Assembly: GCA_017503575.1 (NCBI GenBank)
Contig: JAFVSV010000019.1
Span: 1-60,089 of the forward strand
DNA from: Alistipes sp.
Lineage (GTDB): Bacteria; Bacteroidota; Bacteroidia; Bacteroidales; Rikenellaceae
Length of the DNA: 60,089 bases
Direction of reading: 5' to 3'
A program made the translations under genes and the position numbers. This document shows positions 1-60,089 of the stretch, one piece after another. Every line of letters begins with the position of its first letter. The first letter of the stretch is position 1. The notes beneath the pieces are model-generated. The model was not told the DNA's origin, made no database searches, and saw only the letters and a list, made by a program, of their open reading frames with translations.

Positions 1-176
1 CCAACGCCCAACGCCATATCGAGCGTAATGGAGCCCGATGGGATTACCGGAACATCCGTCACAGCGTCATTCGACATGCGCATGATTGAGCCCTTGCCAA
101 AGTCCTTCTCAATCTTGTCCATAACAGCCGATAGCACCTTTAGCTTGTCGGCATTTACCTGTACTTTCTCTGCCAT
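1..176 (-). CDS. recA: RecA recombinase, N-terminal part only (runs off the window)
   Basis: Reading leftward from an ATG at 174-176, the 58 visible codons begin [14 protein letters not shown] and continue through [11 protein letters not shown] and [14 protein letters not shown]. These are the conserved N-terminal helix and the start of the ATPase core of RecA. RecA forms filaments on single-stranded DNA, drives strand exchange, and triggers LexA-type self-cleavage. The Walker A motif and the rest of the roughly 345-residue protein lie outside the window. The gene starts 12 bases after the stop of the peroxiredoxin gene upstream and probably shares its transcript. No recognisable SOS box lies in that 12-base gap; upstream of the peroxiredoxin I did not identify one either. 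Confidence 0.95.
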
Positions 177-188
177 AATATATATCGT

Positions 189-656
189 TTATTTGTTATC
201 CAATAGTTTGACAATCTGCGCGTAAGACTCCTTGGTATCAACCTTCTCGATGATATGTGTCACGCGAGCCTCGGCGTCGAGGAGTAGTGTCGTGCGCACG
301 ATGCCCATATACTCTCTGCCATACATCTTCTTCATGCGCCATACGCCCACCGCCTCGGAAAGCGTGTGGTCAACATCCGCGAGGAGTGTGAAGTTAAGCT
401 CGTGCTTCGCGCAGAAGTTCTGATGTGAGCGTACCGAGTCGGGGCTGACACCTATAATCTTATAGCCGCGTCGTGCCAGCTCCTCCCGACCATCGCGCAG
501 GCTCTTCGCCTCGAGCGTACATCCCGAGGTGTTATCCTTGGGATAGAAGTATAGCACTGTGGGGCTACCCTTGAGGTCGGCGAGTGTGAACGCTGCGCCC
601 TTATCCGTAATTGTCGAAAACTCGGGGACTTGCTCCCCTATCTTTATATTTAACAT
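189..656 (-). CDS. bcp: PrxQ/Bcp-type thiol peroxidase
   Basis: This 155-residue thioredoxin-fold peroxiredoxin reduces hydroperoxides in the cytoplasm using thioredoxin. The peroxidatic cysteine is C46 in the TSGCTLEA motif, in the usual place of the family's PGCT motif. The partner cysteine five residues later, found in E. coli Bcp, is missing (position 51 is Lys). Instead C82 lies 36 residues downstream, which is the spacing of the second PrxQ subtype known from Xylella, so a C46-C82 disulfide is likely. The protein has normal family length and starts at an ATG. It is followed 12 bases later by recA, so oxidative defence and DNA repair appear to be co-transcribed. Confidence 0.93.
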   Translation of the reverse strand: MLNIKIGEQVPEFSTITDKGAAFTLADLKGSPTVLYFYPKDNTSGCTLEAKSLRDGREELARRGYKIIGVSPDSVRSHQNFCAKHELNFTLLADVDHTLSEAVGVWRMKKMYGREYMGIVRTTLLLDAEARVTHIIEKVDTKESYAQIVKLLDNK

Positions 657-696
657 AAGCTCTATATTATCGTTATTAACTTTTCAAAATCAATCT

Positions 697-704
697 CAAA
701 GTTA
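697..704 (-). promoter_or_regulatory. Probable -7 box for bcp-recA
   Basis: On the minus strand this reads TAACTTTG, matching the Bacteroidetes -7 consensus TAnnTTTG, about 40 bases before the bcp start. I could not find a convincing -33 TTTG at the expected spacing, so this is tentative. Confidence 0.4.
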
Positions 705-769
705 CACTATTTTTCTTAAACTTGGATATAAGTCATACGATTTTTTATTTATACCGCTATAAGCTTCAT

Positions 770-988
770 CTATCCAACACGCAGAATTGTCACCTGACTA
801 CGAAATGCCGCAGGCGTTGTGTTCAACTTTGCGCGACATATAGGACAACGTATGGCACACTCGGTATCAATGTGCAAGGCGAACTCCTCGTCACCATGCT
901 GCGCACTGCGCCTATCAAGCCATGTTGTATACTCGCTGTGCGAGCCACAGTGCTTGCAATCTATATTATATACAAGGTCCATTGCCAT
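770..988 (-). CDS. Small CxxC-CxxC zinc-ribbon-like protein, function unknown
   Basis: This 72-residue protein has two Cys pairs, C11-x2-C14 and C48-x2-C51, separated by a polar stretch. That is the pattern of a structural zinc ribbon. Nothing else identifies a family. The start could be either of two in-frame ATGs two codons apart (MAMD). It stands alone, with its own upstream region holding a TTACTTTG sequence that resembles a -7 box. The cysteine spacing and its position in an otherwise empty interval argue for a real gene, but homology has not been checked. It could bind nucleic acid or simply be a metal-stabilised small protein. Confidence 0.6.
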   Translation of the reverse strand: MAMDLVYNIDCKHCGSHSEYTTWLDRRSAQHGDEEFALHIDTECAIRCPICRAKLNTTPAAFRSQVTILRVG

Positions 989-1144
989 AATAGTGGTGTT
1001 TTACTCTTGTTTCTGGTGCAAAGTAACTACACTATTTTGACAACTTGCGTCAATTAGCAAAGAGCTGTGAGAAATATTTGTGGGTGATGCCCGCAGAGAG
1101 GCTCTATTCTCTCTATGTTGTCTCTGCTGATGCCCTACAACAAC

Positions 1145-1176
1145 AAAAAAGGCGGAAACCATTGTGATTTCCGCCC
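1145..1176 (-). terminator. Terminator of the secG operon
   Basis: On the minus strand, GGCGGAAA pairs with TTTCCGCC around a 9-base loop and is followed by TTTTTT. It lies about 30 bases past the secG stop. Confidence 0.8.
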
Positions 1177-1203
1177 TTAATACCTTATTATATATATGCT
1201 CGA

Positions 1204-1767
1204 TTACTCCTCAATCTGAGCCTCCTCGTTAACAGCAGCAACAACCTCGTCAACAACGTTCTGAGCCTCCTCGTTAGCAGCAGCAACAACCTCGTCAACA
1301 ACGTTCTGAGCCTCGGTAGAAACCTCTGGTTCAACAGCAGGAGTTGTCTCAATATCAGCAGCTGAATCAACATTCGTAGGCATCTCACCCTCAACAGGCT
1401 GCAACTCGATAGTCTGGTCAACGTCATTGTCATCAACAACGACGCTACCCTCGCCAACGAACTCCGCTGCATCGTCAGCAGGCTCAATAGCACCCTTAGC
1501 TGCGTTTATAGCCGCATCGTTAGTCTCGTTATGACCAGCTGCAGCAACCTTTGGATTTGAGGTTGTAGCGAGCAAGCTGAAGAACACCACTGCAGCGACC
1601 ATCGCCCAAGTAAACTTCTCAAGGAAATCTGTGGTCTGACGAACACCCATTGTCTGGTTAGCAGCACCAAAGTTAGCAGCCATACCGCTCTTGGGGCTCT
1701 GTACCAATACTGCAAGTATAAGCAAGATACTTGCAACGCAAATCATGATAATGCAAAAAATATACAT
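1204..1767 (-). CDS. secG: SecG preprotein translocase subunit with long acidic tail
   Basis: SecG is the small accessory subunit of the SecYEG channel. The N-terminal 72 residues are typical: a first membrane segment at about 2-23, the loop with SPKSGMAANFGAANQTMG, and a second membrane segment at about 52-70. At 187 residues it is about twice the usual length. The extra is an acidic, Ala/Val/Glu-rich low-complexity tail with a 15-residue unit duplicated at 152-166 and 167-181. It is the last gene of a leftward cluster (HU-like protein, sigma-54 activator, LptE, TPR, SecG) and is followed by a terminator. The fold assignment rests on the N-terminus; the tail has no known role that I can name. 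Confidence 0.93.
   Translation of the reverse strand: MYIFCIIMICVASILLILAVLVQSPKSGMAANFGAANQTMGVRQTTDFLEKFTWAMVAAVVFFSLLATTSNPKVAAAGHNETNDAAINAAKGAIEPADDAAEFVGEGSVVVDDNDVDQTIELQPVEGEMPTNVDSAADIETTPAVEPEVSTEAQNVVDEVVAAANEEAQNVVDEVVAAVNEEAQIEE
1216..1305 (-). repeat. 45-bp tandem duplication inside secG
   Basis: Copies at 1216-1260 and 1261-1305 differ at one base of 45 and keep the reading frame, adding 15 residues to the SecG tail. The near identity suggests a recent duplication. Confidence 0.9.
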
Positions 1768-1795
1768 AGTTTATAAATTTAATTATTTCTTAATA

Positions 1796-2251
1796 TTATT
1801 TAGCCATTCTACCGCTTATTTCCTCAATAAGTCCTGCAAAGTAAACACTTTTTTTGGAATTTACCAAACTTAATTTACGATATATTGCGATTGCCTCCTC
1901 ATATAACCCCTGATTTAGGTATATTTCTGCCAATTCCTCGCTCACCATATCGTCATCCTCCTCAATATTTCGTGCCGACATATCCTCGGCATCGCCCTCC
2001 TCTGCAACAATTCGTTGCGCCCCGCGATGGAGGAATATATCTATTAGGTCGTCCGACGACCTATGCGTGAGTTTCGCAACATCAATGGTTTGATGTGCCA
2101 CCGCACCCAACGGATGGATGAGTGCCACGAGGCGCGATGTAGGCGCCACGCTATCAACGCCATTAGCCCTCACCAAAGCGAGGTGCGCACCACCCCACCA
2201 TGGGTAGCGCTCGACAGCCTGCTCGGCATCTTTTAGACTCAAGTACTCCAT
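1796..2251 (-). CDS. TPR-containing protein between LptE and SecG, function unknown
   Basis: This 151-residue cytoplasmic protein has no signal peptide or membrane segment. The C-terminal third (about 103-135) reads as a tetratricopeptide unit, with SEELAEIYLNQGLYEEAIAIYRKLS and a further partial helix pair. The N-terminal half has YPWWGGAHLALVRA, also helical and possibly a divergent repeat. A central acidic stretch (EEDDDM) separates the two. It starts 9 bases after the lptE stop and precedes secG by 28 bases, so the operon is tight. In my recollection a TPR protein sits here in many Bacteroidales genomes, but its job is not known to me; a scaffold role is inference. Confidence 0.75.
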   Translation of the reverse strand: MEYLSLKDAEQAVERYPWWGGAHLALVRANGVDSVAPTSRLVALIHPLGAVAHQTIDVAKLTHRSSDDLIDIFLHRGAQRIVAEEGDAEDMSARNIEEDDDMVSEELAEIYLNQGLYEEAIAIYRKLSLVNSKKSVYFAGLIEEISGRMAK

Positions 2252-2260
2252 ACTAAACTA

Positions 2261-2791
2261 CTACCAGTTACCAGCTGCCGCCATATAAATATCGTTAACG
2301 AGTATTTCGACAATCTCCTCGATAAGTTGATCCTGAACATCGACAAGAAGCTGCGACGCATCGTAGTCGGCATACGCCGAGAAGGTCTTATTGTTGAACG
2401 ACAATGTCTGGTCAACGGCGTTCTGGAAGTTAACACGCACGGTGATGGTGAGTCGGTTTTGCAGTGCATAGTCGCCACTCGACACCGACGCCGTGGTAGA
2501 GGTGTAGTTCGTAATCTCGCCCTCGAAGGCGAAATCGCCACCCTCCTCGACCTGCTGGAGGCGTGTCTGTCGCGAGAACTTATCGCGCAAGCCCTCCGTG
2601 AGGACATTACTGAGCGTAGGCGCCACCATGGGTGCGTTATTAGGGAAGTATGCCACCGAGAAGGTCTTTGCCTCTGGAGGGATAGAGCCTCCCGAGAGGT
2701 TATATGTAACCTTGTAGCCGCAGCTACCAAGCAACATCGTCGTGGCAACCGCCACCATTAATAAATATGTAAGTCGTCTCATAGTCGTCAT
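2261..2791 (-). CDS. lptE: LptE-family outer-membrane lipoprotein
   Basis: LptE plugs and supports LptD, the outer-membrane pore that inserts lipopolysaccharide. This 176-residue protein starts with a signal peptide ending in LLGSC (lipid-modified C24). It continues with GYKV and SVAYFPNNAP, which are typical of the Bacteroidetes LptE family, and with the segment LQNRLTITVRVNF. The start is an ATG 3 bases after the stop of the sigma-54 activator, with alternative in-frame ATGs three codons on. The annotation as LptE rests on family pattern and gene order rather than on strong sequence identity with the E. coli protein. Confidence 0.85.
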   Translation of the reverse strand: MTTMRRLTYLLMVAVATTMLLGSCGYKVTYNLSGGSIPPEAKTFSVAYFPNNAPMVAPTLSNVLTEGLRDKFSRQTRLQQVEEGGDFAFEGEITNYTSTTASVSSGDYALQNRLTITVRVNFQNAVDQTLSFNNKTFSAYADYDASQLLVDVQDQLIEEIVEILVNDIYMAAAGNW

Positions 2792-2794
2792 CTA

Positions 2795-4018
2795 TTACTC
2801 TTCGTCGATGCCCAACGCCTTCATGCGGCGATATAGCGTACGCTCCGAGATGTAGAGCTCACGCGCAGCATCCTTACGTCGAAAGTTATTATTACGCAAC
2901 GCACGCATTATCTGTGCTCGCTGCGCATCCTCCTTGGAGCGCTCACGAGGCTGCTCATCGTCGATAAACTCAACAGTCTCGCTACCCTCAAAGCGGTGCG
3001 ACGGGGTGTGTGGTGCCTCGGGCAGAAGACCCACAACATCGTGATGAGGTGCGGGTGTAGTCATCGGCTCACGCTCCTCGCCAGCCATGGCACGACTCAT
3101 CATACGCTTAAGCTCGTTGATGTCGTTACGCATGTCGAAGAGAATCTTATACAGCAGCTCGCGCTCGGTATTCATGTCATCATACTCGCCATGCGCACCA
3201 CCACCCATCATGGGCTGTGTGGTATACGCCTCGTTTGGCAGATAGCGACGTAGTATGTCGGCAGTGATATCACGACTCTGCTCGACAGCAGATATCTGCT
3301 CCGCCACATTCTTGAGCTGGCGGATGTTACCTCGCCAATGGTAACTCTCGAGGAGTCGGCGTGCGCCCTCATCCAAGGTTATGGCGGGCATGCGGTACTG
3401 CGTAGCCACATCACTGGCAAACTTACGAAAGAGGATATATATATCGCCCTGGCGCTCGCGCAACGGAGGCACGGCGATAGGCACGGTATTTAGTCGATAG
3501 TATAGGTCCTCCCTAAAACGCCCCTCGGCGATGGCGCGCATGAGGTCGTTGTTGGTAGCCGCCACGACACGCACATTTGTCTTCTGCACCTTGGTTGAGC
3601 CCACACGCATGAACTCGCCCGTCTGTAACACACGCAACAGGCGCACCTGCGTAGAGATGGGCAACTCGCCAACCTCATCGAGGAATATGGTGCCACCATC
3701 AGCCTCCTCGAAGTAGCCCTTGCGGCTATCTATGGCTCCCGTGAACGAGCCCTTCTCGTGACCAAAGAGCTCCGAGTCGATGGTACCCTCGGGTATAGCG
3801 CCACAGTTGACGGGGATGTATTTATTATGCTTACGCGCTGAGAAGTCGTGGATAATCTTGGGGAAGAACTCCTTACCCACACCACTCTCACCAGTGACCA
3901 ACACCGAGAGGTCGGTGGGAGCCACACGAATAGCCACCTCAAGGGCGTTGTTTAGCGCTTCGGTATTACCTATAATGCCGAAACGCTGCTTTACTGAAAG
4001 TAACTCGTTTGCGGTCAT
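2795..4018 (-). CDS. Sigma-54-dependent transcriptional activator (AAA+), no receiver domain
   Basis: This 407-residue enhancer-binding protein uses ATP hydrolysis to open promoters held by RNA polymerase with sigma-54. The AAA+ core starts almost at the N-terminus. Walker A is GESGVGKE (43-50), the sigma-54 contact loop is GSFTGA (90-95, where GAFTGA is the consensus), and Walker B is within GGTIFLDEVGELP (108-120). A Fis-type helix-turn-helix closes the protein (about 370-407, KDAARELYISERTLYRRM). There is no N-terminal receiver, GAF or PAS domain, so control must come from expression level or a partner. Its ATG overlaps the stop of the upstream HU-like gene (ATGA). A sigma-54-type promoter lies ahead of htpG in this window; a link is possible but not shown. 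Confidence 0.93.
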   Translation of the reverse strand: MTANELLSVKQRFGIIGNTEALNNALEVAIRVAPTDLSVLVTGESGVGKEFFPKIIHDFSARKHNKYIPVNCGAIPEGTIDSELFGHEKGSFTGAIDSRKGYFEEADGGTIFLDEVGELPISTQVRLLRVLQTGEFMRVGSTKVQKTNVRVVAATNNDLMRAIAEGRFREDLYYRLNTVPIAVPPLRERQGDIYILFRKFASDVATQYRMPAITLDEGARRLLESYHWRGNIRQLKNVAEQISAVEQSRDITADILRRYLPNEAYTTQPMMGGGAHGEYDDMNTERELLYKILFDMRNDINELKRMMSRAMAGEEREPMTTPAPHHDVVGLLPEAPHTPSHRFEGSETVEFIDDEQPRERSKEDAQRAQIMRALRNNNFRRKDAARELYISERTLYRRMKALGIDEE

Positions 4019-4845
4019 ATTGTTTGGTCTTCTTTATCTATATCTATGTCGACGACCTCGGGGCTGCTATTGTCCACCATCGTCATCGTGTCTACTGTTA
4101 TGATTGTATCCTGGGGGATAATACTCTCGGTTGGTGTCTCAATATCAACCACCCTCTTCGGCTTCTCATCATCCGACATGAAGTACCACACAAGCCCAAC
4201 AACAACGACCATGAGTGCTATGGCTATTAACAGGAGGCGACGACGACTCTTCATCTTTGCTCCTCGCTCTTTACGGTAGTAGTCATCATCGTGCCCTTTA
4301 TCCTTCTTATTCTGATACTTCAGTCCGCGCAAGTATGACTCTGGTTTGGTGATATTCACACCCTCGTCAGTAGCTCGAGACGCAGTTCTCTTTGTACGAG
4401 TTCTCGCCGCATCACCGCTCTTGGTTGCCGCATCAGTATCGGCAACACCCTTGGCAAGTCGCATCTGACGCTTAACCTCATTGAGATATTCAAAGGGCGG
4501 CTTGATATTACCGCCTGTAGTTATTGGCTCGCGATGCTGCTTGAAGAGGATATTGTTATTCACGCCGGCGTAAAAGAGACCAAAGTTCTCAATCACATAG
4601 CTACCATTGGTGTTAACACCATGGCGCACCTCGAATACAAGTCGGTCGATAGAGCCTTGAGCCTCAAGCTCACTCATGCCGTATGCCATAAGCAACGACC
4701 GTAGCGTAGTATTATCGCCACGCATTAACTCCGAGAACACTATTCGACCATCATCCGCCTTTACGATAAATACACCAAGCTTGGGCACAACAATACGTTT
4801 ATTGTGCTTCAGATACTCGATGATTATGTTCGTAATAAGCTTCAC
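4015..4845 (-). CDS. HU-like (CCDC81-type) domain protein with one membrane segment
   Basis: This is a 276-residue protein. Residues 1-125 resemble the paired bacterial HU-CCDC81 domains of Bacteroidetes (LKHNKRIVVPKLGVFIV, then GSYVIENFGLFY). A basic, low-complexity linker follows (about 140-200), then one membrane segment (about 204-223) and a 53-residue acidic periplasmic tail. Relatives I know of carry a C-terminal SPOR domain that binds denuded peptidoglycan; here that domain is absent. The start is a GTG, because an in-frame TAG lies immediately before it and no ATG fits. It has its own promoter at 4870-4899 and overlaps the activator gene by 4 bases. A role linking the nucleoid side to the envelope is inference. 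Confidence 0.75.
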   Translation of the reverse strand: MKLITNIIIEYLKHNKRIVVPKLGVFIVKADDGRIVFSELMRGDNTTLRSLLMAYGMSELEAQGSIDRLVFEVRHGVNTNGSYVIENFGLFYAGVNNNILFKQHREPITTGGNIKPPFEYLNEVKRQMRLAKGVADTDAATKSGDAARTRTKRTASRATDEGVNITKPESYLRGLKYQNKKDKGHDDDYYRKERGAKMKSRRRLLLIAIALMVVVVGLVWYFMSDDEKPKRVVDIETPTESIIPQDTIITVDTMTMVDNSSPEVVDIDIDKEDQTI

Positions 4846-4869
4846 CTATGTTTAAGTAAATATAACGCG

Positions 4870-4899
4870 CAAAGATACAAAACAATTCACAAACAACAA
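4870..4899 (-). promoter_or_regulatory. Promoter of the HU-like/activator/lptE/secG cluster
   Basis: Minus-strand TTG at 4899-4897, 19 bases, then TATCTTTG (4877-4870), 25 bases before the GTG start. The rest of the 310-base interval 4846-5155 is AT-rich; I see no further gene or structure there. Confidence 0.75.
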
Positions 4900-5155
4900 T
4901 CCACATTCGCAAATATTTTGCATCAATGCGCCCATAAAGAGAGTATATCGCACCATCAGACATATAATTATTTGCCATACGTGCGTTAAACAATTGAGAG
5001 ACACATAGTCCAAATGAGGAGCTGGCGTATTGATAAAACTTGAATTATTTAGTTTTTTGAAAAAATTTAGCAAGATATTTTGGCGGTTTGAAAAAAAAGC
5101 ATTAATTTAGTATCGCAAAAAGGAAATTAATATTAATCTTAATATTCGTAAAGTT

Positions 5156-5401
5156 ATGATTATTACATTTAACGAGTTGCGCCGCATTAAGGATAAGTTG
5201 CCCAGTGGCAGCTCGCAGCGCATTGCAGATGAGTTGGGAATTGACGTAGAGACAGTACGCAACTATTTTGGCGGCAAGCACTTTGAAGCAAAGGCTGGTG
5301 CGGGCATTCATATCGAGCAGGGTCCTGATGGCGGTGTTGTAACTCTTGATGACACAACCATATTTGACGCAGCGATGCGTATCCTCAACGAGCAAAAATA
5401 G
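5156..5401 (+). CDS. Small helix-turn-helix DNA-binding protein
   Basis: This 81-residue protein has an N-terminal helix-turn-helix pattern (about 5-40): ITFNELRRIKDKLPSGSS, then RIADELGIDVETVRNYFGG. The basic recognition helix is followed by a Gly-rich, beta-like region (HIEQGPDGGVV) and a C-terminal helix. It matches a small DNA-binding family that I recall as widespread in Bacteroidetes without a known regulon. It is monocistronic and ends just before a strong terminator. Codon use and composition match neighbouring core genes. A regulator or nucleoid role is inference. Confidence 0.8.
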   Translation: MIITFNELRRIKDKLPSGSSQRIADELGIDVETVRNYFGGKHFEAKAGAGIHIEQGPDGGVVTLDDTTIFDAAMRILNEQK

Positions 5402-5435
5402 CGAAGAGGTTTTATTACACACACAAAGCAAGACA

Positions 5436-5478
5436 ACGAGGCTGATAGGAGCAACAACCCTTCAGCCTCGTATTGTTT
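5436..5478 (+). terminator. Terminator after the small DNA-binding protein
   Basis: ACGAGGCTGA (5436-5445) pairs with TCAGCCTCGT (5462-5471), followed by ATTGTTTT. Confidence 0.85.
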
Positions 5479-5504
5479 TGGGATATGAAGAGTTCGGGCG
5501 TGCT

Positions 5505-5563
5505 AACGCCTTTTTTTCGGGCGGGAGCAGAGCCCCCTTAATTTAACAAGCGAAGCGCTCGGA
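5505..5563. repeat. GC-rich short palindromes
   Basis: A run of small self-complementary units in C/G-rich text (CGGGCGGGAGC...GCCCCCTT, AAGCGAAGCGCT). The vocabulary matches the block at 52107-52268. No coding potential is apparent. Confidence 0.5.
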
Positions 5564-5576
5564 CAAGAGCGTTAAC

Positions 5577-6111
5577 CCAAGGTCACTTACTATTTGGGAT
5601 GTGCGGAGAATGCCCCTTATCACAGCAAATCAATTTTTGATTAGAAGGCTGCAGATGTGGTGCATCGCAAAAGAAGAGGCCTCGGGATAGTACACGAAGT
5701 ACAGCCTGCGACTTAACTCCTGACCTAATTTGTTGTCAGAAGGTAGTAGATGCAACGCTCGGCAAAAAAGATGCGGATGGGCTGTACTTGGCGTACTGCT
5801 CAATCGCATCTATTTTTTGTTAGCGGCAGCAGATGCTGCCTTATCACAACTAATTTGTTGTCAGAAGGTAGTAGATGCAACGCTCGGCAAAAAAAATGCG
5901 GATAGGCTGTACTATTACGTACTGCCTATTCGCATTTATTTTTGTTAGCGGCAGCAGATGCTGCCTTATCACAACAAATCAATTTTTGATTAGAAGGCTG
6001 CAGATGTGGTGCATCGCAAAAGAAGAGGCCTCGGGATAGTACACGAAGTACAGCCCGAGGTCACTTACTTTCTGGGATGTGCCGCAGATGCGGTCATATA
6101 ATCAAAAATTA
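5577..6111. repeat. Array of composite hairpin elements (four units plus a fragment)
   Basis: This interval holds no gene. A right-end fragment (5577-5630) is followed by a truncated type-A unit (about 5631-5706), two tandem type-B units (5726-5852 and 5851-5979) and a complete type-A unit (5981-6111). The two type-A units share about 75 identical bases at their left ends. Type-B units start with TTTGTTGTCAGAAGG and end with CCTTATCACAACAAA, an imperfect inverted repeat. Each unit has a long central palindrome and arms with small hairpins around an AGAT loop. The right edge of the last unit runs into the TAA stop of the leftward gene at 6109. Related elements lie at 36160-36287 and 48390-48519. 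Confidence 0.85.
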
Positions 6112-7416
6112 CTTGGAGGTCATTATTTTAAGTATCATCGCATCAGTATGCGTCATCGCATCACGACCGATGTCGGTAAGGTTGCGTATTGAGCGGTCTA
6201 CATCGTCGTCGATGATGCCCTCAACAGACTTAACACAACGGTTGCTCATCGCCATAAGTGCAGAGACAACAGCCGTAGATACGCCTGATGCGCACTTCAT
6301 GGCACACGAGGGCTTTGCGCCATCACATATCATACCTGTGAGGTTGGCAATCATATTCTTAACAGCCACAGTAACCTCCTCATAGCCACCGCCCATAAGG
6401 TAGGTGATACCACACGATGAGCCTGTCGCTGCAACCACGCAGCCACATAATGCCGATAGGCGGCCGAGGCTCTGCTTGATATATATCACGGTGAGGTGGC
6501 TGAGAATAAGAGCACGCACCATCTGCTCGTCCGAGGCCTTTGCCTGCTCGGCATATACCACAACGGGAACTGTCGAGGTGAGGCCCTGATTACCACTACC
6601 CGAGTTACTCATAACGGGTATCATGGCGCCTGCCATACGCGCATCGCACGCTGCAGTGGTCATGCCCACAATCTGGCAATGTAGCGTGTCGCCCATGATG
6701 TTACGCTCCGACTCCGAGCGGAAGAGACGACCTATGGCGTGGCCATAGTTACCCTTGAGCGACTCGTATGCAGCGTTCATATTTAGGCGGCGTGCCTCGA
6801 GGATAAACTGTAACTCGTCGAGAGGCGCTGTCATGGCAAAGTCCCACACCTTGCGCAGGGTGAGCACGGGGTCGGTATCTGTTGCTGTGGCTGCCGCGCC
6901 CTCGGTCTGTGCACCGCCATCGAGCGACATAAGCACCTCGCCGTTGCGCGACACATGTACGAAGCGAGTATGACCACCCGAGATTATCGCCACGGCACGA
7001 TCATCACCTGCCGACACCTCTATTTCTATGTATAGCTTCTCGGTGATATTCTCCTTGAGCGACACAGCGATACGCTTCTCGTCAATCATGCGACATCCCT
7101 CCTTAACAGCCTCGGCATCACCATCCTTGAGCACCTCGAGTTCATACTCCGATTTACCGACAATAGCGCCGAGCGCCATGGCGATAGGGAGACCCGTCAT
7201 GCCTGTGCCTGGGATACCCACACCCATAGCGTTCTTAAGTACGTTGGCACTCAAGCGCGCCTCGATACGCTCGGGGCGACGACCTAACGCCTCGGTAGCC
7301 TTGGCGACACACAATGCAACAGCAATAGGCTCGGTACAGCCTATGGCTGGGATAATCTCGCGATTCATGAGGGCGATAATCTCCTTACGCTCCTCGGCGG
7401 TAAATGGACAGTTCAT
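6109..7416 (-). CDS. CyuA/UPF0597-family L-cysteine desulfidase or L-serine dehydratase-like enzyme
   Basis: This 435-residue cytoplasmic protein matches the CyuA (YhaM) family. Characterised members are iron-sulfur enzymes that split L-cysteine into pyruvate, ammonia and sulfide; the fold is related to the L-serine dehydratase alpha chain. Supporting segments are REIIPAIGCTEPIAVALCVA near the N-terminus, MSNSGSGNQGLTST in the middle, and cysteine-rich stretches near the C-terminus (LCGCVVAATGSSCG, ICDGAKPSCAMKC) suited to cluster binding. Length is normal for the family. It is transcribed alone; a TATCTTCG sequence at about 7493-7500 could be its -7 box. Its TAA stop is the edge of a hairpin element. 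Substrate (Cys or Ser) cannot be decided from sequence. Confidence 0.85.
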   Translation of the reverse strand: MNCPFTAEERKEIIALMNREIIPAIGCTEPIAVALCVAKATEALGRRPERIEARLSANVLKNAMGVGIPGTGMTGLPIAMALGAIVGKSEYELEVLKDGDAEAVKEGCRMIDEKRIAVSLKENITEKLYIEIEVSAGDDRAVAIISGGHTRFVHVSRNGEVLMSLDGGAQTEGAAATATDTDPVLTLRKVWDFAMTAPLDELQFILEARRLNMNAAYESLKGNYGHAIGRLFRSESERNIMGDTLHCQIVGMTTAACDARMAGAMIPVMSNSGSGNQGLTSTVPVVVYAEQAKASDEQMVRALILSHLTVIYIKQSLGRLSALCGCVVAATGSSCGITYLMGGGYEEVTVAVKNMIANLTGMICDGAKPSCAMKCASGVSTAVVSALMAMSNRCVKSVEGIIDDDVDRSIRNLTDIGRDAMTHTDAMILKIMTSK

Positions 7417-7626
7417 AAATTAAGATATCTTCTGTTAGTTAATTTCATTTTGTAGGTCGGTGCAACTTTTCAGGTTGCGATAAACAATCGTACGAAGATA
7501 CAAAAAATATATCAAACGACAAAACATTAGAGCGCTTTTTAATATTTTTTGCAGAACATCCCCCAAGATGCGCTCTATTTGCGTCATCTCGATTGGCGTT
7601 CTGAAAAAAATTATCACACTTTTTAT

Positions 7627-7658
7627 TTTGAAACATTCGATAATTTGTGCTATATTTG
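7627..7658 (+). promoter_or_regulatory. Promoter of deoD
   Basis: TTTG (7627-7630), 20 bases, TATATTTG (7651-7658): a full match to the Bacteroidetes primary-sigma consensus, 43 bases before the deoD ATG. Confidence 0.88.
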
Positions 7659-7701
7659 TAGTCTAATAGAGATATAATATAACCAAATAAATAGAGTTAC
7701 T

Positions 7702-8415
7702 ATGGCAGGAAAAGTTCCAACACCCCACATTGGGGCACAATATGGCGAGATTGCAGATAAGGTGATTATGGCAGGCGACCCCTTGCGAGCCAAGTTCATG
7801 GCCGAGAACTTCTTGGAGAACCCCGTGCAGTACAACAACGTGCGCGGCATGCTCGGCTTCACTGGCACATATAAGGGCAAGCGCGTATCAGTTCAAGGTC
7901 ATGGCATGGGCATCCCATCTATTGGCATCTACACCTACGAGCTCTTCAACTTCTACGATGTGCAGCGCATCATACGTTGCGGCTCAGCAGGCGCCTTCGA
8001 CCCATCGCTAAACCTCGGTGACGTGGTATTCGGCATGGGCTCGTGCACCGACTCTAACTATGGTGCACAGTTCAACCTTCCTGGCACCTTCGCACCTATC
8101 GCCGACTTCGACCTTTTGCGTGCAGCAGCAGCCAAGGCCGAGGAGCTTGGCATAAGCTACCGCGCGGGCAACATCCTCGCCAGCGATGTATTCTACGGTG
8201 ACGATGCCGAGAGCTGGAAGCAGTGGCAGAAGATGGGCGTATTGGCAGTCGAGATGGAGGCTACCGCCCTCTATATGAATGCGGCACGCGCAGGCAAGAG
8301 CGCGCTCTGCATCTGCACCATTTCCGACTCGCTCGTACACCACACAGCTTGCTCTGCCGAGGAGCGCCAGACATCGTTTACCAACATGATGAAGATTGCC
8401 TTCGACATCATATAG
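7702..8415 (+). CDS. deoD: DeoD-type purine nucleoside phosphorylase
   Basis: This 237-residue hexameric-type enzyme splits purine (deoxy)nucleosides with phosphate to free base and (deoxy)ribose-1-phosphate in purine salvage. It shows the family's N-terminal [14 protein letters not shown] (phosphate-binding Arg), [19 protein letters not shown] and VEMEATALY (ribose contacts), and the base-site SDSL near the C-terminus (TISDSLVHH). Length matches E. coli DeoD. It is monocistronic, with its own promoter and a terminator at 8440. Confidence 0.96.
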
Positions 8416-8439
8416 TCGACGGCCGTATACTCCTCACTC

Positions 8440-8473
8440 ATTGGGCTGAATGGGATGCACCATCCAGCCCAAT
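8440..8473 (+). terminator. Terminator after deoD
   Basis: ATTGGGCTG (8440-8448) pairs with CAGCCCAAT (8465-8473), extended inward by TGG/CCA-type pairs, followed by CTTGT. The U-tract is weak. Confidence 0.65.
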
Positions 8474-8519
8474 CTTGTAGTTAGCACCACACATCAATAA
8501 CCATTAACCACTCATCAAC

Positions 8520-9902
8520 ATGCAGTTACTATCGACACCCATAGATACCATTCCACAGATTGTAGCTCGTCAACGCGCCCTCTTCGCTACACATAGAACA
8601 CTCCCCGTGGAGTATCGTTTGGCAATGCTGCGCAGACTCCGCAAGGCAATAACCGAGAACGAAGCAGCCCTCTGTGAGGCTCTACGCATCGACCTCAATA
8701 AGAGCTACGAGGAGGCATACCTGACGGAGATAAGCATCGTGCTGGGCGAGATAGATAACTTCCTCAAAAACCTAAAGCACTGGTGTGCTCCCTCGAAGCG
8801 CAAGACACCCCTCAAGCTCTTCCCCTCGAAGAGCTACATCAAGACCGAGCCATTGGGCGTGGCACTTATCATCGCGCCTTGGAACTACCCCGTGCAGCTA
8901 CTTCTGAACCCATTGGTGGGGGCTATCGGCGCAGGATGCACAGCCATACTGAAGCCATCGCCCTACGTTCCAAATGTAGCTACCGTGCTCGAGCGCATCA
9001 TAAAAGAGAGCTTCGACGACAGCTACATAGCCGTCGTTCAGGGCAACCGTGAGGTAAACACCGCCCTACTGCGCGAGCGCTACGATATCATCTTCTTCAC
9101 GGGCTCACCCGAGCTGGGACGCGTCGTGATGCGTGCAGCAGCCGAGAACCTAACACCCGTAATCTTGGAGTTAGGCGGCAAGAGTCCCGTAATTGTTGAC
9201 CGTAGCGCCGATATCAAGAGGGCAGCAAAACGGATTGCGTGGGGCAAGACGCTCAACGCAGGACAGACATGTATAGCCCCCGACTTTCTACTTATAGACC
9301 GCGAGGTCAAGGAGCAGTTCGTCGAGGCTTACAAGAGGGCTCTATACGAGTTACACGGCGAGGATGCAAGCCTAAGCAAACACTATGTTCGTATGGTCTC
9401 TGATAGAGCCTTTCAGCGCGTATCGGGGTATCTCACCGATGGACGCATTCGCTGTGGCGGCACTACAAAGGCCGAGGAGCGATATATAGAGCCTACGCTA
9501 CTGGACAATGTGGCTACAGATAGCGCCGTAATGCGAGAGGAGATATTTGGCCCCGTGCTGCCTATGATTGAGATAGATAGCATTGACGAGGCCATCGACT
9601 TTATTCGTCAGCGCGAGAAGCCATTGGCGCTATATGTATTTGCCGAGAAGCGCAAGGCCGAACGCGTCATTGAACTCACCTCGTCGGGTGGCGCATGCAT
9701 TGGCGATGTAATCATGCACATTGCCAACGAGCATCTACCCTTTGGCGGTGTGGGCAACTCGGGCATGGGACGCTACCACAGCCGCGACTCGCTATACTCG
9801 TTCTCGCATCGCCGCGCGGTACTAAAGACCTCAACGCGTATAGACCTACCATTTAGGTATATGCCCTACCGCTGGTTTAAGCGCATCAAACGTCTACTCT
9901 AA
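8520..9902 (+). CDS. NAD(P)-dependent aldehyde dehydrogenase, class 3-like
   Basis: This 460-residue aldehyde dehydrogenase oxidises aldehydes to acids. The catalytic cysteine is C251 (AGQTCIAPD), the general-base Glu is E217 (LELGGKSP) and the oxyanion Asn is N122 (PWNYP). The short length without an N-terminal extension, the KTEPLGVALIIAPWNYP segment and a basic, aromatic C-terminus (RYMPYRWFKRIKRLL) match the class 3 / fatty-aldehyde dehydrogenase group. The C-terminal tail may touch the membrane. It stands between two terminators and so is probably a single-gene transcript. Substrate is not predictable; long-chain aldehydes are a reasonable guess. Confidence 0.92.
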   Translation: MQLLSTPIDTIPQIVARQRALFATHRTLPVEYRLAMLRRLRKAITENEAALCEALRIDLNKSYEEAYLTEISIVLGEIDNFLKNLKHWCAPSKRKTPLKLFPSKSYIKTEPLGVALIIAPWNYPVQLLLNPLVGAIGAGCTAILKPSPYVPNVATVLERIIKESFDDSYIAVVQGNREVNTALLRERYDIIFFTGSPELGRVVMRAAAENLTPVILELGGKSPVIVDRSADIKRAAKRIAWGKTLNAGQTCIAPDFLLIDREVKEQFVEAYKRALYELHGEDASLSKHYVRMVSDRAFQRVSGYLTDGRIRCGGTTKAEERYIEPTLLDNVATDSAVMREEIFGPVLPMIEIDSIDEAIDFIRQREKPLALYVFAEKRKAERVIELTSSGGACIGDVIMHIANEHLPFGGVGNSGMGRYHSRDSLYSFSHRRAVLKTSTRIDLPFRYMPYRWFKRIKRLL

Positions 9903-9923
9903 CCAACGGCGCTGATATTGGAT

Positions 9924-9960
9924 GATTAGGAAGTTTAGCTCATAGACTTCCTAATCTTTT
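9924..9960 (+). terminator. Terminator after the aldehyde dehydrogenase
   Basis: GATTAGGAAGT (9924-9934) pairs with ACTTCCTAATC (9946-9956), then TTTT. Confidence 0.88.
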
Positions 9961-10066
9961 ATGCAGGCAACGCCCATCCATCATTAATCTCTCCACTTTC
10001 ACCATATCCTCGACCCTCCCTCGACCGATAATCGTAAGGCGCTCAAATCGCCTAAAAAGGGGCATT

Positions 10067-10110
10067 ATGGCGATGATTCCGAAAAAAGAGTGGTCGTCGC
10101 CATATTTTTT
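10067..10110 (+). terminator. Hairpin with T-run upstream of the gyrA promoter
   Basis: ATGGCGA (10067-10073) pairs with TCGCCAT (10097-10103), followed by ATTTTTT. It lies in the 318-base gap before gyrA, upstream of the gyrA promoter, and has no gene directly before it. It may end a small transcript or be a second read-through stop. I see nothing else in the gap apart from the 9924 terminator and the promoter. Confidence 0.4.
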
Positions 10111-10122
10111 CAAGCGCAAAAG

Positions 10123-10153
10123 TTGCTCAAATCGAAAATATGACGTAAATTTG
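10123..10153 (+). promoter_or_regulatory. Promoter of gyrA
   Basis: TTG (10123-10125), 20 bases, TAAATTTG (10146-10153), 67 bases before the ATG. Confidence 0.85.
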
Positions 10154-10220
10154 CGCACCTATATATAAATATATAGGAGTGAACAAGGAGACAAAAGAAC
10201 AAATAATAATATAAAAAACG

Positions 10221-12782
10221 ATGACAGAAGCAGAAAACACAACAGGGTTAACAGGGCGCATAGTCCAGGTTAACCTCGAAGAGCAGATGAAGTCGGCATA
10301 TATCGACTACTCGATGTCGGTAATCGTGTCGCGAGCACTGCCCGATGTGCGCGATGGACTCAAGCCCGTGCACCGTCGTATTTTGTATGATATGTCTGCC
10401 GAGTTGAACCTAACATCGGATAAGCCTACGCGTAAGAGTGCGCGTATCGTCGGTGATGTACTCGGTAAGTTCCACCCACATGGCGACAGTTCGGTATACG
10501 AGGCTATGGTGCGTATGGCACAGAGCTGGTCTATGCGCTACCCACTTGTTGAGGGTCAGGGTAACTTCGGTTCGATGGATGGTGACTCGCCTGCGGCAAT
10601 GCGTTACACCGAGGCACGCATGCAGAAGATTACTGACGAGGTGATGGCCGACATCGAGAAGGAGACTATCGACTGGGGGCTCAACTTCGACGATACACTC
10701 AAGGAGCCAACAGTACTCCCTACGCGTATACCACTTCTTCTTGTAAATGGTGCAAGCGGTATCGCAGTAGGTATGGCTACCAACATGGCACCACACAACC
10801 TATCGGAGGTTATCGACGCCTGCACAGCATACATCGACAACCCAGAGTGCGAGTGCGAGGAGCTTCTAAACTATGTCAAGGGTCCTGACTTCCCCACAGG
10901 CGCCATCATATATGGCTACGAGGGCGTTAAGGAGGCGTTGCTAACGGGTCGTGGTCGCGTAGTTATGCGCGCCAAGACCGAGATTGAGCATACGGCATCG
11001 GGGCGTGAGTGCATCGTAATCACCGAGATACCATACATGGTCAACAAGGCCGAGATGATTAAGAAGATTGCCGACCTTATCAACGAGAAGAAGATAGAGG
11101 GTATCTCTTACATCAACGACGAGTCTGACCGTCAGGGTATGCGTATTGTCATCATCCTCAAGCAGGATGCCGTGGCAAGCGTAGTGCTCAACACCTTGTA
11201 TAAGAATACGCCACTGCAGTCATCATTTGCAGTAAACAACATCGCCTTGGTGAATGGTCGTCCACAGTTGCTCAACCTCAAGGATCTCATCCGCCACTTC
11301 GTAGACCACCGCCACGATGTTATCGTACGCCGCTCACGCTTCGACTTGCAGAAGGCCGAGGAGCGTCTACACATCGTAAACGGTCTGCTAATAGCGCAGG
11401 ACAACATCGACGAGGTGGTACACATCATCCGCTCGTCGAAGACTACCGAGGAGGCACGCGCACGCCTTCAGGAGCGCTTCGGTCTCTCGGAGTTGCAAAC
11501 AGCAGCCATCCTCGAGATGCGTCTACGCCAGCTAACAGGTCTTCAGCGCGAGCAGCTCGAGCAGGAGCAGGCCGAGTTGATGAAGACCATCGACTACCTC
11601 AAGGCTGTACTTGCTAACGTCGACATGCAGATGCAGATTATCAAGGATGAGCTTCTCGAAATCAAGGAGAAGTATGGCGATGAGCGTCGCTCGGAGATAG
11701 TATACTCTTCGGAGGAGTTCAACCCCGAGGACTTCTATGCCGATGACGACATGGTTATCACCATTTCGCACATGGGCTACATCAAGCGTACGCCACTTGC
11801 CGAGTACCGCACACAGAACCGTGGCGGCGTAGGTGCCAAGGGTAGCGCAACACGCGACGAGGACTTCATCGAGCACATCTACGTTGCGTCGATGCACAAC
11901 ACGATGATGTTCTTCACGGAGATGGGTCGTTGCTACTGGCTCAAGGTATACCAGATACCCGAGGGTACACGCGCATCAAAGGGTCGCGCCATACAGAATG
12001 TCATCCAGATTGAGCCTGGCGACAAGGTGCGTGCATATATCAACGTCAAGAACCTCAACGACAAGGAGTTCGTCGAGAATAACTACCTCGTGATGTGTAC
12101 CAAGCGTGGTATCATCAAGAAGACGACACTCGAGGATTATTCGCGTCCACGTACTAACGGCGTCAAGGCAATCGTTATTAGAGAGGGAGACCAGCTATTG
12201 GAGGTTAAGCTCACGAGCGGCAATGCCGAGATTATGATTGCTGCACGCGAGGGTCGCGCCATCCGCTTCAACGAGTCTACCGTTCGTCCTATGGGTCGTG
12301 TTAGCTCGGGTGTTAGGGCTATCTCTATCGAGGACGACAACGAGGTTATCGTCATGATAGCCATCGAGCCCGACTCGAAGGAGGATGTTCTCGTCCTCTC
12401 GGAGAATGGCTACGGCAAGCGTACCGACCTCGAGGAGTACCGCATAACAAACCGTGGCGGTAAGGGTGTCAAGACTATCAACGTCACCGAGAAGACAGGT
12501 CAGCTGATATCTATCCAGGCCGTAACCGATGATAACGACCTTATGATTATCAACCGCTCGGGTCTTACCATCCGCACCTCAGCCGACCAGATACGCATTG
12601 CGGGTCGTGCCACACAGGGTGTTAAGGTCATCAACCTCCGCGATGGTGACTCAATAGCCTCTGTTACGGCTGTACCCAAGACCGAAGAGGAGGAGGTAGA
12701 TAGCTCAGTGATTGTTACCGACGGTGAGGCAGCAACAAGCGACGCTGAGACTACTGCGGACAGCACTCAGCGCGAAGAGTAG
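10221..12782 (+). CDS. gyrA: DNA gyrase subunit A
   Basis: GyrA breaks and rejoins DNA in the A2B2 gyrase that introduces negative supercoils. The protein is 853 residues long. The breakage-reunion domain starts with [20 protein letters not shown], and the catalytic tyrosine is Y129 (AAMRYTEAR). The C-terminal beta-pinwheel carries a GyrA-box-like motif, [10 protein letters not shown]. In the quinolone region the residue matching E. coli Ser83 is Ser (S90) and the one matching Asp87 is Glu (E94); Glu there is an acidic, conservative change. The acidic C-terminal tail is typical. It is followed 36 bases later by a secreted TPR protein with no clear terminator between. Confidence 0.96.
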
Positions 12783-12818
12783 ATATTGATTACAACAAAA
12801 AGTTAAACTAATAGAGTT

Positions 12819-14174
12819 ATGAAGAAGGTTTTATTTATGGCTGTAGCGTTGCTCACCTTTGCAGCAACAACAGCAAGTGCACAGCGTGTAAATACCGCTG
12901 CTGAGCTTAAGAAGCTCGAGAAGGCCGATGCAGGCATCGCCGACCCAAAGAAGAACACCAAGGCTGCTACATGGACAGCTGCAGGTACTGCTTACACCAA
13001 CGCCTTTGTAGCCCCCACCAAGGAGCTTAGCCAGGGCGTACCCGAGCAGGTGCTTATGATGAACGTAGGTCAGCCAGAGGATGCTTTCTACGGTGAGTTC
13101 GCTGGTCAGCAGGCCGTAGTATACAGCTACGAGTATGTTGACGTATACGTTATCAACGGCATGATCCAGGGCTGGAACCAGAAGAAGGCCGTACGCGACA
13201 ACCTCGCTATCGACGCTATCGAGATGTTCGAGAAGGCTTATGCTATGGATGCCAAGCAGGAGTCGAAGATTGTTATAGGTGCAAGCACCCTTGCTAACAG
13301 CCTTATGGAGCAGGGTAACGCTTTGAATATGATGGGTCGCACTGCCGAGGCTGCCGAGGCTTTCGAGCTCGCATATCGTGCACAGAGCATCGTACCATCA
13401 CTCAACGCTGATGCCAACTGCCTCTACAATGCTGGTATGCTCTATGCTATCTCTGCATCATCAGCTACTGGTGACAATGCTTTAGCATGGTTCAAGAAGT
13501 GCGAGGAGTTGCTTAACAAGGCTCTTGTGAATGGCTACGCCGATGAGAATGGTAACATCTACTACTACCTCTTCCACAGCTACTATGCACAGAAGGATGC
13601 TGACCGTGACCTCTACCTTGGCAAGGCTAAGGAGGCGTTGCTCACAGGTATCAAGCTCTTCCCAAAGAACACCATCATCCTCGACGGTCTTATGTCATTC
13701 TACACTGCTGAGGTGGGTGTAGGCGATCCAGCAGAGCTCATTACTCTTGTTGAGTCATCACTCAAGGATGATCCTACAAACTACGACTTGTGGTTTGGCC
13801 GTGGCCGTGTATTCTTCGCCCTTAAGAACTACGACGAGTGCATCACATCGTTCAAGAAGTGTGCAGAGTTGCGCCCAACAGAGTTTGAGCCATACTACTA
13901 TGTTGGCTCATTCATCATCGAGAAGGCTAACGCTGCCATCGAGGCATTGAATAACAATACCGAGATTGGCTACGAGCAGTATGGTGAGGAGAACGCAAAG
14001 ATCAACCTTATCTACGCTGAGGCTATTCCATGGTTGGAGAAGGCTCATGAGTTCAACCCAGCAGATGTTGCAACCATCGAGTACCTCAACTCTCTCTGCT
14101 ACCGTCTCCGCGAGATGGACGGCATGATGGACAAGTACAACAAGTATCACGAGTTGTTCATGCAGACTCGCTAA
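12819..14174 (+). CDS. Secreted tetratricopeptide-repeat protein
   Basis: This is a 451-residue protein. A signal peptide (about 1-21, MKKVLFMAVALL..TASAQ) predicts periplasmic or outer-membrane location; there is no lipobox cysteine. The rest is helical. TPR-like units are visible at about 150-200 (AIDAIEMFEKAYAMD, AEAAEAFELAYRA), 225-290 and 330-385 (YDLWFGRGRVFFALKNYDECITSFKKCAEL), with a last one near 415-440. Such proteins often scaffold envelope complexes in Bacteroidetes, but nothing here names the partner. It follows gyrA by 36 bases and is closed by a terminator at 14198. It may be co-transcribed with gyrA, although this pairing has no obvious functional sense. Confidence 0.8.
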   Translation: MKKVLFMAVALLTFAATTASAQRVNTAAELKKLEKADAGIADPKKNTKAATWTAAGTAYTNAFVAPTKELSQGVPEQVLMMNVGQPEDAFYGEFAGQQAVVYSYEYVDVYVINGMIQGWNQKKAVRDNLAIDAIEMFEKAYAMDAKQESKIVIGASTLANSLMEQGNALNMMGRTAEAAEAFELAYRAQSIVPSLNADANCLYNAGMLYAISASSATGDNALAWFKKCEELLNKALVNGYADENGNIYYYLFHSYYAQKDADRDLYLGKAKEALLTGIKLFPKNTIILDGLMSFYTAEVGVGDPAELITLVESSLKDDPTNYDLWFGRGRVFFALKNYDECITSFKKCAELRPTEFEPYYYVGSFIIEKANAAIEALNNNTEIGYEQYGEENAKINLIYAEAIPWLEKAHEFNPADVATIEYLNSLCYRLREMDGMMDKYNKYHELFMQTR

Positions 14175-14197
14175 TATAGCGTAGTCGTCCAGTATAG

Positions 14198-14229
14198 GTA
14201 TGGGGCTCAATCGGGTCCCATACTTTTTT
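14198..14229 (+). terminator. Terminator after the secreted TPR protein
   Basis: GTATGGG (14198-14204) pairs with CCCATAC (14217-14223), followed by a run of eight T. Confidence 0.9.
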
Positions 14230-14345
14230 TTGTGACTGATGATAGATATCAATCCCACAAAGCCTCTATATATGCAGAAGAGCCCAAGAGGAGGCTACTT
14301 CATGGAAGACTAAGAACAATAATAACTATAAATAACGTAGAAACC

Positions 14346-14726
14346 ATGAAACGATTTTTTCTATTTTCAGCATTTGTTGCTCTTATGAGCGTCGCACTAC
14401 TCAACACATCGTGCGTAGAGGAAGAGGCAGAGTTCAACATCGTAGGCAAATGGGTGATGACTGTTGACTATAACACCAAGAGGGCATACGATATCCGCGA
14501 GGACGGCACATGTAAATCTACGCCTATGGAGGATGATATGCCTGGCGATAGTGTTATGCTGACATGGAGCTATTCTGAATCGGACAACATCCTCAAATTC
14601 ATGAATAGCCAGGGTGAAGTTGTAGAACACTACATGGTCTTCGATATCTCAAAAAATTCCAAGGAGTGCAAATGGATGGACCAGATATCTGCCAAAAGGC
14701 CTGCATACGAAGTAGACAAGAAGTAA
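14346..14726 (+). CDS. Small lipoprotein with lipocalin-like domain
   Basis: This 126-residue protein has a signal peptide ending at C23 (LLNTSC). The mature N-terminus CVEEEAEF is acidic, which in Bacteroidetes often marks surface-exposed lipoproteins. The remainder (VGKWVMTVDY, REDGTCKSTP, MLTWSYSESDNILKF) has the strand pattern and the GKW start of small lipocalin-like domains in this phylum. The start was set at the ATG at 14346 because the signal peptide begins there. Ligand unknown. It is closed by a terminator at 14744. Confidence 0.7.
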   Translation: MKRFFLFSAFVALMSVALLNTSCVEEEAEFNIVGKWVMTVDYNTKRAYDIREDGTCKSTPMEDDMPGDSVMLTWSYSESDNILKFMNSQGEVVEHYMVFDISKNSKECKWMDQISAKRPAYEVDKK

Positions 14727-14743
14727 GACAAATAGTTGATTAA

Positions 14744-14785
14744 ACAGCAGAGAGCACTGTCATATACAGCGTTCTCTGCTGTTTC
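14744..14785 (+). terminator. Terminator after the lipocalin-like lipoprotein
   Basis: ACAGCAGAGA (14744-14753) pairs with TCTCTGCTGT (14773-14782), then TT. Confidence 0.75.
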
Positions 14786-14828
14786 TGGCAGCTCCCACAA
14801 TTAATAACGCCATCTATCATCTTACATC

Positions 14829-14860
14829 TTTGCTCATTCATCTTTTTTCTCATATCTTTG
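14829..14860 (+). promoter_or_regulatory. Promoter of the lipoprotein at 14889
   Basis: TTTG (14829-14832), 20 bases, TATCTTTG (14853-14860), 28 bases before the ATG. Full consensus match. Confidence 0.9.
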
Positions 14861-14888
14861 TGTTAGGTTAAACACACAAACAAGATAA

Positions 14889-15527
<639 letters not shown>

Positions 15528-15545
15528 AAGTTTGAATAAATTATT

Positions 15546-15586
15546 AGAGGCTGACTAATCTCATTAATAGGATTTAGTCAGCCTCT
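15546..15586. terminator. Bidirectional terminator between convergent lipoprotein genes
   Basis: AGAGGCTGACTAA (15546-15558) pairs with TTAGTCAGCCTCT (15574-15586). A-rich and T-rich flanks allow use in both directions. Confidence 0.8.
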
Positions 15587-15607
15587 ACAATTAAAAGGGC
15601 GAAATAA

Positions 15608-16042
15608 TTACTTGCGTGCAACAGTGAAAGTAATTCCCTTTACATCATTTATAAATCTATCTGCCTCGTCACTCTGGTTGTCATGTCTGAAAATAAATTT
15701 CACAGTCTCCTTCAACTTGTCGCCAGCCTTACAGCCACCCTTGCCTATACATACCGTAGATTTCAAGGTAAAGCCATCTGCATCAACAGCGTTGGCATTA
15801 AACCACACACCCTCTTCGGGGGTCTTATTACATGTAATCTGAACAGTTGCCGAAACTTCTGTTCTTTCGCGATCCGAATTATACTCTTTAACGAACTTGA
15901 GGTCCTGCTCTGGAATTGTTAGATAATCCTCAACAGTCTGAGCCTCAATCTTTGGACCAGATGTCTCAGCCTTCTTCTCATCACCGCCGCCGCAAGCTAC
16001 TAACAACAAGCCTGCCGCCATAAAATAGAATAACTTCTTCAT
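15608..16042 (-). CDS. Small lipoprotein, function unknown
   Basis: This 144-residue protein has a signal peptide ending at C17 (LLLVACGGG). The mature N-terminus CGGGDEKKAET is flexible and charged. The body (about 45-144) alternates in polarity, with VSATVQITCNK and LKETVKFIFRHD, suggesting a beta sandwich. Two further cysteine pairs (ITCNK, VCIGKGGCKAG) could form a disulfide. No family recognised. It is monocistronic and shares the terminator at 15546 with the facing gene. Confidence 0.72.
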   Translation of the reverse strand: MKKLFYFMAAGLLLVACGGGDEKKAETSGPKIEAQTVEDYLTIPEQDLKFVKEYNSDRERTEVSATVQITCNKTPEEGVWFNANAVDADGFTLKSTVCIGKGGCKAGDKLKETVKFIFRHDNQSDEADRFINDVKGITFTVARK

Positions 16043-16173
16043 AATGTTTTTAAGTTTACGAGGTTCAATAATATTAATTAACTTATTATCTCTGATATCA
16101 GCCTGAACCCCATTAGGCTACTACCATTGAACATTTGGCATTAACAACTGGTATGTGCTTTAGGTATAAAACG

Positions 16174-16380
16174 AAAAAAGCGCAGACCATTAACTTGATC
16201 TCCGCTGATAGGCCCTAGGAAAGCCTTGGTAAGAAAAAAAGCAATAGCCCGCGCATAGCATTGCACTACCTTACATATAGGTATGCAATACCGCCACCGG
16301 AATCTGTCTTCTCCTACCGTATATGAATTTCCTAGGTTCATCAGCGAGAAGGACAAACACCACAAGTGTTTACCGAATAT
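16174..16380 (-). ncRNA. Structured RNA, 6S-like (Bacteroidales-1-type) candidate
   Basis: About 207 nt reading leftward, with a -7 box directly upstream and a terminator at its end. After a small 5' hairpin (AAACAC-TTGTG-GTGTTT), it folds as one long rod. TCTC-GCTGAT (16349-16340) pairs with ATCAGC-GAGA (16209-16199, one bulge). CCTAGGAAA (16336-16328) pairs with TTTCCTAGG (16222-16214). A large, mostly unpaired bubble of about 35 bases per side follows, then an apical stem-loop (16260-16289, ATTGCA and TACCT arms). The 3' end has TCTGCGC and TTTTTT. A rod with closing stem, central bubble and apical hairpin at about 200 nt is the 6S RNA design; 6S mimics an open promoter and binds RNA polymerase. 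I recall a Bacteroidales-1 RNA family of similar type, but homology was not checked. Confidence 0.55.
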
Positions 16381-16385
16381 TTTCA

Positions 16386-16393
16386 CAAATATA
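16386..16393 (-). promoter_or_regulatory. -7 box of the structured RNA
   Basis: Minus-strand TATATTTG, 6-8 bases before the predicted RNA start. A -33 TTTG is not evident at 19-21 bases. Confidence 0.65.
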
Positions 16394-16486
16394 GTAAAAA
16401 TTATCGAATTACACTATTTATGTAGCAATTTTTGGGCTATTGCTTGCGCAAAGTTATAAAAAAGATAGAGACGACCGACACCTAAT

Positions 16487-17677
16487 CTATTGTCTTTTAT
16501 TGTCTTGTTGCTCTTCGGCAGAGTAATCACGATAAGGGAGATCGTTCTCAAGAAGCGATAAATAGAAGAGGCGCTCGGCGCCATCAAGACTTAAGGTGCT
16601 CGGCGACAAAACGCTATGCTCCGTTAATCTCACATAGTAGTGGTGCTTGAGATATTCGTAACGAGCACTTAACTCTATGCGCTCGTCATCACTACCCACC
16701 CTACTCATCAAAACAGTTGCGAGCGAATCACTTTGACGCCAAAAGGTCTGGAAATATGGAGTATCAAACTCGCGATACTTCGTCACAGAGATGCTATCTA
16801 CGGCAGTTTGATATATCTGCTCCATTTCGTCCTCAAGGCAAGACAACATCGTATCTGCGCCACTGCTATTTGTCTCCGACTGCTTCGTCACAGACGTTGT
16901 CGCGTACAATATATATATGAGTATAATCGCCACCACTACTGCAATCGTAGCGACCAAGCGCATAGGTCGTCGGCGCCATGCTTGACGCAGTGCATCGACA
17001 CAGGCGTAACGTCGACTGGGGCGGTCGCTCGCAGCTCGTCGCGATACACGAGAGTGACCAAACATCTCTGTCATAATCACGCCCAATGAGTAGATATCGC
17101 TACGGGCATCAACATTCTTACGGTTGCGCAACTCAGGCGAGGCATAGCGAGGTGTACAGCCCAGTGTACGCATGGCATACTCGGCATCGCTATCTGCAAG
17201 GCCAAAATCAATTAGTTTAAGTGTATCAGAGGCGTTTGAGATAAGTATATTATCGGGTTTAAGATCGTTATGCACGACACCCCTTCTATGCAGATACTCA
17301 ACAGCCGAGAGTAACTCACCAAAGATACGTCGACGCTCCTTAATGTTTGGGGACTCTGCAAGGTAATCACTCAGCGTGCGACCATCGACAAACTCCATGA
17401 CCATCGCCACACCATAGGGTTCGATACTCTCCAGCGCATAGATGTGTACGATATGCGGATGCTCTATGCTACACGCAAGCTCATACTCACGACGAATGAG
17501 GCGCTCCTGCCACACCGACTTGTCTTTTGTTGTCTTTACAAGAAAGCGTTTCCCCGATTTGACAGCGATATATAGCGAGGCATAAGCGGTGGTTTTCAAC
17601 AACTTGAAATCGCAGAAACCACTCTTCGGCTCATCGCATCGCTCGACATCATTAAATATATCGCTCTCAACAGTCAT
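16487..17677 (-). CDS. Membrane-anchored Hanks-type Ser/Thr protein kinase
   Basis: This 396-residue protein has a cytoplasmic kinase domain (about 20-210). The ATP lysine is K48 (FLVKTTKD), the catalytic loop is HNDLKPDN (136-143, D138 and N143), the metal-binding DFG is at 157-159, and the activation-segment end is ASPE (179-182). The glycine-rich loop normally ahead of K48 is not visible (LKTTAYASLYIAVK has no GxGxxG), and the HRD motif is HND. A basic stretch and one membrane segment (about 241-259) lead to a 135-residue periplasmic domain without PASTA repeats or any family I recognise. The start is the ATG at 17677; a TTG further upstream lies inside the promoter. It faces the gene at 17724 across overlapping promoters. 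Confidence 0.9.
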   Translation of the reverse strand: MTVESDIFNDVERCDEPKSGFCDFKLLKTTAYASLYIAVKSGKRFLVKTTKDKSVWQERLIRREYELACSIEHPHIVHIYALESIEPYGVAMVMEFVDGRTLSDYLAESPNIKERRRIFGELLSAVEYLHRRGVVHNDLKPDNILISNASDTLKLIDFGLADSDAEYAMRTLGCTPRYASPELRNRKNVDARSDIYSLGVIMTEMFGHSRVSRRAASDRPSRRYACVDALRQAWRRRPMRLVATIAVVVAIILIYILYATTSVTKQSETNSSGADTMLSCLEDEMEQIYQTAVDSISVTKYREFDTPYFQTFWRQSDSLATVLMSRVGSDDERIELSARYEYLKHHYYVRLTEHSVLSPSTLSLDGAERLFYLSLLENDLPYRDYSAEEQQDNKRQ

Positions 17678-17684
17678 CGAAACA

Positions 17685-17724
17685 TTTTTGTATGTCAAAG
17701 ATAATCATTATTTTTGTAAAACAA
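17685..17724. promoter_or_regulatory. Overlapping divergent promoters (kinase left, regulator right)
   Basis: Leftward: TTG (17724-17722), 18 bases, TATCTTTG (17703-17696). Rightward: TTTG (17687-17690), 18 bases, TATTTTTG (17709-17716). The two -7 boxes are only 5 bases apart, so polymerase can occupy just one at a time. The rightward -7 box ends 7 bases before the ATG, which predicts a leaderless or nearly leaderless mRNA. Confidence 0.7.
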
Positions 17725-18311
17725 TGAGCATACAGAGAGAAAATCCACAAATAGCAGTTTTGCGAGAGCGCGTAGAGAGACGCTTTGGCAAGCGACTGAG
17801 CGTGCATACCGACTTTATAGCATTAGTAGACGAGATAGAGGCCACGCTCAAACAACACATATCCGAGAGTACACTCGAGCGCGTATGGGGATACTCGACA
17901 CGCGGCTACGACACGATATCACTGCGTACACTCGACGTGCTATGCGACTATGCCGAGGGGTGCGACTGGCACACATTCTGCCAACGACTCATGGAGAACA
18001 CCCCATGCGAGTCGATGTTCTTCGATGTTGAGAAGATAGTAGCGAACGAGCTTAAGGTGGGTACACAGATAAAGATTGGCTGGTTGCCCGACCGTATATG
18101 TATTGTTGAGTACATGGGCAGCAACCGCTTTATTGCCAAAGAGTGCCACAACTCAAAGATGCAACCAGGAGATAGCTTCTCGGCACTACAATTCACCTTA
18201 GGGCGCGAGCTTGTGATGAGCGACTTTTGCCAATCTAACTCCGATGCGCGATACAGCTACGTTGTAGGGCATAAGAGTGGGCTAACGCACCTGAGCAAAC
18301 ATGAGAGATAA
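17724..18311 (+). CDS. Putative DNA-binding regulator paired with the kinase
   Basis: This is a 195-residue soluble protein. Residues 25-90 contain HISESTLERVWGY, then ISLRTLDVLCDYAEG and DWHTFCQRL. This resembles the N-terminal helical module of a Bacteroidetes group that I remember as reading TLKRLWGY...TLD.L...GY.DW, usually called helix-turn-helix-like. Residues 110-190 look like a small beta domain (VGTQIKIGWLPDRICIVEYMG, then RFIAKE) with no family assigned. There are no membrane segments. It is divergent from the Ser/Thr kinase and shares its promoter region. It could sense the kinase's output or control the shared promoter; both are inference. It is closed by a bidirectional terminator. 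Confidence 0.65.
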   Translation: MSIQRENPQIAVLRERVERRFGKRLSVHTDFIALVDEIEATLKQHISESTLERVWGYSTRGYDTISLRTLDVLCDYAEGCDWHTFCQRLMENTPCESMFFDVEKIVANELKVGTQIKIGWLPDRICIVEYMGSNRFIAKECHNSKMQPGDSFSALQFTLGRELVMSDFCQSNSDARYSYVVGHKSGLTHLSKHER

Positions 18312-18346
18312 TATATAGGCAGGCTGAGAGCCTGCCTATATATTAT
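18308..18346. terminator. Bidirectional terminator between the regulator and mtnN
   Basis: A 17-base arm at 18308-18324 (ending AGGCAGGC) pairs perfectly with 18330-18346 (starting GCCTGCCT) around a 5-base loop. The left arm overlaps the regulator's stop codon. Confidence 0.85.
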
Positions 18347-18351
18347 CTCGA

Positions 18352-18942
18352 CTACATCATGTCGATGCGCTCGAGTAGTGGTGTGAAGTCCGAGTGAGCA
18401 TCGGCAAACTCATCGTACGAGTGCTCCGAGTGGCCATCCTCGGGGACATCCGAGACATACTTAACAGCCACAACAGGGATATTGTCGTATAGTTCAACAA
18501 CTTGGCATATAGCGGCTATCTCCATATCAAACAAGCCGCACTCGACACCGAAGCGCTGTTTGACCTCGCGGATGATATCACCATTGACGAACGAGTCACC
18601 CGTAAAGACCGTCTCGGCATCTGTACCAAGAAGCCTGCGAGGGTCAGTAATCTCGGGGCAAAAGCCCTCGGGGATTATGGCGTCGTGGTGTATGGCGCGT
18701 GAGGGCATGACGATATCGCCCTGCTTGCGGCCTGTTGCAGAGGCTGCGAAGCCAATGACGGCCAACATGTCGTACTTCACCGTAGCAAGGGTCAAGGCTC
18801 GCGACACACCAGCCGACGAGAGGGCCTTGCCAATACCCACCTCAACGAGGTCGTAGTCGTGGCGCAACTGCGTGGCGTGATCCAACGCATAGCGCATGGC
18901 GCGGTACTCGCGCGACGTAGGGGCACATATTAGTACACGCAT
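18352..18942 (-). CDS. mtnN: Nucleoside phosphorylase-fold hydrolase, probably MTA/SAH nucleosidase
   Basis: This 196-residue protein belongs to the PNP/MTAN superfamily: VGIGKALSSAGVSRAL near the N-terminus, FDMEIAAICQV (ribose-binding Met-Glu) and VAVKYVSDVPED, with the catalytic Asp in the SD pair. It follows luxS by 3 bases. LuxS acts on S-ribosylhomocysteine, which the MTA/SAH nucleosidase (Pfs) makes from S-adenosylhomocysteine, so context points to this role. It is shorter than typical MtnN (about 230), and futalosine hydrolase (MqnB) has the same fold. Sequence alone does not separate them; the operon decides in favour of MtnN. Confidence 0.75.
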   Translation of the reverse strand: MRVLICAPTSREYRAMRYALDHATQLRHDYDLVEVGIGKALSSAGVSRALTLATVKYDMLAVIGFAASATGRKQGDIVMPSRAIHHDAIIPEGFCPEITDPRRLLGTDAETVFTGDSFVNGDIIREVKQRFGVECGLFDMEIAAICQVVELYDNIPVVAVKYVSDVPEDGHSEHSYDEFADAHSDFTPLLERIDMM

Positions 18943-18945
18943 ACT

Positions 18946-19458
18946 CTACCACCACTTTTCGTAAACACTCGCAATGCCGAGTTCGGCAGCCTCCGTAGCT
19001 GTAAAGAGCGTACGCATATACTCTGCCATGGCGGCATTCGTAGAGTCTATGGCGTAGAGACCAGGGTTGCCACACTGTATCTCATTCAGGCCAACGACAT
19101 CCGACGCAGACTTCAAGGGAAAGACATCCTTATAGACCTTTGCCAATGCCATGCGTATATCCTCAACCTCGACATCCTGCATCGTAGAGAGATAGAAGCC
19201 TGTCTTACAGCCCATAGGGCAGAACGACACGATGCTCTTACCAATCTTCTCATCGAGGCGTAGGTAGTACGCCATAAGGTGCTCAATGGTGTGTACCTCG
19301 CCCGAGCCGAGGGGTGCATGTGCCATGGGGGCACGGAAGCGCAAGTCCCAAGAGCGCACCTGAAAATCATCATTTATGGTATATACTGAACGTAGGTATA
19401 GTCCAGCATCGAGCGTGCGATGGTCGACATCGAACGACGAGACAATATTCTTCTTCAT
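18946..19458 (-). CDS. luxS: S-ribosylhomocysteine lyase LuxS
   Basis: LuxS splits S-ribosylhomocysteine into homocysteine and DPD, the precursor of autoinducer-2. The protein is 170 residues, slightly longer than the usual 155-160. Metal ligands H56 and H60 (HTIEH) and C129 (IQCGNPGLY) are present, as are the catalytic C84 (PMGCKTGFYL) and the N-terminal SFDVDHRTL. It heads the luxS-mtnN operon, which rebuilds homocysteine from spent SAM. Its promoter faces that of the acyltransferase. Confidence 0.95.
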   Translation of the reverse strand: MKKNIVSSFDVDHRTLDAGLYLRSVYTINDDFQVRSWDLRFRAPMAHAPLGSGEVHTIEHLMAYYLRLDEKIGKSIVSFCPMGCKTGFYLSTMQDVEVEDIRMALAKVYKDVFPLKSASDVVGLNEIQCGNPGLYAIDSTNAAMAEYMRTLFTATEAAELGIASVYEKWW

Positions 19459-19481
19459 AGCTTTTACAAATTAATATAGTG

Positions 19482-19518
19482 CAAAGATATGAAATTTTCT
19501 ACTAAATGGCTATCTTTG
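19482..19518. promoter_or_regulatory. Back-to-back -7 boxes of luxS and the acyltransferase
   Basis: Leftward TATCTTTG (19489-19482), 24 bases before the luxS ATG. Rightward TATCTTTG (19511-19518), 28 bases before the ATG at 19547. No good -33 is visible for either. The -7 boxes are 21 bases apart, so each -33 region lies in the other's -7 region. Confidence 0.65.
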
Positions 19519-19546
19519 CAACAAATTAAATATCGTGAGCAACAAG

Positions 19547-20656
19547 ATGAAACCAACGACAACAGAGGAGCGCGTATACTTTCTCGACTACCTGCGCGTC
19601 GTAGCCTGCTTTATGGTCATACTCGTACACTGCATAGAGCCGTTCTATCTCAGTGGTGAGGGCACATATATCGCCTCGCATAGTGACGCTCTGTGGGTCA
19701 CGGGTATCAACTCGCTACTGCGTATTGCCGTACCACTATTTGTGATGATATCGAGCTACTTACTCGTGCCCATTGAGGGCTCTACCGAGAGGTTCTATCG
19801 TCGTCGTGCCGAGCGTGTTGTCGTGCCCTTCATCATCTTCTCGTTGCTCTACGCTATAATCCCTGCATGGGGCTCGGGAGGCAAGGTCGATATAGCGGGT
19901 AACCTCGAGGTGCTATCGCTAAACTTCCTACCACTCAGCGGCCACCTATGGTTCGTATACATGATGATTGGCGTATATCTCATCATGCCAATAATCTCGC
20001 CATGGTTAGAGAGGGTGTCGGCACGCGGCGAGCGTATCTTTCTCGCCCTGTGGCTCTTTGCCACCACCGTACCATTTCTGCGCGAGCTTGCACTGTCGGT
20101 GCGTGGCAGCGAGGGTATATGGGGCGAGGCGAGCTGGAACGAGTTTGGCACGCTCTACTACGTCAGCGGCTTCATAGGCTATGTCGTCGCAGCGCACTAC
20201 ATCCGTAAACATGTCAACTGGGGCGTGGCAAAGACCCTCGCCATAGCTCTGCCAATGCTCATCGCAGGATACCTAATAACAGCACTACCCTTCTACGCGC
20301 AAATACCCGACAGCTACCCTATTAACGAGAGCATTGAGCTTGCCGTGGATATGGAGCTCAGTTGGTCATTTGCAACGCTGGGTGCAGCACTGCAAACGCT
20401 CGCCGTATTCCTGCTCTTCCGCCTTATACGCAAGCCCTGCACGGTGTACCCCATCTTCGAGCACCTCTCGAAGCGTAGCTATGGCATATACCTCGCCCAC
20501 ATGTTCGTACTTGTGCCCACATTCAGCTGGGTGAGCAGCTGGGGTGTAGCAACGCCTATTGTGATGGTCGTATCGGCGATTCTTACGATGGCAATCACGG
20601 CAGCCATCATCGAGTTCATGTCACTACTACCAAAGAGTAAATATATCATTGGATAA
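19547..20656 (+). CDS. Acyltransferase 3 family membrane protein
   Basis: This 369-residue integral membrane protein has about ten hydrophobic segments. It opens with YFLDYLRVVACFMVILVHC, the R/H signature of acyltransferase-3 enzymes that transfer acetyl or other acyl groups to surface sugars. Later motifs fit (FIIFSLLYAI, SGHLWFVYMMIGVYLIMPII, YGIYLAHMF). I chose the ATG at 19547; a GTG 12 bases upstream (19535) is possible. It is followed one base after its stop by the GSCFA gene, so the two are probably co-transcribed. The acceptor is unknown; lipopolysaccharide or capsule sugar is a reasonable guess. Confidence 0.88.
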   Translation: MKPTTTEERVYFLDYLRVVACFMVILVHCIEPFYLSGEGTYIASHSDALWVTGINSLLRIAVPLFVMISSYLLVPIEGSTERFYRRRAERVVVPFIIFSLLYAIIPAWGSGGKVDIAGNLEVLSLNFLPLSGHLWFVYMMIGVYLIMPIISPWLERVSARGERIFLALWLFATTVPFLRELALSVRGSEGIWGEASWNEFGTLYYVSGFIGYVVAAHYIRKHVNWGVAKTLAIALPMLIAGYLITALPFYAQIPDSYPINESIELAVDMELSWSFATLGAALQTLAVFLLFRLIRKPCTVYPIFEHLSKRSYGIYLAHMFVLVPTFSWVSSWGVATPIVMVVSAILTMAITAAIIEFMSLLPKSKYIIG

Positions 20657-20657
20657 G

Positions 20658-21626
20658 ATGAAGTTTCGTACCGAGATAGAGCACATAGCGTGGCACAAGC
20701 CAATAGACTACTCGAGCCATATCGTAACCCTTGGCTCATGCTTTGCCGAGCATATATCGAGACTCTTTATAGAGCGTAAGTTTTGTGTCACGGCACAGCC
20801 CACAGGCATACTCTTCAACCCCGCATCCATCGAGCGTAGCATGCGACTTATGCAGACTCGCCACCAGATAACAGAACAAGAGCTTATCGAGAGCGATGGG
20901 CGATGGCTCAGCTACGACTTCCACTCGTCGTTTGCGGGTAGTAGCCGTGAGGAGGCCATGAAGAATATGCAGCATGCGATAGATGCTGGCAACGAGGCGC
21001 TTCAGAGCGCTACACACCTAATAATCACCTTGGGCACAGCATGGGTATATCGCCGCCGTGACAATGGCGCGATAGTGGCGAACTGCCACAAGCAACCTGC
21101 CGCATGCTTCAGCCGCGAGCTCCTCGACGTGGAGGATATATGCTCGTCGCTACGCGCGATAATGGAGATGTTCGAGGACGACGTTACGGTGACAATCAGC
21201 CCCGTAAGACATATCGGCGATGGTCTTGTTGACAACTCACTAAGTAAGGCTCTGCTGCGTGTCGCCATAGAGCGTGTGCAACGAGAGTTCGCAACACGAC
21301 TATGCTACTTCCCATCATACGAAATCCTAATGGACGACCTGCGCGACTACCGCTTCTACGGCGACGACCTTGTACACCCCTCGTCGCAAGCCGTAGAGTA
21401 TATCGGCGAGAAGTTCTTTGAGACGGCTACAACGCCTGCATGTCAGCAAGTTATGCAGCGCGTAGAGCGCATAGTAACGGCAGCCAACCACCGTCCTATG
21501 AACCCTCATAGCGAGCAGTATCGCGACTTCTGCCAGAGGCAGTTACAAGCCATAGCAAATATCGAAGGCGTAGATTTAAGCAAAGAAAAGGCATTTTTCG
21601 AGCAGATGTTACAAATAAATTTGTAA
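20658..21626 (+). CDS. GSCFA-domain protein
   Basis: This 322-residue protein carries the name-giving motif, ILS/TLGSCFAEHI (VTLGSCFAEHISRL, residues 25-40). It also has QPTGILFNPASI and DLVHPSSQAVEYI near the C-terminus. These are the block-I Ser and block-V Asp/His of an SGNH-hydrolase-like fold. The conserved segment TVSPVRH (TISPVRHIGDG) is also present. There is no signal peptide, so it is likely cytoplasmic. It starts 1 base after the acyltransferase stop. An esterase acting with that acyltransferase on an acylated sugar would fit, but this is inference. The start is the ATG at 20658 rather than a TTG three codons upstream. Confidence 0.88.
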   Translation: MKFRTEIEHIAWHKPIDYSSHIVTLGSCFAEHISRLFIERKFCVTAQPTGILFNPASIERSMRLMQTRHQITEQELIESDGRWLSYDFHSSFAGSSREEAMKNMQHAIDAGNEALQSATHLIITLGTAWVYRRRDNGAIVANCHKQPAACFSRELLDVEDICSSLRAIMEMFEDDVTVTISPVRHIGDGLVDNSLSKALLRVAIERVQREFATRLCYFPSYEILMDDLRDYRFYGDDLVHPSSQAVEYIGEKFFETATTPACQQVMQRVERIVTAANHRPMNPHSEQYRDFCQRQLQAIANIEGVDLSKEKAFFEQMLQINL

Positions 21627-21652
21627 CTTTGGCGGATAATTTGACTTGAGTG

Positions 21653-23254
21653 ATGAACAACCTATTTAGAAAAAGCATCATAGCCATCGCCATGCTCGTA
21701 GCCACATGCGGCATGGCCACGGCACAGCAGCGACCACGCCTTGTTATCAACATCGTCGTAGGCACGATGCGTGGTGATGACCTCGAGCGATTCGGCAGCA
21801 ACTTTACGGAGGGTGGCTTCAAGCGACTAATAAATGGTGGTCGATACTACGACAATGCCTACTATGACTTCGCACACTGCACCGCAGCGACAGGCCTTGC
21901 TACACTATCGTCGGGAGCACAGCCCGCCGAGCATGGCGTCATAGGTAGCCACTGGTGGAGCTATGCCGACACCTCGTACACATCACTCATCGAGGATGAT
22001 AAGTCGTACCCCGTACCCTTCAGCACGGGCTCGGGCAACTACTCGGCTGAACGCCTTATAGCCCCCACAATGGGCGATATGCTTCTTGAGAGCAACCCCC
22101 AAAGCAAGCAGTACACCATCGCCATCGACCCGCTGTCGGCAATCGTAATGAACGGCAAGGCGGGAATACCGTTATGGGCAGAGAGCAACAGGACGTACTG
22201 GACAACAGCTACGGCATTCGCTAATGTCATACCCTCATGGCTGAAGATATACAACCAGAAGGTCATCAACGACAAGTACTCGTTCACACGCTGGACACCA
22301 CTATACAAGGCATCGATGTACAAGAATACGGAGGTTGCCATTATGGAGGGTATCAGCAACAAGCACACTGCACTACTGAGCGATGTTAACCTCCAACTCG
22401 ACAACACGAGACATGGAGCTATGTGCTACACCCCCGCGGGTAATACAATGCTCCTTAAGCTCGCTGCAACACTCATCACCGAGGAGGGATTGGGTAGCGA
22501 CGACAACACCGACATACTAAACATCTGCCTCGACAGCGCTCGCTACATCGCCGAGACCTACGGTCCCGAATCGATGGAGTATGAGGATATGCTATATCGC
22601 CTCGACAAGGATATCAACGAGTTTCTAAACACGATATATGGCAATGACGCCAACACGAACAATATCGTTGTGACACTCACCGCAGCGCATGGCACATCGC
22701 CCTCGTACAACCCCGTAGGCAGTAAGGAGCGTGCTCGTCTGAACACCCAACAGATGGAGGTCATGGTCAACGCCTACATAGGTGCACATCACGGCTCGAG
22801 CAACTACATCCTCGGCTTTGCAAACAACGCCATATACCTCAACCACAAGGCTATATACGAGGCAAAGTTACAAGTGGACGACATCCGCGACGAGGTAGCC
22901 ATCTTCCTACTTCAGATGCGCGGCGTAGCATCGGCACGCTCAACGACAGCCCTACGCAACAGCGCCTTTAACGAGGGTCGCGCCCGACTGATGCAGCGCA
23001 GCTTCTACGCATCGCGTTCGGGAGATGTATTGATAGACCTTATGCCAGGCTGGATTATCGAGAGTAGCGACTATCGCTCATCGGCGGCTTCGGGATATGG
23101 CTACGACAGACATGTGCCTATGGTGATATATGGAGGTGGCACGAAGCATGCCGTAATCGAGGAGAAGGTAGACCCTGCGGATTTAGCAGCCACGATATGC
23201 GAGATTATTGGCATCATGACGCCATGGTCATCGGAGGGTAACACACTACCATAA
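21653..23254 (+). CDS. PafA-like alkaline phosphatase family protein, probably inactive
   Basis: This 533-residue secreted protein has a signal peptide (about 1-25, ending TAQQ) and the alkaline phosphatase superfamily fold (LVINIVVGTMRGDDLERF, then EGGFKRLINGG, SSGAQPAEHGVIG). Measured against the PafA metal sites, key residues are changed. The first Asp is G37 (VVGTMR for VVDQMR). The Asp/His pair four residues apart is R297/E301. The Asp of the Asp-His pair is A345 (TAAHG for TADHG). His346 and His487 (YDRHVP) and the Thr near 77 remain. With four of seven ligands lost, two-zinc catalysis is unlikely. It might bind a ligand, or act as a structural or regulatory pseudo-enzyme. It starts 26 bases after the GSCFA gene. 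Confidence 0.85.
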   Translation: MNNLFRKSIIAIAMLVATCGMATAQQRPRLVINIVVGTMRGDDLERFGSNFTEGGFKRLINGGRYYDNAYYDFAHCTAATGLATLSSGAQPAEHGVIGSHWWSYADTSYTSLIEDDKSYPVPFSTGSGNYSAERLIAPTMGDMLLESNPQSKQYTIAIDPLSAIVMNGKAGIPLWAESNRTYWTTATAFANVIPSWLKIYNQKVINDKYSFTRWTPLYKASMYKNTEVAIMEGISNKHTALLSDVNLQLDNTRHGAMCYTPAGNTMLLKLAATLITEEGLGSDDNTDILNICLDSARYIAETYGPESMEYEDMLYRLDKDINEFLNTIYGNDANTNNIVVTLTAAHGTSPSYNPVGSKERARLNTQQMEVMVNAYIGAHHGSSNYILGFANNAIYLNHKAIYEAKLQVDDIRDEVAIFLLQMRGVASARSTTALRNSAFNEGRARLMQRSFYASRSGDVLIDLMPGWIIESSDYRSSAASGYGYDRHVPMVIYGGGTKHAVIEEKVDPADLAATICEIIGIMTPWSSEGNTLP

Positions 23255-23282
23255 CAGAGACGTATACAACACATAACGATAT

Positions 23283-23705
23283 ATGAACAACGACAAGATA
23301 CAGGATGAGATTATCGAGGAGTTCGCCATCTTCGACGACTGGCTCGATAAGTATGACTACCTAATAAGCCTCAGCGACACGCTCGAGCCTATGGACCAGT
23401 CACTGCGCACCGAGAAGCACATCATCGAGGGTTGCCAGTCGCGCGTATGGGTCGCTGCCGAGCTACGCGACGACAAGGTGTACTACACTGCCGATAGCGA
23501 CGCCATAATCACCAAGGGCATCGTGGCTCTCCTTGTGAGGGTTATGAATGGCAGAACACCCCACGAAGCAGCGAACTTAGACCTCTACTTCATAGAGGCT
23601 ATAGGTCTCAGCGAGAACCTATCGCCCACACGCAGCAATGGACTACGCTCGATGATATCGCAGATGAAGCTTTATGCACTATTATTCACACAACAAGTAA
23701 AATAG
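23283..23705 (+). CDS. sufE: SufE-like sulfur-transfer protein
   Basis: SufE accepts persulfide sulfur from the cysteine desulfurase SufS for iron-sulfur cluster assembly. This 140-residue protein has the acceptor C51 in EGCQSRVW, the N-terminal IIEEFAIFDDWLDKYDYLI and the C-terminal LSPTRSNGLRSM, all typical. Length is normal. It is followed 1 base later by a SufT-like gene. The rest of the suf operon is not in the window. Confidence 0.94.
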   Translation: MNNDKIQDEIIEEFAIFDDWLDKYDYLISLSDTLEPMDQSLRTEKHIIEGCQSRVWVAAELRDDKVYYTADSDAIITKGIVALLVRVMNGRTPHEAANLDLYFIEAIGLSENLSPTRSNGLRSMISQMKLYALLFTQQVK

Positions 23706-23706
23706 C

Positions 23707-24027
23707 ATGACACCAGAAGAGATACTCGCCGTCGAAAAAGACATTGTGCGAACACTCAAAAATATATACGACCCCGAGATTCCGGTTAACATCTACGACC
23801 TCGGCCTTATCTACGAGATTAGCTACGACCCATCGGGTACGGCAGATATCATCATGACCCTCACCGCCCCCAACTGCCCCATGGCAGATATGCTTCTTGC
23901 CGACATACACCGCGAGGTGGGCAAGATTGATGGCGTCCAGAAGGTGAATATCACCCTTACGTTCGAGCCACAGTGGGATAAGTCGATGATGTCGGAAGAG
24001 GCACTTATCGAGCTTAACCTATTATAA
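23707..24027 (+). CDS. sufT: SufT/MIP18 (DUF59) family iron-sulfur assembly protein
   Basis: This 106-residue protein is made only of the MIP18/DUF59 domain: VRTLKNIYDPEIPVNIYDLG, the hallmark C57 in APNCPM, and the C-terminal VNITLTFEPQWDKSMMSEEA. Proteins of this type assist maturation of iron-sulfur proteins. Coupling to sufE (1-base gap) supports that role. Alternative names for the domain (PaaD-like, YitW) reflect the same fold. Confidence 0.9.
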   Translation: MTPEEILAVEKDIVRTLKNIYDPEIPVNIYDLGLIYEISYDPSGTADIIMTLTAPNCPMADMLLADIHREVGKIDGVQKVNITLTFEPQWDKSMMSEEALIELNLL

Positions 24028-24053
24028 GTCGCTACTAATAAGCTGTTGGTCTA

Positions 24054-25001
24054 ATGGAGACAATACACCAGACAAGGAGTAAGCGAGACGCAGATAGCAG
24101 CTGTATTCTCACCCTCGCGCATGCCGACGAGCATGTGCGTCGCAGACTCCTTGATGCTCTGTGGTTAGAGCGCCAGCAGCGCAAGAGCCGTGACATTGTC
24201 GCCATCTTCGATAGAACGGGAGGTGACTGGAACCAGACGATGCACACGATGCTTCTAAAGTTCATCGGTGGCTTCGACAATGGCGAGGCGGCAATGCGCC
24301 TTGCCGAGCGTGTACCCTACGCCATAATCATGCGTGAGCGCTCCTCGAAAGGCGCCATCGAGGCGTTGCTACTCGGTGCCTCAGGACTACTATCGCTCTA
24401 CGACTCGAGGGATGAGTATGTAGCACATCTGATACAAGAGTATACGCATCTTGCCATCAAGTACAATATCGATGCTATGGATGCCGACGAGTGGCGAACG
24501 GTTAGGGTACGCATGCAAAATCACCCCACGCTACGTCTTGCACAGCTCGCTGCATGCTACATGGAGAATGTCATCACGATGAGCAGTGTTACGAGTTGCG
24601 AGAGGGTAACCGACATATACAATCTCTTTTCGGGTAAGGTATCTTCATATTGGCTCAACCACTTTATCCCCAATACCATCGTTGATGAGAAGATGGCCCG
24701 CTTCGGCAAGACGAAGTGCGAGCTTCTGGGCATCAACTTCGTGGCGCAGATGATATACGCCTACGGCAACTACACCCACTCGGAGGCACTACGCTCGCAG
24801 GCATGGAGGCTTCTTGCAAGCATCCCCGCAGAGAGAAACATATATACCGAGTCGTGGAATACCTTTGCCACCATAGCCCACAACGCCATTGATAGCCAAG
24901 CACTCATACAGCTCAGCCGTGAGTATTGCCACGCTCACAGATGTCACTTATGCCCGTTAAGCAAGCTGGAGAAGGAGAGCTCAATGATTAAGGATGAGTA
25001 G
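24054..25001 (+). CDS. DUF2851-family protein lacking the N-terminal domain
   Basis: This is a 315-residue protein. From about residue 33 on it follows the DUF2851 pattern of Bacteroidetes: LLDALWLERQQRKS, GDWNQTMHTMLLKF, EALLLGASGLLS, HLIQEYTHLAIKYNI, HPTLRLAQLAACY, and a Cys-rich end CHAHRCHLCPLSKL. Family members, as I recall them, are about 420 residues and start with a domain of about 110 residues rich in His (EIHIRSSDWY). That domain is missing here. The reading frame opens only 24 bases after the sufT stop, so no room exists for it. Function of the family is unknown. It is probably co-transcribed with sufE-sufT. Confidence 0.78.
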   Translation: METIHQTRSKRDADSSCILTLAHADEHVRRRLLDALWLERQQRKSRDIVAIFDRTGGDWNQTMHTMLLKFIGGFDNGEAAMRLAERVPYAIIMRERSSKGAIEALLLGASGLLSLYDSRDEYVAHLIQEYTHLAIKYNIDAMDADEWRTVRVRMQNHPTLRLAQLAACYMENVITMSSVTSCERVTDIYNLFSGKVSSYWLNHFIPNTIVDEKMARFGKTKCELLGINFVAQMIYAYGNYTHSEALRSQAWRLLASIPAERNIYTESWNTFATIAHNAIDSQALIQLSREYCHAHRCHLCPLSKLEKESSMIKDE

Positions 25002-25096
25002 GCGCGAAGCCTATCATGCCATCACTTCAAAACGCTCCATAACGTATTAATTTCTCACCAATATCGCGCGTACGCACACAATACTACGCGCGCATG

Positions 25097-25127
25097 TTGT
25101 TTATTTGATAAATAATGAGTATATTTG
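25097..25127 (+). promoter_or_regulatory. Promoter of secA
   Basis: TTG (25097-25099), 20 bases, TATATTTG (25120-25127), 64 bases before the ATG. Confidence 0.85.
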
Positions 25128-25191
25128 CGCGATATATGCGCATCAAGCAACGATGCGTCGGACATTAAAGCGACAAATAAATTAGCTAACA

Positions 25192-28100
25192 ATGGATATA
25201 CTATCGAAAATCATCAAGGTCTTCTTTGGCTCGAAGAGCGATAAGGACCGCAAGGAGATTCAGCCTTATGTCGAGAAGATTAAGGCTATCTACCCCTCAA
25301 TCTCGGCACTCTCGAACGACGAGTTGCGTGCTCGCTCGGCAGCCTTAAGCCAGAGCATCGCCGACTTCATTGCCGAGGATGAGAAGCATATCGTAGAGTG
25401 CAAGGAGAAGCTCGAGAAGGCGGATATCTCACTGCAGGATAAGGAGCGTCTATCGAAGGATATCGACGACACCACAAAGCGTATTGACGACAAGATTGAG
25501 CAGCGTCTCGAGGAGATACTACCCGAGGCTTTTGCTATCATGAAGGATACAGCACGCCGCTTTGCCGAGAACGACACCGTGGTAGTTACGGCAAACGACT
25601 TCGACCGCGACCTTGCGGCAGCACGTCAGGATCTTGTAACAATAGATGGCGACAAGGCGATATACAGCAGCCAGTGGACTGCCGGTGGTAATGTCATCAA
25701 GTGGGACATGGTACACTACGACGTACAGCTCTTTGGTGGCGTTGTGCTACACAAGGGTCGTATCGCCGAGATGGCAACAGGTGAGGGTAAGACCCTCGTG
25801 GCTACACTCCCTGTATTCCTCAACGCCTTGGCTCACAAGGGTGTTCATGTGGTAACTGTCAACGACTACCTCGCACGTCGTGATGCCGAGTGGATGGGTC
25901 CTATGTATCAGTTCCATGGTCTCTCGGTAGCATGTATCGACAATACACGCCCCAACTCAGCAGAGCGCCGCAAGGCATACATGGCAGATATCACCTTTGG
26001 TACGAACAATGAGTTCGGCTTCGACTATCTGCGTGATAACATGGCATCGGCACCCAAGGACCTCGTACAGCGCAAGCACCACTTCGCAATTGTCGATGAG
26101 GTCGACTCGGTACTTATCGACGATGCTCGTACGCCGCTTATCATCTCTGGTCCTGTACCCAAGGGTGGTGACCAGCTATTTGCCGAGTATCAGCCAGCAG
26201 CAAAGTATATCTACGACCTCCAGAGCAAGATGTCATCGGCAGATGTTGCCGAGGCCAAGCGTCTCTTCAACGAGGGCAACCTCGAGGAGGCTGGTAAGCT
26301 GTTGCTTCGTGCCCACAAGGCGATGCCAAAGTACAAAGCACTTATCAAGTTCCTCTCGGAGCCAGGTGTAAAGGTACTCCTTCAGAAGACCGAGAACTTC
26401 TACATGCAGGATAACGAGCGCCGCATGCCCGAGATTACGGACGATAACTTCGTGCTCCACGACGAGAAGATGAACTCGTTGATACTCACAGATAAGGGTC
26501 ACGAGGTAGCATCACGCCGTTTCAACGAGGATGGCTTCTTCGTACTTCCAGATATCGGTGCTCGTATTGCCGAGATTGAGGGAGCAGAGTTATCTCTCGA
26601 GGAGCGTGCTCAGCGAAAGGATGAGCTCCTCAGCGACTACGCCATAAGGGCCGAGCGCGTACACACCATGAACCAGCTGCTCAAGGCATACTTCATGTTC
26701 GAGAAGGATGTAGAGTATGTGCTCAGCGAGGACCACAAGGTTAAGATTGTCGACGAGCAGACAGGTCGTATCATGGAGGGTCGCCGCTACTCGGATGGTC
26801 TTCACCAGGCTATCGAGGCAAAGGAGAATGTTAAGGTGGAGGATGCTACACAGACATTCGCAACAATCACCCTTCAGAACTACTTCCGTATGTACCACAA
26901 GCTCGCAGGTATGACCGGTACTGCCGAGACTGAGGCATCGGAGTTCTGGAGCATCTACAAGCTCGACGTTGTGGTAATACCCACAAACAAGAAGGTCATC
27001 CGCGACGACCGTGATGACCTCGTATACAAGACAGCACGCGAGAAGTACAATGCCGTCATCGCCGAGGTCGAGCGCCTCGTAGCCGAGGGACGCCCTGTAC
27101 TTGTTGGTACCACATCGGTGGAGATATCGGAGCTCTTGAGCCGTATGCTTAAGCTACGCGGCATCAAGCACAACGTCCTCAACGCCAAGCAGCACCAGCT
27201 CGAGGCACAGATTGTTGCCGAGGCGGGACGTCGTGGTCAGGTGACCATTGCCACCAACATGGCAGGTCGTGGTACCGATATCAAGCTAACACCCGAGGTT
27301 AAGGAGCTTGGAGGTCTTGCAATCATAGGTACCGAGCGCCACGAGAGCCGTCGTGTAGACCGTCAGTTGCGTGGTCGTGCAGGACGTCAGGGTGACCCAG
27401 GCTCATCACAGTTCTTCGTGTCGTTGGAGGACAACCTTATGCGTCTCTTTGGCTCGGAGCGTATCGCCAAGCTCATGGACCGCATGGGTCTCAAGGAGGG
27501 TGAGGTGATACAGGCAGGCATGATGTCGAAGGCCATCGAGCGTGCACAGAAGAAGGTTGAGGAGAACCACTTTGGTACCCGTAAGCGTCTGTTGGAGTAT
27601 GACGACGTCATGAACTCGCAGCGTGAGGTGATATACACACGTCGTCGTCACGCCCTCTATGGCGAGCGTATCGACATCGACCTCAACAACCTACGCTACG
27701 ACTACGCTATGAAGTTCGTGGAGGCACACGAGGGATGCTCGTACGAAGAGTTTAAGTTCGAGCTTATGCGTGATGCTGCCATCGAGTTCACGGCCGACGA
27801 GCAGGCATACTCACAGATGAAGCCCAAGGAGCTTATCGAGCATGTTGCCGCCGACCTCACAGCACACTATGAGCGTCGCGCCAAGCTTATCGCCGACATT
27901 GTGCGCCCAACAATGCAGCGTATATACGAGGAGCGCAAGGATAACATGGATATGCGCATGGCATTCCCCATAACAGATGGTCGCCGACGCTATGGCATAC
28001 CCGTAGAGTTGCAGAAGTGTAAGGATAGCGACTGCATGGAGATTTACCGTGAGTTCGCCAAGGTAGCACTCTTCACAACCATCGACGACGCATGGCGCGA

Positions 28101-28491
28101 GCACCTCCGCGAGATGGACGACCTGCGTCAGAGCGTACAGAATGCCACATACGAGCAGAAAGACCCATTGCTCATCTACAAGCTCGAGTCGTTCCAGCTC
28201 TTCTCAAAGATGATTGAGGATATCAATCGCGATGTCATCGTACAGCTCAACAAGGCAGGCCTTGCTATACGCCAGAACAATGGTGACTCAATACAGCAGG
28301 CACAGGAGCAGAAACAGCGTGTCGACGTTAACAAGCTCCAGGAGTCACGCATGGCAGCGGCAGCGGCAGCAGGCCAGGGCGAGCGTAGCAAGACAGCACC
28401 TATCAAGGTGGATAAGAGCGTGGGACGAAACGACCCTTGTCCTTGCGGCTCAGGTAAGAAGTATAAGCACTGCCACGGTAAGTTGGCATAA
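25192..28491 (+). CDS. secA: SecA preprotein translocase ATPase
   Basis: SecA is the motor that pushes unfolded preproteins through SecYEG. The 1099-residue length is typical of Bacteroidetes SecA (E. coli 901). The extra length includes a charged, coiled-coil-prone insertion near 50-110 and a second insertion in the region 370-440. Walker A is ATGEGKT, the DEAD-like box is VDEVDSVLIDDARTP, and motif VI is QLRGRAGRQGDPGSS. The C-terminus is the zinc-binding SEC-C motif CPCGSGKKYKHC, which contacts SecB and lipids. It starts from its own promoter. Confidence 0.97.
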   Translation: MDILSKIIKVFFGSKSDKDRKEIQPYVEKIKAIYPSISALSNDELRARSAALSQSIADFIAEDEKHIVECKEKLEKADISLQDKERLSKDIDDTTKRIDDKIEQRLEEILPEAFAIMKDTARRFAENDTVVVTANDFDRDLAAARQDLVTIDGDKAIYSSQWTAGGNVIKWDMVHYDVQLFGGVVLHKGRIAEMATGEGKTLVATLPVFLNALAHKGVHVVTVNDYLARRDAEWMGPMYQFHGLSVACIDNTRPNSAERRKAYMADITFGTNNEFGFDYLRDNMASAPKDLVQRKHHFAIVDEVDSVLIDDARTPLIISGPVPKGGDQLFAEYQPAAKYIYDLQSKMSSADVAEAKRLFNEGNLEEAGKLLLRAHKAMPKYKALIKFLSEPGVKVLLQKTENFYMQDNERRMPEITDDNFVLHDEKMNSLILTDKGHEVASRRFNEDGFFVLPDIGARIAEIEGAELSLEERAQRKDELLSDYAIRAERVHTMNQLLKAYFMFEKDVEYVLSEDHKVKIVDEQTGRIMEGRRYSDGLHQAIEAKENVKVEDATQTFATITLQNYFRMYHKLAGMTGTAETEASEFWSIYKLDVVVIPTNKKVIRDDRDDLVYKTAREKYNAVIAEVERLVAEGRPVLVGTTSVEISELLSRMLKLRGIKHNVLNAKQHQLEAQIVAEAGRRGQVTIATNMAGRGTDIKLTPEVKELGGLAIIGTERHESRRVDRQLRGRAGRQGDPGSSQFFVSLEDNLMRLFGSERIAKLMDRMGLKEGEVIQAGMMSKAIERAQKKVEENHFGTRKRLLEYDDVMNSQREVIYTRRRHALYGERIDIDLNNLRYDYAMKFVEAHEGCSYEEFKFELMRDAAIEFTADEQAYSQMKPKELIEHVAADLTAHYERRAKLIADIVRPTMQRIYEERKDNMDMRMAFPITDGRRRYGIPVELQKCKDSDCMEIYREFAKVALFTTIDDAWREHLREMDDLRQSVQNATYEQKDPLLIYKLESFQLFSKMIEDINRDVIVQLNKAGLAIRQNNGDSIQQAQEQKQRVDVNKLQESRMAAAAAAGQGERSKTAPIKVDKSVGRNDPCPCGSGKKYKHCHGKLA

Positions 28492-28506
28492 AAGCAAGTC
28501 GACGTC

Positions 28507-28941
28507 ATGGGCTACAAGGAGCAGAAACAACGACAGTTCGACATCCGATACTTGCAGATGGCACGCGTATGGGCACAGAACTCATACTGCGTGCGTCGCA
28601 AGGTGGGCGCCCTGCTTGTCAAGGATAACATGATAATCTCGGATGGCTACAACGGCACGCCCGCTGGCTTCGAGAATATCTGCGAGGACGACATGGGCAA
28701 GACAAAACCATACGTTCTACATGCCGAGGCTAACGCAATAACCAAGGTCGCTAAGAGCGCCAACAACTGCGACGGCTCGACACTATATGTCACCGCCTCG
28801 CCATGTATAGAGTGCGCGAAGCTCATCATTCAGGCGGGCATCAAGCGCGTAGTATACAGCGACTCATACCGTCTCGAGGAGGGTTTGGACCTTCTGCGCA
28901 AGGTGGGCATCGAGTGTGTACAGCTACCCGTAGAGGAGTAG
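28507..28941 (+). CDS. dCMP deaminase (ComEB family)
   Basis: This 144-residue zinc deaminase converts dCMP to dUMP, feeding thymidylate synthesis. The zinc site is H72-A-E74 with C100 and C103 (SPCIECAK), and E74 is the proton shuttle. The GYNGTPAGF substrate loop is present. Length is normal. It starts 15 bases after secA and may be co-transcribed with it. Related tRNA or cytidine deaminases differ in the GYNG region, so dCMP is favoured. Confidence 0.92.
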   Translation: MGYKEQKQRQFDIRYLQMARVWAQNSYCVRRKVGALLVKDNMIISDGYNGTPAGFENICEDDMGKTKPYVLHAEANAITKVAKSANNCDGSTLYVTASPCIECAKLIIQAGIKRVVYSDSYRLEEGLDLLRKVGIECVQLPVEE

Positions 28942-28950
28942 CATACAGCC

Positions 28951-28997
28951 ACCTGGGGGGGGGAAAAACCTGGGGAAACCTGAGGAGACCTGGGGAG
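28951..28997 (+). repeat. G-rich tract with repeated CCTGGGGA units
   Basis: A run of nine G (28955-28963), then ACCTGGGGA, ACCTGAGGAG and ACCTGGGGAGG. It could form a G-quadruplex in DNA or RNA. It lies between the dCMP deaminase stop and the htpG promoter; no gene here. Confidence 0.5.
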
Positions 28998-29092
28998 GAG
29001 TAGTATAAGTATAGAGATAATAGATAAAAGACGAGATAGGGCGTTGTTGCGGACAACGTCCTACTTTTATATATAGGAGACGACATCCTATC

Positions 29093-29145
29093 TGTCACAC
29101 TATTCTGCCAAAATGTCAGTCCATTGTGGTTGGCACACCATTTGC
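29093..29145 (+). promoter_or_regulatory. Sigma-54-type promoter and upstream sites of htpG
   Basis: TTGGCAC (29130-29136), 5 bases, TTGC (29142-29145) matches the -24/-12 consensus of sigma-54 and predicts a start near 29157, 37 bases before the htpG ATG. Upstream lie TGTCA (29093-29097), TGCCA (29106-29110) and TGTCA (29114-29118), possible activator sites. No TAnnTTTG promoter is visible here. Confidence 0.65.
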
Positions 29146-29193
29146 CGTAGGCATTGGCTGAAAAGGAAATCTAATAACAACATACATACGACT

Positions 29194-31251
29194 ATGAAAA
29201 ACGGAAAAATTGGGGTAACAACCGAAAACATCTTCCCCGTAATCAAGAAGTTCCTATACTCGGATCACGAGATATTCCTACGCGAGTTGGTATCTAACGC
29301 TGTGGATGCCACCGAAAAGCTCAAGACACTATCGGCAAAGGGTGAGGCTGAGGGCGAGTTAGGCGACCTGACAATCCGCATCGCCGTAGATAGCGAGGCA
29401 AAGACCCTCACAATCACCGACCGCGGTATAGGCATGAGTGAGGAGGAGGTAGAGCGCTACATCAACCAGATAGCATTCTCGGGTGCCGAGGAGTTTATGG
29501 CAAAATACAAGGAGCAGACGATAATTGGCCACTTCGGTCTCGGCTTCTACTCGTCGTTCATGGTCGCCGACAAGGTAGAGATATTCACGCAGTCGTACCG
29601 CACAGGCGAGAAGAGTGTTCACTGGAGCTGCACGGGTACTCCCGAGTATGAGATTGAGAGTCTCGACGAGAAGCTCGACCGCGGCACACGCATCGTACTA
29701 CACCTATCCGAGGAGTGCGCACAGTACTCACAGCGCGATGAGATAGCGAAGCTCCTGCGCAAGTACTGCCACTTCCTACCTATACCCATCGCCTTTGGCA
29801 AGAAGCAGGAGTGGAAGGATGGCAAGTATCAGGACACCTCCGATGATAACATCATCAACGACACCACACCTCTATGGACACGCAAGCCATCGGAGATTAC
29901 TGAGGAGCAGTACAAGGAGTTCTATGCCGACCTATACCCAGGTAGCGAGGAGCCTCTCTTCTACATACACCTCAACATCGACTATCCGTTCAACCTCACG
30001 GGTATACTCTACTTCCCGAAGATACGCAACAACTTCGAGATACAGAAGAACCGCATACAGCTATACTGCAACCAGGTATTCGTCACCGACGAGGTAACGG
30101 GCATCGTACCCGAGTACCTAACGTTGCTTCATGGCGTTATCGACTCACCAGACATTCCGCTCAACGTGTCGCGCAGCTATCTCCAGAGCGACAACAACGT
30201 GAAGAAGATTTCGGGATATATCACCCGCAAGGTGGCAGACCGTCTTCAGGAGCTCTTCAACACCATGCGCGAGGACTACGAGAAGAAGTGGGACGACCTT
30301 AAGATATTCATTCAGTATGGCGTGCTCACCGACGAGAAGTTTGCCGAGAAGGCTCAGAACTTCATGCTCTGGAAGTCTATCGAAGGCAAGTACTACACCG
30401 CTACGGAGTATGTCGAGAAGGTCAAGGATATGCAGACCGACAAGGATGGCTTCACCATCATGCTCTATGTCGACGATGTAGAGGGTAAGAATAGCTTTGT
30501 GGAGGCAGCCAAGGCTAAGGGCTATGACATCTTGGAGATGAACGGCCAGCTTGACAGCCACTATATCCAGTACCTCGAGTCGAAGATGGAGAAGACACGC
30601 TTCGTGCGCGTAGACTCCGACGTCATAGACAACCTCATCCGCAAGGAGCAGCAGCAGGCGATGTCGTTGAGTAGCGACCAGCAGCAGATTATGCGTCCCG
30701 TATTCGAGGGACAGATGCCCGAGGATGAGAAGATACACTACCATGTGGCCTTCGAGCCTATGTCGAAGGATGATGCACCGGTGGTTATCACACAGAACGA
30801 GTTTATGCGTCGTATGAAGGATATGGCGGCGACAAGCGGTGGCGAGATGAGCCGCTTCTACGCCGAGATGCCCGACAACTACACCATCACGGTAAACGGC
30901 AACCACCCTATCGTCCTCGACATCCTCGAAGAGGTGGAGAAGGAGTATGGCGACAAGCTACGCACCATAGGTAAGAAGATTACGGCTGCCGAGCAGGAGG
31001 AGAGTCGCTTCGAGGAGACCGTTAAGGATAAGAAGAGCGAGGAGCTCACAGCCGAGGAGCGCGAGATGCGCGAGAGCCTATCGAAGCGCGTCGTGGAGCT
31101 TCGCGAGGAGCGCAACAGCCGCCTGGTGGAGATAGGTCGTGGCAACCGCAAGGTGCGACAGATTATCGACCTTGCACTACTCTCAAACGGCATGCTCAAG
31201 GGCAAGAGTCTTACGGACTTTATCCAGCGCAGCATATCGCTTATCGAGTAG
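29194..31251 (+). CDS. htpG: Hsp90-family chaperone HtpG
   Basis: This 685-residue ATP-dependent chaperone has an N-terminal ATPase of the GHKL type: EIFLRELVSNAVDATEKL (Glu and Asn of the ATP site), DRGIGM and GHFGLGFYSSF. The middle domain has NLTGILYFP and DIPLNVSRSYLQ, and the C-terminal dimerisation domain ends without an MEEVD motif, as in bacteria. A highly charged stretch (about 600-640) is present. The start is the ATG at 29194; an upstream in-frame extension reads through the promoter and is not used. A sigma-54-type promoter lies upstream. Confidence 0.96.
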   Translation: MKNGKIGVTTENIFPVIKKFLYSDHEIFLRELVSNAVDATEKLKTLSAKGEAEGELGDLTIRIAVDSEAKTLTITDRGIGMSEEEVERYINQIAFSGAEEFMAKYKEQTIIGHFGLGFYSSFMVADKVEIFTQSYRTGEKSVHWSCTGTPEYEIESLDEKLDRGTRIVLHLSEECAQYSQRDEIAKLLRKYCHFLPIPIAFGKKQEWKDGKYQDTSDDNIINDTTPLWTRKPSEITEEQYKEFYADLYPGSEEPLFYIHLNIDYPFNLTGILYFPKIRNNFEIQKNRIQLYCNQVFVTDEVTGIVPEYLTLLHGVIDSPDIPLNVSRSYLQSDNNVKKISGYITRKVADRLQELFNTMREDYEKKWDDLKIFIQYGVLTDEKFAEKAQNFMLWKSIEGKYYTATEYVEKVKDMQTDKDGFTIMLYVDDVEGKNSFVEAAKAKGYDILEMNGQLDSHYIQYLESKMEKTRFVRVDSDVIDNLIRKEQQQAMSLSSDQQQIMRPVFEGQMPEDEKIHYHVAFEPMSKDDAPVVITQNEFMRRMKDMAATSGGEMSRFYAEMPDNYTITVNGNHPIVLDILEEVEKEYGDKLRTIGKKITAAEQEESRFEETVKDKKSEELTAEEREMRESLSKRVVELREERNSRLVEIGRGNRKVRQIIDLALLSNGMLKGKSLTDFIQRSISLIE

Positions 31252-31278
31252 CAACACACATATATATATAATTAATAA

Positions 31279-31312
31279 GACCGACTAAAGAGCAATCCTT
31301 AGTCGGTCCTAT
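31279..31312. terminator. Terminator between htpG and the facing thioesterase gene
   Basis: GACCGACTAA (31279-31288) pairs perfectly with TTAGTCGGTC (31299-31308). It sits between convergent genes. Confidence 0.85.
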
Positions 31313-31329
31313 TGTATCTGCCTATTAGG

Positions 31330-31731
31330 TTACACCCTCTCTAACACCTCAAGCAACCACTTGGGGGCGCGCTGTGGACGGCGTGTCTCGCGGTCGATAA
31401 AGCCGAGGGTTGTGGAGCCTGTGGCCACCTCGCGGCCATCCTCGCCCGTAATCTCATAGCGGAAGACCATACGCGCCATGGGCATCTCGTCGACAATAGC
31501 GCGCACGGTGATAAGCTCATCGTAGAGCGCTGGGTGCTTATACTTGACATTAACCTCGACAATAGGCATCATCACACCGCGGTACTCCATCTCGGCATAG
31601 GTTAGGCCTATGGCACGAAGCCACTCGGTACGCGCCGCCTCGAAGAACTTGACATAGTTCGAGTGGTGCACGACGCCCATCTGGTCGGTATGGTGATACT
31701 CAACGCGTATCTTATGCTCAAAAGACTTCAT
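31330..31731 (-). CDS. Hot-dog fold acyl-CoA thioesterase (YbgC/4HBT family)
   Basis: This 133-residue hot-dog protein has the catalytic Asp D16 in TDQMGVVHHSNYVKFFE and the later GSTTLGFID strand. It likely hydrolyses an acyl-CoA thioester; YbgC-type members act on short or mid-chain acyl-CoA and are tied to phospholipid or envelope metabolism. It is the last gene of the rex-ribF-thioesterase run, 9 bases after ribF. Substrate not determinable. Confidence 0.9.
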   Translation of the reverse strand: MKSFEHKIRVEYHHTDQMGVVHHSNYVKFFEAARTEWLRAIGLTYAEMEYRGVMMPIVEVNVKYKHPALYDELITVRAIVDEMPMARMVFRYEITGEDGREVATGSTTLGFIDRETRRPQRAPKWLLEVLERV

Positions 31732-31740
31732 AATCTATCA

Positions 31741-32475
31741 TTATAACTCTACGACCACCCTACCCGTAACCTTCTCATCAAGGAGTACAAGGCGGTTGTC
31801 AATATTAATACTCATCTGCTTGCCGTTGACAACAGCGTCATATTGTCCACTGCGCGGTAGTTGCTTCGCATCATCCTTAATGCACACCACGCCCTCCGTA
31901 GCCACACCTATTATTATATATGGGTGCGACATAATCTCCGCGGCACGCTGCATACGTCCATCCTCTATAAGGCGACGCACAACCGTAGAGCTCACCTTAT
32001 CGCCACCCTCGGTATGTTGCTCGACACGTTCAACCTCGAAGCCGAGCTCCTCGGCGATAGGTTGCAACGACTCGAAGCGTCCCTCACTACCACGGCCGAA
32101 GCGGTGATTATACCCCACAACCATGCCTCGCATCTTCACCCTCTCGGCAAGCGAGCGCACGAAGGTCTCGTAGCTCTGCGTACGGAAAGCCTCATCGAAG
32201 CGCACGACAACAAGGTGGTCTACACCATGCTGTGCAAGGAGATATGCACGCTCCTCAACAGAGGTGAGTAGCTGCATACCCTCGGCACGTCCCATAACGA
32301 TACGCGGGTGTGGGTCGAAGGTGATGACAACACTCTCCGCATAGAGACGCCGTGCCATACAGCATAGCGAGCCAAGGAGCTGCGCATGGCCACCATGCAC
32401 ACCATCAAACGAGCCTACGGTAACAACCGTAGCCCCATCCGAACAAAACTCCTCTATGCCGTGGTGTATAGTCAT
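31741..32475 (-). CDS. ribF: RibF-like FMN adenylyltransferase with degenerate riboflavin kinase part
   Basis: This is a 244-residue protein. The N-terminal nucleotidyltransferase domain is complete: VGSFDGVHGGHAQLL (HxGH-like GGH), TFDPHPRIV, GYNHRFGRG and SSTVVRRLI. This domain makes FAD from FMN and ATP. Full RibF is about 305 residues with a C-terminal riboflavin kinase. Here only about 60 residues follow, and the kinase motif (GFPTAN) is missing, so riboflavin kinase activity is unlikely unless supplied elsewhere. The start is the ATG at 32475, just after the rex stop; a TTG further upstream overlaps rex. It is followed by the thioesterase. Confidence 0.85.
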   Translation of the reverse strand: MTIHHGIEEFCSDGATVVTVGSFDGVHGGHAQLLGSLCCMARRLYAESVVITFDPHPRIVMGRAEGMQLLTSVEERAYLLAQHGVDHLVVVRFDEAFRTQSYETFVRSLAERVKMRGMVVGYNHRFGRGSEGRFESLQPIAEELGFEVERVEQHTEGGDKVSSTVVRRLIEDGRMQRAAEIMSHPYIIIGVATEGVVCIKDDAKQLPRSGQYDAVVNGKQMSINIDNRLVLLDEKVTGRVVVEL

Positions 32476-32476
32476 A

Positions 32477-33121
32477 TTAGTTATTCTCCTCGGCAACCTT
32501 TACGAAGTATGCGACCTTCTCCAAAAGTGTGGTGATATCGTAGTTCTCGACAACGATGCCCTGCGGGAAGTTTAACGGCGCCGAGGTGAAGTTGAGCACG
32601 CCCTTGATACCTGCGTTGATGATAGGCAGAACAAGGGCTGCCGCCGCAGATGTCGGCGAGGTGACGATGACGATGCTTATATCAAGCTCCTCGACACGCT
32701 GCTCGAACTCGTCGATATGGTAGCATGGAATATTATCGACCATGGAGCCGACCTTCTGCGGGTCGATATCGAAAGCTGCGGTAATGCGTAGCTTAAGACC
32801 CTTGCCATTGAAGTAGCGCGTAACGGCCTGACCGAGGTGGCCCATGCCGATAATTGCCATATTCATTGGCTGCTCGCTATATAGGATATTGTCGATAAAG
32901 TCGATAAGCACCTTCACGTCGTAGCCCTTCTTCGTATCGCTCGAGAAGCCTATGAGCATAAGGTCGCGACGCACCTGCACGGCGGTAATGCCGTGCATAC
33001 CCGCAAGGACATGCGAGAAGATATGTGTGATACCTTGCGCATGACACTTGATGAGCGTACGGCGGTACTCGCTAAGGCGCTCGATGGTCTTCTCGGGAAT
33101 GTTGGATGGTATGTTTGCCAT
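32477..33121 (-). CDS. rex: Redox-sensing repressor Rex
   Basis: Rex binds NADH or NAD+ and controls fermentation and respiration genes by NADH/NAD+ ratio. This 214-residue protein has an N-terminal winged helix (IPEKTIERLSEYRRTL, then VRRDLMLIG) and a Rossmann domain with the nucleotide-binding IIGMGHLGQAV (GxGxxG) and FDIDPQKVG (the Asp that favours NAD). The C-terminal swapped helix (LEKVAYFV) is present. It is located between the LysM-PBP1 gene and ribF, in the same direction with short gaps. Confidence 0.95.
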   Translation of the reverse strand: MANIPSNIPEKTIERLSEYRRTLIKCHAQGITHIFSHVLAGMHGITAVQVRRDLMLIGFSSDTKKGYDVKVLIDFIDNILYSEQPMNMAIIGMGHLGQAVTRYFNGKGLKLRITAAFDIDPQKVGSMVDNIPCYHIDEFEQRVEELDISIVIVTSPTSAAAALVLPIINAGIKGVLNFTSAPLNFPQGIVVENYDITTLLEKVAYFVKVAEENN

Positions 33122-33139
33122 TTCTTAACTATTATCTAA

Positions 33140-35179
33140 CTACATCGTTGTGATCGTAAAGTCGTCGTTGTATCTCTCACACATCCACTCGCTATTGACG
33201 TTGATACCGCCCTCGGGCACAAAGCGGTATGATGTGGTCAGCGGCTTAAAGCTCTCACCCAAGAAGTTGACATCAAGGCCACTATACATGCCTCGGCAGA
33301 AGATCATAGCGGCATCATAGCCACGGTACGAGAATGCCGTAGGCAGGGTGTTGTACGCTGCAACATAGCGGCCATCAAAGAGGCGTATTGTCTCATTGCT
33401 ACGCTTATGGTTGTAGGATACCACGAACGACACGTTATTCTTGAAGAACGATTGCGAGTCGACATTTTGTAGGCGCGTCCACTTATAGTTGCCTATGACA
33501 TCGTAACGACCAATAAGAGCGCCACGATCCAAAAGCTTCGACTTGGATGATGACAACGTTGTGAGGATGCGAGCGATATCAGTCTCCTGGTCGGCAACGA
33601 TGATTATTGTCTTATCATGACGAGTGCGTAGCAACTCGTCGATATCGACACTCTCGCCACGACCTCCCGACGCTGTGCGCACATTGAAGAACGAGCCACG
33701 ATCGAAGCGGTACACAAGCTCCGTTCGGCGCGACGAGGTCACCTCGCTGTGCACCTCATTTAAGAAGTCGGTGTCGTTTGTCGAGGCGTATATGGTTATC
33801 ACCTCGCGGTCATCGCCCAGCAGCCCCTTAATCTTATCGTACTTATGACTACGCTCTGGCTGCATCTGGAAGAGGACAGGGCTTTGTAGCGTCTCAACGT
33901 TTGCCAACGGCGACACCACCGCCACGCTCTCTCTCTCGGCATGACTTATGATATACTGCAACTCATTCTCGAAGACAGGACCTATGATGAGCTGCGCATC
34001 AAGAAAGGCATCCTCGTATGTCATGATATCGTCTATCTCGCGAGCATCGTTGCGCGTATCGAATACCGTGAGGTCAATAGATAGACCCTCGGCCTTGAGA
34101 TCCTCCATCGCCAAGAGCACACCACGGTAGAAGTCGACATATACGGGCTTCACCTTGCCCTCAATCTGGAACGGGAGCATCAGCGCTACCTTGAGGGTGT
34201 TATTCTCGCCCAACTCGTAGAAGTCGACTGTCGTGTGACGAAAAGTGTTGTTATCGTTCAGGTTACCATTAAAGAAAAACCAATCCATAAACCCACTATT
34301 ATCGACCACTGGGTCACCGTCGCTACGTCCTGATATACGCTCGCGTGGCTTCTGTGGCTGTGGCTCATCGCCACCATCTGCGTCACTACCACTATCTTCG
34401 GCAGTTTGCTCCTCAACCGTTGCATGCGACTCCTCGGCAGGTGACGTCATGGGCTCTGCGGGCTGTTCGGCCTGCTCTGCGGGCGTCTCCGGCTCCTCGA
34501 TATCGCTACTTAGGAGCACTATCATACCCTGTTTAAGGTCGCTTGGTGAGCGTAGCTTATTGAGTGCCATGAACTCCCTCTCGGTGAGGCCAGCGCGACG
34601 CGACAAGGAGTATACAGTCTCTCCTGCCTGCACGACATGCTCGTTGGGGCGCAGCTCGCGTGTGGTATTACTCTGCTCGCTACGGTCGATATCGTCTGTT
34701 GTGGCATAACCCACCTCGCCACGACGTATGCGTAGTTCGGTGCCAAGGCTCAACTTTGACGGGTCAACACCAGGGTTATCCTCACGCAAGATGTCGACAG
34801 ATATCTTGTATGCACGCGCTATTGAGTAGAAGGTATCGCCAGCCTTGACTGTGTACATGTAGTACTTATCACCATCCGAAGGCTCTTCGCGCTGCGAACG
34901 CTTGTTATTTGACTTTGACTTCTTCTCGATACATGGTATGTAGATTACATCATCAGCACGCAAGGACGCTGCCGAGAGGCCGTCATTACACTCCATAATC
35001 TGCTTCTCGGTGACGCCATAGGCCTTGGCAATAGAGTAGAGCGTGTGTCCCCTCTCCACCTTGTGCACATATACCTTCATGCCGTTGCGCACAACAATCT
35101 GTGTTGATGGCTCGATGGCGTATGCCGACACTGTTATCGTGGCACACAACACAACGAGCAGCAAACGTAGTATCCTCAT
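33140..35179 (-). CDS. Three LysM domains fused to a PBP1-like ligand-binding domain
   Basis: This is a 679-residue secreted protein. After the signal peptide (about 1-21) come LysM domains at about 35-83 (HTLYSIAKAYGVTEKQI), 105-153 (DTFYSIARAYKISVDIL) and 178-225 (ETVYSLSRRAGLTEREF). An acidic, Pro-rich linker spans about 228-290, and a periplasmic binding protein type-1 domain spans about 325-679 (KVALMLPFQIEGK, YRGVLLAMEDLKAEG, IIGPVFENELQYI, YRGYDAAMIFCRGMYSG). LysM domains bind peptidoglycan glycan chains; the PBP1 domain could sense a small molecule or peptide. It lies just after the exonuclease gene, in the dnaN-exo-LysM-rex-ribF run. Confidence 0.88.
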   Translation of the reverse strand: MRILRLLLVVLCATITVSAYAIEPSTQIVVRNGMKVYVHKVERGHTLYSIAKAYGVTEKQIMECNDGLSAASLRADDVIYIPCIEKKSKSNNKRSQREEPSDGDKYYMYTVKAGDTFYSIARAYKISVDILREDNPGVDPSKLSLGTELRIRRGEVGYATTDDIDRSEQSNTTRELRPNEHVVQAGETVYSLSRRAGLTEREFMALNKLRSPSDLKQGMIVLLSSDIEEPETPAEQAEQPAEPMTSPAEESHATVEEQTAEDSGSDADGGDEPQPQKPRERISGRSDGDPVVDNSGFMDWFFFNGNLNDNNTFRHTTVDFYELGENNTLKVALMLPFQIEGKVKPVYVDFYRGVLLAMEDLKAEGLSIDLTVFDTRNDAREIDDIMTYEDAFLDAQLIIGPVFENELQYIISHAERESVAVVSPLANVETLQSPVLFQMQPERSHKYDKIKGLLGDDREVITIYASTNDTDFLNEVHSEVTSSRRTELVYRFDRGSFFNVRTASGGRGESVDIDELLRTRHDKTIIIVADQETDIARILTTLSSSKSKLLDRGALIGRYDVIGNYKWTRLQNVDSQSFFKNNVSFVVSYNHKRSNETIRLFDGRYVAAYNTLPTAFSYRGYDAAMIFCRGMYSGLDVNFLGESFKPLTTSYRFVPEGGINVNSEWMCERYNDDFTITTM

Positions 35180-35192
35180 AGTCTATCTCTGA

Positions 35193-35960
35193 TTATTTCT
35201 GCGTCTGGCGCAGACGTATCTCCGTAAAAATCTTCTTGGTGTACTGCGGGAAGTCGCCATTCATCAGCCAGTTGTAGTAGCTTGGCTCAACGGCAAATAT
35301 CTCTGCCACAGAGCGCCCCTTGTACTTGCCAAATGTAAATATCTCCTCACCCTTGTCGTTGAGGGCTATACGCCCTGCGAAATCCACCACGTCGTTATGC
35401 TTCGAGAACGCCTCGAGCTCCTCTACCGTAGTACCAATGTCGCCATAGCGCTCTATCTGCGCCTCGAGCACCTCGTATGTTGCCATAGTATCAGCCTCGG
35501 CAGAGTGGGCATTCTCAAGGTCCTTGTCGCAGTAGAACTTATATGCTGCCACCAGCGTGCGCTGCTCCTTTTTGTGGAAGATGTTCTGCACGTCGATATA
35601 CTTGCGACGCTTGAAGTCGACATCGACACCCACGCGCATGAACTCCTCGACGAGCATCGGCAAGTCGAAGCGGTTGGAGTTGAAGCCACCGAAGTCGCAT
35701 CCCTCGATAAACTGCGCCAACGACTTTGCTATCTGCTTGAACGTAGGCTCATCCTTGACATCCTCATCAGTAATGCCGTGCACTGCTGTCGCCTCCGCGG
35801 GGATGGGCATCTCGGGGTTAATACGACGTGTCTTGACCTGCTTTGTACCATCGACAAGTATCTTTACCATTGATATCTCTACGATACGGTCCTTGGCAGT
35901 GTCGACACCCGTTGTCTCAAGGTCGAAGAATATTATTGGACGTTTTAGTTTTAAGTTCAT
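35193..35960 (-). CDS. DEDDh 3'-5' exonuclease (DNA polymerase III epsilon family)
   Basis: This 255-residue protein has the DEDDh active site: D13 and E15 (FFDLETTG), D99 (FDLP), H152 and D157 (HSAEADT). The C-terminal part (about 195-250) has FTFGKYKGRSVAEI...PSYYNWLMNGDFP, a module often found in Bacteroidetes exonucleases. It is likely the proofreading subunit or a related repair nuclease. It follows dnaN across a repeat element, in the same direction, which fits a replication role. The start is the ATG at 35960; a TTG two codons upstream is not needed. Confidence 0.9.
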   Translation of the reverse strand: MNLKLKRPIIFFDLETTGVDTAKDRIVEISMVKILVDGTKQVKTRRINPEMPIPAEATAVHGITDEDVKDEPTFKQIAKSLAQFIEGCDFGGFNSNRFDLPMLVEEFMRVGVDVDFKRRKYIDVQNIFHKKEQRTLVAAYKFYCDKDLENAHSAEADTMATYEVLEAQIERYGDIGTTVEELEAFSKHNDVVDFAGRIALNDKGEEIFTFGKYKGRSVAEIFAVEPSYYNWLMNGDFPQYTKKIFTEIRLRQTQK

Positions 35961-36091
35961 AATCAAATGGTTATTACCATGTGGTAGCGTATATGCTCAT
36001 CATGGGTAGCAGGGGCTTATACGAGTCTCTATGGGTTAATTTGGTCGAGTTCTATTTTAACTCATCACAACCCATTTTTACTCATTGTAAC

Positions 36092-36287
36092 CCGGAGTGC
36101 ATGTGAGCATTTCAACGACAAGTCCAACGCCGAAGATACGCCTTTATCATCACTAAATCATTTTATCGTCAGAAAGGCATAGATTTGGTGGTGGGTCGCA
36201 GTCGTTGAAAGCGGAGCATACTGTGTGTATGTGAGCATTTCAACGACAAGCCCAACGCCGAAGATGTGCCTTTATCACGATAAAATT
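36092..36287. repeat. Composite hairpin element at the dnaN stop, plus a right-half copy
   Basis: A complete unit spans 36160-36287 (128 bp). The left end is ATTTTATCGTCAGAAAGG and the right end CCTTTATCACGATAAAAT, and the centre is a long palindrome (AGTCGTTGAAA...TTTCAACGACA). The right end includes bases of the dnaN TAA (36286-36288). Before it, 36104-36152 repeats the right half with few changes. The interval 35961-36285 otherwise holds only a run of repeated ACTCAT and AACCCA words and no gene. Confidence 0.85.
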
Positions 36288-37413
36288 AGGCGTTTATCAT
36301 CATCGGCATCAACAACATCAACACCTCTGTCGCACGCTTATCGTCGTATACTGGCTTGAAGACGCCTGCGCGTGTTGAGTCAGCGAGCTCTACGACAACG
36401 GTTGGGGTGTCGATGTTAGAGAGTATCTCAACAAGGAATGTAGACTTGAAGCCGATGGTAACGGGACTACCCTCATAGCTACAAGTTAGAGTCTCGTTAG
36501 CCGATACCGAGAAGTCGATATCCTGTGCAGCGAGGCTAATCTTGTTACCAGCGATATCCATGCGGATGAGGTTTGTCGTTGGATTAGAACATACAGCCAC
36601 ACGACGGATACCGTTAAGGAGTGCTACGCGGTCAACAAGCACCTTATTGGGGTTTGCAGTAGGTATTACAGCGTTGTAGTTAGGATAGTTACCCTCGATA
36701 AGACGACATACGAGCTTGTGGTTCGAGAGGTCGAAGATAACGTTCTTAGCATCGAAGGTCACGCGTACAGGAGCACTCTCCTTAACGAGCATACCCTTGA
36801 GGAGGTTAGCGGGCTTCTTGGGCAGGATGAACGATGCTGCGAAGTCAACATCTACGCACTCCGCCATTGAGCGCACGAGTTTATGGGCATCAGTAGCCAC
36901 GAAGGTCACCTTGCCCTCCTCGAAGTTGAAGTATACACCATTCATCACAGGGCGAAGCTCATCATCGGCAGTGGCGAAGATTGTCTTGTTGATGCCCGCT
37001 ATGAGCATGTCTACGTCCATGAGTATCTCCTTGCACTCGGCACCCACGGTGGGCACTGCAGGGTAGCTCACAGCACTTGCGCCAGGGATTGAGAGCGAGC
37101 CACTTGCCCAGCGAACCTTAATCTCCCATGTGGTATCGTTAACATCGAACTCGAGGGGCATCTCTGGGAACTCCTTGAGTGAGTCGAGCATAAGCTTCGC
37201 AGGCGCCGCGATGACACCCTCACGCTCCACACTCTCCACGGTAAGGTGGCCTATGAGTGTTGTCTCAAGGTCCGATGTGGTTACGGTAAGCTCGTTATTC
37301 TTGAGCTCGAGGAGGAAGTAGTCGAGGATAGGAAGGGTATTCTTGTTGCTGATAACCTTTCCTGTTGTTGCGAGTAGCGACAGCAATGCTGAGCTCGATA
37401 CGGTAAATTTCAT
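36286..37413 (-). CDS. dnaN: DNA polymerase III beta sliding clamp
   Basis: This 375-residue three-domain clamp encircles DNA and tethers the replicase. It begins MKFTVSSSALLSLLATTGKVI and has the domain patterns NTLPILDYFLLEL, FATADDELRPVMNGVYF and ATDAHKLVRS. It also has the conserved C-terminal YLLMPM-like end (VLMLLMPMMI), which contributes to the peptide-binding cleft. Length is typical. It lies 43 bases after udp, so co-transcription is likely. Its stop codon is supplied by the edge of a hairpin element. Confidence 0.96.
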   Translation of the reverse strand: MKFTVSSSALLSLLATTGKVISNKNTLPILDYFLLELKNNELTVTTSDLETTLIGHLTVESVEREGVIAAPAKLMLDSLKEFPEMPLEFDVNDTTWEIKVRWASGSLSIPGASAVSYPAVPTVGAECKEILMDVDMLIAGINKTIFATADDELRPVMNGVYFNFEEGKVTFVATDAHKLVRSMAECVDVDFAASFILPKKPANLLKGMLVKESAPVRVTFDAKNVIFDLSNHKLVCRLIEGNYPNYNAVIPTANPNKVLVDRVALLNGIRRVAVCSNPTTNLIRMDIAGNKISLAAQDIDFSVSANETLTCSYEGSPVTIGFKSTFLVEILSNIDTPTVVVELADSTRAGVFKPVYDDKRATEVLMLLMPMMINA

Positions 37414-37456
37414 AGTTTTGTTAGGTTTTTTATGTTATTATTTTGTCTCGTTTCTG

Positions 37457-38332
37457 TTATAGTGTTGCCAACTTATCGAGGGCTATCTCAATCATGCGGC
37501 GCACGAAGGGCTTATAGTCAGTGCAGGCATCCTTGGCTACGCGCTGCGCTATGATGGTGCATATCGTCGTTGCTCGATGACCCATGAGTGCAGCAAGACC
37601 CGCAAGTGCCGAACCCTCCATTTCGAAGTTGGTGATGCGACGCCCCTCGAAGCCAAACGACTCGATCTTCTCGTTGAGGCTCTTGTCGTGCGGTGCGAGG
37701 CGCACCCATCTGCCCTGTGGCGCGTAGAAGCCTGGGGCTGCTATGGTGATACCCTCGCGTGTCACATCCTTGAAGAGCTCAAAGAGGGTATTGTCGGCAT
37801 TCACAAAGTAGGGAGCAGGCAGCTTCTCGTACCATGATGTATGCTCCGTGAAGGCACGCTCGAGGGCGAGGTCGCAGACGCCATCACGCCCCTCGTAGTA
37901 TGATAGTAGACCATCGAAGCCAAGCGACGTGCGGGCAAAGACAACCTCACCAACCTCTATATCGCGCTGAATAGCTCCCGATGTGCCGAGACGCACAAGC
38001 GTTAGCTGGCGGAAGGAGTCCTTAACCTGGCGTGTCTCGAAGTCGATGTTTGCCAAGGCGTCGAGCTCCGTAACACAGATGTCGATATTACCGATACCAA
38101 TACCCGTAGATAGCACCGTCATGCGACGTCCCTTATATCTACCTGTCACGGTGTGGAACTCGCGATTATACACCTCACACTCCTTCTCGTCGAAGTATTC
38201 GGCAATCATCGCAACACGCCCAGGATCACCCACAAGGATGACTACATCGGCAAGCTGTTCGGGCTTAAGGTGAAGGTGGAATATCGAGCCATCACCGTTG
38301 ATTATCAGTTCAGAAGATGGTATCGTTCTCAT
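37457..38332 (-). CDS. udp: Nucleoside phosphorylase, uridine phosphorylase-like
   Basis: This 291-residue protein has the nucleoside phosphorylase fold: LVGDPGRVAMIAEYFD (phosphate loop), STGIGIGNIDI, VRLGTSGAI and NFEMEGSALAGLAALMG (ribose site). The length and the FEMEGSA motif are typical of uridine phosphorylase in pyrimidine salvage. A long C-terminal helix (KPFVRRMIEIALDKL) is usual. The related AMP nucleosidase type is longer, so uridine phosphorylase is favoured. It heads the run udp-dnaN and faces glmM across 98 bases. Confidence 0.88.
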   Translation of the reverse strand: MRTIPSSELIINGDGSIFHLHLKPEQLADVVILVGDPGRVAMIAEYFDEKECEVYNREFHTVTGRYKGRRMTVLSTGIGIGNIDICVTELDALANIDFETRQVKDSFRQLTLVRLGTSGAIQRDIEVGEVVFARTSLGFDGLLSYYEGRDGVCDLALERAFTEHTSWYEKLPAPYFVNADNTLFELFKDVTREGITIAAPGFYAPQGRWVRLAPHDKSLNEKIESFGFEGRRITNFEMEGSALAGLAALMGHRATTICTIIAQRVAKDACTDYKPFVRRMIEIALDKLATL

Positions 38333-38430
38333 ATCGTGAAATAATTTATTCTCAATTTATTTTTAATATTCGCGTAAAATTAATAATTTTGTCAGAAATA
38401 GCAAAATCTTTTAGCCATTTTTTTAAGACT

Positions 38431-39822
38431 ATGACACTAATAAAATCGATATCAGGCATCCGTGGCACCATAGGTGGAGCACCTGCCGACAACCTCACTC
38501 CAATAGATGTTGTCAAGTTCACAACAGCATATACACGCATTATCAAGGAGAAGCACCCCGACAGAGCTATCACTATTGTGGTAGGTCGCGACGCCCGTCT
38601 ATCGGGCACTATGGTCGACGACCTTGTTGAGGGCACGCTCCTCGGCTGTGGCGCCAATGTCATCAACGTAGGTCTCTGCACCACGCCTGGCACCGAGATG
38701 GCTGTTATCACACATCGTGCCGATGGTGGCATCATCATCACCGCATCGCACAACCCACGCCAGTGGAACGCACTGAAGCTCCTCAACGAGCGTGGCGAGT
38801 TCTTGGATGACAGCGAGGGTAAGCGAGTACTGGCGATGGCAGAGGATGCAGAGTATAGCTACCCCACAATCGACAATATAGGCAAGGTTACGCTTCGTGA
38901 GGATTTCAACACGAAACACATTGAGCAGGTGTTGGCACTACCACTCGTCGATGTCGAGGCTGTGCGCAAGCGCAGGTTTAAGGTTGTCGTTGATGCCGTT
39001 AACTCGGTAGGTGGTGTAGTCATCCCACAGCTATTGCGCGAGCTCGGCTGCGAGGTGGTGGAGCTCAACTGTGAGCCTACGGGTGAGTTTGCCCACAATC
39101 CCGAGCCACTCCCCGAGAACCTAACGGAGATTGCCGATGTCATTCGCAAAGAGGGTGCCGACCTCGGCATCGTCGTAGACCCCGATGTCGACCGTCTTGC
39201 ATTCGTCATGGAGAATGGCGAGATGTTTGTTGAGGAGTACACACTGGTGGCTGTTGCCGACTACGTCTTGCGCCACACCAAGGGCAACACCGTATCGAAC
39301 CTATCATCGTCACGCGCCTTGAGTGACATCACCGCACGCTACGAGGGCTGCTCATATTCGGCGGCGGCCGTGGGCGAGGTTAACGTTGTGAAGAAGATGA
39401 AGGATACGGGCGCTGTTATCGGTGGCGAGGGCAATGGCGGAGTGATATATCCAGAGTTGCACTATGGCCGCGATGCGTTAGTGGGCGTTGCTCTCTTTTT
39501 GACCTATTTTGCAGGACTCAACATGACCATGTCGGAGCTACGCAAGACATACCCTGCGTACTACGCATCGAAGAACAAGATTGAGCTTACACCAGAGATT
39601 GACGTAGATAAGATTCTTGCGACCATAAAAGACAGATACTCAAACGAAAGAGTTACGGATATTGATGGCGTTAAGATAGATTTTGCCGAGAGTTGGGCAC
39701 ACCTTCGCAAGTCGAATACCGAGCCTATCATCCGTATCTACACCGAAGCCAAGACAATGGCTGAGGCAGATAGCTTGGCGAAGCGCTTTATTTCCGAAAT
39801 AGACCAAATTTGCAAAGCATAA
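38431..39822 (+). CDS. glmM: Phosphoglucosamine mutase-type phosphohexomutase
   Basis: This 463-residue enzyme of the alpha-D-phosphohexomutase family has the phosphoserine S106 in TASHNPRQWNALK, the metal loop DPDVDRLAF, the sugar loop GEGNGG and the phosphate loop RKSNTEPIIRIY. The family interconverts hexose-6- and hexose-1-phosphates. The GlmM assignment (glucosamine, for peptidoglycan and LPS) is favoured by the sugar loop GGEGNGGV; phosphomannomutase is the alternative. The start is the ATG at 38431; the in-frame sequence upstream is AT-rich intergenic DNA. It is followed 33 bases later by the dipeptidase. Confidence 0.88.
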   Translation: MTLIKSISGIRGTIGGAPADNLTPIDVVKFTTAYTRIIKEKHPDRAITIVVGRDARLSGTMVDDLVEGTLLGCGANVINVGLCTTPGTEMAVITHRADGGIIITASHNPRQWNALKLLNERGEFLDDSEGKRVLAMAEDAEYSYPTIDNIGKVTLREDFNTKHIEQVLALPLVDVEAVRKRRFKVVVDAVNSVGGVVIPQLLRELGCEVVELNCEPTGEFAHNPEPLPENLTEIADVIRKEGADLGIVVDPDVDRLAFVMENGEMFVEEYTLVAVADYVLRHTKGNTVSNLSSSRALSDITARYEGCSYSAAAVGEVNVVKKMKDTGAVIGGEGNGGVIYPELHYGRDALVGVALFLTYFAGLNMTMSELRKTYPAYYASKNKIELTPEIDVDKILATIKDRYSNERVTDIDGVKIDFAESWAHLRKSNTEPIIRIYTEAKTMAEADSLAKRFISEIDQICKA

Positions 39823-39855
39823 TTTAGCATATATAAACCTTAAAACTATACTTAT

Positions 39856-41226
39856 ATGAAATTAGCAAACGAATACATCAAGCAGAACCGAGAGCGCTTC
39901 ATCGAGGAGCTCTTCGACCTCTTGCGCATCCCATCAATCAGCGCACAGCCATCACTCCACAAAGAGGATATGGTACGTTGTGCCGAGTGGCTCGCCGCAG
40001 CCCTCGTCAAGGCGGGTGCCGACCGTGCCGAGGTGATGCCCACGGATGGCAACCCCGTAGTGTATGCCGAGAAGATTATCGACCCCAAGGCAAAGACCGT
40101 ACTTGTATATGGTCACTACGATGTGATGCCCGAGGACCCTATCGACGAGTGGAAGACAAATCCATTTGAGCCAGAGATTAAGGATGGCCGCATCTGGTGT
40201 CGCGGTGCTGACGACGACAAGGGTCAGCTCTTCATGCACGCCAAGGCATTCGAGGCTATGGTGGCAACAGATACGCTCCCCTGTAACGTTAAGTTCATGC
40301 TCGAGGGCGAGGAGGAGATTGGCTCACCAAGCCTTTATAAGTTCTGCGCCGACAACAAGAAGCTCCTTAAGGCCGACATCATCCTCGTATCGGACACCTC
40401 GATGATTGGCATGGATTGCCCAACAATCACCGCTGGTTTGCGCGGTCTTACATATATGCAGGTAGAGGTTACAGGCCCCGATAAGGACCTTCACTCGGGT
40501 CTCTTCGGTGGCGCTGTGGCAAACCCCGCAAACGTTCTTGCGAAGCTTATCGCCGACCTTACTGACGAGTTTGGCCGCGTTAAGATTGCAGGCTTCTACG
40601 ACGACGTACGCATCCTTACAGATGCCGAGCGCAAGGCGTTAAACAAGGCCCCATTCTCACTCGACGAGTACAAGAAGGCTCTTGACCTTGGCGACGTGGC
40701 TGGAGAGATCGACTACACAACAATGGAGCGCACAGGTATCCGTCCTTCACTCGACGTGAATGGCATCTGGAGTGGCTACACTGGCGAGGGTACAAAGACA
40801 GTAATACCTTCGAAGGCTTACGCCAAGATTTCTATGCGTCTGGTACCTAATCAGGACTTCAAGAAGATTGCAAAGCTCTTTGAGAAGCACTTCCGCCGCA
40901 TAGCGCCAAAGAGTGTGAAGGTAGACGTCAAGTTCCTTCACGGTGGTGCTCCATATGTATCACCTACCGACATGCCAGCATACAAGGCAGCAGAGAAGGC
41001 TATGGAGACAACCTTCGGCATCAAGCCATTACCATTCTACTCGGGTGGCTCTATTCCTATCATCTCGGGCTTCGAGAACATCCTCGGCATCAAGTCTATA
41101 CTTATGGGCTTCGGCCTCTCGAAGGATGCTATCCACTCGCCCAACGAGAGCTACGGTCTCGACCAGTTCGACAAGGGCATGGAGACACTCCCATACTTCT
41201 ATAAGTATTTCGCAGAGATGAAGTAA
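39856..41226 (+). CDS. M20-family metallo-dipeptidase
   Basis: This 456-residue dizinc peptidase has the VYGHYDVMP motif (His ligand and Asp), RGADDDKGQ (bridging Asp), LEGEEEIGS (general-base Glu and Glu ligand) and a final His near IHSPNE. The lid domain is present (DLHSGLFGGAVANP). There is no signal peptide, so it is cytoplasmic. Homologues act as carnosinase-like or general dipeptidases. It may be co-transcribed with glmM and is closed by a terminator at 41252. Confidence 0.93.
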   Translation: MKLANEYIKQNRERFIEELFDLLRIPSISAQPSLHKEDMVRCAEWLAAALVKAGADRAEVMPTDGNPVVYAEKIIDPKAKTVLVYGHYDVMPEDPIDEWKTNPFEPEIKDGRIWCRGADDDKGQLFMHAKAFEAMVATDTLPCNVKFMLEGEEEIGSPSLYKFCADNKKLLKADIILVSDTSMIGMDCPTITAGLRGLTYMQVEVTGPDKDLHSGLFGGAVANPANVLAKLIADLTDEFGRVKIAGFYDDVRILTDAERKALNKAPFSLDEYKKALDLGDVAGEIDYTTMERTGIRPSLDVNGIWSGYTGEGTKTVIPSKAYAKISMRLVPNQDFKKIAKLFEKHFRRIAPKSVKVDVKFLHGGAPYVSPTDMPAYKAAEKAMETTFGIKPLPFYSGGSIPIISGFENILGIKSILMGFGLSKDAIHSPNESYGLDQFDKGMETLPYFYKYFAEMK

Positions 41227-41251
41227 CGAGTCGGCAGTTCAAAGATAAAGA

Positions 41252-41286
41252 AGAAGAGTTGCGGTTAATCAAACCACAACTCTTCT
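41252..41286. terminator. Bidirectional terminator between the dipeptidase and ssb
   Basis: AGAAGAGTTG (from 41252) pairs with CAACTCTTCT (to 41286), extended inward by GGTT/AACC. Convergent genes share it. Confidence 0.85.
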
Positions 41287-41353
41287 ATTATTATCTCTCT
41301 ACGCACCCTATCGCGCTCCGAATCACGAATCATGTCATGAATCATATCGCGCA

Positions 41354-41863
41354 CTAAAAAGGCAAGTCATCGGGATCCTCCGCAGGGATTGCCGGTGCCT
41401 GTGGCATAGGCGCTGGTGCTGGAGCGGGGGCAGGCTGCTGGTATTGTTGCTGATAACCGCCCTGCGCAGGCTGTTGATACTGTTGCTGATAGCCACCCTG
41501 TGCAGGCTGCTGATAGCCACCCTGAGGCGCACTATCCTGACGACGACCAAGTAGCTTCATATCGTCGGCAACGACCTCCACAGCATAGTGACGAGCGCCA
41601 TCCTTCTCCCACTCACGGCTACGCAAGCGACCCTCGACATATATCTGCGAACCCTTGCGCACATACTTATCAGCGACCTCCGCAAGACCACGCCACAAGG
41701 TGATTGTATGCCACTCAGTATGCTCGGTTGTCTCATTTGTCTGGCGATTGAATATACGCTCGGTGGTAGCAAGGCGCAAGCGAGCGACCTTAACACCAGT
41801 CTCAAGGGTACGAACCTCTGGGTCCTGTCCTACATTACCTAAAAGTATTACCTTATTAATCAT
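41354..41863 (-). CDS. ssb: Single-stranded DNA-binding protein
   Basis: This is a 169-residue SSB. The OB fold covers 1-105 (MINKVILLGNVGQDPEVR, then TEWHTITLWRGLAEVADKYVRKGSQIYVEGRLRSREWEKDG). A Gln/Gly/Tyr-rich linker with QGGYQQ repeats and a Pro/Ala stretch follow. The acidic tip DPDDLPF recruits repair and replication partners. It is the second gene of the lpxK-ssb transcript, starting 14 bases after lpxK. Confidence 0.96.
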   Translation of the reverse strand: MINKVILLGNVGQDPEVRTLETGVKVARLRLATTERIFNRQTNETTEHTEWHTITLWRGLAEVADKYVRKGSQIYVEGRLRSREWEKDGARHYAVEVVADDMKLLGRRQDSAPQGGYQQPAQGGYQQQYQQPAQGGYQQQYQQPAPAPAPAPMPQAPAIPAEDPDDLPF

Positions 41864-41877
41864 ATCTAAGTTTGATT

Positions 41878-42951
41878 TTACTCCTCTTTATTCTTCGTAA
41901 TCTCCTGACTATGGTCACCATGCTCAATCTCATCAATAAGCTTACCAATAAAGTCCTGATCGGGACCCTCGATGAAGCTCATCTCAACGGGCTGGTAGTA
42001 CATAGCACGGCGCAATGACTCTGGGAGATTTGTAGAGCGGCGTAGCTTCACTGCATCCTTCTCGGTCATCAAGATTATTGCACGATGGTGGCGCTTGTGT
42101 AGCGCCATGAGGGCATTCATATCGTCGATGTTATAACGATGATGGTCGTCAACGATATACTTGTCAACAACCGTAAATCGCATCTCCGCAGCACTCACAA
42201 AGCTCTTTGGATTACCAACGCCCGCCACGAGTATAGCCTGACTTGCATAGTCGACAGTCTCGCGATTTGGCATCTCAAATAGAGGCACGATAGGTAGTGG
42301 CTCCATACGCGAGAAGTATACCTTCTGATAGGCTATTGTGCGTAGCTTATTATGCCATAGACGGCGATCAAGCGGCGTCATAGCCTCGGGACACTTCGAC
42401 ACCATAAAGAAGTGACCTGTGGTAAGTCTCGACTTGAGGTCACGGAGACGACCTCGAGGCATGAGGTGGTCATTCTCGATGGGGCGCGTAGCATCCATGA
42501 CAATAACGTTCACCTTTGCACGCACACTACGATGCTGCAAGCCATCATCCATGATAATTAGGTTCACCTCTGGGTGCTCCTCGCGAATACGACGAATGGC
42601 CTTCACCCTATCCTCGGCAACCACAACAAGCGTTCCCGAGAACTTCAGCTTTATCTGCAAAGGTTCATCACCGACATCCAAGTAGCTATCGTCGATAGTT
42701 ACCTCACGATAGCCCTTCGTGCGACGACCATAGCCACGCGAGAGCAGTGCGATGTTATAGTTATTGCTAAGTGACGATATAAGCATCTCAGCCATAGGGG
42801 TCTTGCCAGTGCCACCAACGGTAATATTACCGATGCAGACAACGGGGATATCGAAGGTGTGGCTCTTGAGCACGCCCCAATCGTAAAGACGATGACGAAC
42901 ATAAATCACCGCCCCATATATCCACGACAATATGGTCTTTAGTATCTTCAT
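41878..42951 (-). CDS. lpxK: Tetraacyldisaccharide 4'-kinase LpxK
   Basis: This 357-residue kinase phosphorylates the 4' position of the lipid A disaccharide precursor at the inner membrane. The N-terminal membrane-associated helix (ILSWIYGAVIYVRHRLYDWG) is followed by Walker A TVGGTGKTPM. The conserved DDGLQHRS and NVIVMDATRP motifs are present. It is co-transcribed with ssb and has its own promoter. Confidence 0.95.
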   Translation of the reverse strand: MKILKTILSWIYGAVIYVRHRLYDWGVLKSHTFDIPVVCIGNITVGGTGKTPMAEMLISSLSNNYNIALLSRGYGRRTKGYREVTIDDSYLDVGDEPLQIKLKFSGTLVVVAEDRVKAIRRIREEHPEVNLIIMDDGLQHRSVRAKVNVIVMDATRPIENDHLMPRGRLRDLKSRLTTGHFFMVSKCPEAMTPLDRRLWHNKLRTIAYQKVYFSRMEPLPIVPLFEMPNRETVDYASQAILVAGVGNPKSFVSAAEMRFTVVDKYIVDDHHRYNIDDMNALMALHKRHHRAIILMTEKDAVKLRRSTNLPESLRRAMYYQPVEMSFIEGPDQDFIGKLIDEIEHGDHSQEITKNKEE

Positions 42952-42989
42952 TACTTACTTAACAACTTGGCATAATGCCACAATCTTGA

Positions 42990-43020
42990 CAAATGTAATC
43001 ATTATTTTCGAGATGGCAAA
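42990..43020 (-). promoter_or_regulatory. Promoter of lpxK-ssb
   Basis: Minus-strand TTTG (43020-43017), 19 bases, TACATTTG (42997-42990), 38 bases before the lpxK ATG. Confidence 0.8.
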
Positions 43021-43068
43021 ATTTCACACAATAAATTATCCATGCGAGCACTTTTTAGTGAGATATAG

Positions 43069-43100
43069 TTTTGACGAAAAACTAAATTTTACTACCTTTG
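43069..43100 (+). promoter_or_regulatory. Promoter of the M23 peptidase gene (near-leaderless)
   Basis: TTTTG (43069-43073), 19 bases, TACCTTTG (43093-43100). The ATG is at 43107, so the transcript should start at or within a few bases of it. Confidence 0.8.
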
Positions 43101-43106
43101 CACATC

Positions 43107-44435
43107 ATGAAAAGACTTGAACTATTTACCACACTGCTACTTATTTTAGGTGGCATTGCATGTGGCGGTAACTCATCCGACAAAGAGAGAATTATTAATG
43201 CCATTAACAATGGCACAGGCGAGGCAGAGGCTACAACACAGGAGCTACAAATCCCCGAGGAACCCGAGACGCTATATGGCATCATCATTGACGGCTATGA
43301 CATCAAGGAGTTCACAGTCGAGCCCAACGAGACGGTGGGCAAGATACTTAACCGCCACGGTATATCGGCCGCAAAGATTGACCGCCTGAATAAGGCTGCC
43401 AAGGAGGTATACTCGCTCTCGAAAATCCAAACCGGCAAGAAATACACCATTTTCTCGCGCGACATCACAAACGACGAGGGCGCAAAGAGCGCTGTTGCTG
43501 ACTACATGGTGTATCATATTAACAGGGTTGAGTATGTCATCTTCGACCTCACCACAGACCAGCCCGTTGCTCTTATGGGTACCAAGCCAAGCGAGATTGT
43601 ACGCAAGCGTGCCGAGGCGGTGATAACATCATCACTTTGGGAGTCAATTGTTGGACAGGGTCTATCGTACGAGTTAGCAGCCGAGTTCGAGGATATATAT
43701 CAGTGGACCGTAGACTTCTTCCATATACAGGAGGGTGACAGTTTCATGGTGATATACGACGACGAGGTTGTCGATGGTGAGAGTGTCCGCATTGGCCGCA
43801 TCTGGGGTGCCAAGTTTACACATCGTGGCAAGGAGGTATACGCCATCCCATACGTTACGGATGGCAAGAAGATTGAGTACTGGGAGTACAATGGCGAGTC
43901 GCTCAAGAAGCAGATGCTCAAGGCACCACTTAAGTATACGCGCATAAGTTCGGGCTTCACATACAAGCGTCTACACCCCGTGCACAAGGTCTACAAGCCA
44001 CACACTGGCGTAGACTATGCAGCACCCGCAGGAACACCCGTACACGCAGTAGCTGATGGCACCATCATCTTTGCTGACTGGGGTGGTGGTGGCGGTAACA
44101 CCATCAAGATTAGGCATGCTGGCGGCCTACAAACAGGATACCTCCACCTCCAGAAGTTTGCAAGCGGCATCAAGGAGGGCGTATATGTAACGCAGGGGCA
44201 GACAATCGGCTATGTTGGCTCTACCGGCACATCGACAGGTCCACACCTCGACTATCGTATCTGGCAGAATGGCACGCCTATCGACCCTCTAAAGATTACG
44301 CAGCAGCCATCAGAGCCTATTGGCGAGAAGTACAAGGCATCGTTCGAGGCTGTGCGCGACAGGGTTATCGCCGAGCTTAATGGCGAGGAGATACCTGGCG
44401 GAGCAATCACCGAGGATGACATCTTCCACAGATAG
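43107..44435 (+). CDS. M23-family peptidase lipoprotein (murein endopeptidase-like)
   Basis: This is a 442-residue protein. The signal peptide ends at C19 (LGGIAC), making it a periplasmic or outer-membrane lipoprotein. A LysM/OapA-like region (about 55-120, VEPNETVGKILNRHGISAAKI) precedes a middle region and the M23 domain (about 285-410). That domain has zinc ligands HTGVD and YLHL, and the second motif reads GPHLDYRIW where most M23 enzymes have HLH. The Asp in place of the last His occurs, to my memory, in other Bacteroidetes M23 proteins and may still bind zinc. The role is probably peptidoglycan cross-link cleavage. The start was moved to the ATG at 43107, since the TTG upstream is inside the promoter. 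Confidence 0.88.
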   Translation: MKRLELFTTLLLILGGIACGGNSSDKERIINAINNGTGEAEATTQELQIPEEPETLYGIIIDGYDIKEFTVEPNETVGKILNRHGISAAKIDRLNKAAKEVYSLSKIQTGKKYTIFSRDITNDEGAKSAVADYMVYHINRVEYVIFDLTTDQPVALMGTKPSEIVRKRAEAVITSSLWESIVGQGLSYELAAEFEDIYQWTVDFFHIQEGDSFMVIYDDEVVDGESVRIGRIWGAKFTHRGKEVYAIPYVTDGKKIEYWEYNGESLKKQMLKAPLKYTRISSGFTYKRLHPVHKVYKPHTGVDYAAPAGTPVHAVADGTIIFADWGGGGGNTIKIRHAGGLQTGYLHLQKFASGIKEGVYVTQGQTIGYVGSTGTSTGPHLDYRIWQNGTPIDPLKITQQPSEPIGEKYKASFEAVRDRVIAELNGEEIPGGAITEDDIFHR

Positions 44436-44444
44436 TTAGTTGTA

Positions 44445-44864
44445 ATGATGGTTGAAGAGCGCATCGTAAAGTTTATTGCGAAGCATCATGTGCTAAGCCT
44501 TGCGACGTGTGACGATATGGGCAACCCCTATATCGCCACATGCTTCTATGCCTACGACAAAGAGCGTAACATATTCATATTCACCTCGGATGACAATACG
44601 CGTCATGCGCAACAGATGACAAATCGCCAGAATGTGGCTCTCGGCATACAGCTCGAGACGCGCATCGTGGGGCGCATCCAAGGGCTGCAGGTTTGTGGCA
44701 TAGCCGAGCGTGGCGACGAGAAGGCGAAGATGAGGTATATAAAGCGCTTCCCATACGCCGCCGTCGCACCACTATCATTATGGATGGTGCGCCCAACGAT
44801 GATGAAGCTAACGGATAACACCTTAGGATTTGGCAAGAAACTGATATGGCAAAGCGAGGAGTAA
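44445..44864 (+). CDS. Pyridoxamine 5'-phosphate oxidase-like flavin protein
   Basis: This 139-residue split-barrel protein shows the FMN-binding family pattern: VLSLATCDDMGNPYIATCFYAYD, IFIFTSDDNTRHAQQM and NVALGIQ. It is of the small YhbP-like type without the substrate motifs of true PNPOx. Its role is unknown; flavin, heme or another ligand may bind. It overlaps ispD by 19 bases, so translation is probably coupled. A second ATG lies one codon in. Confidence 0.82.
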   Translation: MMVEERIVKFIAKHHVLSLATCDDMGNPYIATCFYAYDKERNIFIFTSDDNTRHAQQMTNRQNVALGIQLETRIVGRIQGLQVCGIAERGDEKAKMRYIKRFPYAAVAPLSLWMVRPTMMKLTDNTLGFGKKLIWQSEE

Positions 44865-45517
44865 TTGTTGTTGCAGGGGGCTCAGGGCTCCGTATGGGTG
44901 GAGCTATACCCAAGCAGTTTATGATACTTGGCGGCATGCCCGTCGTAGGTCGCACGATAAACACCTTTGCGGAGGCATTGCCCGGCTGCGACATCGTTGT
45001 CGTGCTTCCCGAGGAGCACATTGCAATGTGGAAGAACCTCGCATCGCGCTTCGACATAGCACCCCACCGCTGCATTGCGGGAGGCAAGGAGCGTTTCGAC
45101 TCGGTAAAGTGTGGCATCGAGGCGCTACCCATGGAGACAGAGTACATCGCCGTTCACGATGGCGTGCGTGCGCTCGTATCAAAGGCACTTATCATCAAGA
45201 CGATGCTTGAGGCCGAGGAGCACGGCGCAGTGATACCCGTAACGGGTGTTGTCAACTCCTATCGCCGTCTGCTTGACGATGGCACCACGGAGCATATAGA
45301 CAGAGGTCGTCTACGCATAGTGCAGACGCCACAGACCTTCGGCGCAGAGCTACTGCGCAAAGCATACGAGCAGCCCTACGATGAGCGCTTCACGGATGAC
45401 GCCTCGGTAGTTGAGGCAATGGGCGTGACAATAGCGACCATTGAGGGTGAGGCGCGAAACATAAAGCTCACCACGCCCGACGATATGGAGTATGCCGAAT
45501 GGCTGCTATCGAGATAA
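44846..45517 (+). CDS. ispD: 2-C-methyl-D-erythritol 4-phosphate cytidylyltransferase
   Basis: IspD makes CDP-methylerythritol from CTP and MEP in the non-mevalonate isoprenoid pathway. This 223-residue protein has the CTP-binding GGSGLRMGGAIPKQF, the conserved AVHDGVRALVS, the RGRLRIVQTPQTF segment and the C-terminal TDDASVVEAMG and NIKLTTPDDM. Length is normal. It starts within the preceding gene. Confidence 0.96.
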   Translation: MAKRGVIVVAGGSGLRMGGAIPKQFMILGGMPVVGRTINTFAEALPGCDIVVVLPEEHIAMWKNLASRFDIAPHRCIAGGKERFDSVKCGIEALPMETEYIAVHDGVRALVSKALIIKTMLEAEEHGAVIPVTGVVNSYRRLLDDGTTEHIDRGRLRIVQTPQTFGAELLRKAYEQPYDERFTDDASVVEAMGVTIATIEGEARNIKLTTPDDMEYAEWLLSR

Positions 45518-45535
45518 AACAATGCTACCCGAAAC

Positions 45536-45577
45536 AAAACAATGCGATGACTAAAAAGATAGTCATCGCATTGTTTT
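45536..45577. terminator. Bidirectional terminator between ispD and the DUF4923-like gene
   Basis: An 18-base arm (45536-45553, core GCGATGACTA) pairs perfectly with 45560-45577 (TAGTCATCGC...) around AAAAAG-type loop bases. T-rich and A-rich flanks suit both directions. Confidence 0.9.
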
Positions 45578-45593
45578 AATAGCCATCTCTACA

Positions 45594-46208
45594 CTACGAG
45601 CGTGAGAAGGTTATGGCAATCATAATGTCATCGAACTCCGATACCACGCTATATACCATATCGAGCACCGACGAGTTGATATCTAAATTAAGACGCTTTA
45701 ATCCAGCTACGATATCTCCAGCCTCGAGGTAGACCTTCAAGCGGTTATTATACTGCTCGACATAGCCGTCACACGATAGCTCCGTATCGAGAAGCGTAAC
45801 ATATATCTTGCACTTGGCGTTAGAGTCATCGTAGTCATAGGTACCCTCGAGCGACTCATCTCCCAGATTTCCCACGACTGTGCCGTTACGCTTCAGCGTC
45901 ACCTTGAAGTAGCCAGCATCGACGCCATAAGCCTCCAAGTAGTCCTGTGCTATGCCATCTATCTCGTCGACAGCATACTCGGCAAGGATATTATCACCAA
46001 AGTAGTCGACCTTTGCCGACGAATAGTACCATGTACCCAATATGTCACTGCTCTTAGGAGCGCTCTCGGCAAGCTTCTCGTAGCGCGAAGGCTCATCACT
46101 GCCAACAATAGAACCCCACAATTTACCGAAGTTAAACTGTGCCGATGCCTGCGTAGGAAGCATCCAGATGGCAGCCACTATTAGAGTAAGGGAAAATAGT
46201 CGTTTCAT
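45594..46208 (-). CDS. Secreted DUF4923-like (lipocalin-type) protein
   Basis: This is a 204-residue protein. A signal peptide ends near QASAQ (about residue 23). The mature part begins FNFGKLWGSIVG and has SSDILGTWYYSSAKVDYFGDN, NGTVVGNLGDESLEGTYDYDD and NNRLKVYLEAGD. These are the GTW start and strand pattern of DUF4923/lipocalin-like proteins of Bacteroidales. Function unknown; it is monocistronic, and its stop lies just past a shared terminator. Confidence 0.75.
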   Translation of the reverse strand: MKRLFSLTLIVAAIWMLPTQASAQFNFGKLWGSIVGSDEPSRYEKLAESAPKSSDILGTWYYSSAKVDYFGDNILAEYAVDEIDGIAQDYLEAYGVDAGYFKVTLKRNGTVVGNLGDESLEGTYDYDDSNAKCKIYVTLLDTELSCDGYVEQYNNRLKVYLEAGDIVAGLKRLNLDINSSVLDMVYSVVSEFDDIMIAITFSRS

Positions 46209-46288
46209 ACAAGTACTTATTTATATTTATTTATATACATAGTCAACCGCTCCTAAACAAAACGCCGCGGAGCACTATTTATTGTCTT

Positions 46289-48235
46289 CTACTTAAGAGC
46301 GTCTAACTCGCGCTCCATCTCCTCGACCTCCTGCAACCAAGCACGCTCCTGCGCATCAGATGGCATGTGTAGGTCACCACGAGGCGAGAGTCCCACAGCG
46401 CCCACCTTTGGACCATCGGGCATTGACGAGCGTTTGAACTGCTGTGTGAAGAAGCGGTGGAAGAATACCTTGAGCCACTTGATAATCGTAGCGCGGTCGT
46501 AGACGCCATCGAAGGCGATGGTAGCGAGCATAGCAATCTTTGCTGGCACATAGCGACGGCGTAGCGCACAATATAGGAAGAAGTCGTGGAGGTCGTATGG
46601 ACCTACCAAGTCCTCGGTCTTCTGAACGATATTATTACCATCGGCGGGTAACAACTCTGGGCTAACAGGCGTAGCTACGACATCCAAGAGAGCCTTGCGC
46701 AAAGCACCCTCGGCACGGTTTGTTGCATACCAGTCGACCATGTACTTAACCAAGGTCTTGGGCACCGAGGCATTGATGCCATACATCGACATCTGGTCAC
46801 CGTTATATGTAGCCCAGCCTAACGCCAACTCACTCATATCGCCTGTACCGATGACCATGCCACCGTACATATTGGCTATATCCATAAGTATCTGCGTACG
46901 CTCGCGCGCCTGCGAGTTCTCGTATGCCACAGAACGCTCATCCGCAGAGAGGCCTATATCCTTGAAGTGCTGCTCGCAGGCATCCTTTATGGATATCTCC
47001 TTGAGCGTACAGCCCAACTCGCGTACCATGGTAAGGGCATTCTGGTATGTACGATCTGTTGTTCCGAAGCCCGGCATGGTGACGCCTATGATACCCTTGC
47101 GGTCGAGACCCAAGAGGTCGAAGGTGTCGCATACGGCGAGGAGTGCCAATGTAGAGTCCAAGCCACCAGATATGCCGATAACGGCGTTCTTGCAGCGTGT
47201 ATGCTCGAGACGCTGTGCAAGGCCAGCGCTCTGAATGGCAAAGACCTCGCGACAGTGAATTGCGCGTGCCGCCTCATCCTCGGGTACGAAGTACAAAGGC
47301 TCGATATGGCGACGCACATCACCCTGATAGCATATCTCATCGACATCAATCTCCACGACACGCATCTCGGGCGCATCGGGATAGTAGAAGGTGTTACGCG
47401 CAGTACGACGTGTAGAGATGTACTCAACATCGATATCTGCAATCACCATGCGGTCGTTACGCGCAAAACGCTCGCTCACGCCCAAGACACGACCGAGCTC
47501 TGCAATTACGGCATTACCCGCAAAGACAAGATCCGACGACGACTCGCCGTGTCCCGATGAGGCATAAACGTATGCCGCCATGGTGCGTGACGACTGCTCG
47601 GCGATAAGCGAGATAAGGTAGTCGTGCTTGCATACCGACTCGGGCGATGCCGAGAGGTTGAACAGGAGCTTTGCACCCTGCACCGCCTGCATTGACGATG
47701 GTGGCACGGGTACCCACATATCCTCGCATATCTCGACGCCAAACTCTACGCCATGGAGGTCGAACATAAGGTCGCTACCAAAGGGACACTCCTGACCCGC
47801 ATAGCGTATTGTGCGATCCTTGATTGCGTAGCCCGATACCCACCAGCGAAGCTCCGAGAACTCGCCGTAGTTGGGTATGTACGATTTGGGGACAATACCC
47901 CACAATGCGCCCTGACCAAATATGGCGGCGCAGTTATATAGACGGTCGGCATAGACCACAGGGAGGCCCACGATGCCGATAGTAGGTATGTCGGCAGTCT
48001 CCTCCATAAGCCATGCTAACGCCTTCTCGGAGTCGCTAAGGAGCTTCTTCTGAAGCACCATATCTCCACAAGTGTAACCCACGAGCGATAACTCGGGCAT
48101 CACTACAATCTCGACGCCCTCACGAAAGGCGTCCTGCATAATTTTGAGAGCGCCCTCGGCATTGCTGTGGGCATCGGCGATGTGCACGCGAGGCACAGCT
48201 GCCGCCACTCTCATATATCCAAATTGGTTGTTCAT
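46289..48235 (-). CDS. nadE: Glutamine-hydrolysing NAD+ synthase
   Basis: This 648-residue two-domain enzyme has an N-terminal nitrilase-type glutaminase (about 1-280). Its catalytic triad residues are in VVMPELSLVGYT (Glu), VPKSYIPNYGEF (Lys) and GVEICEDMW (Cys). The C-terminal NAD synthetase (about 330-648) has the ATP-pyrophosphatase loop GISGGLDSTLALL and the segment GTGDMSELALGWATYNGDQMSMYG. It converts nicotinic acid adenine dinucleotide to NAD with glutamine-derived ammonia. Length is normal for the bacterial glutamine type. Confidence 0.96.
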   Translation of the reverse strand: MNNQFGYMRVAAAVPRVHIADAHSNAEGALKIMQDAFREGVEIVVMPELSLVGYTCGDMVLQKKLLSDSEKALAWLMEETADIPTIGIVGLPVVYADRLYNCAAIFGQGALWGIVPKSYIPNYGEFSELRWWVSGYAIKDRTIRYAGQECPFGSDLMFDLHGVEFGVEICEDMWVPVPPSSMQAVQGAKLLFNLSASPESVCKHDYLISLIAEQSSRTMAAYVYASSGHGESSSDLVFAGNAVIAELGRVLGVSERFARNDRMVIADIDVEYISTRRTARNTFYYPDAPEMRVVEIDVDEICYQGDVRRHIEPLYFVPEDEAARAIHCREVFAIQSAGLAQRLEHTRCKNAVIGISGGLDSTLALLAVCDTFDLLGLDRKGIIGVTMPGFGTTDRTYQNALTMVRELGCTLKEISIKDACEQHFKDIGLSADERSVAYENSQARERTQILMDIANMYGGMVIGTGDMSELALGWATYNGDQMSMYGINASVPKTLVKYMVDWYATNRAEGALRKALLDVVATPVSPELLPADGNNIVQKTEDLVGPYDLHDFFLYCALRRRYVPAKIAMLATIAFDGVYDRATIIKWLKVFFHRFFTQQFKRSSMPDGPKVGAVGLSPRGDLHMPSDAQERAWLQEVEEMERELDALK

Positions 48236-48249
48236 ATTACTCCTTTATT

Positions 48250-48283
48250 AGCAATGAGCAATGAGTAATTAGCAATTAGCAAC
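48250..48283. repeat. Short degenerate repeat (AGCAATGAG/TAATTAGC words)
   Basis: The words AGCAATGAGCAATGAGTAATT then AGCAATTAGCAA repeat in tandem. Similar words occur at 52081-52106. No gene; low complexity. Confidence 0.55.
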
Positions 48284-48344
48284 AAGCAGGCATTGCCTAC
48301 TTATAATAGTGCGAAGTTTCATTGAGGAAAATAAGCATCTTAAG

Positions 48345-48520
48345 GCAAGCAAAGCTTCAAAGATGGCCCCTTATCATAGCAAAGAACCCATTTTGTTGTC
48401 AGAAGGGTGGCATATTTGGCCTCGATTAAGATGCTGGGCTGGATGGGACATACTGATGGTATTTCCCATTCAGCACAGCGATTGAGAGGTCGAAGATGAC
48501 CCCTTATCACAACAAAATTA
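48345..48520. repeat. Composite hairpin element at the pepT stop, plus a right-end fragment
   Basis: A complete unit spans 48390-48519 (130 bp). The left end is ATTTTGTTGTCAGAAGG and the right end CCTTATCACAACAAAAT. The central palindrome runs from GCTGGGCTGGATGGG to CCCATTCAGCACAGC. It adjoins the pepT TAA (48518-48520). A right-end fragment precedes it (48345-48385, GATGGCCCCTTATCA). I see nothing else in 48236-48517 beyond the short repeat at 48250. Confidence 0.85.
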
Positions 48521-49735
48521 CTCTGCCCAGATACGCGCAAGGTTAATAATAGTATTCATCGCGCGGTTCATAGTCGTAAGCGACGCATACTCGTAACGAC
48601 CATGGAAGTTCATGCCACCAGTAAAGAGGTTGGGGCAGGGAAGACCCATGAATGAGAGACGCGAGCCGTCGGTACCACCACGGATAGGACGCACAAGAGG
48701 CTTCACTCCCGCCTCAATCATGGCACGACGGGCCTTCTCTATAACCTGTGGATGTGGCTCCACCATCTTGCGCATGTTGTAGTACTGGTCCTTGAGGGTG
48801 AGCGTCAGCACCTTCTCGCCATACTTACGCTGGAGGAAGTTGACGACATCCCACATAAGCTGCTTCTTAAGCTCGAACTTATCGCTGTCGTGGTCTCGGA
48901 TGATATAGTTGATCTCCGCCTCCTCGACGCTACCCTTGATGCCTACGCAGTGGAAGAAGCCCTCGTAGTTCTCAGTGTACTGTGGGCGCTCCGATGCTGG
49001 GAGAAGAGTATTGAGCTCTGTGGCGATATCTATGGCGTTAATCATCTTGTTCTTCGCCATGCCTGGGTGCACATTGCGGCCAGCGATGGTAATCTTGGCG
49101 CCTGCTGCGTTGAAGTTCTCATACTCGAGCTCGCCCTCCATACCACCATCCATGGTATATGCGAAGTCAGCACCAAACTTCTTGACATCGAAGTAGTCGA
49201 CGCCACGACCAATCTCCTCATCGGGAGTGAAGCCCACACGAATCTTACCGTGCTCAACCTCGGGATGTGCCACGAGCCACTGCATGGCTGTGACGATCTC
49301 GGCAACGCCAGCCTTATCGTCAGCACCAAGGAGTGTTGTGCCATCGGTATGGATGAGTGTGTGTCCCTTGAAGAACGACAACTCGGGGAACTCCTCGACC
49401 TTGAGCCATACGTTGTTGCCGAGCATGATATCGCGGCCGTCGTACTTGTCGATGATGTGAGGCTTGATGTTTGCGCCCGACATGTCGGGTGATGTGTCGA
49501 CATGCGAGATGAAGCCTATGGTAGGCACACTCTCCTTGCCCTTGGTGGCGGGGAGTGTAGCCATGACGTAGCCATGCTCATCCATGGTCACATCCTCGAG
49601 ACCTATTGTTTGTAGCTCCTCCTTGAGGTAGTTGAGTAGCACGAGCTGCTTCTCGGTCGAGGGGAATGTCTCACTCGACTCATTCGACTGCGTGTCGAAC
49701 GACACATACTTCAAAAATCTATCTTTTAAGTCCAT
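48518..49735 (-). CDS. pepT: Tripeptidase T
   Basis: This 405-residue M20-family peptidase removes N-terminal residues from tripeptides. It shows FISHVDTSPDMSG (His and Asp), LLGADDKAGVAEI (bridging Asp), FTPDEEIGRGVDYFD (Glu pair), VHPGMAKNKMINA, and RPIRGGTDGSRLSFMGLPCPNLFTGG with the final ligand His just after it. It is cytoplasmic with normal length. Its TAA is the edge of a hairpin element. Confidence 0.96.
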   Translation of the reverse strand: MDLKDRFLKYVSFDTQSNESSETFPSTEKQLVLLNYLKEELQTIGLEDVTMDEHGYVMATLPATKGKESVPTIGFISHVDTSPDMSGANIKPHIIDKYDGRDIMLGNNVWLKVEEFPELSFFKGHTLIHTDGTTLLGADDKAGVAEIVTAMQWLVAHPEVEHGKIRVGFTPDEEIGRGVDYFDVKKFGADFAYTMDGGMEGELEYENFNAAGAKITIAGRNVHPGMAKNKMINAIDIATELNTLLPASERPQYTENYEGFFHCVGIKGSVEEAEINYIIRDHDSDKFELKKQLMWDVVNFLQRKYGEKVLTLTLKDQYYNMRKMVEPHPQVIEKARRAMIEAGVKPLVRPIRGGTDGSRLSFMGLPCPNLFTGGMNFHGRYEYASLTTMNRAMNTIINLARIWAE

Positions 49736-49790
49736 ATTGTTAGGTATATTTAGTTATTATCTTCTTTGGGTATTTAGTGTTACGGTAGCA

Positions 49791-49811
49791 AGCCCCGACT
49801 ACTGCGGGGCT
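49791..49811 (-). terminator. GC hairpin after pepT start region, before OPT gene's end
   Basis: AGCCCCG (49791-49797) pairs with CGGGGCT (49805-49811) around a 7-base loop. There is no U-tract, so it is a weak terminator for the OPT gene or a processing hairpin. Confidence 0.4.
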
Positions 49812-49826
49812 GCCACGCCATGTTTA

Positions 49827-51965
49827 TTACTCCTCAATCTTGGCTCTGCGAGCATGCCAGATGAAGTACACTATGATGGCAAGATACATGATGATACCGA
49901 GCCACTGCGCTCCTGCCGAGCCAGCCCAGCCTGTAAGGTTTAGGTCGAGGCCTGCAAAGGCGAGGACGGCGCTGACAACGCCCATAAGGGCACCACCAGC
50001 GATGAAGCCCGAGGCGATGAGCGTACCGCGGTTGCTGTTAGCCTTAGCCTGTGCGGGATTCTTATGGCGGTTAACAGCCCACGCAACGAGACCACCCACA
50101 ACGAGTGGTGCATTGAGCTCCATAGGTATGAACATACCGAGTGCAAAGGGCAATACGGGGAGACCTATGAATGCGAAGACAAGCATCAAGCCTGCGCCGA
50201 TACCGTAGAGCAACCATGGTGTCACGCCACCAGTCATCAAAGGCTGAATGACAGCAGCCATAGCGTTAGCCTGAGGCGCTACGAGGGCATTTTCGCCTGT
50301 GAAGCCGTATGTCTCGTTCATGATGATCATCACACCGGCAACGGTAGCTGCCGACACGAAGGTGCCGACAAACTTCCATGTCTGCTGCTTCTTGGGTGTT
50401 GTACCAAGCCAGTAGCCCACCTTGAGGTCGGTGATGAAGCCACCAGCCATAGATAGTGCCGTACATACCACGCCACCGATGACGAGGGCAGCAATCATAC
50501 CCTGCTGACCCTCCAAGCCTACCGATACGAGCACGAGAGATGAGAGAATAAGGGTCATCAGCGTCATGCCCGACACAGGGTTAGAGCCCACGATGGCGAT
50601 AGCATTTGCCGCCACGGTGGTGAAGAGGAAGGCGATGACGAAGACGATGAGCAGTGCTACGATGGTCTGCATCCAGTTACCCAAGACGCCAAACTGGAAG
50701 AATACGAGTGTTGCGACAAGGGCTGCGATGAGTATAGTCAATACATTCTTCATGCGTATATCGCGCTCGGTGCGAGCCTCTACAGCTGCGCCCTTGCCAC
50801 CAAACTCATTCTTGGCAAGCGACAATGCCGACTTGATGATGCCCGCCTGGCGTACGATGCCTATGAGGCCTGCCATGGCGATACCACCGATGCCGATAGG
50901 ACGGCCGATGAAGGTGTATAGGTTCTCGGGGGTGAAGATAAGATCCGACTGCGAGAGTAGCGTGTTGTGCACCTGCTCGGTGGTGATGCCGAGGATTGTA
51001 GCTATCTCCGCAGGGCTCTCCATGATGCGCTCAACGAGGATAGGGTCGGTGACGCCAAATATCTCGATAAGCTGCTCGGGGCTACTTGTGAGGCTCTCCA
51101 AGAGTCCCTGTCCCGATATGCTGAACAGCTGCGCGAAGGTCATTGGGTCCATGGCACTCTCGAACGAGCCTACGAGGGGCACAATGAAGAACCACACGAG
51201 TGCCGAGCCGGCAGCGATGATAAGGGCATACTTAAGACCGATGATATAGCCGAGGCCGAGTACTGCTGCCGAGGTGTTGATGCCTAACGTCAGCTTAGCC
51301 TTGGCTGCCAAGGTCTGACCCCAGCCCCACATCTGCGTAGATATAGATGAGACCCACGCGCCAAAGGTAGATACCACGAAGTCGTAGAGACCACCGATAA
51401 GGCCTGCTGCAACAAGTATCTTGGCCTGCGAGCCGCCCTTCTCACCCGACACGAGCACCTCTGTTGTTGCCGTAGCCTCGGGGAAGGGGTACTTGCCGTG
51501 CATCTGCTTCACGAAGTACTTACGGAAGGGGATGAGCAAGACGATACCGAGGATACCACCGAGCAACGACGATAGGAATACCTGGTAGAACTGCGCATCG
51601 AGACCCAAGATGTAGAGTGCAGGGAGTGTGAAGATGGCACCTGCCACGATAACACCCGACGATGCACCGATAGACTGGATGATTACATTCTGGCCAAGCA
51701 TATTCTTCTTGCCGCGAAGCTGGCCAAGACCCACGGCGATGATGGCGATAGGTATGGCAGCCTCGAAGACCTGACCCACCTTAAGGCCGAGGTAAGCGGC
51801 AGCAGCTGAGAATAGCACTGCCATAAGTAGGCCGATAGACACGGAGTAGGGCGTAACCTCTGCGGGGGTCTCGTTAGGCCCCATCACTGGCTTATACTCC
51901 TCACCTGGTTTTAGCTCTCGATAGGCGTTATCGGGAAGCGATGTTTTGGGTTGTTCCTGTTGCAT
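49827..51965 (-). CDS. OPT-family oligopeptide or metal-chelate transporter
   Basis: This 712-residue inner-membrane protein has many hydrophobic segments, roughly 14-16. Its N-terminus is soluble (KPGEEYKPVMGPNETPAEV), then come GLLMAVLFSAAAAYLGLKVG, YPFPEATATTEVLVSGEKGG and YIIGLKYALIIAAGSA, patterns of the OPT superfamily. The family moves peptides or metal-siderophore complexes with protons. It lies next to pepT, which fits peptide import followed by hydrolysis, though substrate is inferred only from context. The first membrane segment begins near residue 45. Confidence 0.9.
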   Translation of the reverse strand: MQQEQPKTSLPDNAYRELKPGEEYKPVMGPNETPAEVTPYSVSIGLLMAVLFSAAAAYLGLKVGQVFEAAIPIAIIAVGLGQLRGKKNMLGQNVIIQSIGASSGVIVAGAIFTLPALYILGLDAQFYQVFLSSLLGGILGIVLLIPFRKYFVKQMHGKYPFPEATATTEVLVSGEKGGSQAKILVAAGLIGGLYDFVVSTFGAWVSSISTQMWGWGQTLAAKAKLTLGINTSAAVLGLGYIIGLKYALIIAAGSALVWFFIVPLVGSFESAMDPMTFAQLFSISGQGLLESLTSSPEQLIEIFGVTDPILVERIMESPAEIATILGITTEQVHNTLLSQSDLIFTPENLYTFIGRPIGIGGIAMAGLIGIVRQAGIIKSALSLAKNEFGGKGAAVEARTERDIRMKNVLTILIAALVATLVFFQFGVLGNWMQTIVALLIVFVIAFLFTTVAANAIAIVGSNPVSGMTLMTLILSSLVLVSVGLEGQQGMIAALVIGGVVCTALSMAGGFITDLKVGYWLGTTPKKQQTWKFVGTFVSAATVAGVMIIMNETYGFTGENALVAPQANAMAAVIQPLMTGGVTPWLLYGIGAGLMLVFAFIGLPVLPFALGMFIPMELNAPLVVGGLVAWAVNRHKNPAQAKANSNRGTLIASGFIAGGALMGVVSAVLAFAGLDLNLTGWAGSAGAQWLGIIMYLAIIVYFIWHARRAKIEE

Positions 51966-52005
51966 AAAGATATCTATTTACATATTCATACATTGACAAT
52001 TGTAC

Positions 52006-52013
52006 AAAGATAG
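52006..52013 (-). promoter_or_regulatory. Probable -7 box of the OPT gene
   Basis: Minus-strand TATCTTTG, 40 bases before the ATG. No convincing -33 at 19-21 bases (a TTG lies at 17). Confidence 0.5.
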
Positions 52014-52080
52014 TAAAAATATCAAAAATACAAGAGTAAAATAACGAAAAAAAGATGAAAGTAGGGAGGGCATAGCACAC

Positions 52081-52268
52081 AATGAGCAATGAGGAATGAG
52101 CAATGGTTGGGCGCTGCGCTTATTAGGGCGCAGGCGAAGCCTGCTTGGGAGGGCGGGCTGACGCCATTGGTCGGGCGCTTCGCTTGATTAAAATTTAAGG
52201 AGCTTCAGCTCCGCCCGATTAAGGGAGCTCCGCTCCCGCCCGATAAGGGCGCTGCGCTTCCACCCGAC
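52081..52268. repeat. Block of AATGAGC words and GC-rich short palindromes
   Basis: Degenerate AATGAGCAATGAG words (52081-52106) lead into a run of small hairpins: GGCGAAGCC, GGAGCTTCAGCTCC, GGGAGCTCCGCTCCC, GGGCGCTGCGC. They are separated by CCCGATT or CCCGATAAG linkers. The same vocabulary appears at 5505-5563. No gene in the 389-base gap 51966-52354. Confidence 0.6.
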
Positions 52269-52270
52269 CA

Positions 52271-52312
52271 CCAAAACAAAAAAATCGGAGCCTCCCGCGA
52301 GGGAAGCTCCGA
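52271..52312 (-). terminator. Terminator of the fimbrillin-like gene
   Basis: On the minus strand, TCGGAGC pairs with GCTCCGA, and TCCC with GGGA. It is followed by a T-rich run (TTTTTTTGTTTT). Confidence 0.85.
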
Positions 52313-52354
52313 AGAGTTATACTCTAAACGAGTATTGTCGACTAATCAACTAAA

Positions 52355-54949
52355 TTAGAATAAATAGTTCGTTGAAGTACCGATGTAGTTAACACCGTTG
52401 ATAGTCATGTCGAGAGTGACGTCGTAAGTGTTATAATTGATTGTGATAGTACCATCAGCCTCAACAGATTCGCCATTGAAAGTAGCATTGCTTGCTTTGA
52501 AGACACCATCAGGGTCGTTAAAGTAATACGTAGCTGCACTCACGCCGCCCCAACTGCTCTGAAGTTTAGCTGTTATAACTGTGCCATCTCCACCTGTCAA
52601 TGTCAAGATATCACCATTCAATGCAGCTGTAAATTCCCAATCCTTCACTTCAAGCTCTGGTGTTTGTGTATTGTCGCCACCTTCGCCACCTTCACCTGGG
52701 TTCTCTGGCTCGACTACTGTTGTGCCCATCTCGCCTGTGTAGGTAGCCGTTACCTGTGTTCCAGTCTCGAGCGAGAAGTTCATCACAAGGGTGTAGATAT
52801 CGCCATCATTTGTAACAATGATATTACCGCCGTCTATCTTTGAGCTAACGCCACTAAACTTAGATGTTACATTCTTCTGTGCAAAGCAAGTGCCATCGCT
52901 TCCGATGTACGAATATGAGTTGGTGTAGAAATTGTATGTTTTGTTCTCAATTGAAGTCTCGGATGCTACTGTGTCGCTCCAGCCAAGGGTAAACTCGGTA
53001 TCCTCGCCAGTGAACACGAACTCGTATAGGAAGTACGAGCTCAAATTAACGCCCTTAGACATTGATGTCAATGTGATATCCAGCTCCGTAGGTATCTCTG
53101 GCTCTGGCTCTGAACCACCACCATTCTCAACTGCTTCGCCATTGATGTAGCCATAGTATGTGAACTCATACTCAGCACCATTGATAGTCAATGTGATGTC
53201 GATATCGTGGATTGCACCTGCTGTGCCACCCTCATTAACCTTCAATTTACCATCTGTGACACTTAGGTTGTCGCCAAGTGATGGAATCGAGATATCGTGA
53301 ATAGAAAAATATCTCAAATACCAAGAGCTATCACCCAAAGAGTAGTCGCCATCACGTTTGGCGATGAAGTCCTTGTTGTTTCTGTTCATACCCACGTAGA
53401 ACGAGAATCCGTTACCCTCAACCAAATACTTTGTGGGACTTAATGAATTGGTATAAGTCCACTTGGTAATCTCACCATCGAATGTCACAGGCTCGGTGTA
53501 TACCTCCTCATAGACATACTTAACAGTCTTAGTATAACCGTCAATGTATGCGCTAACAATAGCTGTTAGAGATAGTGTGTTACCCTCGCCACGCTCCACA
53601 ACTATTATGCCATTAGACTGATTCCAATATGGATAGCCGTTCGAAGAAGGCTTCTCGGCAATGTTGAACGATGTATTGTACCAATCATACTCCAAAGCCG
53701 CGTTAGCGCTGAACGACCAATCTCCATATACACCAGTATATGTTCCAGCAGGAAGCTCGCCATTAAGGCCTGTGTGGAATGGAATCTGGATCCAGTCGTT
53801 AGCTGTCTTACCTTCAAATTTATATGTCGAGTCAACTATAGCGTATGATGTCAATGTCACTGTATAGTCAACCTCCATGTTGATATCCATAGGGGTTGTG
53901 AAGTAGGTGTTACCCTTGTATGAGTCGATATACTCGGTGCTATCCTCCTTAGCCTTAGCCGTAACAGCGATGTTGTACTGAGTGTTGTACTCCGCATCGA
54001 AAGTGTATGAAGCGGCGGTGTAAGCACTCTCTACAACCTCGTCGTTAATCTCAATCTCATAAGCTGCAGCATTCTCGATAGCCTCCCATGTAGCTGTCAC
54101 CTTACCATCGGCAAACGAAGCGCTGATGATTGGAGTGTCGAGCTGTACTGGATCCTTCGTAAGTGCAGATACAGAGAACTTTGAAACACGACCGATCTGA
54201 AAGTTAAGAGGCTTCTCCTCGGTAAGAGTTATCGTCTTTGAATATGCCACGCCATCGGCAACAATACTAACTGTAAACTCCTTAGCATCGCAAGCCTCCG
54301 ATGCAAACCAATAAGTGTGCTCTGCAAGTTCCTCGGTGTTAAGGATGTAGGTGTAGCTATTCTCCTCACCAACAATATTGACAACCACCTCAGTAATCTT
54401 CTTATCATCGAAGCCATTGATTGTCATCTTACCATAAGCTGCACCGTGCTTGAATATACCGTTTACATCCACTGTACCCGAACCATCATACTCAAAAGAT
54501 GTATATGTCATGTGACATTTTGGATCAACAGAATTTGCTCTTGGGGTCTGGTTGTTAGCAACATATGCGTAATTGGTCAACGAATTCCAGCCTTCGCCAA
54601 CATAAGCGTATACTGTACCAGCATCTATGGGGTTGTCAAACACTACGGTAAATGTAGCGCTCTTACCCTCATCATCGATTTTCTCAGCCTCAGCATATGC
54701 TGTGTAAGTGCCATCATAGTCGGCAGCAGGAGCAACAATAGCAACCTGCTCACCACCCTCCCAAAACGATGGATACTTCGCGCCATCATACTCTCCAAAA
54801 TGGCTTCGTGTATCATCATCGAAGTTAGCAGTAAAATTGATAACAGTCCTCTTTGCCACGGCGTTGACCTCGTTGTTCTCCTTGGTACATGCCGTAAATG
54901 CCATTGCAGCTACTGCAACGAGCATCAAATTCTTAAACAAATTTTTCAT
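52355..54949 (-). CDS. Fimbrillin-like surface lipoprotein with FN3-like domain
   Basis: This is an 864-residue protein. The signal peptide ends at C21 (AAMAFTAC), followed by TKENNEVNA. The N-terminal region (about 30-265) follows the fimbrillin/Mfa-like pattern: FTANFDDDTRSHF, SFWEGGEQVAIVAP and IDAGTVYAYVG. An FN3-like domain spans about 275-350 (TPIISASFADGKVTATWEAIENAAAYEIEI). Two or three similar beta modules follow, separated by acidic Gly-rich linkers (VEPENPGEGGEGGD). It is likely an outer-membrane surface adhesin or fimbria-type subunit. No proteolytic maturation arginine could be assigned. It lies 14 bases after a small ORF on the same transcript. Confidence 0.82.
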   Translation of the reverse strand: MKNLFKNLMLVAVAAMAFTACTKENNEVNAVAKRTVINFTANFDDDTRSHFGEYDGAKYPSFWEGGEQVAIVAPAADYDGTYTAYAEAEKIDDEGKSATFTVVFDNPIDAGTVYAYVGEGWNSLTNYAYVANNQTPRANSVDPKCHMTYTSFEYDGSGTVDVNGIFKHGAAYGKMTINGFDDKKITEVVVNIVGEENSYTYILNTEELAEHTYWFASEACDAKEFTVSIVADGVAYSKTITLTEEKPLNFQIGRVSKFSVSALTKDPVQLDTPIISASFADGKVTATWEAIENAAAYEIEINDEVVESAYTAASYTFDAEYNTQYNIAVTAKAKEDSTEYIDSYKGNTYFTTPMDINMEVDYTVTLTSYAIVDSTYKFEGKTANDWIQIPFHTGLNGELPAGTYTGVYGDWSFSANAALEYDWYNTSFNIAEKPSSNGYPYWNQSNGIIVVERGEGNTLSLTAIVSAYIDGYTKTVKYVYEEVYTEPVTFDGEITKWTYTNSLSPTKYLVEGNGFSFYVGMNRNNKDFIAKRDGDYSLGDSSWYLRYFSIHDISIPSLGDNLSVTDGKLKVNEGGTAGAIHDIDITLTINGAEYEFTYYGYINGEAVENGGGSEPEPEIPTELDITLTSMSKGVNLSSYFLYEFVFTGEDTEFTLGWSDTVASETSIENKTYNFYTNSYSYIGSDGTCFAQKNVTSKFSGVSSKIDGGNIIVTNDGDIYTLVMNFSLETGTQVTATYTGEMGTTVVEPENPGEGGEGGDNTQTPELEVKDWEFTAALNGDILTLTGGDGTVITAKLQSSWGGVSAATYYFNDPDGVFKASNATFNGESVEADGTITINYNTYDVTLDMTINGVNYIGTSTNYLF

Positions 54950-54963
54950 CGTTACAATAGTTT

Positions 54964-55095
54964 TTAGAATTCACCATAGTTGTCCTCTGTAACATCCTCG
55001 AAGCCAGCAGATGCCGTAAAGCCCGCCTCGACCGTAGTCAAGACAATCTCCATCTCGGGAGCAGCATACTCCTCGAAAAATGATTTTTTGTTCAT
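54964..55095 (-). CDS. 43-residue protein preceding the fimbrillin-like gene
   Basis: Reading leftward from ATG (55093-55095), this short ORF encodes a soluble acidic protein. Key parts are SFFEEYAAPEMEIV, VEAGFTAS and EDNYGEF at the C-terminus. It has no signal peptide or membrane segment. I recall similar short ORFs (APE-x-E-V...GFAAS...YGxF) directly ahead of fimbrillin-like and other surface lipoprotein genes in Bacteroidales, but no function is known to me. The stop is 14 bases before the lipoprotein ATG. Support comes from position, the 5-residue APEME core and codon use like its neighbours. It is too short to score by length. Confidence 0.65.
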   Translation of the reverse strand: MNKKSFFEEYAAPEMEIVLTTVEAGFTASAGFEDVTEDNYGEF

Positions 55096-55248
55096 AATTA
55101 ACCTAAATAATTAAAATATAAATAATTTGTAATTTATTGATTTTTCACACATTATGCCGATAGCGATGGTAAAACTTATCACTCAACAAATGTAAACACT
55201 TCGTTATTTACACTCATTGCAGGCGGCACCACCACCGCAAACAACATG

Positions 55249-55280
55249 CAAAGATATAAAAATATCTTCCAAAAAAACAA
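55249..55280 (-). promoter_or_regulatory. Promoter of the 43-residue ORF and fimbrillin-like gene, with long leader
   Basis: Minus-strand TTG (55280-55278), 21 bases, TATCTTTG (55256-55249). The leader to the ATG is about 145 bases, with a hairpin of GCGG/CCGC type near its start and a TGTAAA/TTTACA hairpin in the middle. I recognise no riboswitch. The gap 54950-55663 also holds a nine-G run (55402-55410) and the valS promoter. Confidence 0.65.
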
Positions 55281-55560
55281 ATATTTCCCAACAAAAAAAA
55301 TAGCATTTTGCTTAATACATATTACGATTGGTTTTCGGTTCGAAATATCGCATAGTTTTTCTGTTGTGATATAGAGCGATTATTGGAGCATTAAGTAACA
55401 CGGGGGGGGGCATAGAATTACATAGAGGTCTTAAATAGAGCGTATGTATGTGTGTTCATGGTATTTCAAGGAGGCGCCACAAATTTCTCCATGACATCTA
55501 TCAACGCCACCATACCCTCATCATTGCAGGCTATGCCTACTTATCTTTCATCTTTCGCCA

Positions 55561-55590
55561 TTGCTCTTTCAACTTTTTTTACTATCTTTG
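55561..55590 (+). promoter_or_regulatory. Promoter of valS
   Basis: TTG (55561-55563), 19 bases, TATCTTTG (55583-55590). A leader of about 70 bases follows; no T-box features (no T-box sequence, no specifier stem). Confidence 0.8.
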
Positions 55591-55663
55591 TCGGTTGTGC
55601 GCGCAGTTACGCGTGCATGACACCATGAGTCACGAAACGTAACAAACAAAAACATAGACAATT

Positions 55664-58414
55664 ATGCAGCTAGCAGACAAGTATTCACCCGAACAAATCG
55701 AGCAGAAGTGGTACGACTTCTGGATCGCTGAGAACCTTTTCCACTCGGAGCCCGATGCTCGCGAGCCATATACCATCGTAATCCCACCACCAAACGTGAC
55801 AGGTATGTTGCACATGGGCCACATGCTCAACAACACGTTGCAAGACGTATTGGTGCGTCGTGCTCGCATGCAGGGCAAGAACGCCTGTTGGGTGCCAGGC
55901 ACCGACCACGCATCTATCGCCACAGAGGCGAAGGTCGTAAAGAAGCTCGCCGAGCAGGGCATAAAGAAGAGCGACCTCACACGTGAGGAGTTCCTAAAGC
56001 ATGCTTGGGACTGGACCAACGAGCATGGCGGCATCATCCTCAAGCAGCTACGCAAGCTCGGCGCATCGTGCGACTGGGAGCGTACAGCATTTACGATGGA
56101 TGAGATACGCAGCAAGAGCGTCATCCGCGTATTCTGCGACCTCTACAACAAGGGGCTCATCTACCGTGGTCTACGCATGGTAAACTGGGACCCTAAGGCG
56201 CAGACAGCCCTCAGCAACGAGGAGGTGATATATCGCGAGGAGAAGAGCAAGCTATACTACTTGAAGTACTACGTCGACGAGGCAGCAGGTTCGACCGATG
56301 GCGAGGAGGAGGGCGCAGTGGTGCTCAACGCCACCGACGCTTTCGACCCCACAGTAAAGCACCAGATACTACACCGCGACGCCGAGGGTCGCCGTTATGC
56401 CGTAGTGGCAACAACACGCCCCGAAACAATCATGGGCGATACGGCAATGTGCATAAACCCCAAGGACCCCAAGAACACTTGGCTAAAGGGTAAGAGCGTC
56501 ATCGTGCCTCTCGTAAACCGCGTAGTGCCCATCATCGAGGATAGATATGTAGAGATAGAGTTTGGTACGGGCTGTCTCAAGGTGACACCTGCACACGACG
56601 TCAACGACTACATGCTCGGCAAGACGCACAACCTCGAGACCATCGACATCTTCAATGCCGACGCCACAATAAGCGAGGCGGGAGGCATGTATGTAGGCAT
56701 GGACCGCATGGATGTACGCAAGCAGATTGTCAAGGACCTCGCCGAGGCTAACCTCTTGGAGAAGGTCGAGGACTACGACAACAAGGTGGGTTACAGCGAG
56801 CGTAATGCCGACACTGCCGTGGAGCCACGCCTCTGCATGCAGTGGTTCTTGCGCATGCAGCACTTTGCCGACATAGCATTGCCACCGGTGATGAACGACG
56901 AGATTAAGTTCCACCCCGCAAAGTATAAGACGACATATAACAACTGGCTCACCAACATTCAGGATTGGTGCATCAGCCGCCAGCTATGGTGGGGACACCG
57001 CATCCCAGCCTACTTCCTCCCAACGGCCGAGGGTGCCGAGGAGAAGTTCGTCGTTGCAGAGAGCCGCGAGGAGGCACTCGCACTTGCCAAGGCGATACCT
57101 GGCTACGAGGGTATCACCGCCGAAGAGCTACGCCACGATGAGGATGCCCTCGACACATGGTTCAGCTCATGGCTATGGCCACTATCGCTCTTCAACGGCA
57201 TCCTCGACCCCGACAATAAGGAGATTAACTACTACTACTCTACCGACGACCTCGTAACAGGCCCCGATATCATCTTCTTCTGGATTGCACGTATGATTAT
57301 GGCTGGTTACGAGTGGCGCGGCGCAAAGCCATTTAAGAATGTATACTTCACAGGTATCGTGCGCGACAAACTCGGCCGTAAGATGTCGAAGCAGCTCGGC
57401 AACTCACCCGACCCTCTCGACCTTATCGCCAAGTATGGCGCCGATGGTATGCGTGTAGCGATGCTCATGTCTACGTCGGCAGGCAACGACGTAATGTTCG
57501 ACGAGGCGTTGTGCGAGCAGGGACGCAACTTCGGCAACAAGATATGGAACGCCTACCGACTTATCAACATGTGGGAGGTGGATACCACCCTCGAGCAGCC
57601 CGAGGCAGCCAAGGAGGCTATCACATGGTTCGACGAGGTAATGCGCGAGCGCATAGCACGCATCAACCACGACATGGAGCAGTACCGCATATCGGAGGCA
57701 TTCACCGAGCTATATCGTCTCTTCTGGGACGACTTCAGCGGCTGGTACTTGGAGATGGTGAAGCCAGCATACCAGTGCCCCGCAGACAGCAAGACCATAG
57801 AGCGCACGAAGCACTACTTCGACCAGCTACTGCGCTTGTTGCACCCATTCATGCCATTTATCACCGAGGAGATATGGCAGGACCTCAAGCCCGAAGAGGG
57901 TGTTAAGTCTATCGTCGTAGCACAGCAGCCACAGGTAGACCGCGAGGCAGATACCACAATCCTCGCACGCTTCGCCCTTGTCGAGGAGCTTATCACTGCT
58001 ATCCGCAACGTGCGCAAGCAGAAGAACATAGCACAGAAGGAGGCTCTTACGCTCAACTACATAGCCGACGAGAACTACCCCGCAGAGTTCAGCGCTGTGA
58101 TTGCCAAGATGGGTAACATCAAGGCTATCGAGGCTGTTGTGGAGAAGGATGCTACGGCAGCGGCATTCATCGTCAAGACTACGCAGTACTTCGTACCTAT
58201 GGAGGGCAAGATCGACAAGGAGGCAGAGCTCAAGAAGCTCGGCGACGACCTCACCTACTACGAGGGCTTCCTTGCATCGGTGATGAAGAAGCTATCTAAC
58301 GAGCGCTTCATATCGTCAGCACCCGAGAAGGTTGTTGCCAACGAGCGTGCAAAGCAGGCAGATGCCGAAGCTAAGATTGCCGCTATCAAGGCACAGATGG
58401 AGGCACTCAAGTAA
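55664..58414 (+). CDS. valS: Valyl-tRNA synthetase
   Basis: ValS charges tRNA-Val. This 916-residue class I enzyme has HMGH (50-53) for the HIGH motif and KMSKQ (573-577) for KMSKS. It also has the editing (CP1) domain ([14 protein letters not shown]), the [13 protein letters not shown] segment, and a C-terminal coiled coil with the ending typical of ValS ([20 protein letters not shown]). Its stop codon overlaps the rnhA start by one base. Confidence 0.97.
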
Positions 58415-58875
58415 TGGCAGACATAACGATATATACCGACGGCTCGGCCTTGGGCAACCCGGGGCCGGGCGGCTACGGCATAGTTCTTATCTCGGGACCC
58501 CACCGCAAGGAGCTCTCCGAGGGCTTCCGTCTGACGACAAACAACCGCATGGAGCTTATGGCCGTATGTGTTGCCCTCGAGGCATTGCGCTTCAAGGGTA
58601 GCAACGTTACGCTATACTCCGACTCAAAGTATGTTGTCGAGGCTGTCAACCAGCGCTGGGTGCTCAACTGGGAGAAGATGGGCTTCAAAGGCAAGAAGAA
58701 TCCCGACCTGTGGCGTCGCTTCCTCGCCATATACCGCCAACATAGGGTGCGCTTCGTGTGGGTCAAGGGTCATGCCTCGACCGTCGAAAACAACCGTTGC
58801 GACCATCTCGCTGTGACAGCAGCCTCGTCGACAAACCTACACGAGGACACGGGCTACGACCCAACAGCACAATAA
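58414..58875 (+). CDS. rnhA: Ribonuclease HI
   Basis: This 153-residue enzyme cuts RNA in RNA-DNA hybrids. Active-site acidic residues are D9 (YTDGSALGNPGPGG), E47 (NNRMELMAV), D70 (YSDSKYV) and an Asp in NNRCDHLA near 131, with the flexible loop His in VKGHAS. Length matches E. coli RnhA. It starts on the last base of the valS stop codon. Confidence 0.95.
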   Translation: MADITIYTDGSALGNPGPGGYGIVLISGPHRKELSEGFRLTTNNRMELMAVCVALEALRFKGSNVTLYSDSKYVVEAVNQRWVLNWEKMGFKGKKNPDLWRRFLAIYRQHRVRFVWVKGHASTVENNRCDHLAVTAASSTNLHEDTGYDPTAQ

Positions 58876-58876
58876 T

Positions 58877-59488
58877 ATGGAGGATACCACAATGATGGAT
58901 GGACATAACAAGGAGACATGGAAGCCTGGGACGCTCATTTACCCACTCCCCGCGGTGTTAGTCACGGTGGGCGATAGCATCGAGAACTCGAACATCATGA
59001 CCATAGCGTGGACAGGTACGATATGCACCAACCCACCGATGTGCTATATCTCGGTGCGCAAGGAGCGCCACTCCTACGACACACTACGCCGCACGGGTGA
59101 GTTCGTCATAAACCTCACCACCGAGGCTATGGCACGCGCCACAGACTGGTGTGGCGTACGCTCGGGACGCGATTACGACAAGTGGAAGGAGACAGGGTTG
59201 ACACCCATGAAGAACGACCATGTGGCAACACCTCTCATCGCCGAGTCGCCACTATCTATATGTTGCAAGGTGCGCGAGGTGAAGGAGCTTGGCTCGCACG
59301 ATATGTTCATTGCAGATGTGGTTGGCATCGAGGCCGACACGCGATATATAGACCCCGAGACAGGCAAGTTCTCGTTGGAGAAGGCACGCCCCATAGTATA
59401 TTCGCATGGCGAGTATTACAGTCTTGGCGAGATGCTTGGTCACTTTGGATGGTCGGTGAGACGTAAAACAACAAAAAAACGAAGATAG
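58877..59488 (+). CDS. Flavin reductase-like domain protein
   Basis: This 203-residue protein has the flavin reductase/FMN-binding split-barrel pattern: TLIYPLPAVLVTVGD, NIMTIAWTGTICTNPPMCYISV and GEFVINLTTEAM. Members reduce or bind FMN and some serve as partners of oxygenases. The 15-residue N-terminus and the basic C-terminus (RRKTTKKRR) are outside the core. Start: ATG at 58877, one base after rnhA; a second ATG is five codons on. It is in the valS-rnhA run. Confidence 0.85.
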   Translation: MEDTTMMDGHNKETWKPGTLIYPLPAVLVTVGDSIENSNIMTIAWTGTICTNPPMCYISVRKERHSYDTLRRTGEFVINLTTEAMARATDWCGVRSGRDYDKWKETGLTPMKNDHVATPLIAESPLSICCKVREVKELGSHDMFIADVVGIEADTRYIDPETGKFSLEKARPIVYSHGEYYSLGEMLGHFGWSVRRKTTKKRR

Positions 59489-59489
59489 G

Positions 59490-60065
59490 ATGACAGAACA
59501 ACAGCAGGAACTTCTTGGACGCTACGAGGAGCAGCTACGCACAATGCTCATAGAGCGTCTCTCAAAGGAGGGATGGCTCGACGGTCAGATGCTTACCGTC
59601 GAGGAGCTTAACGAGAAGTGGCACGCCGCAGCACCATCATACATGGCAGATGCCGTACCCGAGATTGCGAAGTACCCCCTTGTTGCCATAGCGTGGGCGA
59701 TGTACGAGGGCATGGGTATCGCCGTACTCTGGGATAAGGAGTGGAGCCGCTACGAGGGCGTGGAGGATATACATAAGATGCTCACCGAGCCACGCGGCTT
59801 CGACTGCATGGACGAGTATATCACCGAGGTACTATTGTGCCACCCATTAGAGAGTGCCGAGGCTACGAAGGTCGAGAATATGATACGCTCGATGGCGGAG
59901 ATGGCAGAGATGCTCATCCGCAAGGAGGGCATCGAGGCGCAGAGCGTCATGGCGTTCCACCTCTTCGCCCGCACCACAAAGGTTATGTTCGAGCTTGGCG
60001 TATCGGTATCACTCAAGCGCATGGGCTACAACTATGTCAAGGTTAATGCCGAGGTGGTAAGCTAA
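59490..60065 (+). CDS. Conserved hypothetical protein, helical
   Basis: This 191-residue, mostly helical protein has no signal peptide. Visible parts are EEQLRTMLIERLSKEGWL, MLTVEELNEKWHAAAPSYMADAV, YPLVAIAWAMYEGMGIAVLWD and DEYITEVLLCHPLESAEA. It has Trp, Tyr and acidic runs typical of a soluble domain, and I do not recognise a family with confidence. It starts 1 base after the flavin reductase. It is complete, ending with TAA at 60063-60065 before a G-run. Confidence 0.7.
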   Translation: MTEQQQELLGRYEEQLRTMLIERLSKEGWLDGQMLTVEELNEKWHAAAPSYMADAVPEIAKYPLVAIAWAMYEGMGIAVLWDKEWSRYEGVEDIHKMLTEPRGFDCMDEYITEVLLCHPLESAEATKVENMIRSMAEMAEMLIRKEGIEAQSVMAFHLFARTTKVMFELGVSVSLKRMGYNYVKVNAEVVS

Positions 60066-60089
60066 GGGGGGGGCAGAGAGAGAGAGAGA
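60066..60089. repeat. G-run and GA dinucleotide repeat at the window end
   Basis: Eight G (60066-60073) are followed by CAGAGAG and a GA repeat to the last base. Such low-complexity sequence often coincides with an assembly break. Confidence 0.6.

Follow-up and report, generated by a model that had tools for sequence, protein, structure and literature searches.

Interspersed palindromes at the ends of genes are already known. The attC sites lie behind a stop codon and carry the terminal boxes RYYYAAC and GTTRRRY. Each forms an imperfect hairpin with conserved unpaired bases, of which the bottom strand is recognized (excerpt of PMC3053210). REPs lie mostly within 20 bp of the 3' ends of the flanking open reading frames (ORFs), and a TAG stop is frequently contributed by their GTAG end (excerpt of PMC3733652). 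The ERIC and RU-1 127-bp repeats are enterobacterial MITEs which are palindromic and intergenic, with some located in coding ends (excerpt of PMC2759123), while the DNA uptake sequences of Neisseria and Haemophilus are a genome-wide repeat linked to terminators (excerpt of PMC1852404).

Here, we describe a family of imperfect hairpins, present in a 60,089-nucleotide stretch of Alistipes sp. DNA (the window) and in other members of the genus, which has a covarying structure and docks at stop codons. Like REPs, its members are interspersed palindromes near gene 3' ends (119 of 166 right ends at 0 to 5 nt), but they measure about 125 nt versus 20 to 40 for REPs, lack GTAG/CGTC ends, and are accompanied by no Y1 transposase (0/61 genomes); moreover, descriptions of the REP location concern other phyla and do not include a single oriented end placed at 0 to 5 nt. 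Since neither of the two defining REP features tested, namely, a RAYT/Y1 transposase and a tagged 20- to 40-bp palindrome, was found, the family is a distinct variety of gene-end palindrome and not a member of the REPs. With attC sites it shares the imperfect hairpin, the conserved unpaired bases, one constrained strand, and the position next to a stop, whereas its ends are different, its neighbors are housekeeping genes, and an integron integrase is over cut-off in 0/61 genomes. ERIC and RU-1 resemble it in length, palindromic nature, and intergenic location, and are set apart, by description rather than by sequence, through their other host phylum and the one-direction stop docking observed here. 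Uptake-sequence terminators consist of short words in inverted pairs; the family has in common with them a genome-wide repeat tied to terminators but differs in being a long structured unit copied in its entirety. Judged by titles and the beginnings of abstracts in PMC, which covers mostly open-access literature, no publication on such a repeat in Alistipes was found.

Hairpin units in the window

The preliminary description reported a four-unit array at 5577..6111, the last unit of which adjoins the stop of the leftward gene at 6109. According to our analysis, units are in place in this interval and the TTA at 6109-6111 does adjoin the last of them, whereas the number of units had to be revised, as the array comprises three whole units plus fragments and no clean fourth (Table 1). 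All units and fragments point the same way. No Rfam family reached its gathering score in the window, the best weak match being mir-26 with 29.2 of 57 bits, in agreement with the earlier statement that the units belong to no named family, and the overall reading of composite hairpins docked at stops is likewise supported.

Table 1. Hairpin units and adjoining genes in the window
Feature	Position	Strand	Evidence
Right-part remnant of A-type unit	5576..5614	+	5576-5613 82% identical to 6054-6091
B right end and left part of A unit, copied	5615..5706	+	99% identical to 5964-6055 over 92 nt
Type B hairpin unit, complete	5729..5853	+	Model R1, 122.1 bits; fold z -5.7
Type B hairpin unit, complete	5854..5978	+	Model R1, 132.2 bits; fold z -7.6
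Type A hairpin unit, complete, docked at stop	5983..6108	+	Model R1, 91.4 bits
SDH_alpha family gene, stop TTA 6109-6111 (on +) adjoins array	6109..7416	-	ORF; Pfam PF03313, E 9.1e-66
Hairpin unit, complete, 1 nt from dnaN stop	36162..36284	+	Model R1, 84.5 bits; sequence
dnaN, DNA polymerase III beta subunit	36286..37413	-	TIGR00663 over cut-off
Hairpin unit, complete, 1 nt from pepT stop	48392..48516	+	Model R1, 103.4 bits; sequence
pepT, peptidase T	48518..49735	-	TIGR01882 over cut-off

Two other stretches of the window were noted. The region 5156-5401, containing an 81-amino-acid ORF, has no Pfam or NCBIfam match and is 88% identical in genome G055. The segment 14148-18357 (about 4.2 kb) is unmatched in the syntenic stretch of the same genome (L197, 7269-7520), and its ORFs include one of 403 amino acids that appears kinase-like by its sequence alone.

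Size and distribution of the family

The units of the array are members of a family of imperfect hairpins, mostly 118 to 131 nt long, which extends far beyond one array. Copies proved abundant in the assembly and in related genomes. The draft genome to which the window belongs (1.82 Mb and 78% complete) yielded 36 matches to a 253-base query. With a covariance model of 25 units and E<=0.01, it yielded 131 matches over the two strands, which were condensed to at least 89 places; this is a lower bound, with 150 of 566 candidates scored. Within the genus, 38/61 genomes matched at E<=1e-8 and 23/61 had no match at that cut, and at least 58 matches were counted in 11 of the 38 matching genomes. In more distant members, the model search retrieved units of the same plan, mostly with a different outer stem.

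A blastn search with one B unit matched 7 of 41 genomes, that is, 7 of the 25 belonging to the genus and 0 of the 16 others. The type B pattern occurred in at least 80 stretches of a named collection, and all those listed are titled as MAGs of Alistipes sp. or of a Rikenellaceae bacterium, the majority, by title, from ruminant hindgut. With regard to a phage, plasmid, or viral origin, one type B pattern searched in viral contigs and one 571-base query searched in phages and plasmids gave no match.

Docking at stop codons

Clustering at gene 3' ends was examined in 166 right-most units flanked by 330 nt or more and in the left ends of 137 left-most units. The right end followed the stop of an open frame (80 codons or longer) at a distance of 0 to 5 nt in 119/166 cases and of -13 to 5 nt in 131/166, while the corresponding values for left ends were 1/137 and 8/137. 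Random positions at the same loci gave 35/3320 (1.05%) and positions 6 to 80 nt upstream of the right ends gave 48/3320, and the excess at stops is thus nearly 70-fold over random positions. When only the longest converging frame was considered, 106/166 right ends were still at 0 to 5 nt. Several of the 35 misses are, by reading, copies within a second repeat (see below) or copies beside a unit missed by the pattern. The docked end is nearly always the same one of the unit's two ends, and the same arrangement is seen in distant relatives, where 22 of 25 places in nine genomes have a frame of at least 80 codons ending 0 to 6 nt before the element (11/14 in the six most distant genomes).

The stops at 158 distinct gene ends were TAA in 129 cases, TGA in 15, and TAG in 14; of the TGA stops, 10 lie within the element. 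A fixed TTA/TAA target was rejected since TAG and TGA also serve. A repeat that finds stops is odd, as DNA alone barely marks them, yet docking occurs in most cases at 0 to 5 nt and all three stops are usable.

One explanation is a MITE that is purely selfish and whose target is weak, for example, TA or AA; it would be moved by another transposase, have no 3'-end function, and accumulate at stops because these are the least harmful sites in compact intergenic DNA. In line with this, T, A, and A are favored in the upstream flank near stops (0.62, 0.82, and 0.67 at -3 to -1; 117 units), and TA can be read on both sides of some copies in G074 and G055, others being without it. Furthermore, the G074 copy L235 must have landed in a coding end, since the frame of its gene, by reading, extends past the insertion point in 5/5 relatives. 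We nonetheless deem this explanation unlikely, given that docking is almost absent from left ends and random positions and that TAG and TGA serve too, as illustrated by 19 gene ends of G003 with 9 TAA, 7 TAG, and 3 TGA. A target other than the stop should also scatter copies through intergenic DNA, a spread that was not seen, and the IS630/mariner domain DDE_3 (PF13358) was over cut-off in 0/61 genomes, with weak matches below it in 3/61.

Structure of the hairpin and strand preference

Structural features were counted in 108 nonredundant units derived from 236. From the outside in, the plan consists of an 8-bp stem, a 3x3 internal loop, more pairs, the AGATs, a variable stem, and a TAC..GTA tip, with consensus ends TTTGTTGTCAGAAGG and CCTTATCACAACAAA bounding a unit of about 125 nt; GTTGT at the start and ACAAC at the end are present on both strands, inside a T/A run. 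The conservation of the CAG/ATC internal loop is real. Its left side reads CAG in 59/108 units and TAG in 30/108, its right side reads ATC in 87/108, and position 9 is unpaired in 96/108, position 10 paired in 98/108, and position 11 unpaired in 98/108. Where the outer stem has changed (n = 73), positions 9 and 11 remain unpaired in 62 and 63 units, respectively, and 533/584 outer-stem cells pair, which bears out the earlier claim that mismatch and pairing are both conserved even with an altered stem. The small hairpin around an AGAT-like loop in each arm did not hold up: among AGAT-bearing arms, 13/68 right and 2/65 left ones have a local stem of 4 bp or more. AGAT is present in both arms of 53/108 units, and in the folds of B units the two AGATs face each other.

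Covariation was assessed on 25 sequences. In these, 95.5% of cells are paired versus 75.2% in shuffled alignments, and 28/38 pairs are altered on both sides versus 16.7 after shuffling, with 0/500 shuffles reaching either value; slid controls gave 35 to 49%, a comparison biased in favor of the structure because the latter was taken from the same alignment. Both B units of the window form more stable folds than shuffled DNA does, on the + strand (z of -5.7 and -7.6) as well as on the other (-3.3 and -6.6). We call + the strand that reads CAG in the left arm; it is the template strand of the docked gene and the better-folding strand in 101/108 units (mean of -61.9 versus -49.1 kcal/mol), with 218 GT cells versus 111 AC cells in the 32 pairs common to the folds of both strands.

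This strand asymmetry is what would be expected of a folded-strand recombination site like the integron attC, at which a recombinase would swap or add hairpins at the stem base via the + strand. Such a site would also account for a conserved internal loop with unlike sides, for the single direction of the units within each array, and for docking behind stops, where attC is found too; in addition, tyrosine-recombinase-like matches below the IntI cut-off are present in 61/61 genomes, so that a Xer-type or other enzyme may be involved. However, the integron integrase (TIGR02249) is over cut-off in 0/61 genomes, the ends GTTGT..ACAAC are the reverse of the attC boxes, and the neighbors are housekeeping genes, such as dnaN, and not cassettes. 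Array polarity is weak as well, the stop-side unit outscoring the most distal one in 33/51 arrays (p 0.049), with the window array showing the opposite; a CRISPR-like polarity was discarded on the same count. A site of this kind is in our judgment improbable, and we give equally little credence to its variant without an integron, in which an attC-like, strand-specific hairpin exchange would attach and swap folded-strand modules directly behind the stops of ordinary chromosomal genes. If true, such an exchange would offer a living parallel to the unsolved step in which genes gain the hairpin that turns them into cassettes.

Turnover at orthologous gene ends

When we inspected orthologous gene ends, both filled and element-free ones were identified in sister species, as the preliminary description had suggested looking for. 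Behind the stop of the SDH_alpha gene, the element is present at 7 of 30 orthologous loci, the window included; all 7 are among the 14 nearest loci, the other 7 of which are without it. For dnaN, a model match was obtained in 8 of 12 relatives (the model was run on L219 without a match and was not run on L217, L220, and L221), and reading revealed degenerate element-like sequence in L217 and L219 and nothing in L220 and L221. For pepT, 5 of 8 relatives carry the element by reading. Ten gene ends of G074 were also searched in five relatives, eight of them being traceable at 38 sites. By reading, the gene at L239 has an element in 5/5 relatives, with differing sequences, while the element of the L245 gene is present in G074 and in 0/5 relatives.

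At orthologous stops, where the genes' proteins are 94% identical, elements have a median identity of 0.72 (108 cross-genome pairs) versus 0.69 among 400 pairs drawn at random (p 0.0004). Of the orthologous pairs, 68 could be tested for closeness within the genome, and in 60 of these the element is nearer to another one of its own genome. Nevertheless, 25/108 orthologous-stop pairs reach an identity of at least 0.80, and some elements are therefore common by descent. Different element sequences occupy the same stop in related species, as for dnaN, and identical copies occur at several gene ends: in G074, five identical 124-nt units lie in five places and six further units are 1 to 4 differences off. 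It follows that positions are kept, that the sequences at them differ, and that further places are gained.

Persistence of position could alternatively reflect old 3'-end structures that are fixed and now immobile, the sequences of which are replaced by gene conversion between copies. The 22 orthologous gene groups bearing elements in at least two genomes fit this, although three of them were chosen on purpose, which biases the count, and so does the L239 gene with its element in all five relatives. The distribution is patchy, however, as exemplified by the L245 element of G074, which all five relatives lack; 92 of 158 gene ends in the sample are singletons and 23/61 genomes are without a match at the cut used, and we regard fixed structures as very unlikely. 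The many filled and empty orthologous gene ends in related species offer a means of watching gain and replacement, and they make it testable how hairpins become joined to the ends of genes, a question that integron cassettes and REP-tagged genes raise as well.

Search for a mobilizing enzyme

The RAYT/Y1 transposase (PF01797, E<=0.001) was found in 0/61 genomes, while 5 of 14 named genomes used as a control matched. RAYT/Y1, integron integrase, and IS630-type enzymes were accordingly dropped as partners, none being over cut-off in the 61 genomes. The reverse transcriptase domain RVT_1 was identified in 11 of 26 genomes tested; a reverse transcriptase or group II intron was excluded as partner since the domain is missing from seven element-rich genomes (G074, G071, G016, G066, G050, G053, and G020; 80 to 94% complete). 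An autonomous copy was sought as the same ends around a long open frame, and among the loci examined four pattern pairs were found, none of them convincing. The searches for these enzyme families and for an autonomous copy thus yielded no mobilizer.

Relation to transcription termination

The units were examined for a GC-rich hairpin followed by a T run, with the threshold set at the 95th percentile of shuffles, which fixes the shuffled value at 6/108. Under these conditions, 42/108 units pass on the mRNA strand and 47/108 on the other. In the 110 nt that follow the stop, 18/34 sites empty by pattern contain a terminator-like hairpin, versus 3/67 coding controls. Seven of the 34 are, by eye, element variants or relics (L086, L217, L219, L228, L295, L305, and L326), and since none of these is among the 18 passing, 18/27 is the better figure. 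Element-bearing sites pass the same test, applied to their first 128 nt, in 13/33 cases and fail it in 20/33. For pepT, the three element-free relatives show no terminator in this test.

In the 52/108 units where it could be placed, the inner stem starts at a median of 37 nt (32 to 45) from the stop-side end. The 8 nt that follow it contain on average 3.0 T versus about 2.2 expected by composition, with at least 4 T in 24/52. L310 and L305 look, by reading, like relics in which the outer arms have decayed and the inner hairpin is retained. The Escherichia coli terminator tR2 is repressed when located a few bp behind a stop and fluctuates near its maximum beyond 30 bp (excerpt of PMC4824070). 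Taking this distance effect together with the 37-nt offset of the inner stem, we interpret the unit as a 3'-end module that is copied and would bring its own spacer.

Our tentative preference, held with somewhat less than even confidence, is for a mobile, REP/MITE-like hairpin, non-autonomous and about 125 nt long, which is found in part of the genus Alistipes and occupies the terminator position. The hairpin would be copied to host gene ends with the same end nearly always towards the gene, and it would come to occupy the site at which an ordinary terminator is often present in relatives without the element. Serving the mRNA as a 3'-end module, it would act as a transcription terminator, often usable both ways, and its outer stem might serve as a spacer that puts the inner hairpin about 37 nt past the stop, beyond the terminating ribosome. 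Least securely, copying might proceed via the folded + strand, i.e., the template strand of the neighboring gene, through a host enzyme or another one. We go no further in this preference because the terminator test fails in most units (66/108) and because the better-folding strand is, in 101/108 units, not the mRNA strand, which a role as mRNA terminator alone would not require. The element may help to end transcription at host gene ends, and if the elements are copied terminators, they would constitute a mobile part that rewrites the ends of genes across a portion of a bacterial genus.

Associated repeats and flanking tails

L070 (1-420) and L160 (near 1791) contain a tandem repeat, about 115 nt long, whose end, GGGTTCGAGTCCCGTCTACCGCTC, resembles a tRNA, and in both a hairpin unit lies directly behind that end. 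ARAGORN calls no tRNA at the tRNA-like end of L070, and a tRNA end as docking site was rejected for this reason.

The tail GGTYGYGGTGCTRA follows the far end in 20/144 far flanks versus 0/288 control stretches; it is confined to a subset and was abandoned as a general feature. Recurrent far-side tails were observed in G000, G055, G074, G024, and G016, where 69/172 far flanks fall into clusters of at least two, some of them duplicate loci, and the copied stretch may therefore exceed the hairpin.

A second, unrelated repeat, reading gaggctgaataaaaagtctattttgtcgtt ... cgccctcaaaatgctcatttacg in the mRNA sense, was encountered in L015, L016, L017, L024, L120, L127, L166, L173, and L174. Most of its copies have a hairpin unit in the middle and one lacks it. 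L017 harbors both forms, with the hairpin at 1476-1660 and without it at 472-596, that is, a nested element and an empty site.
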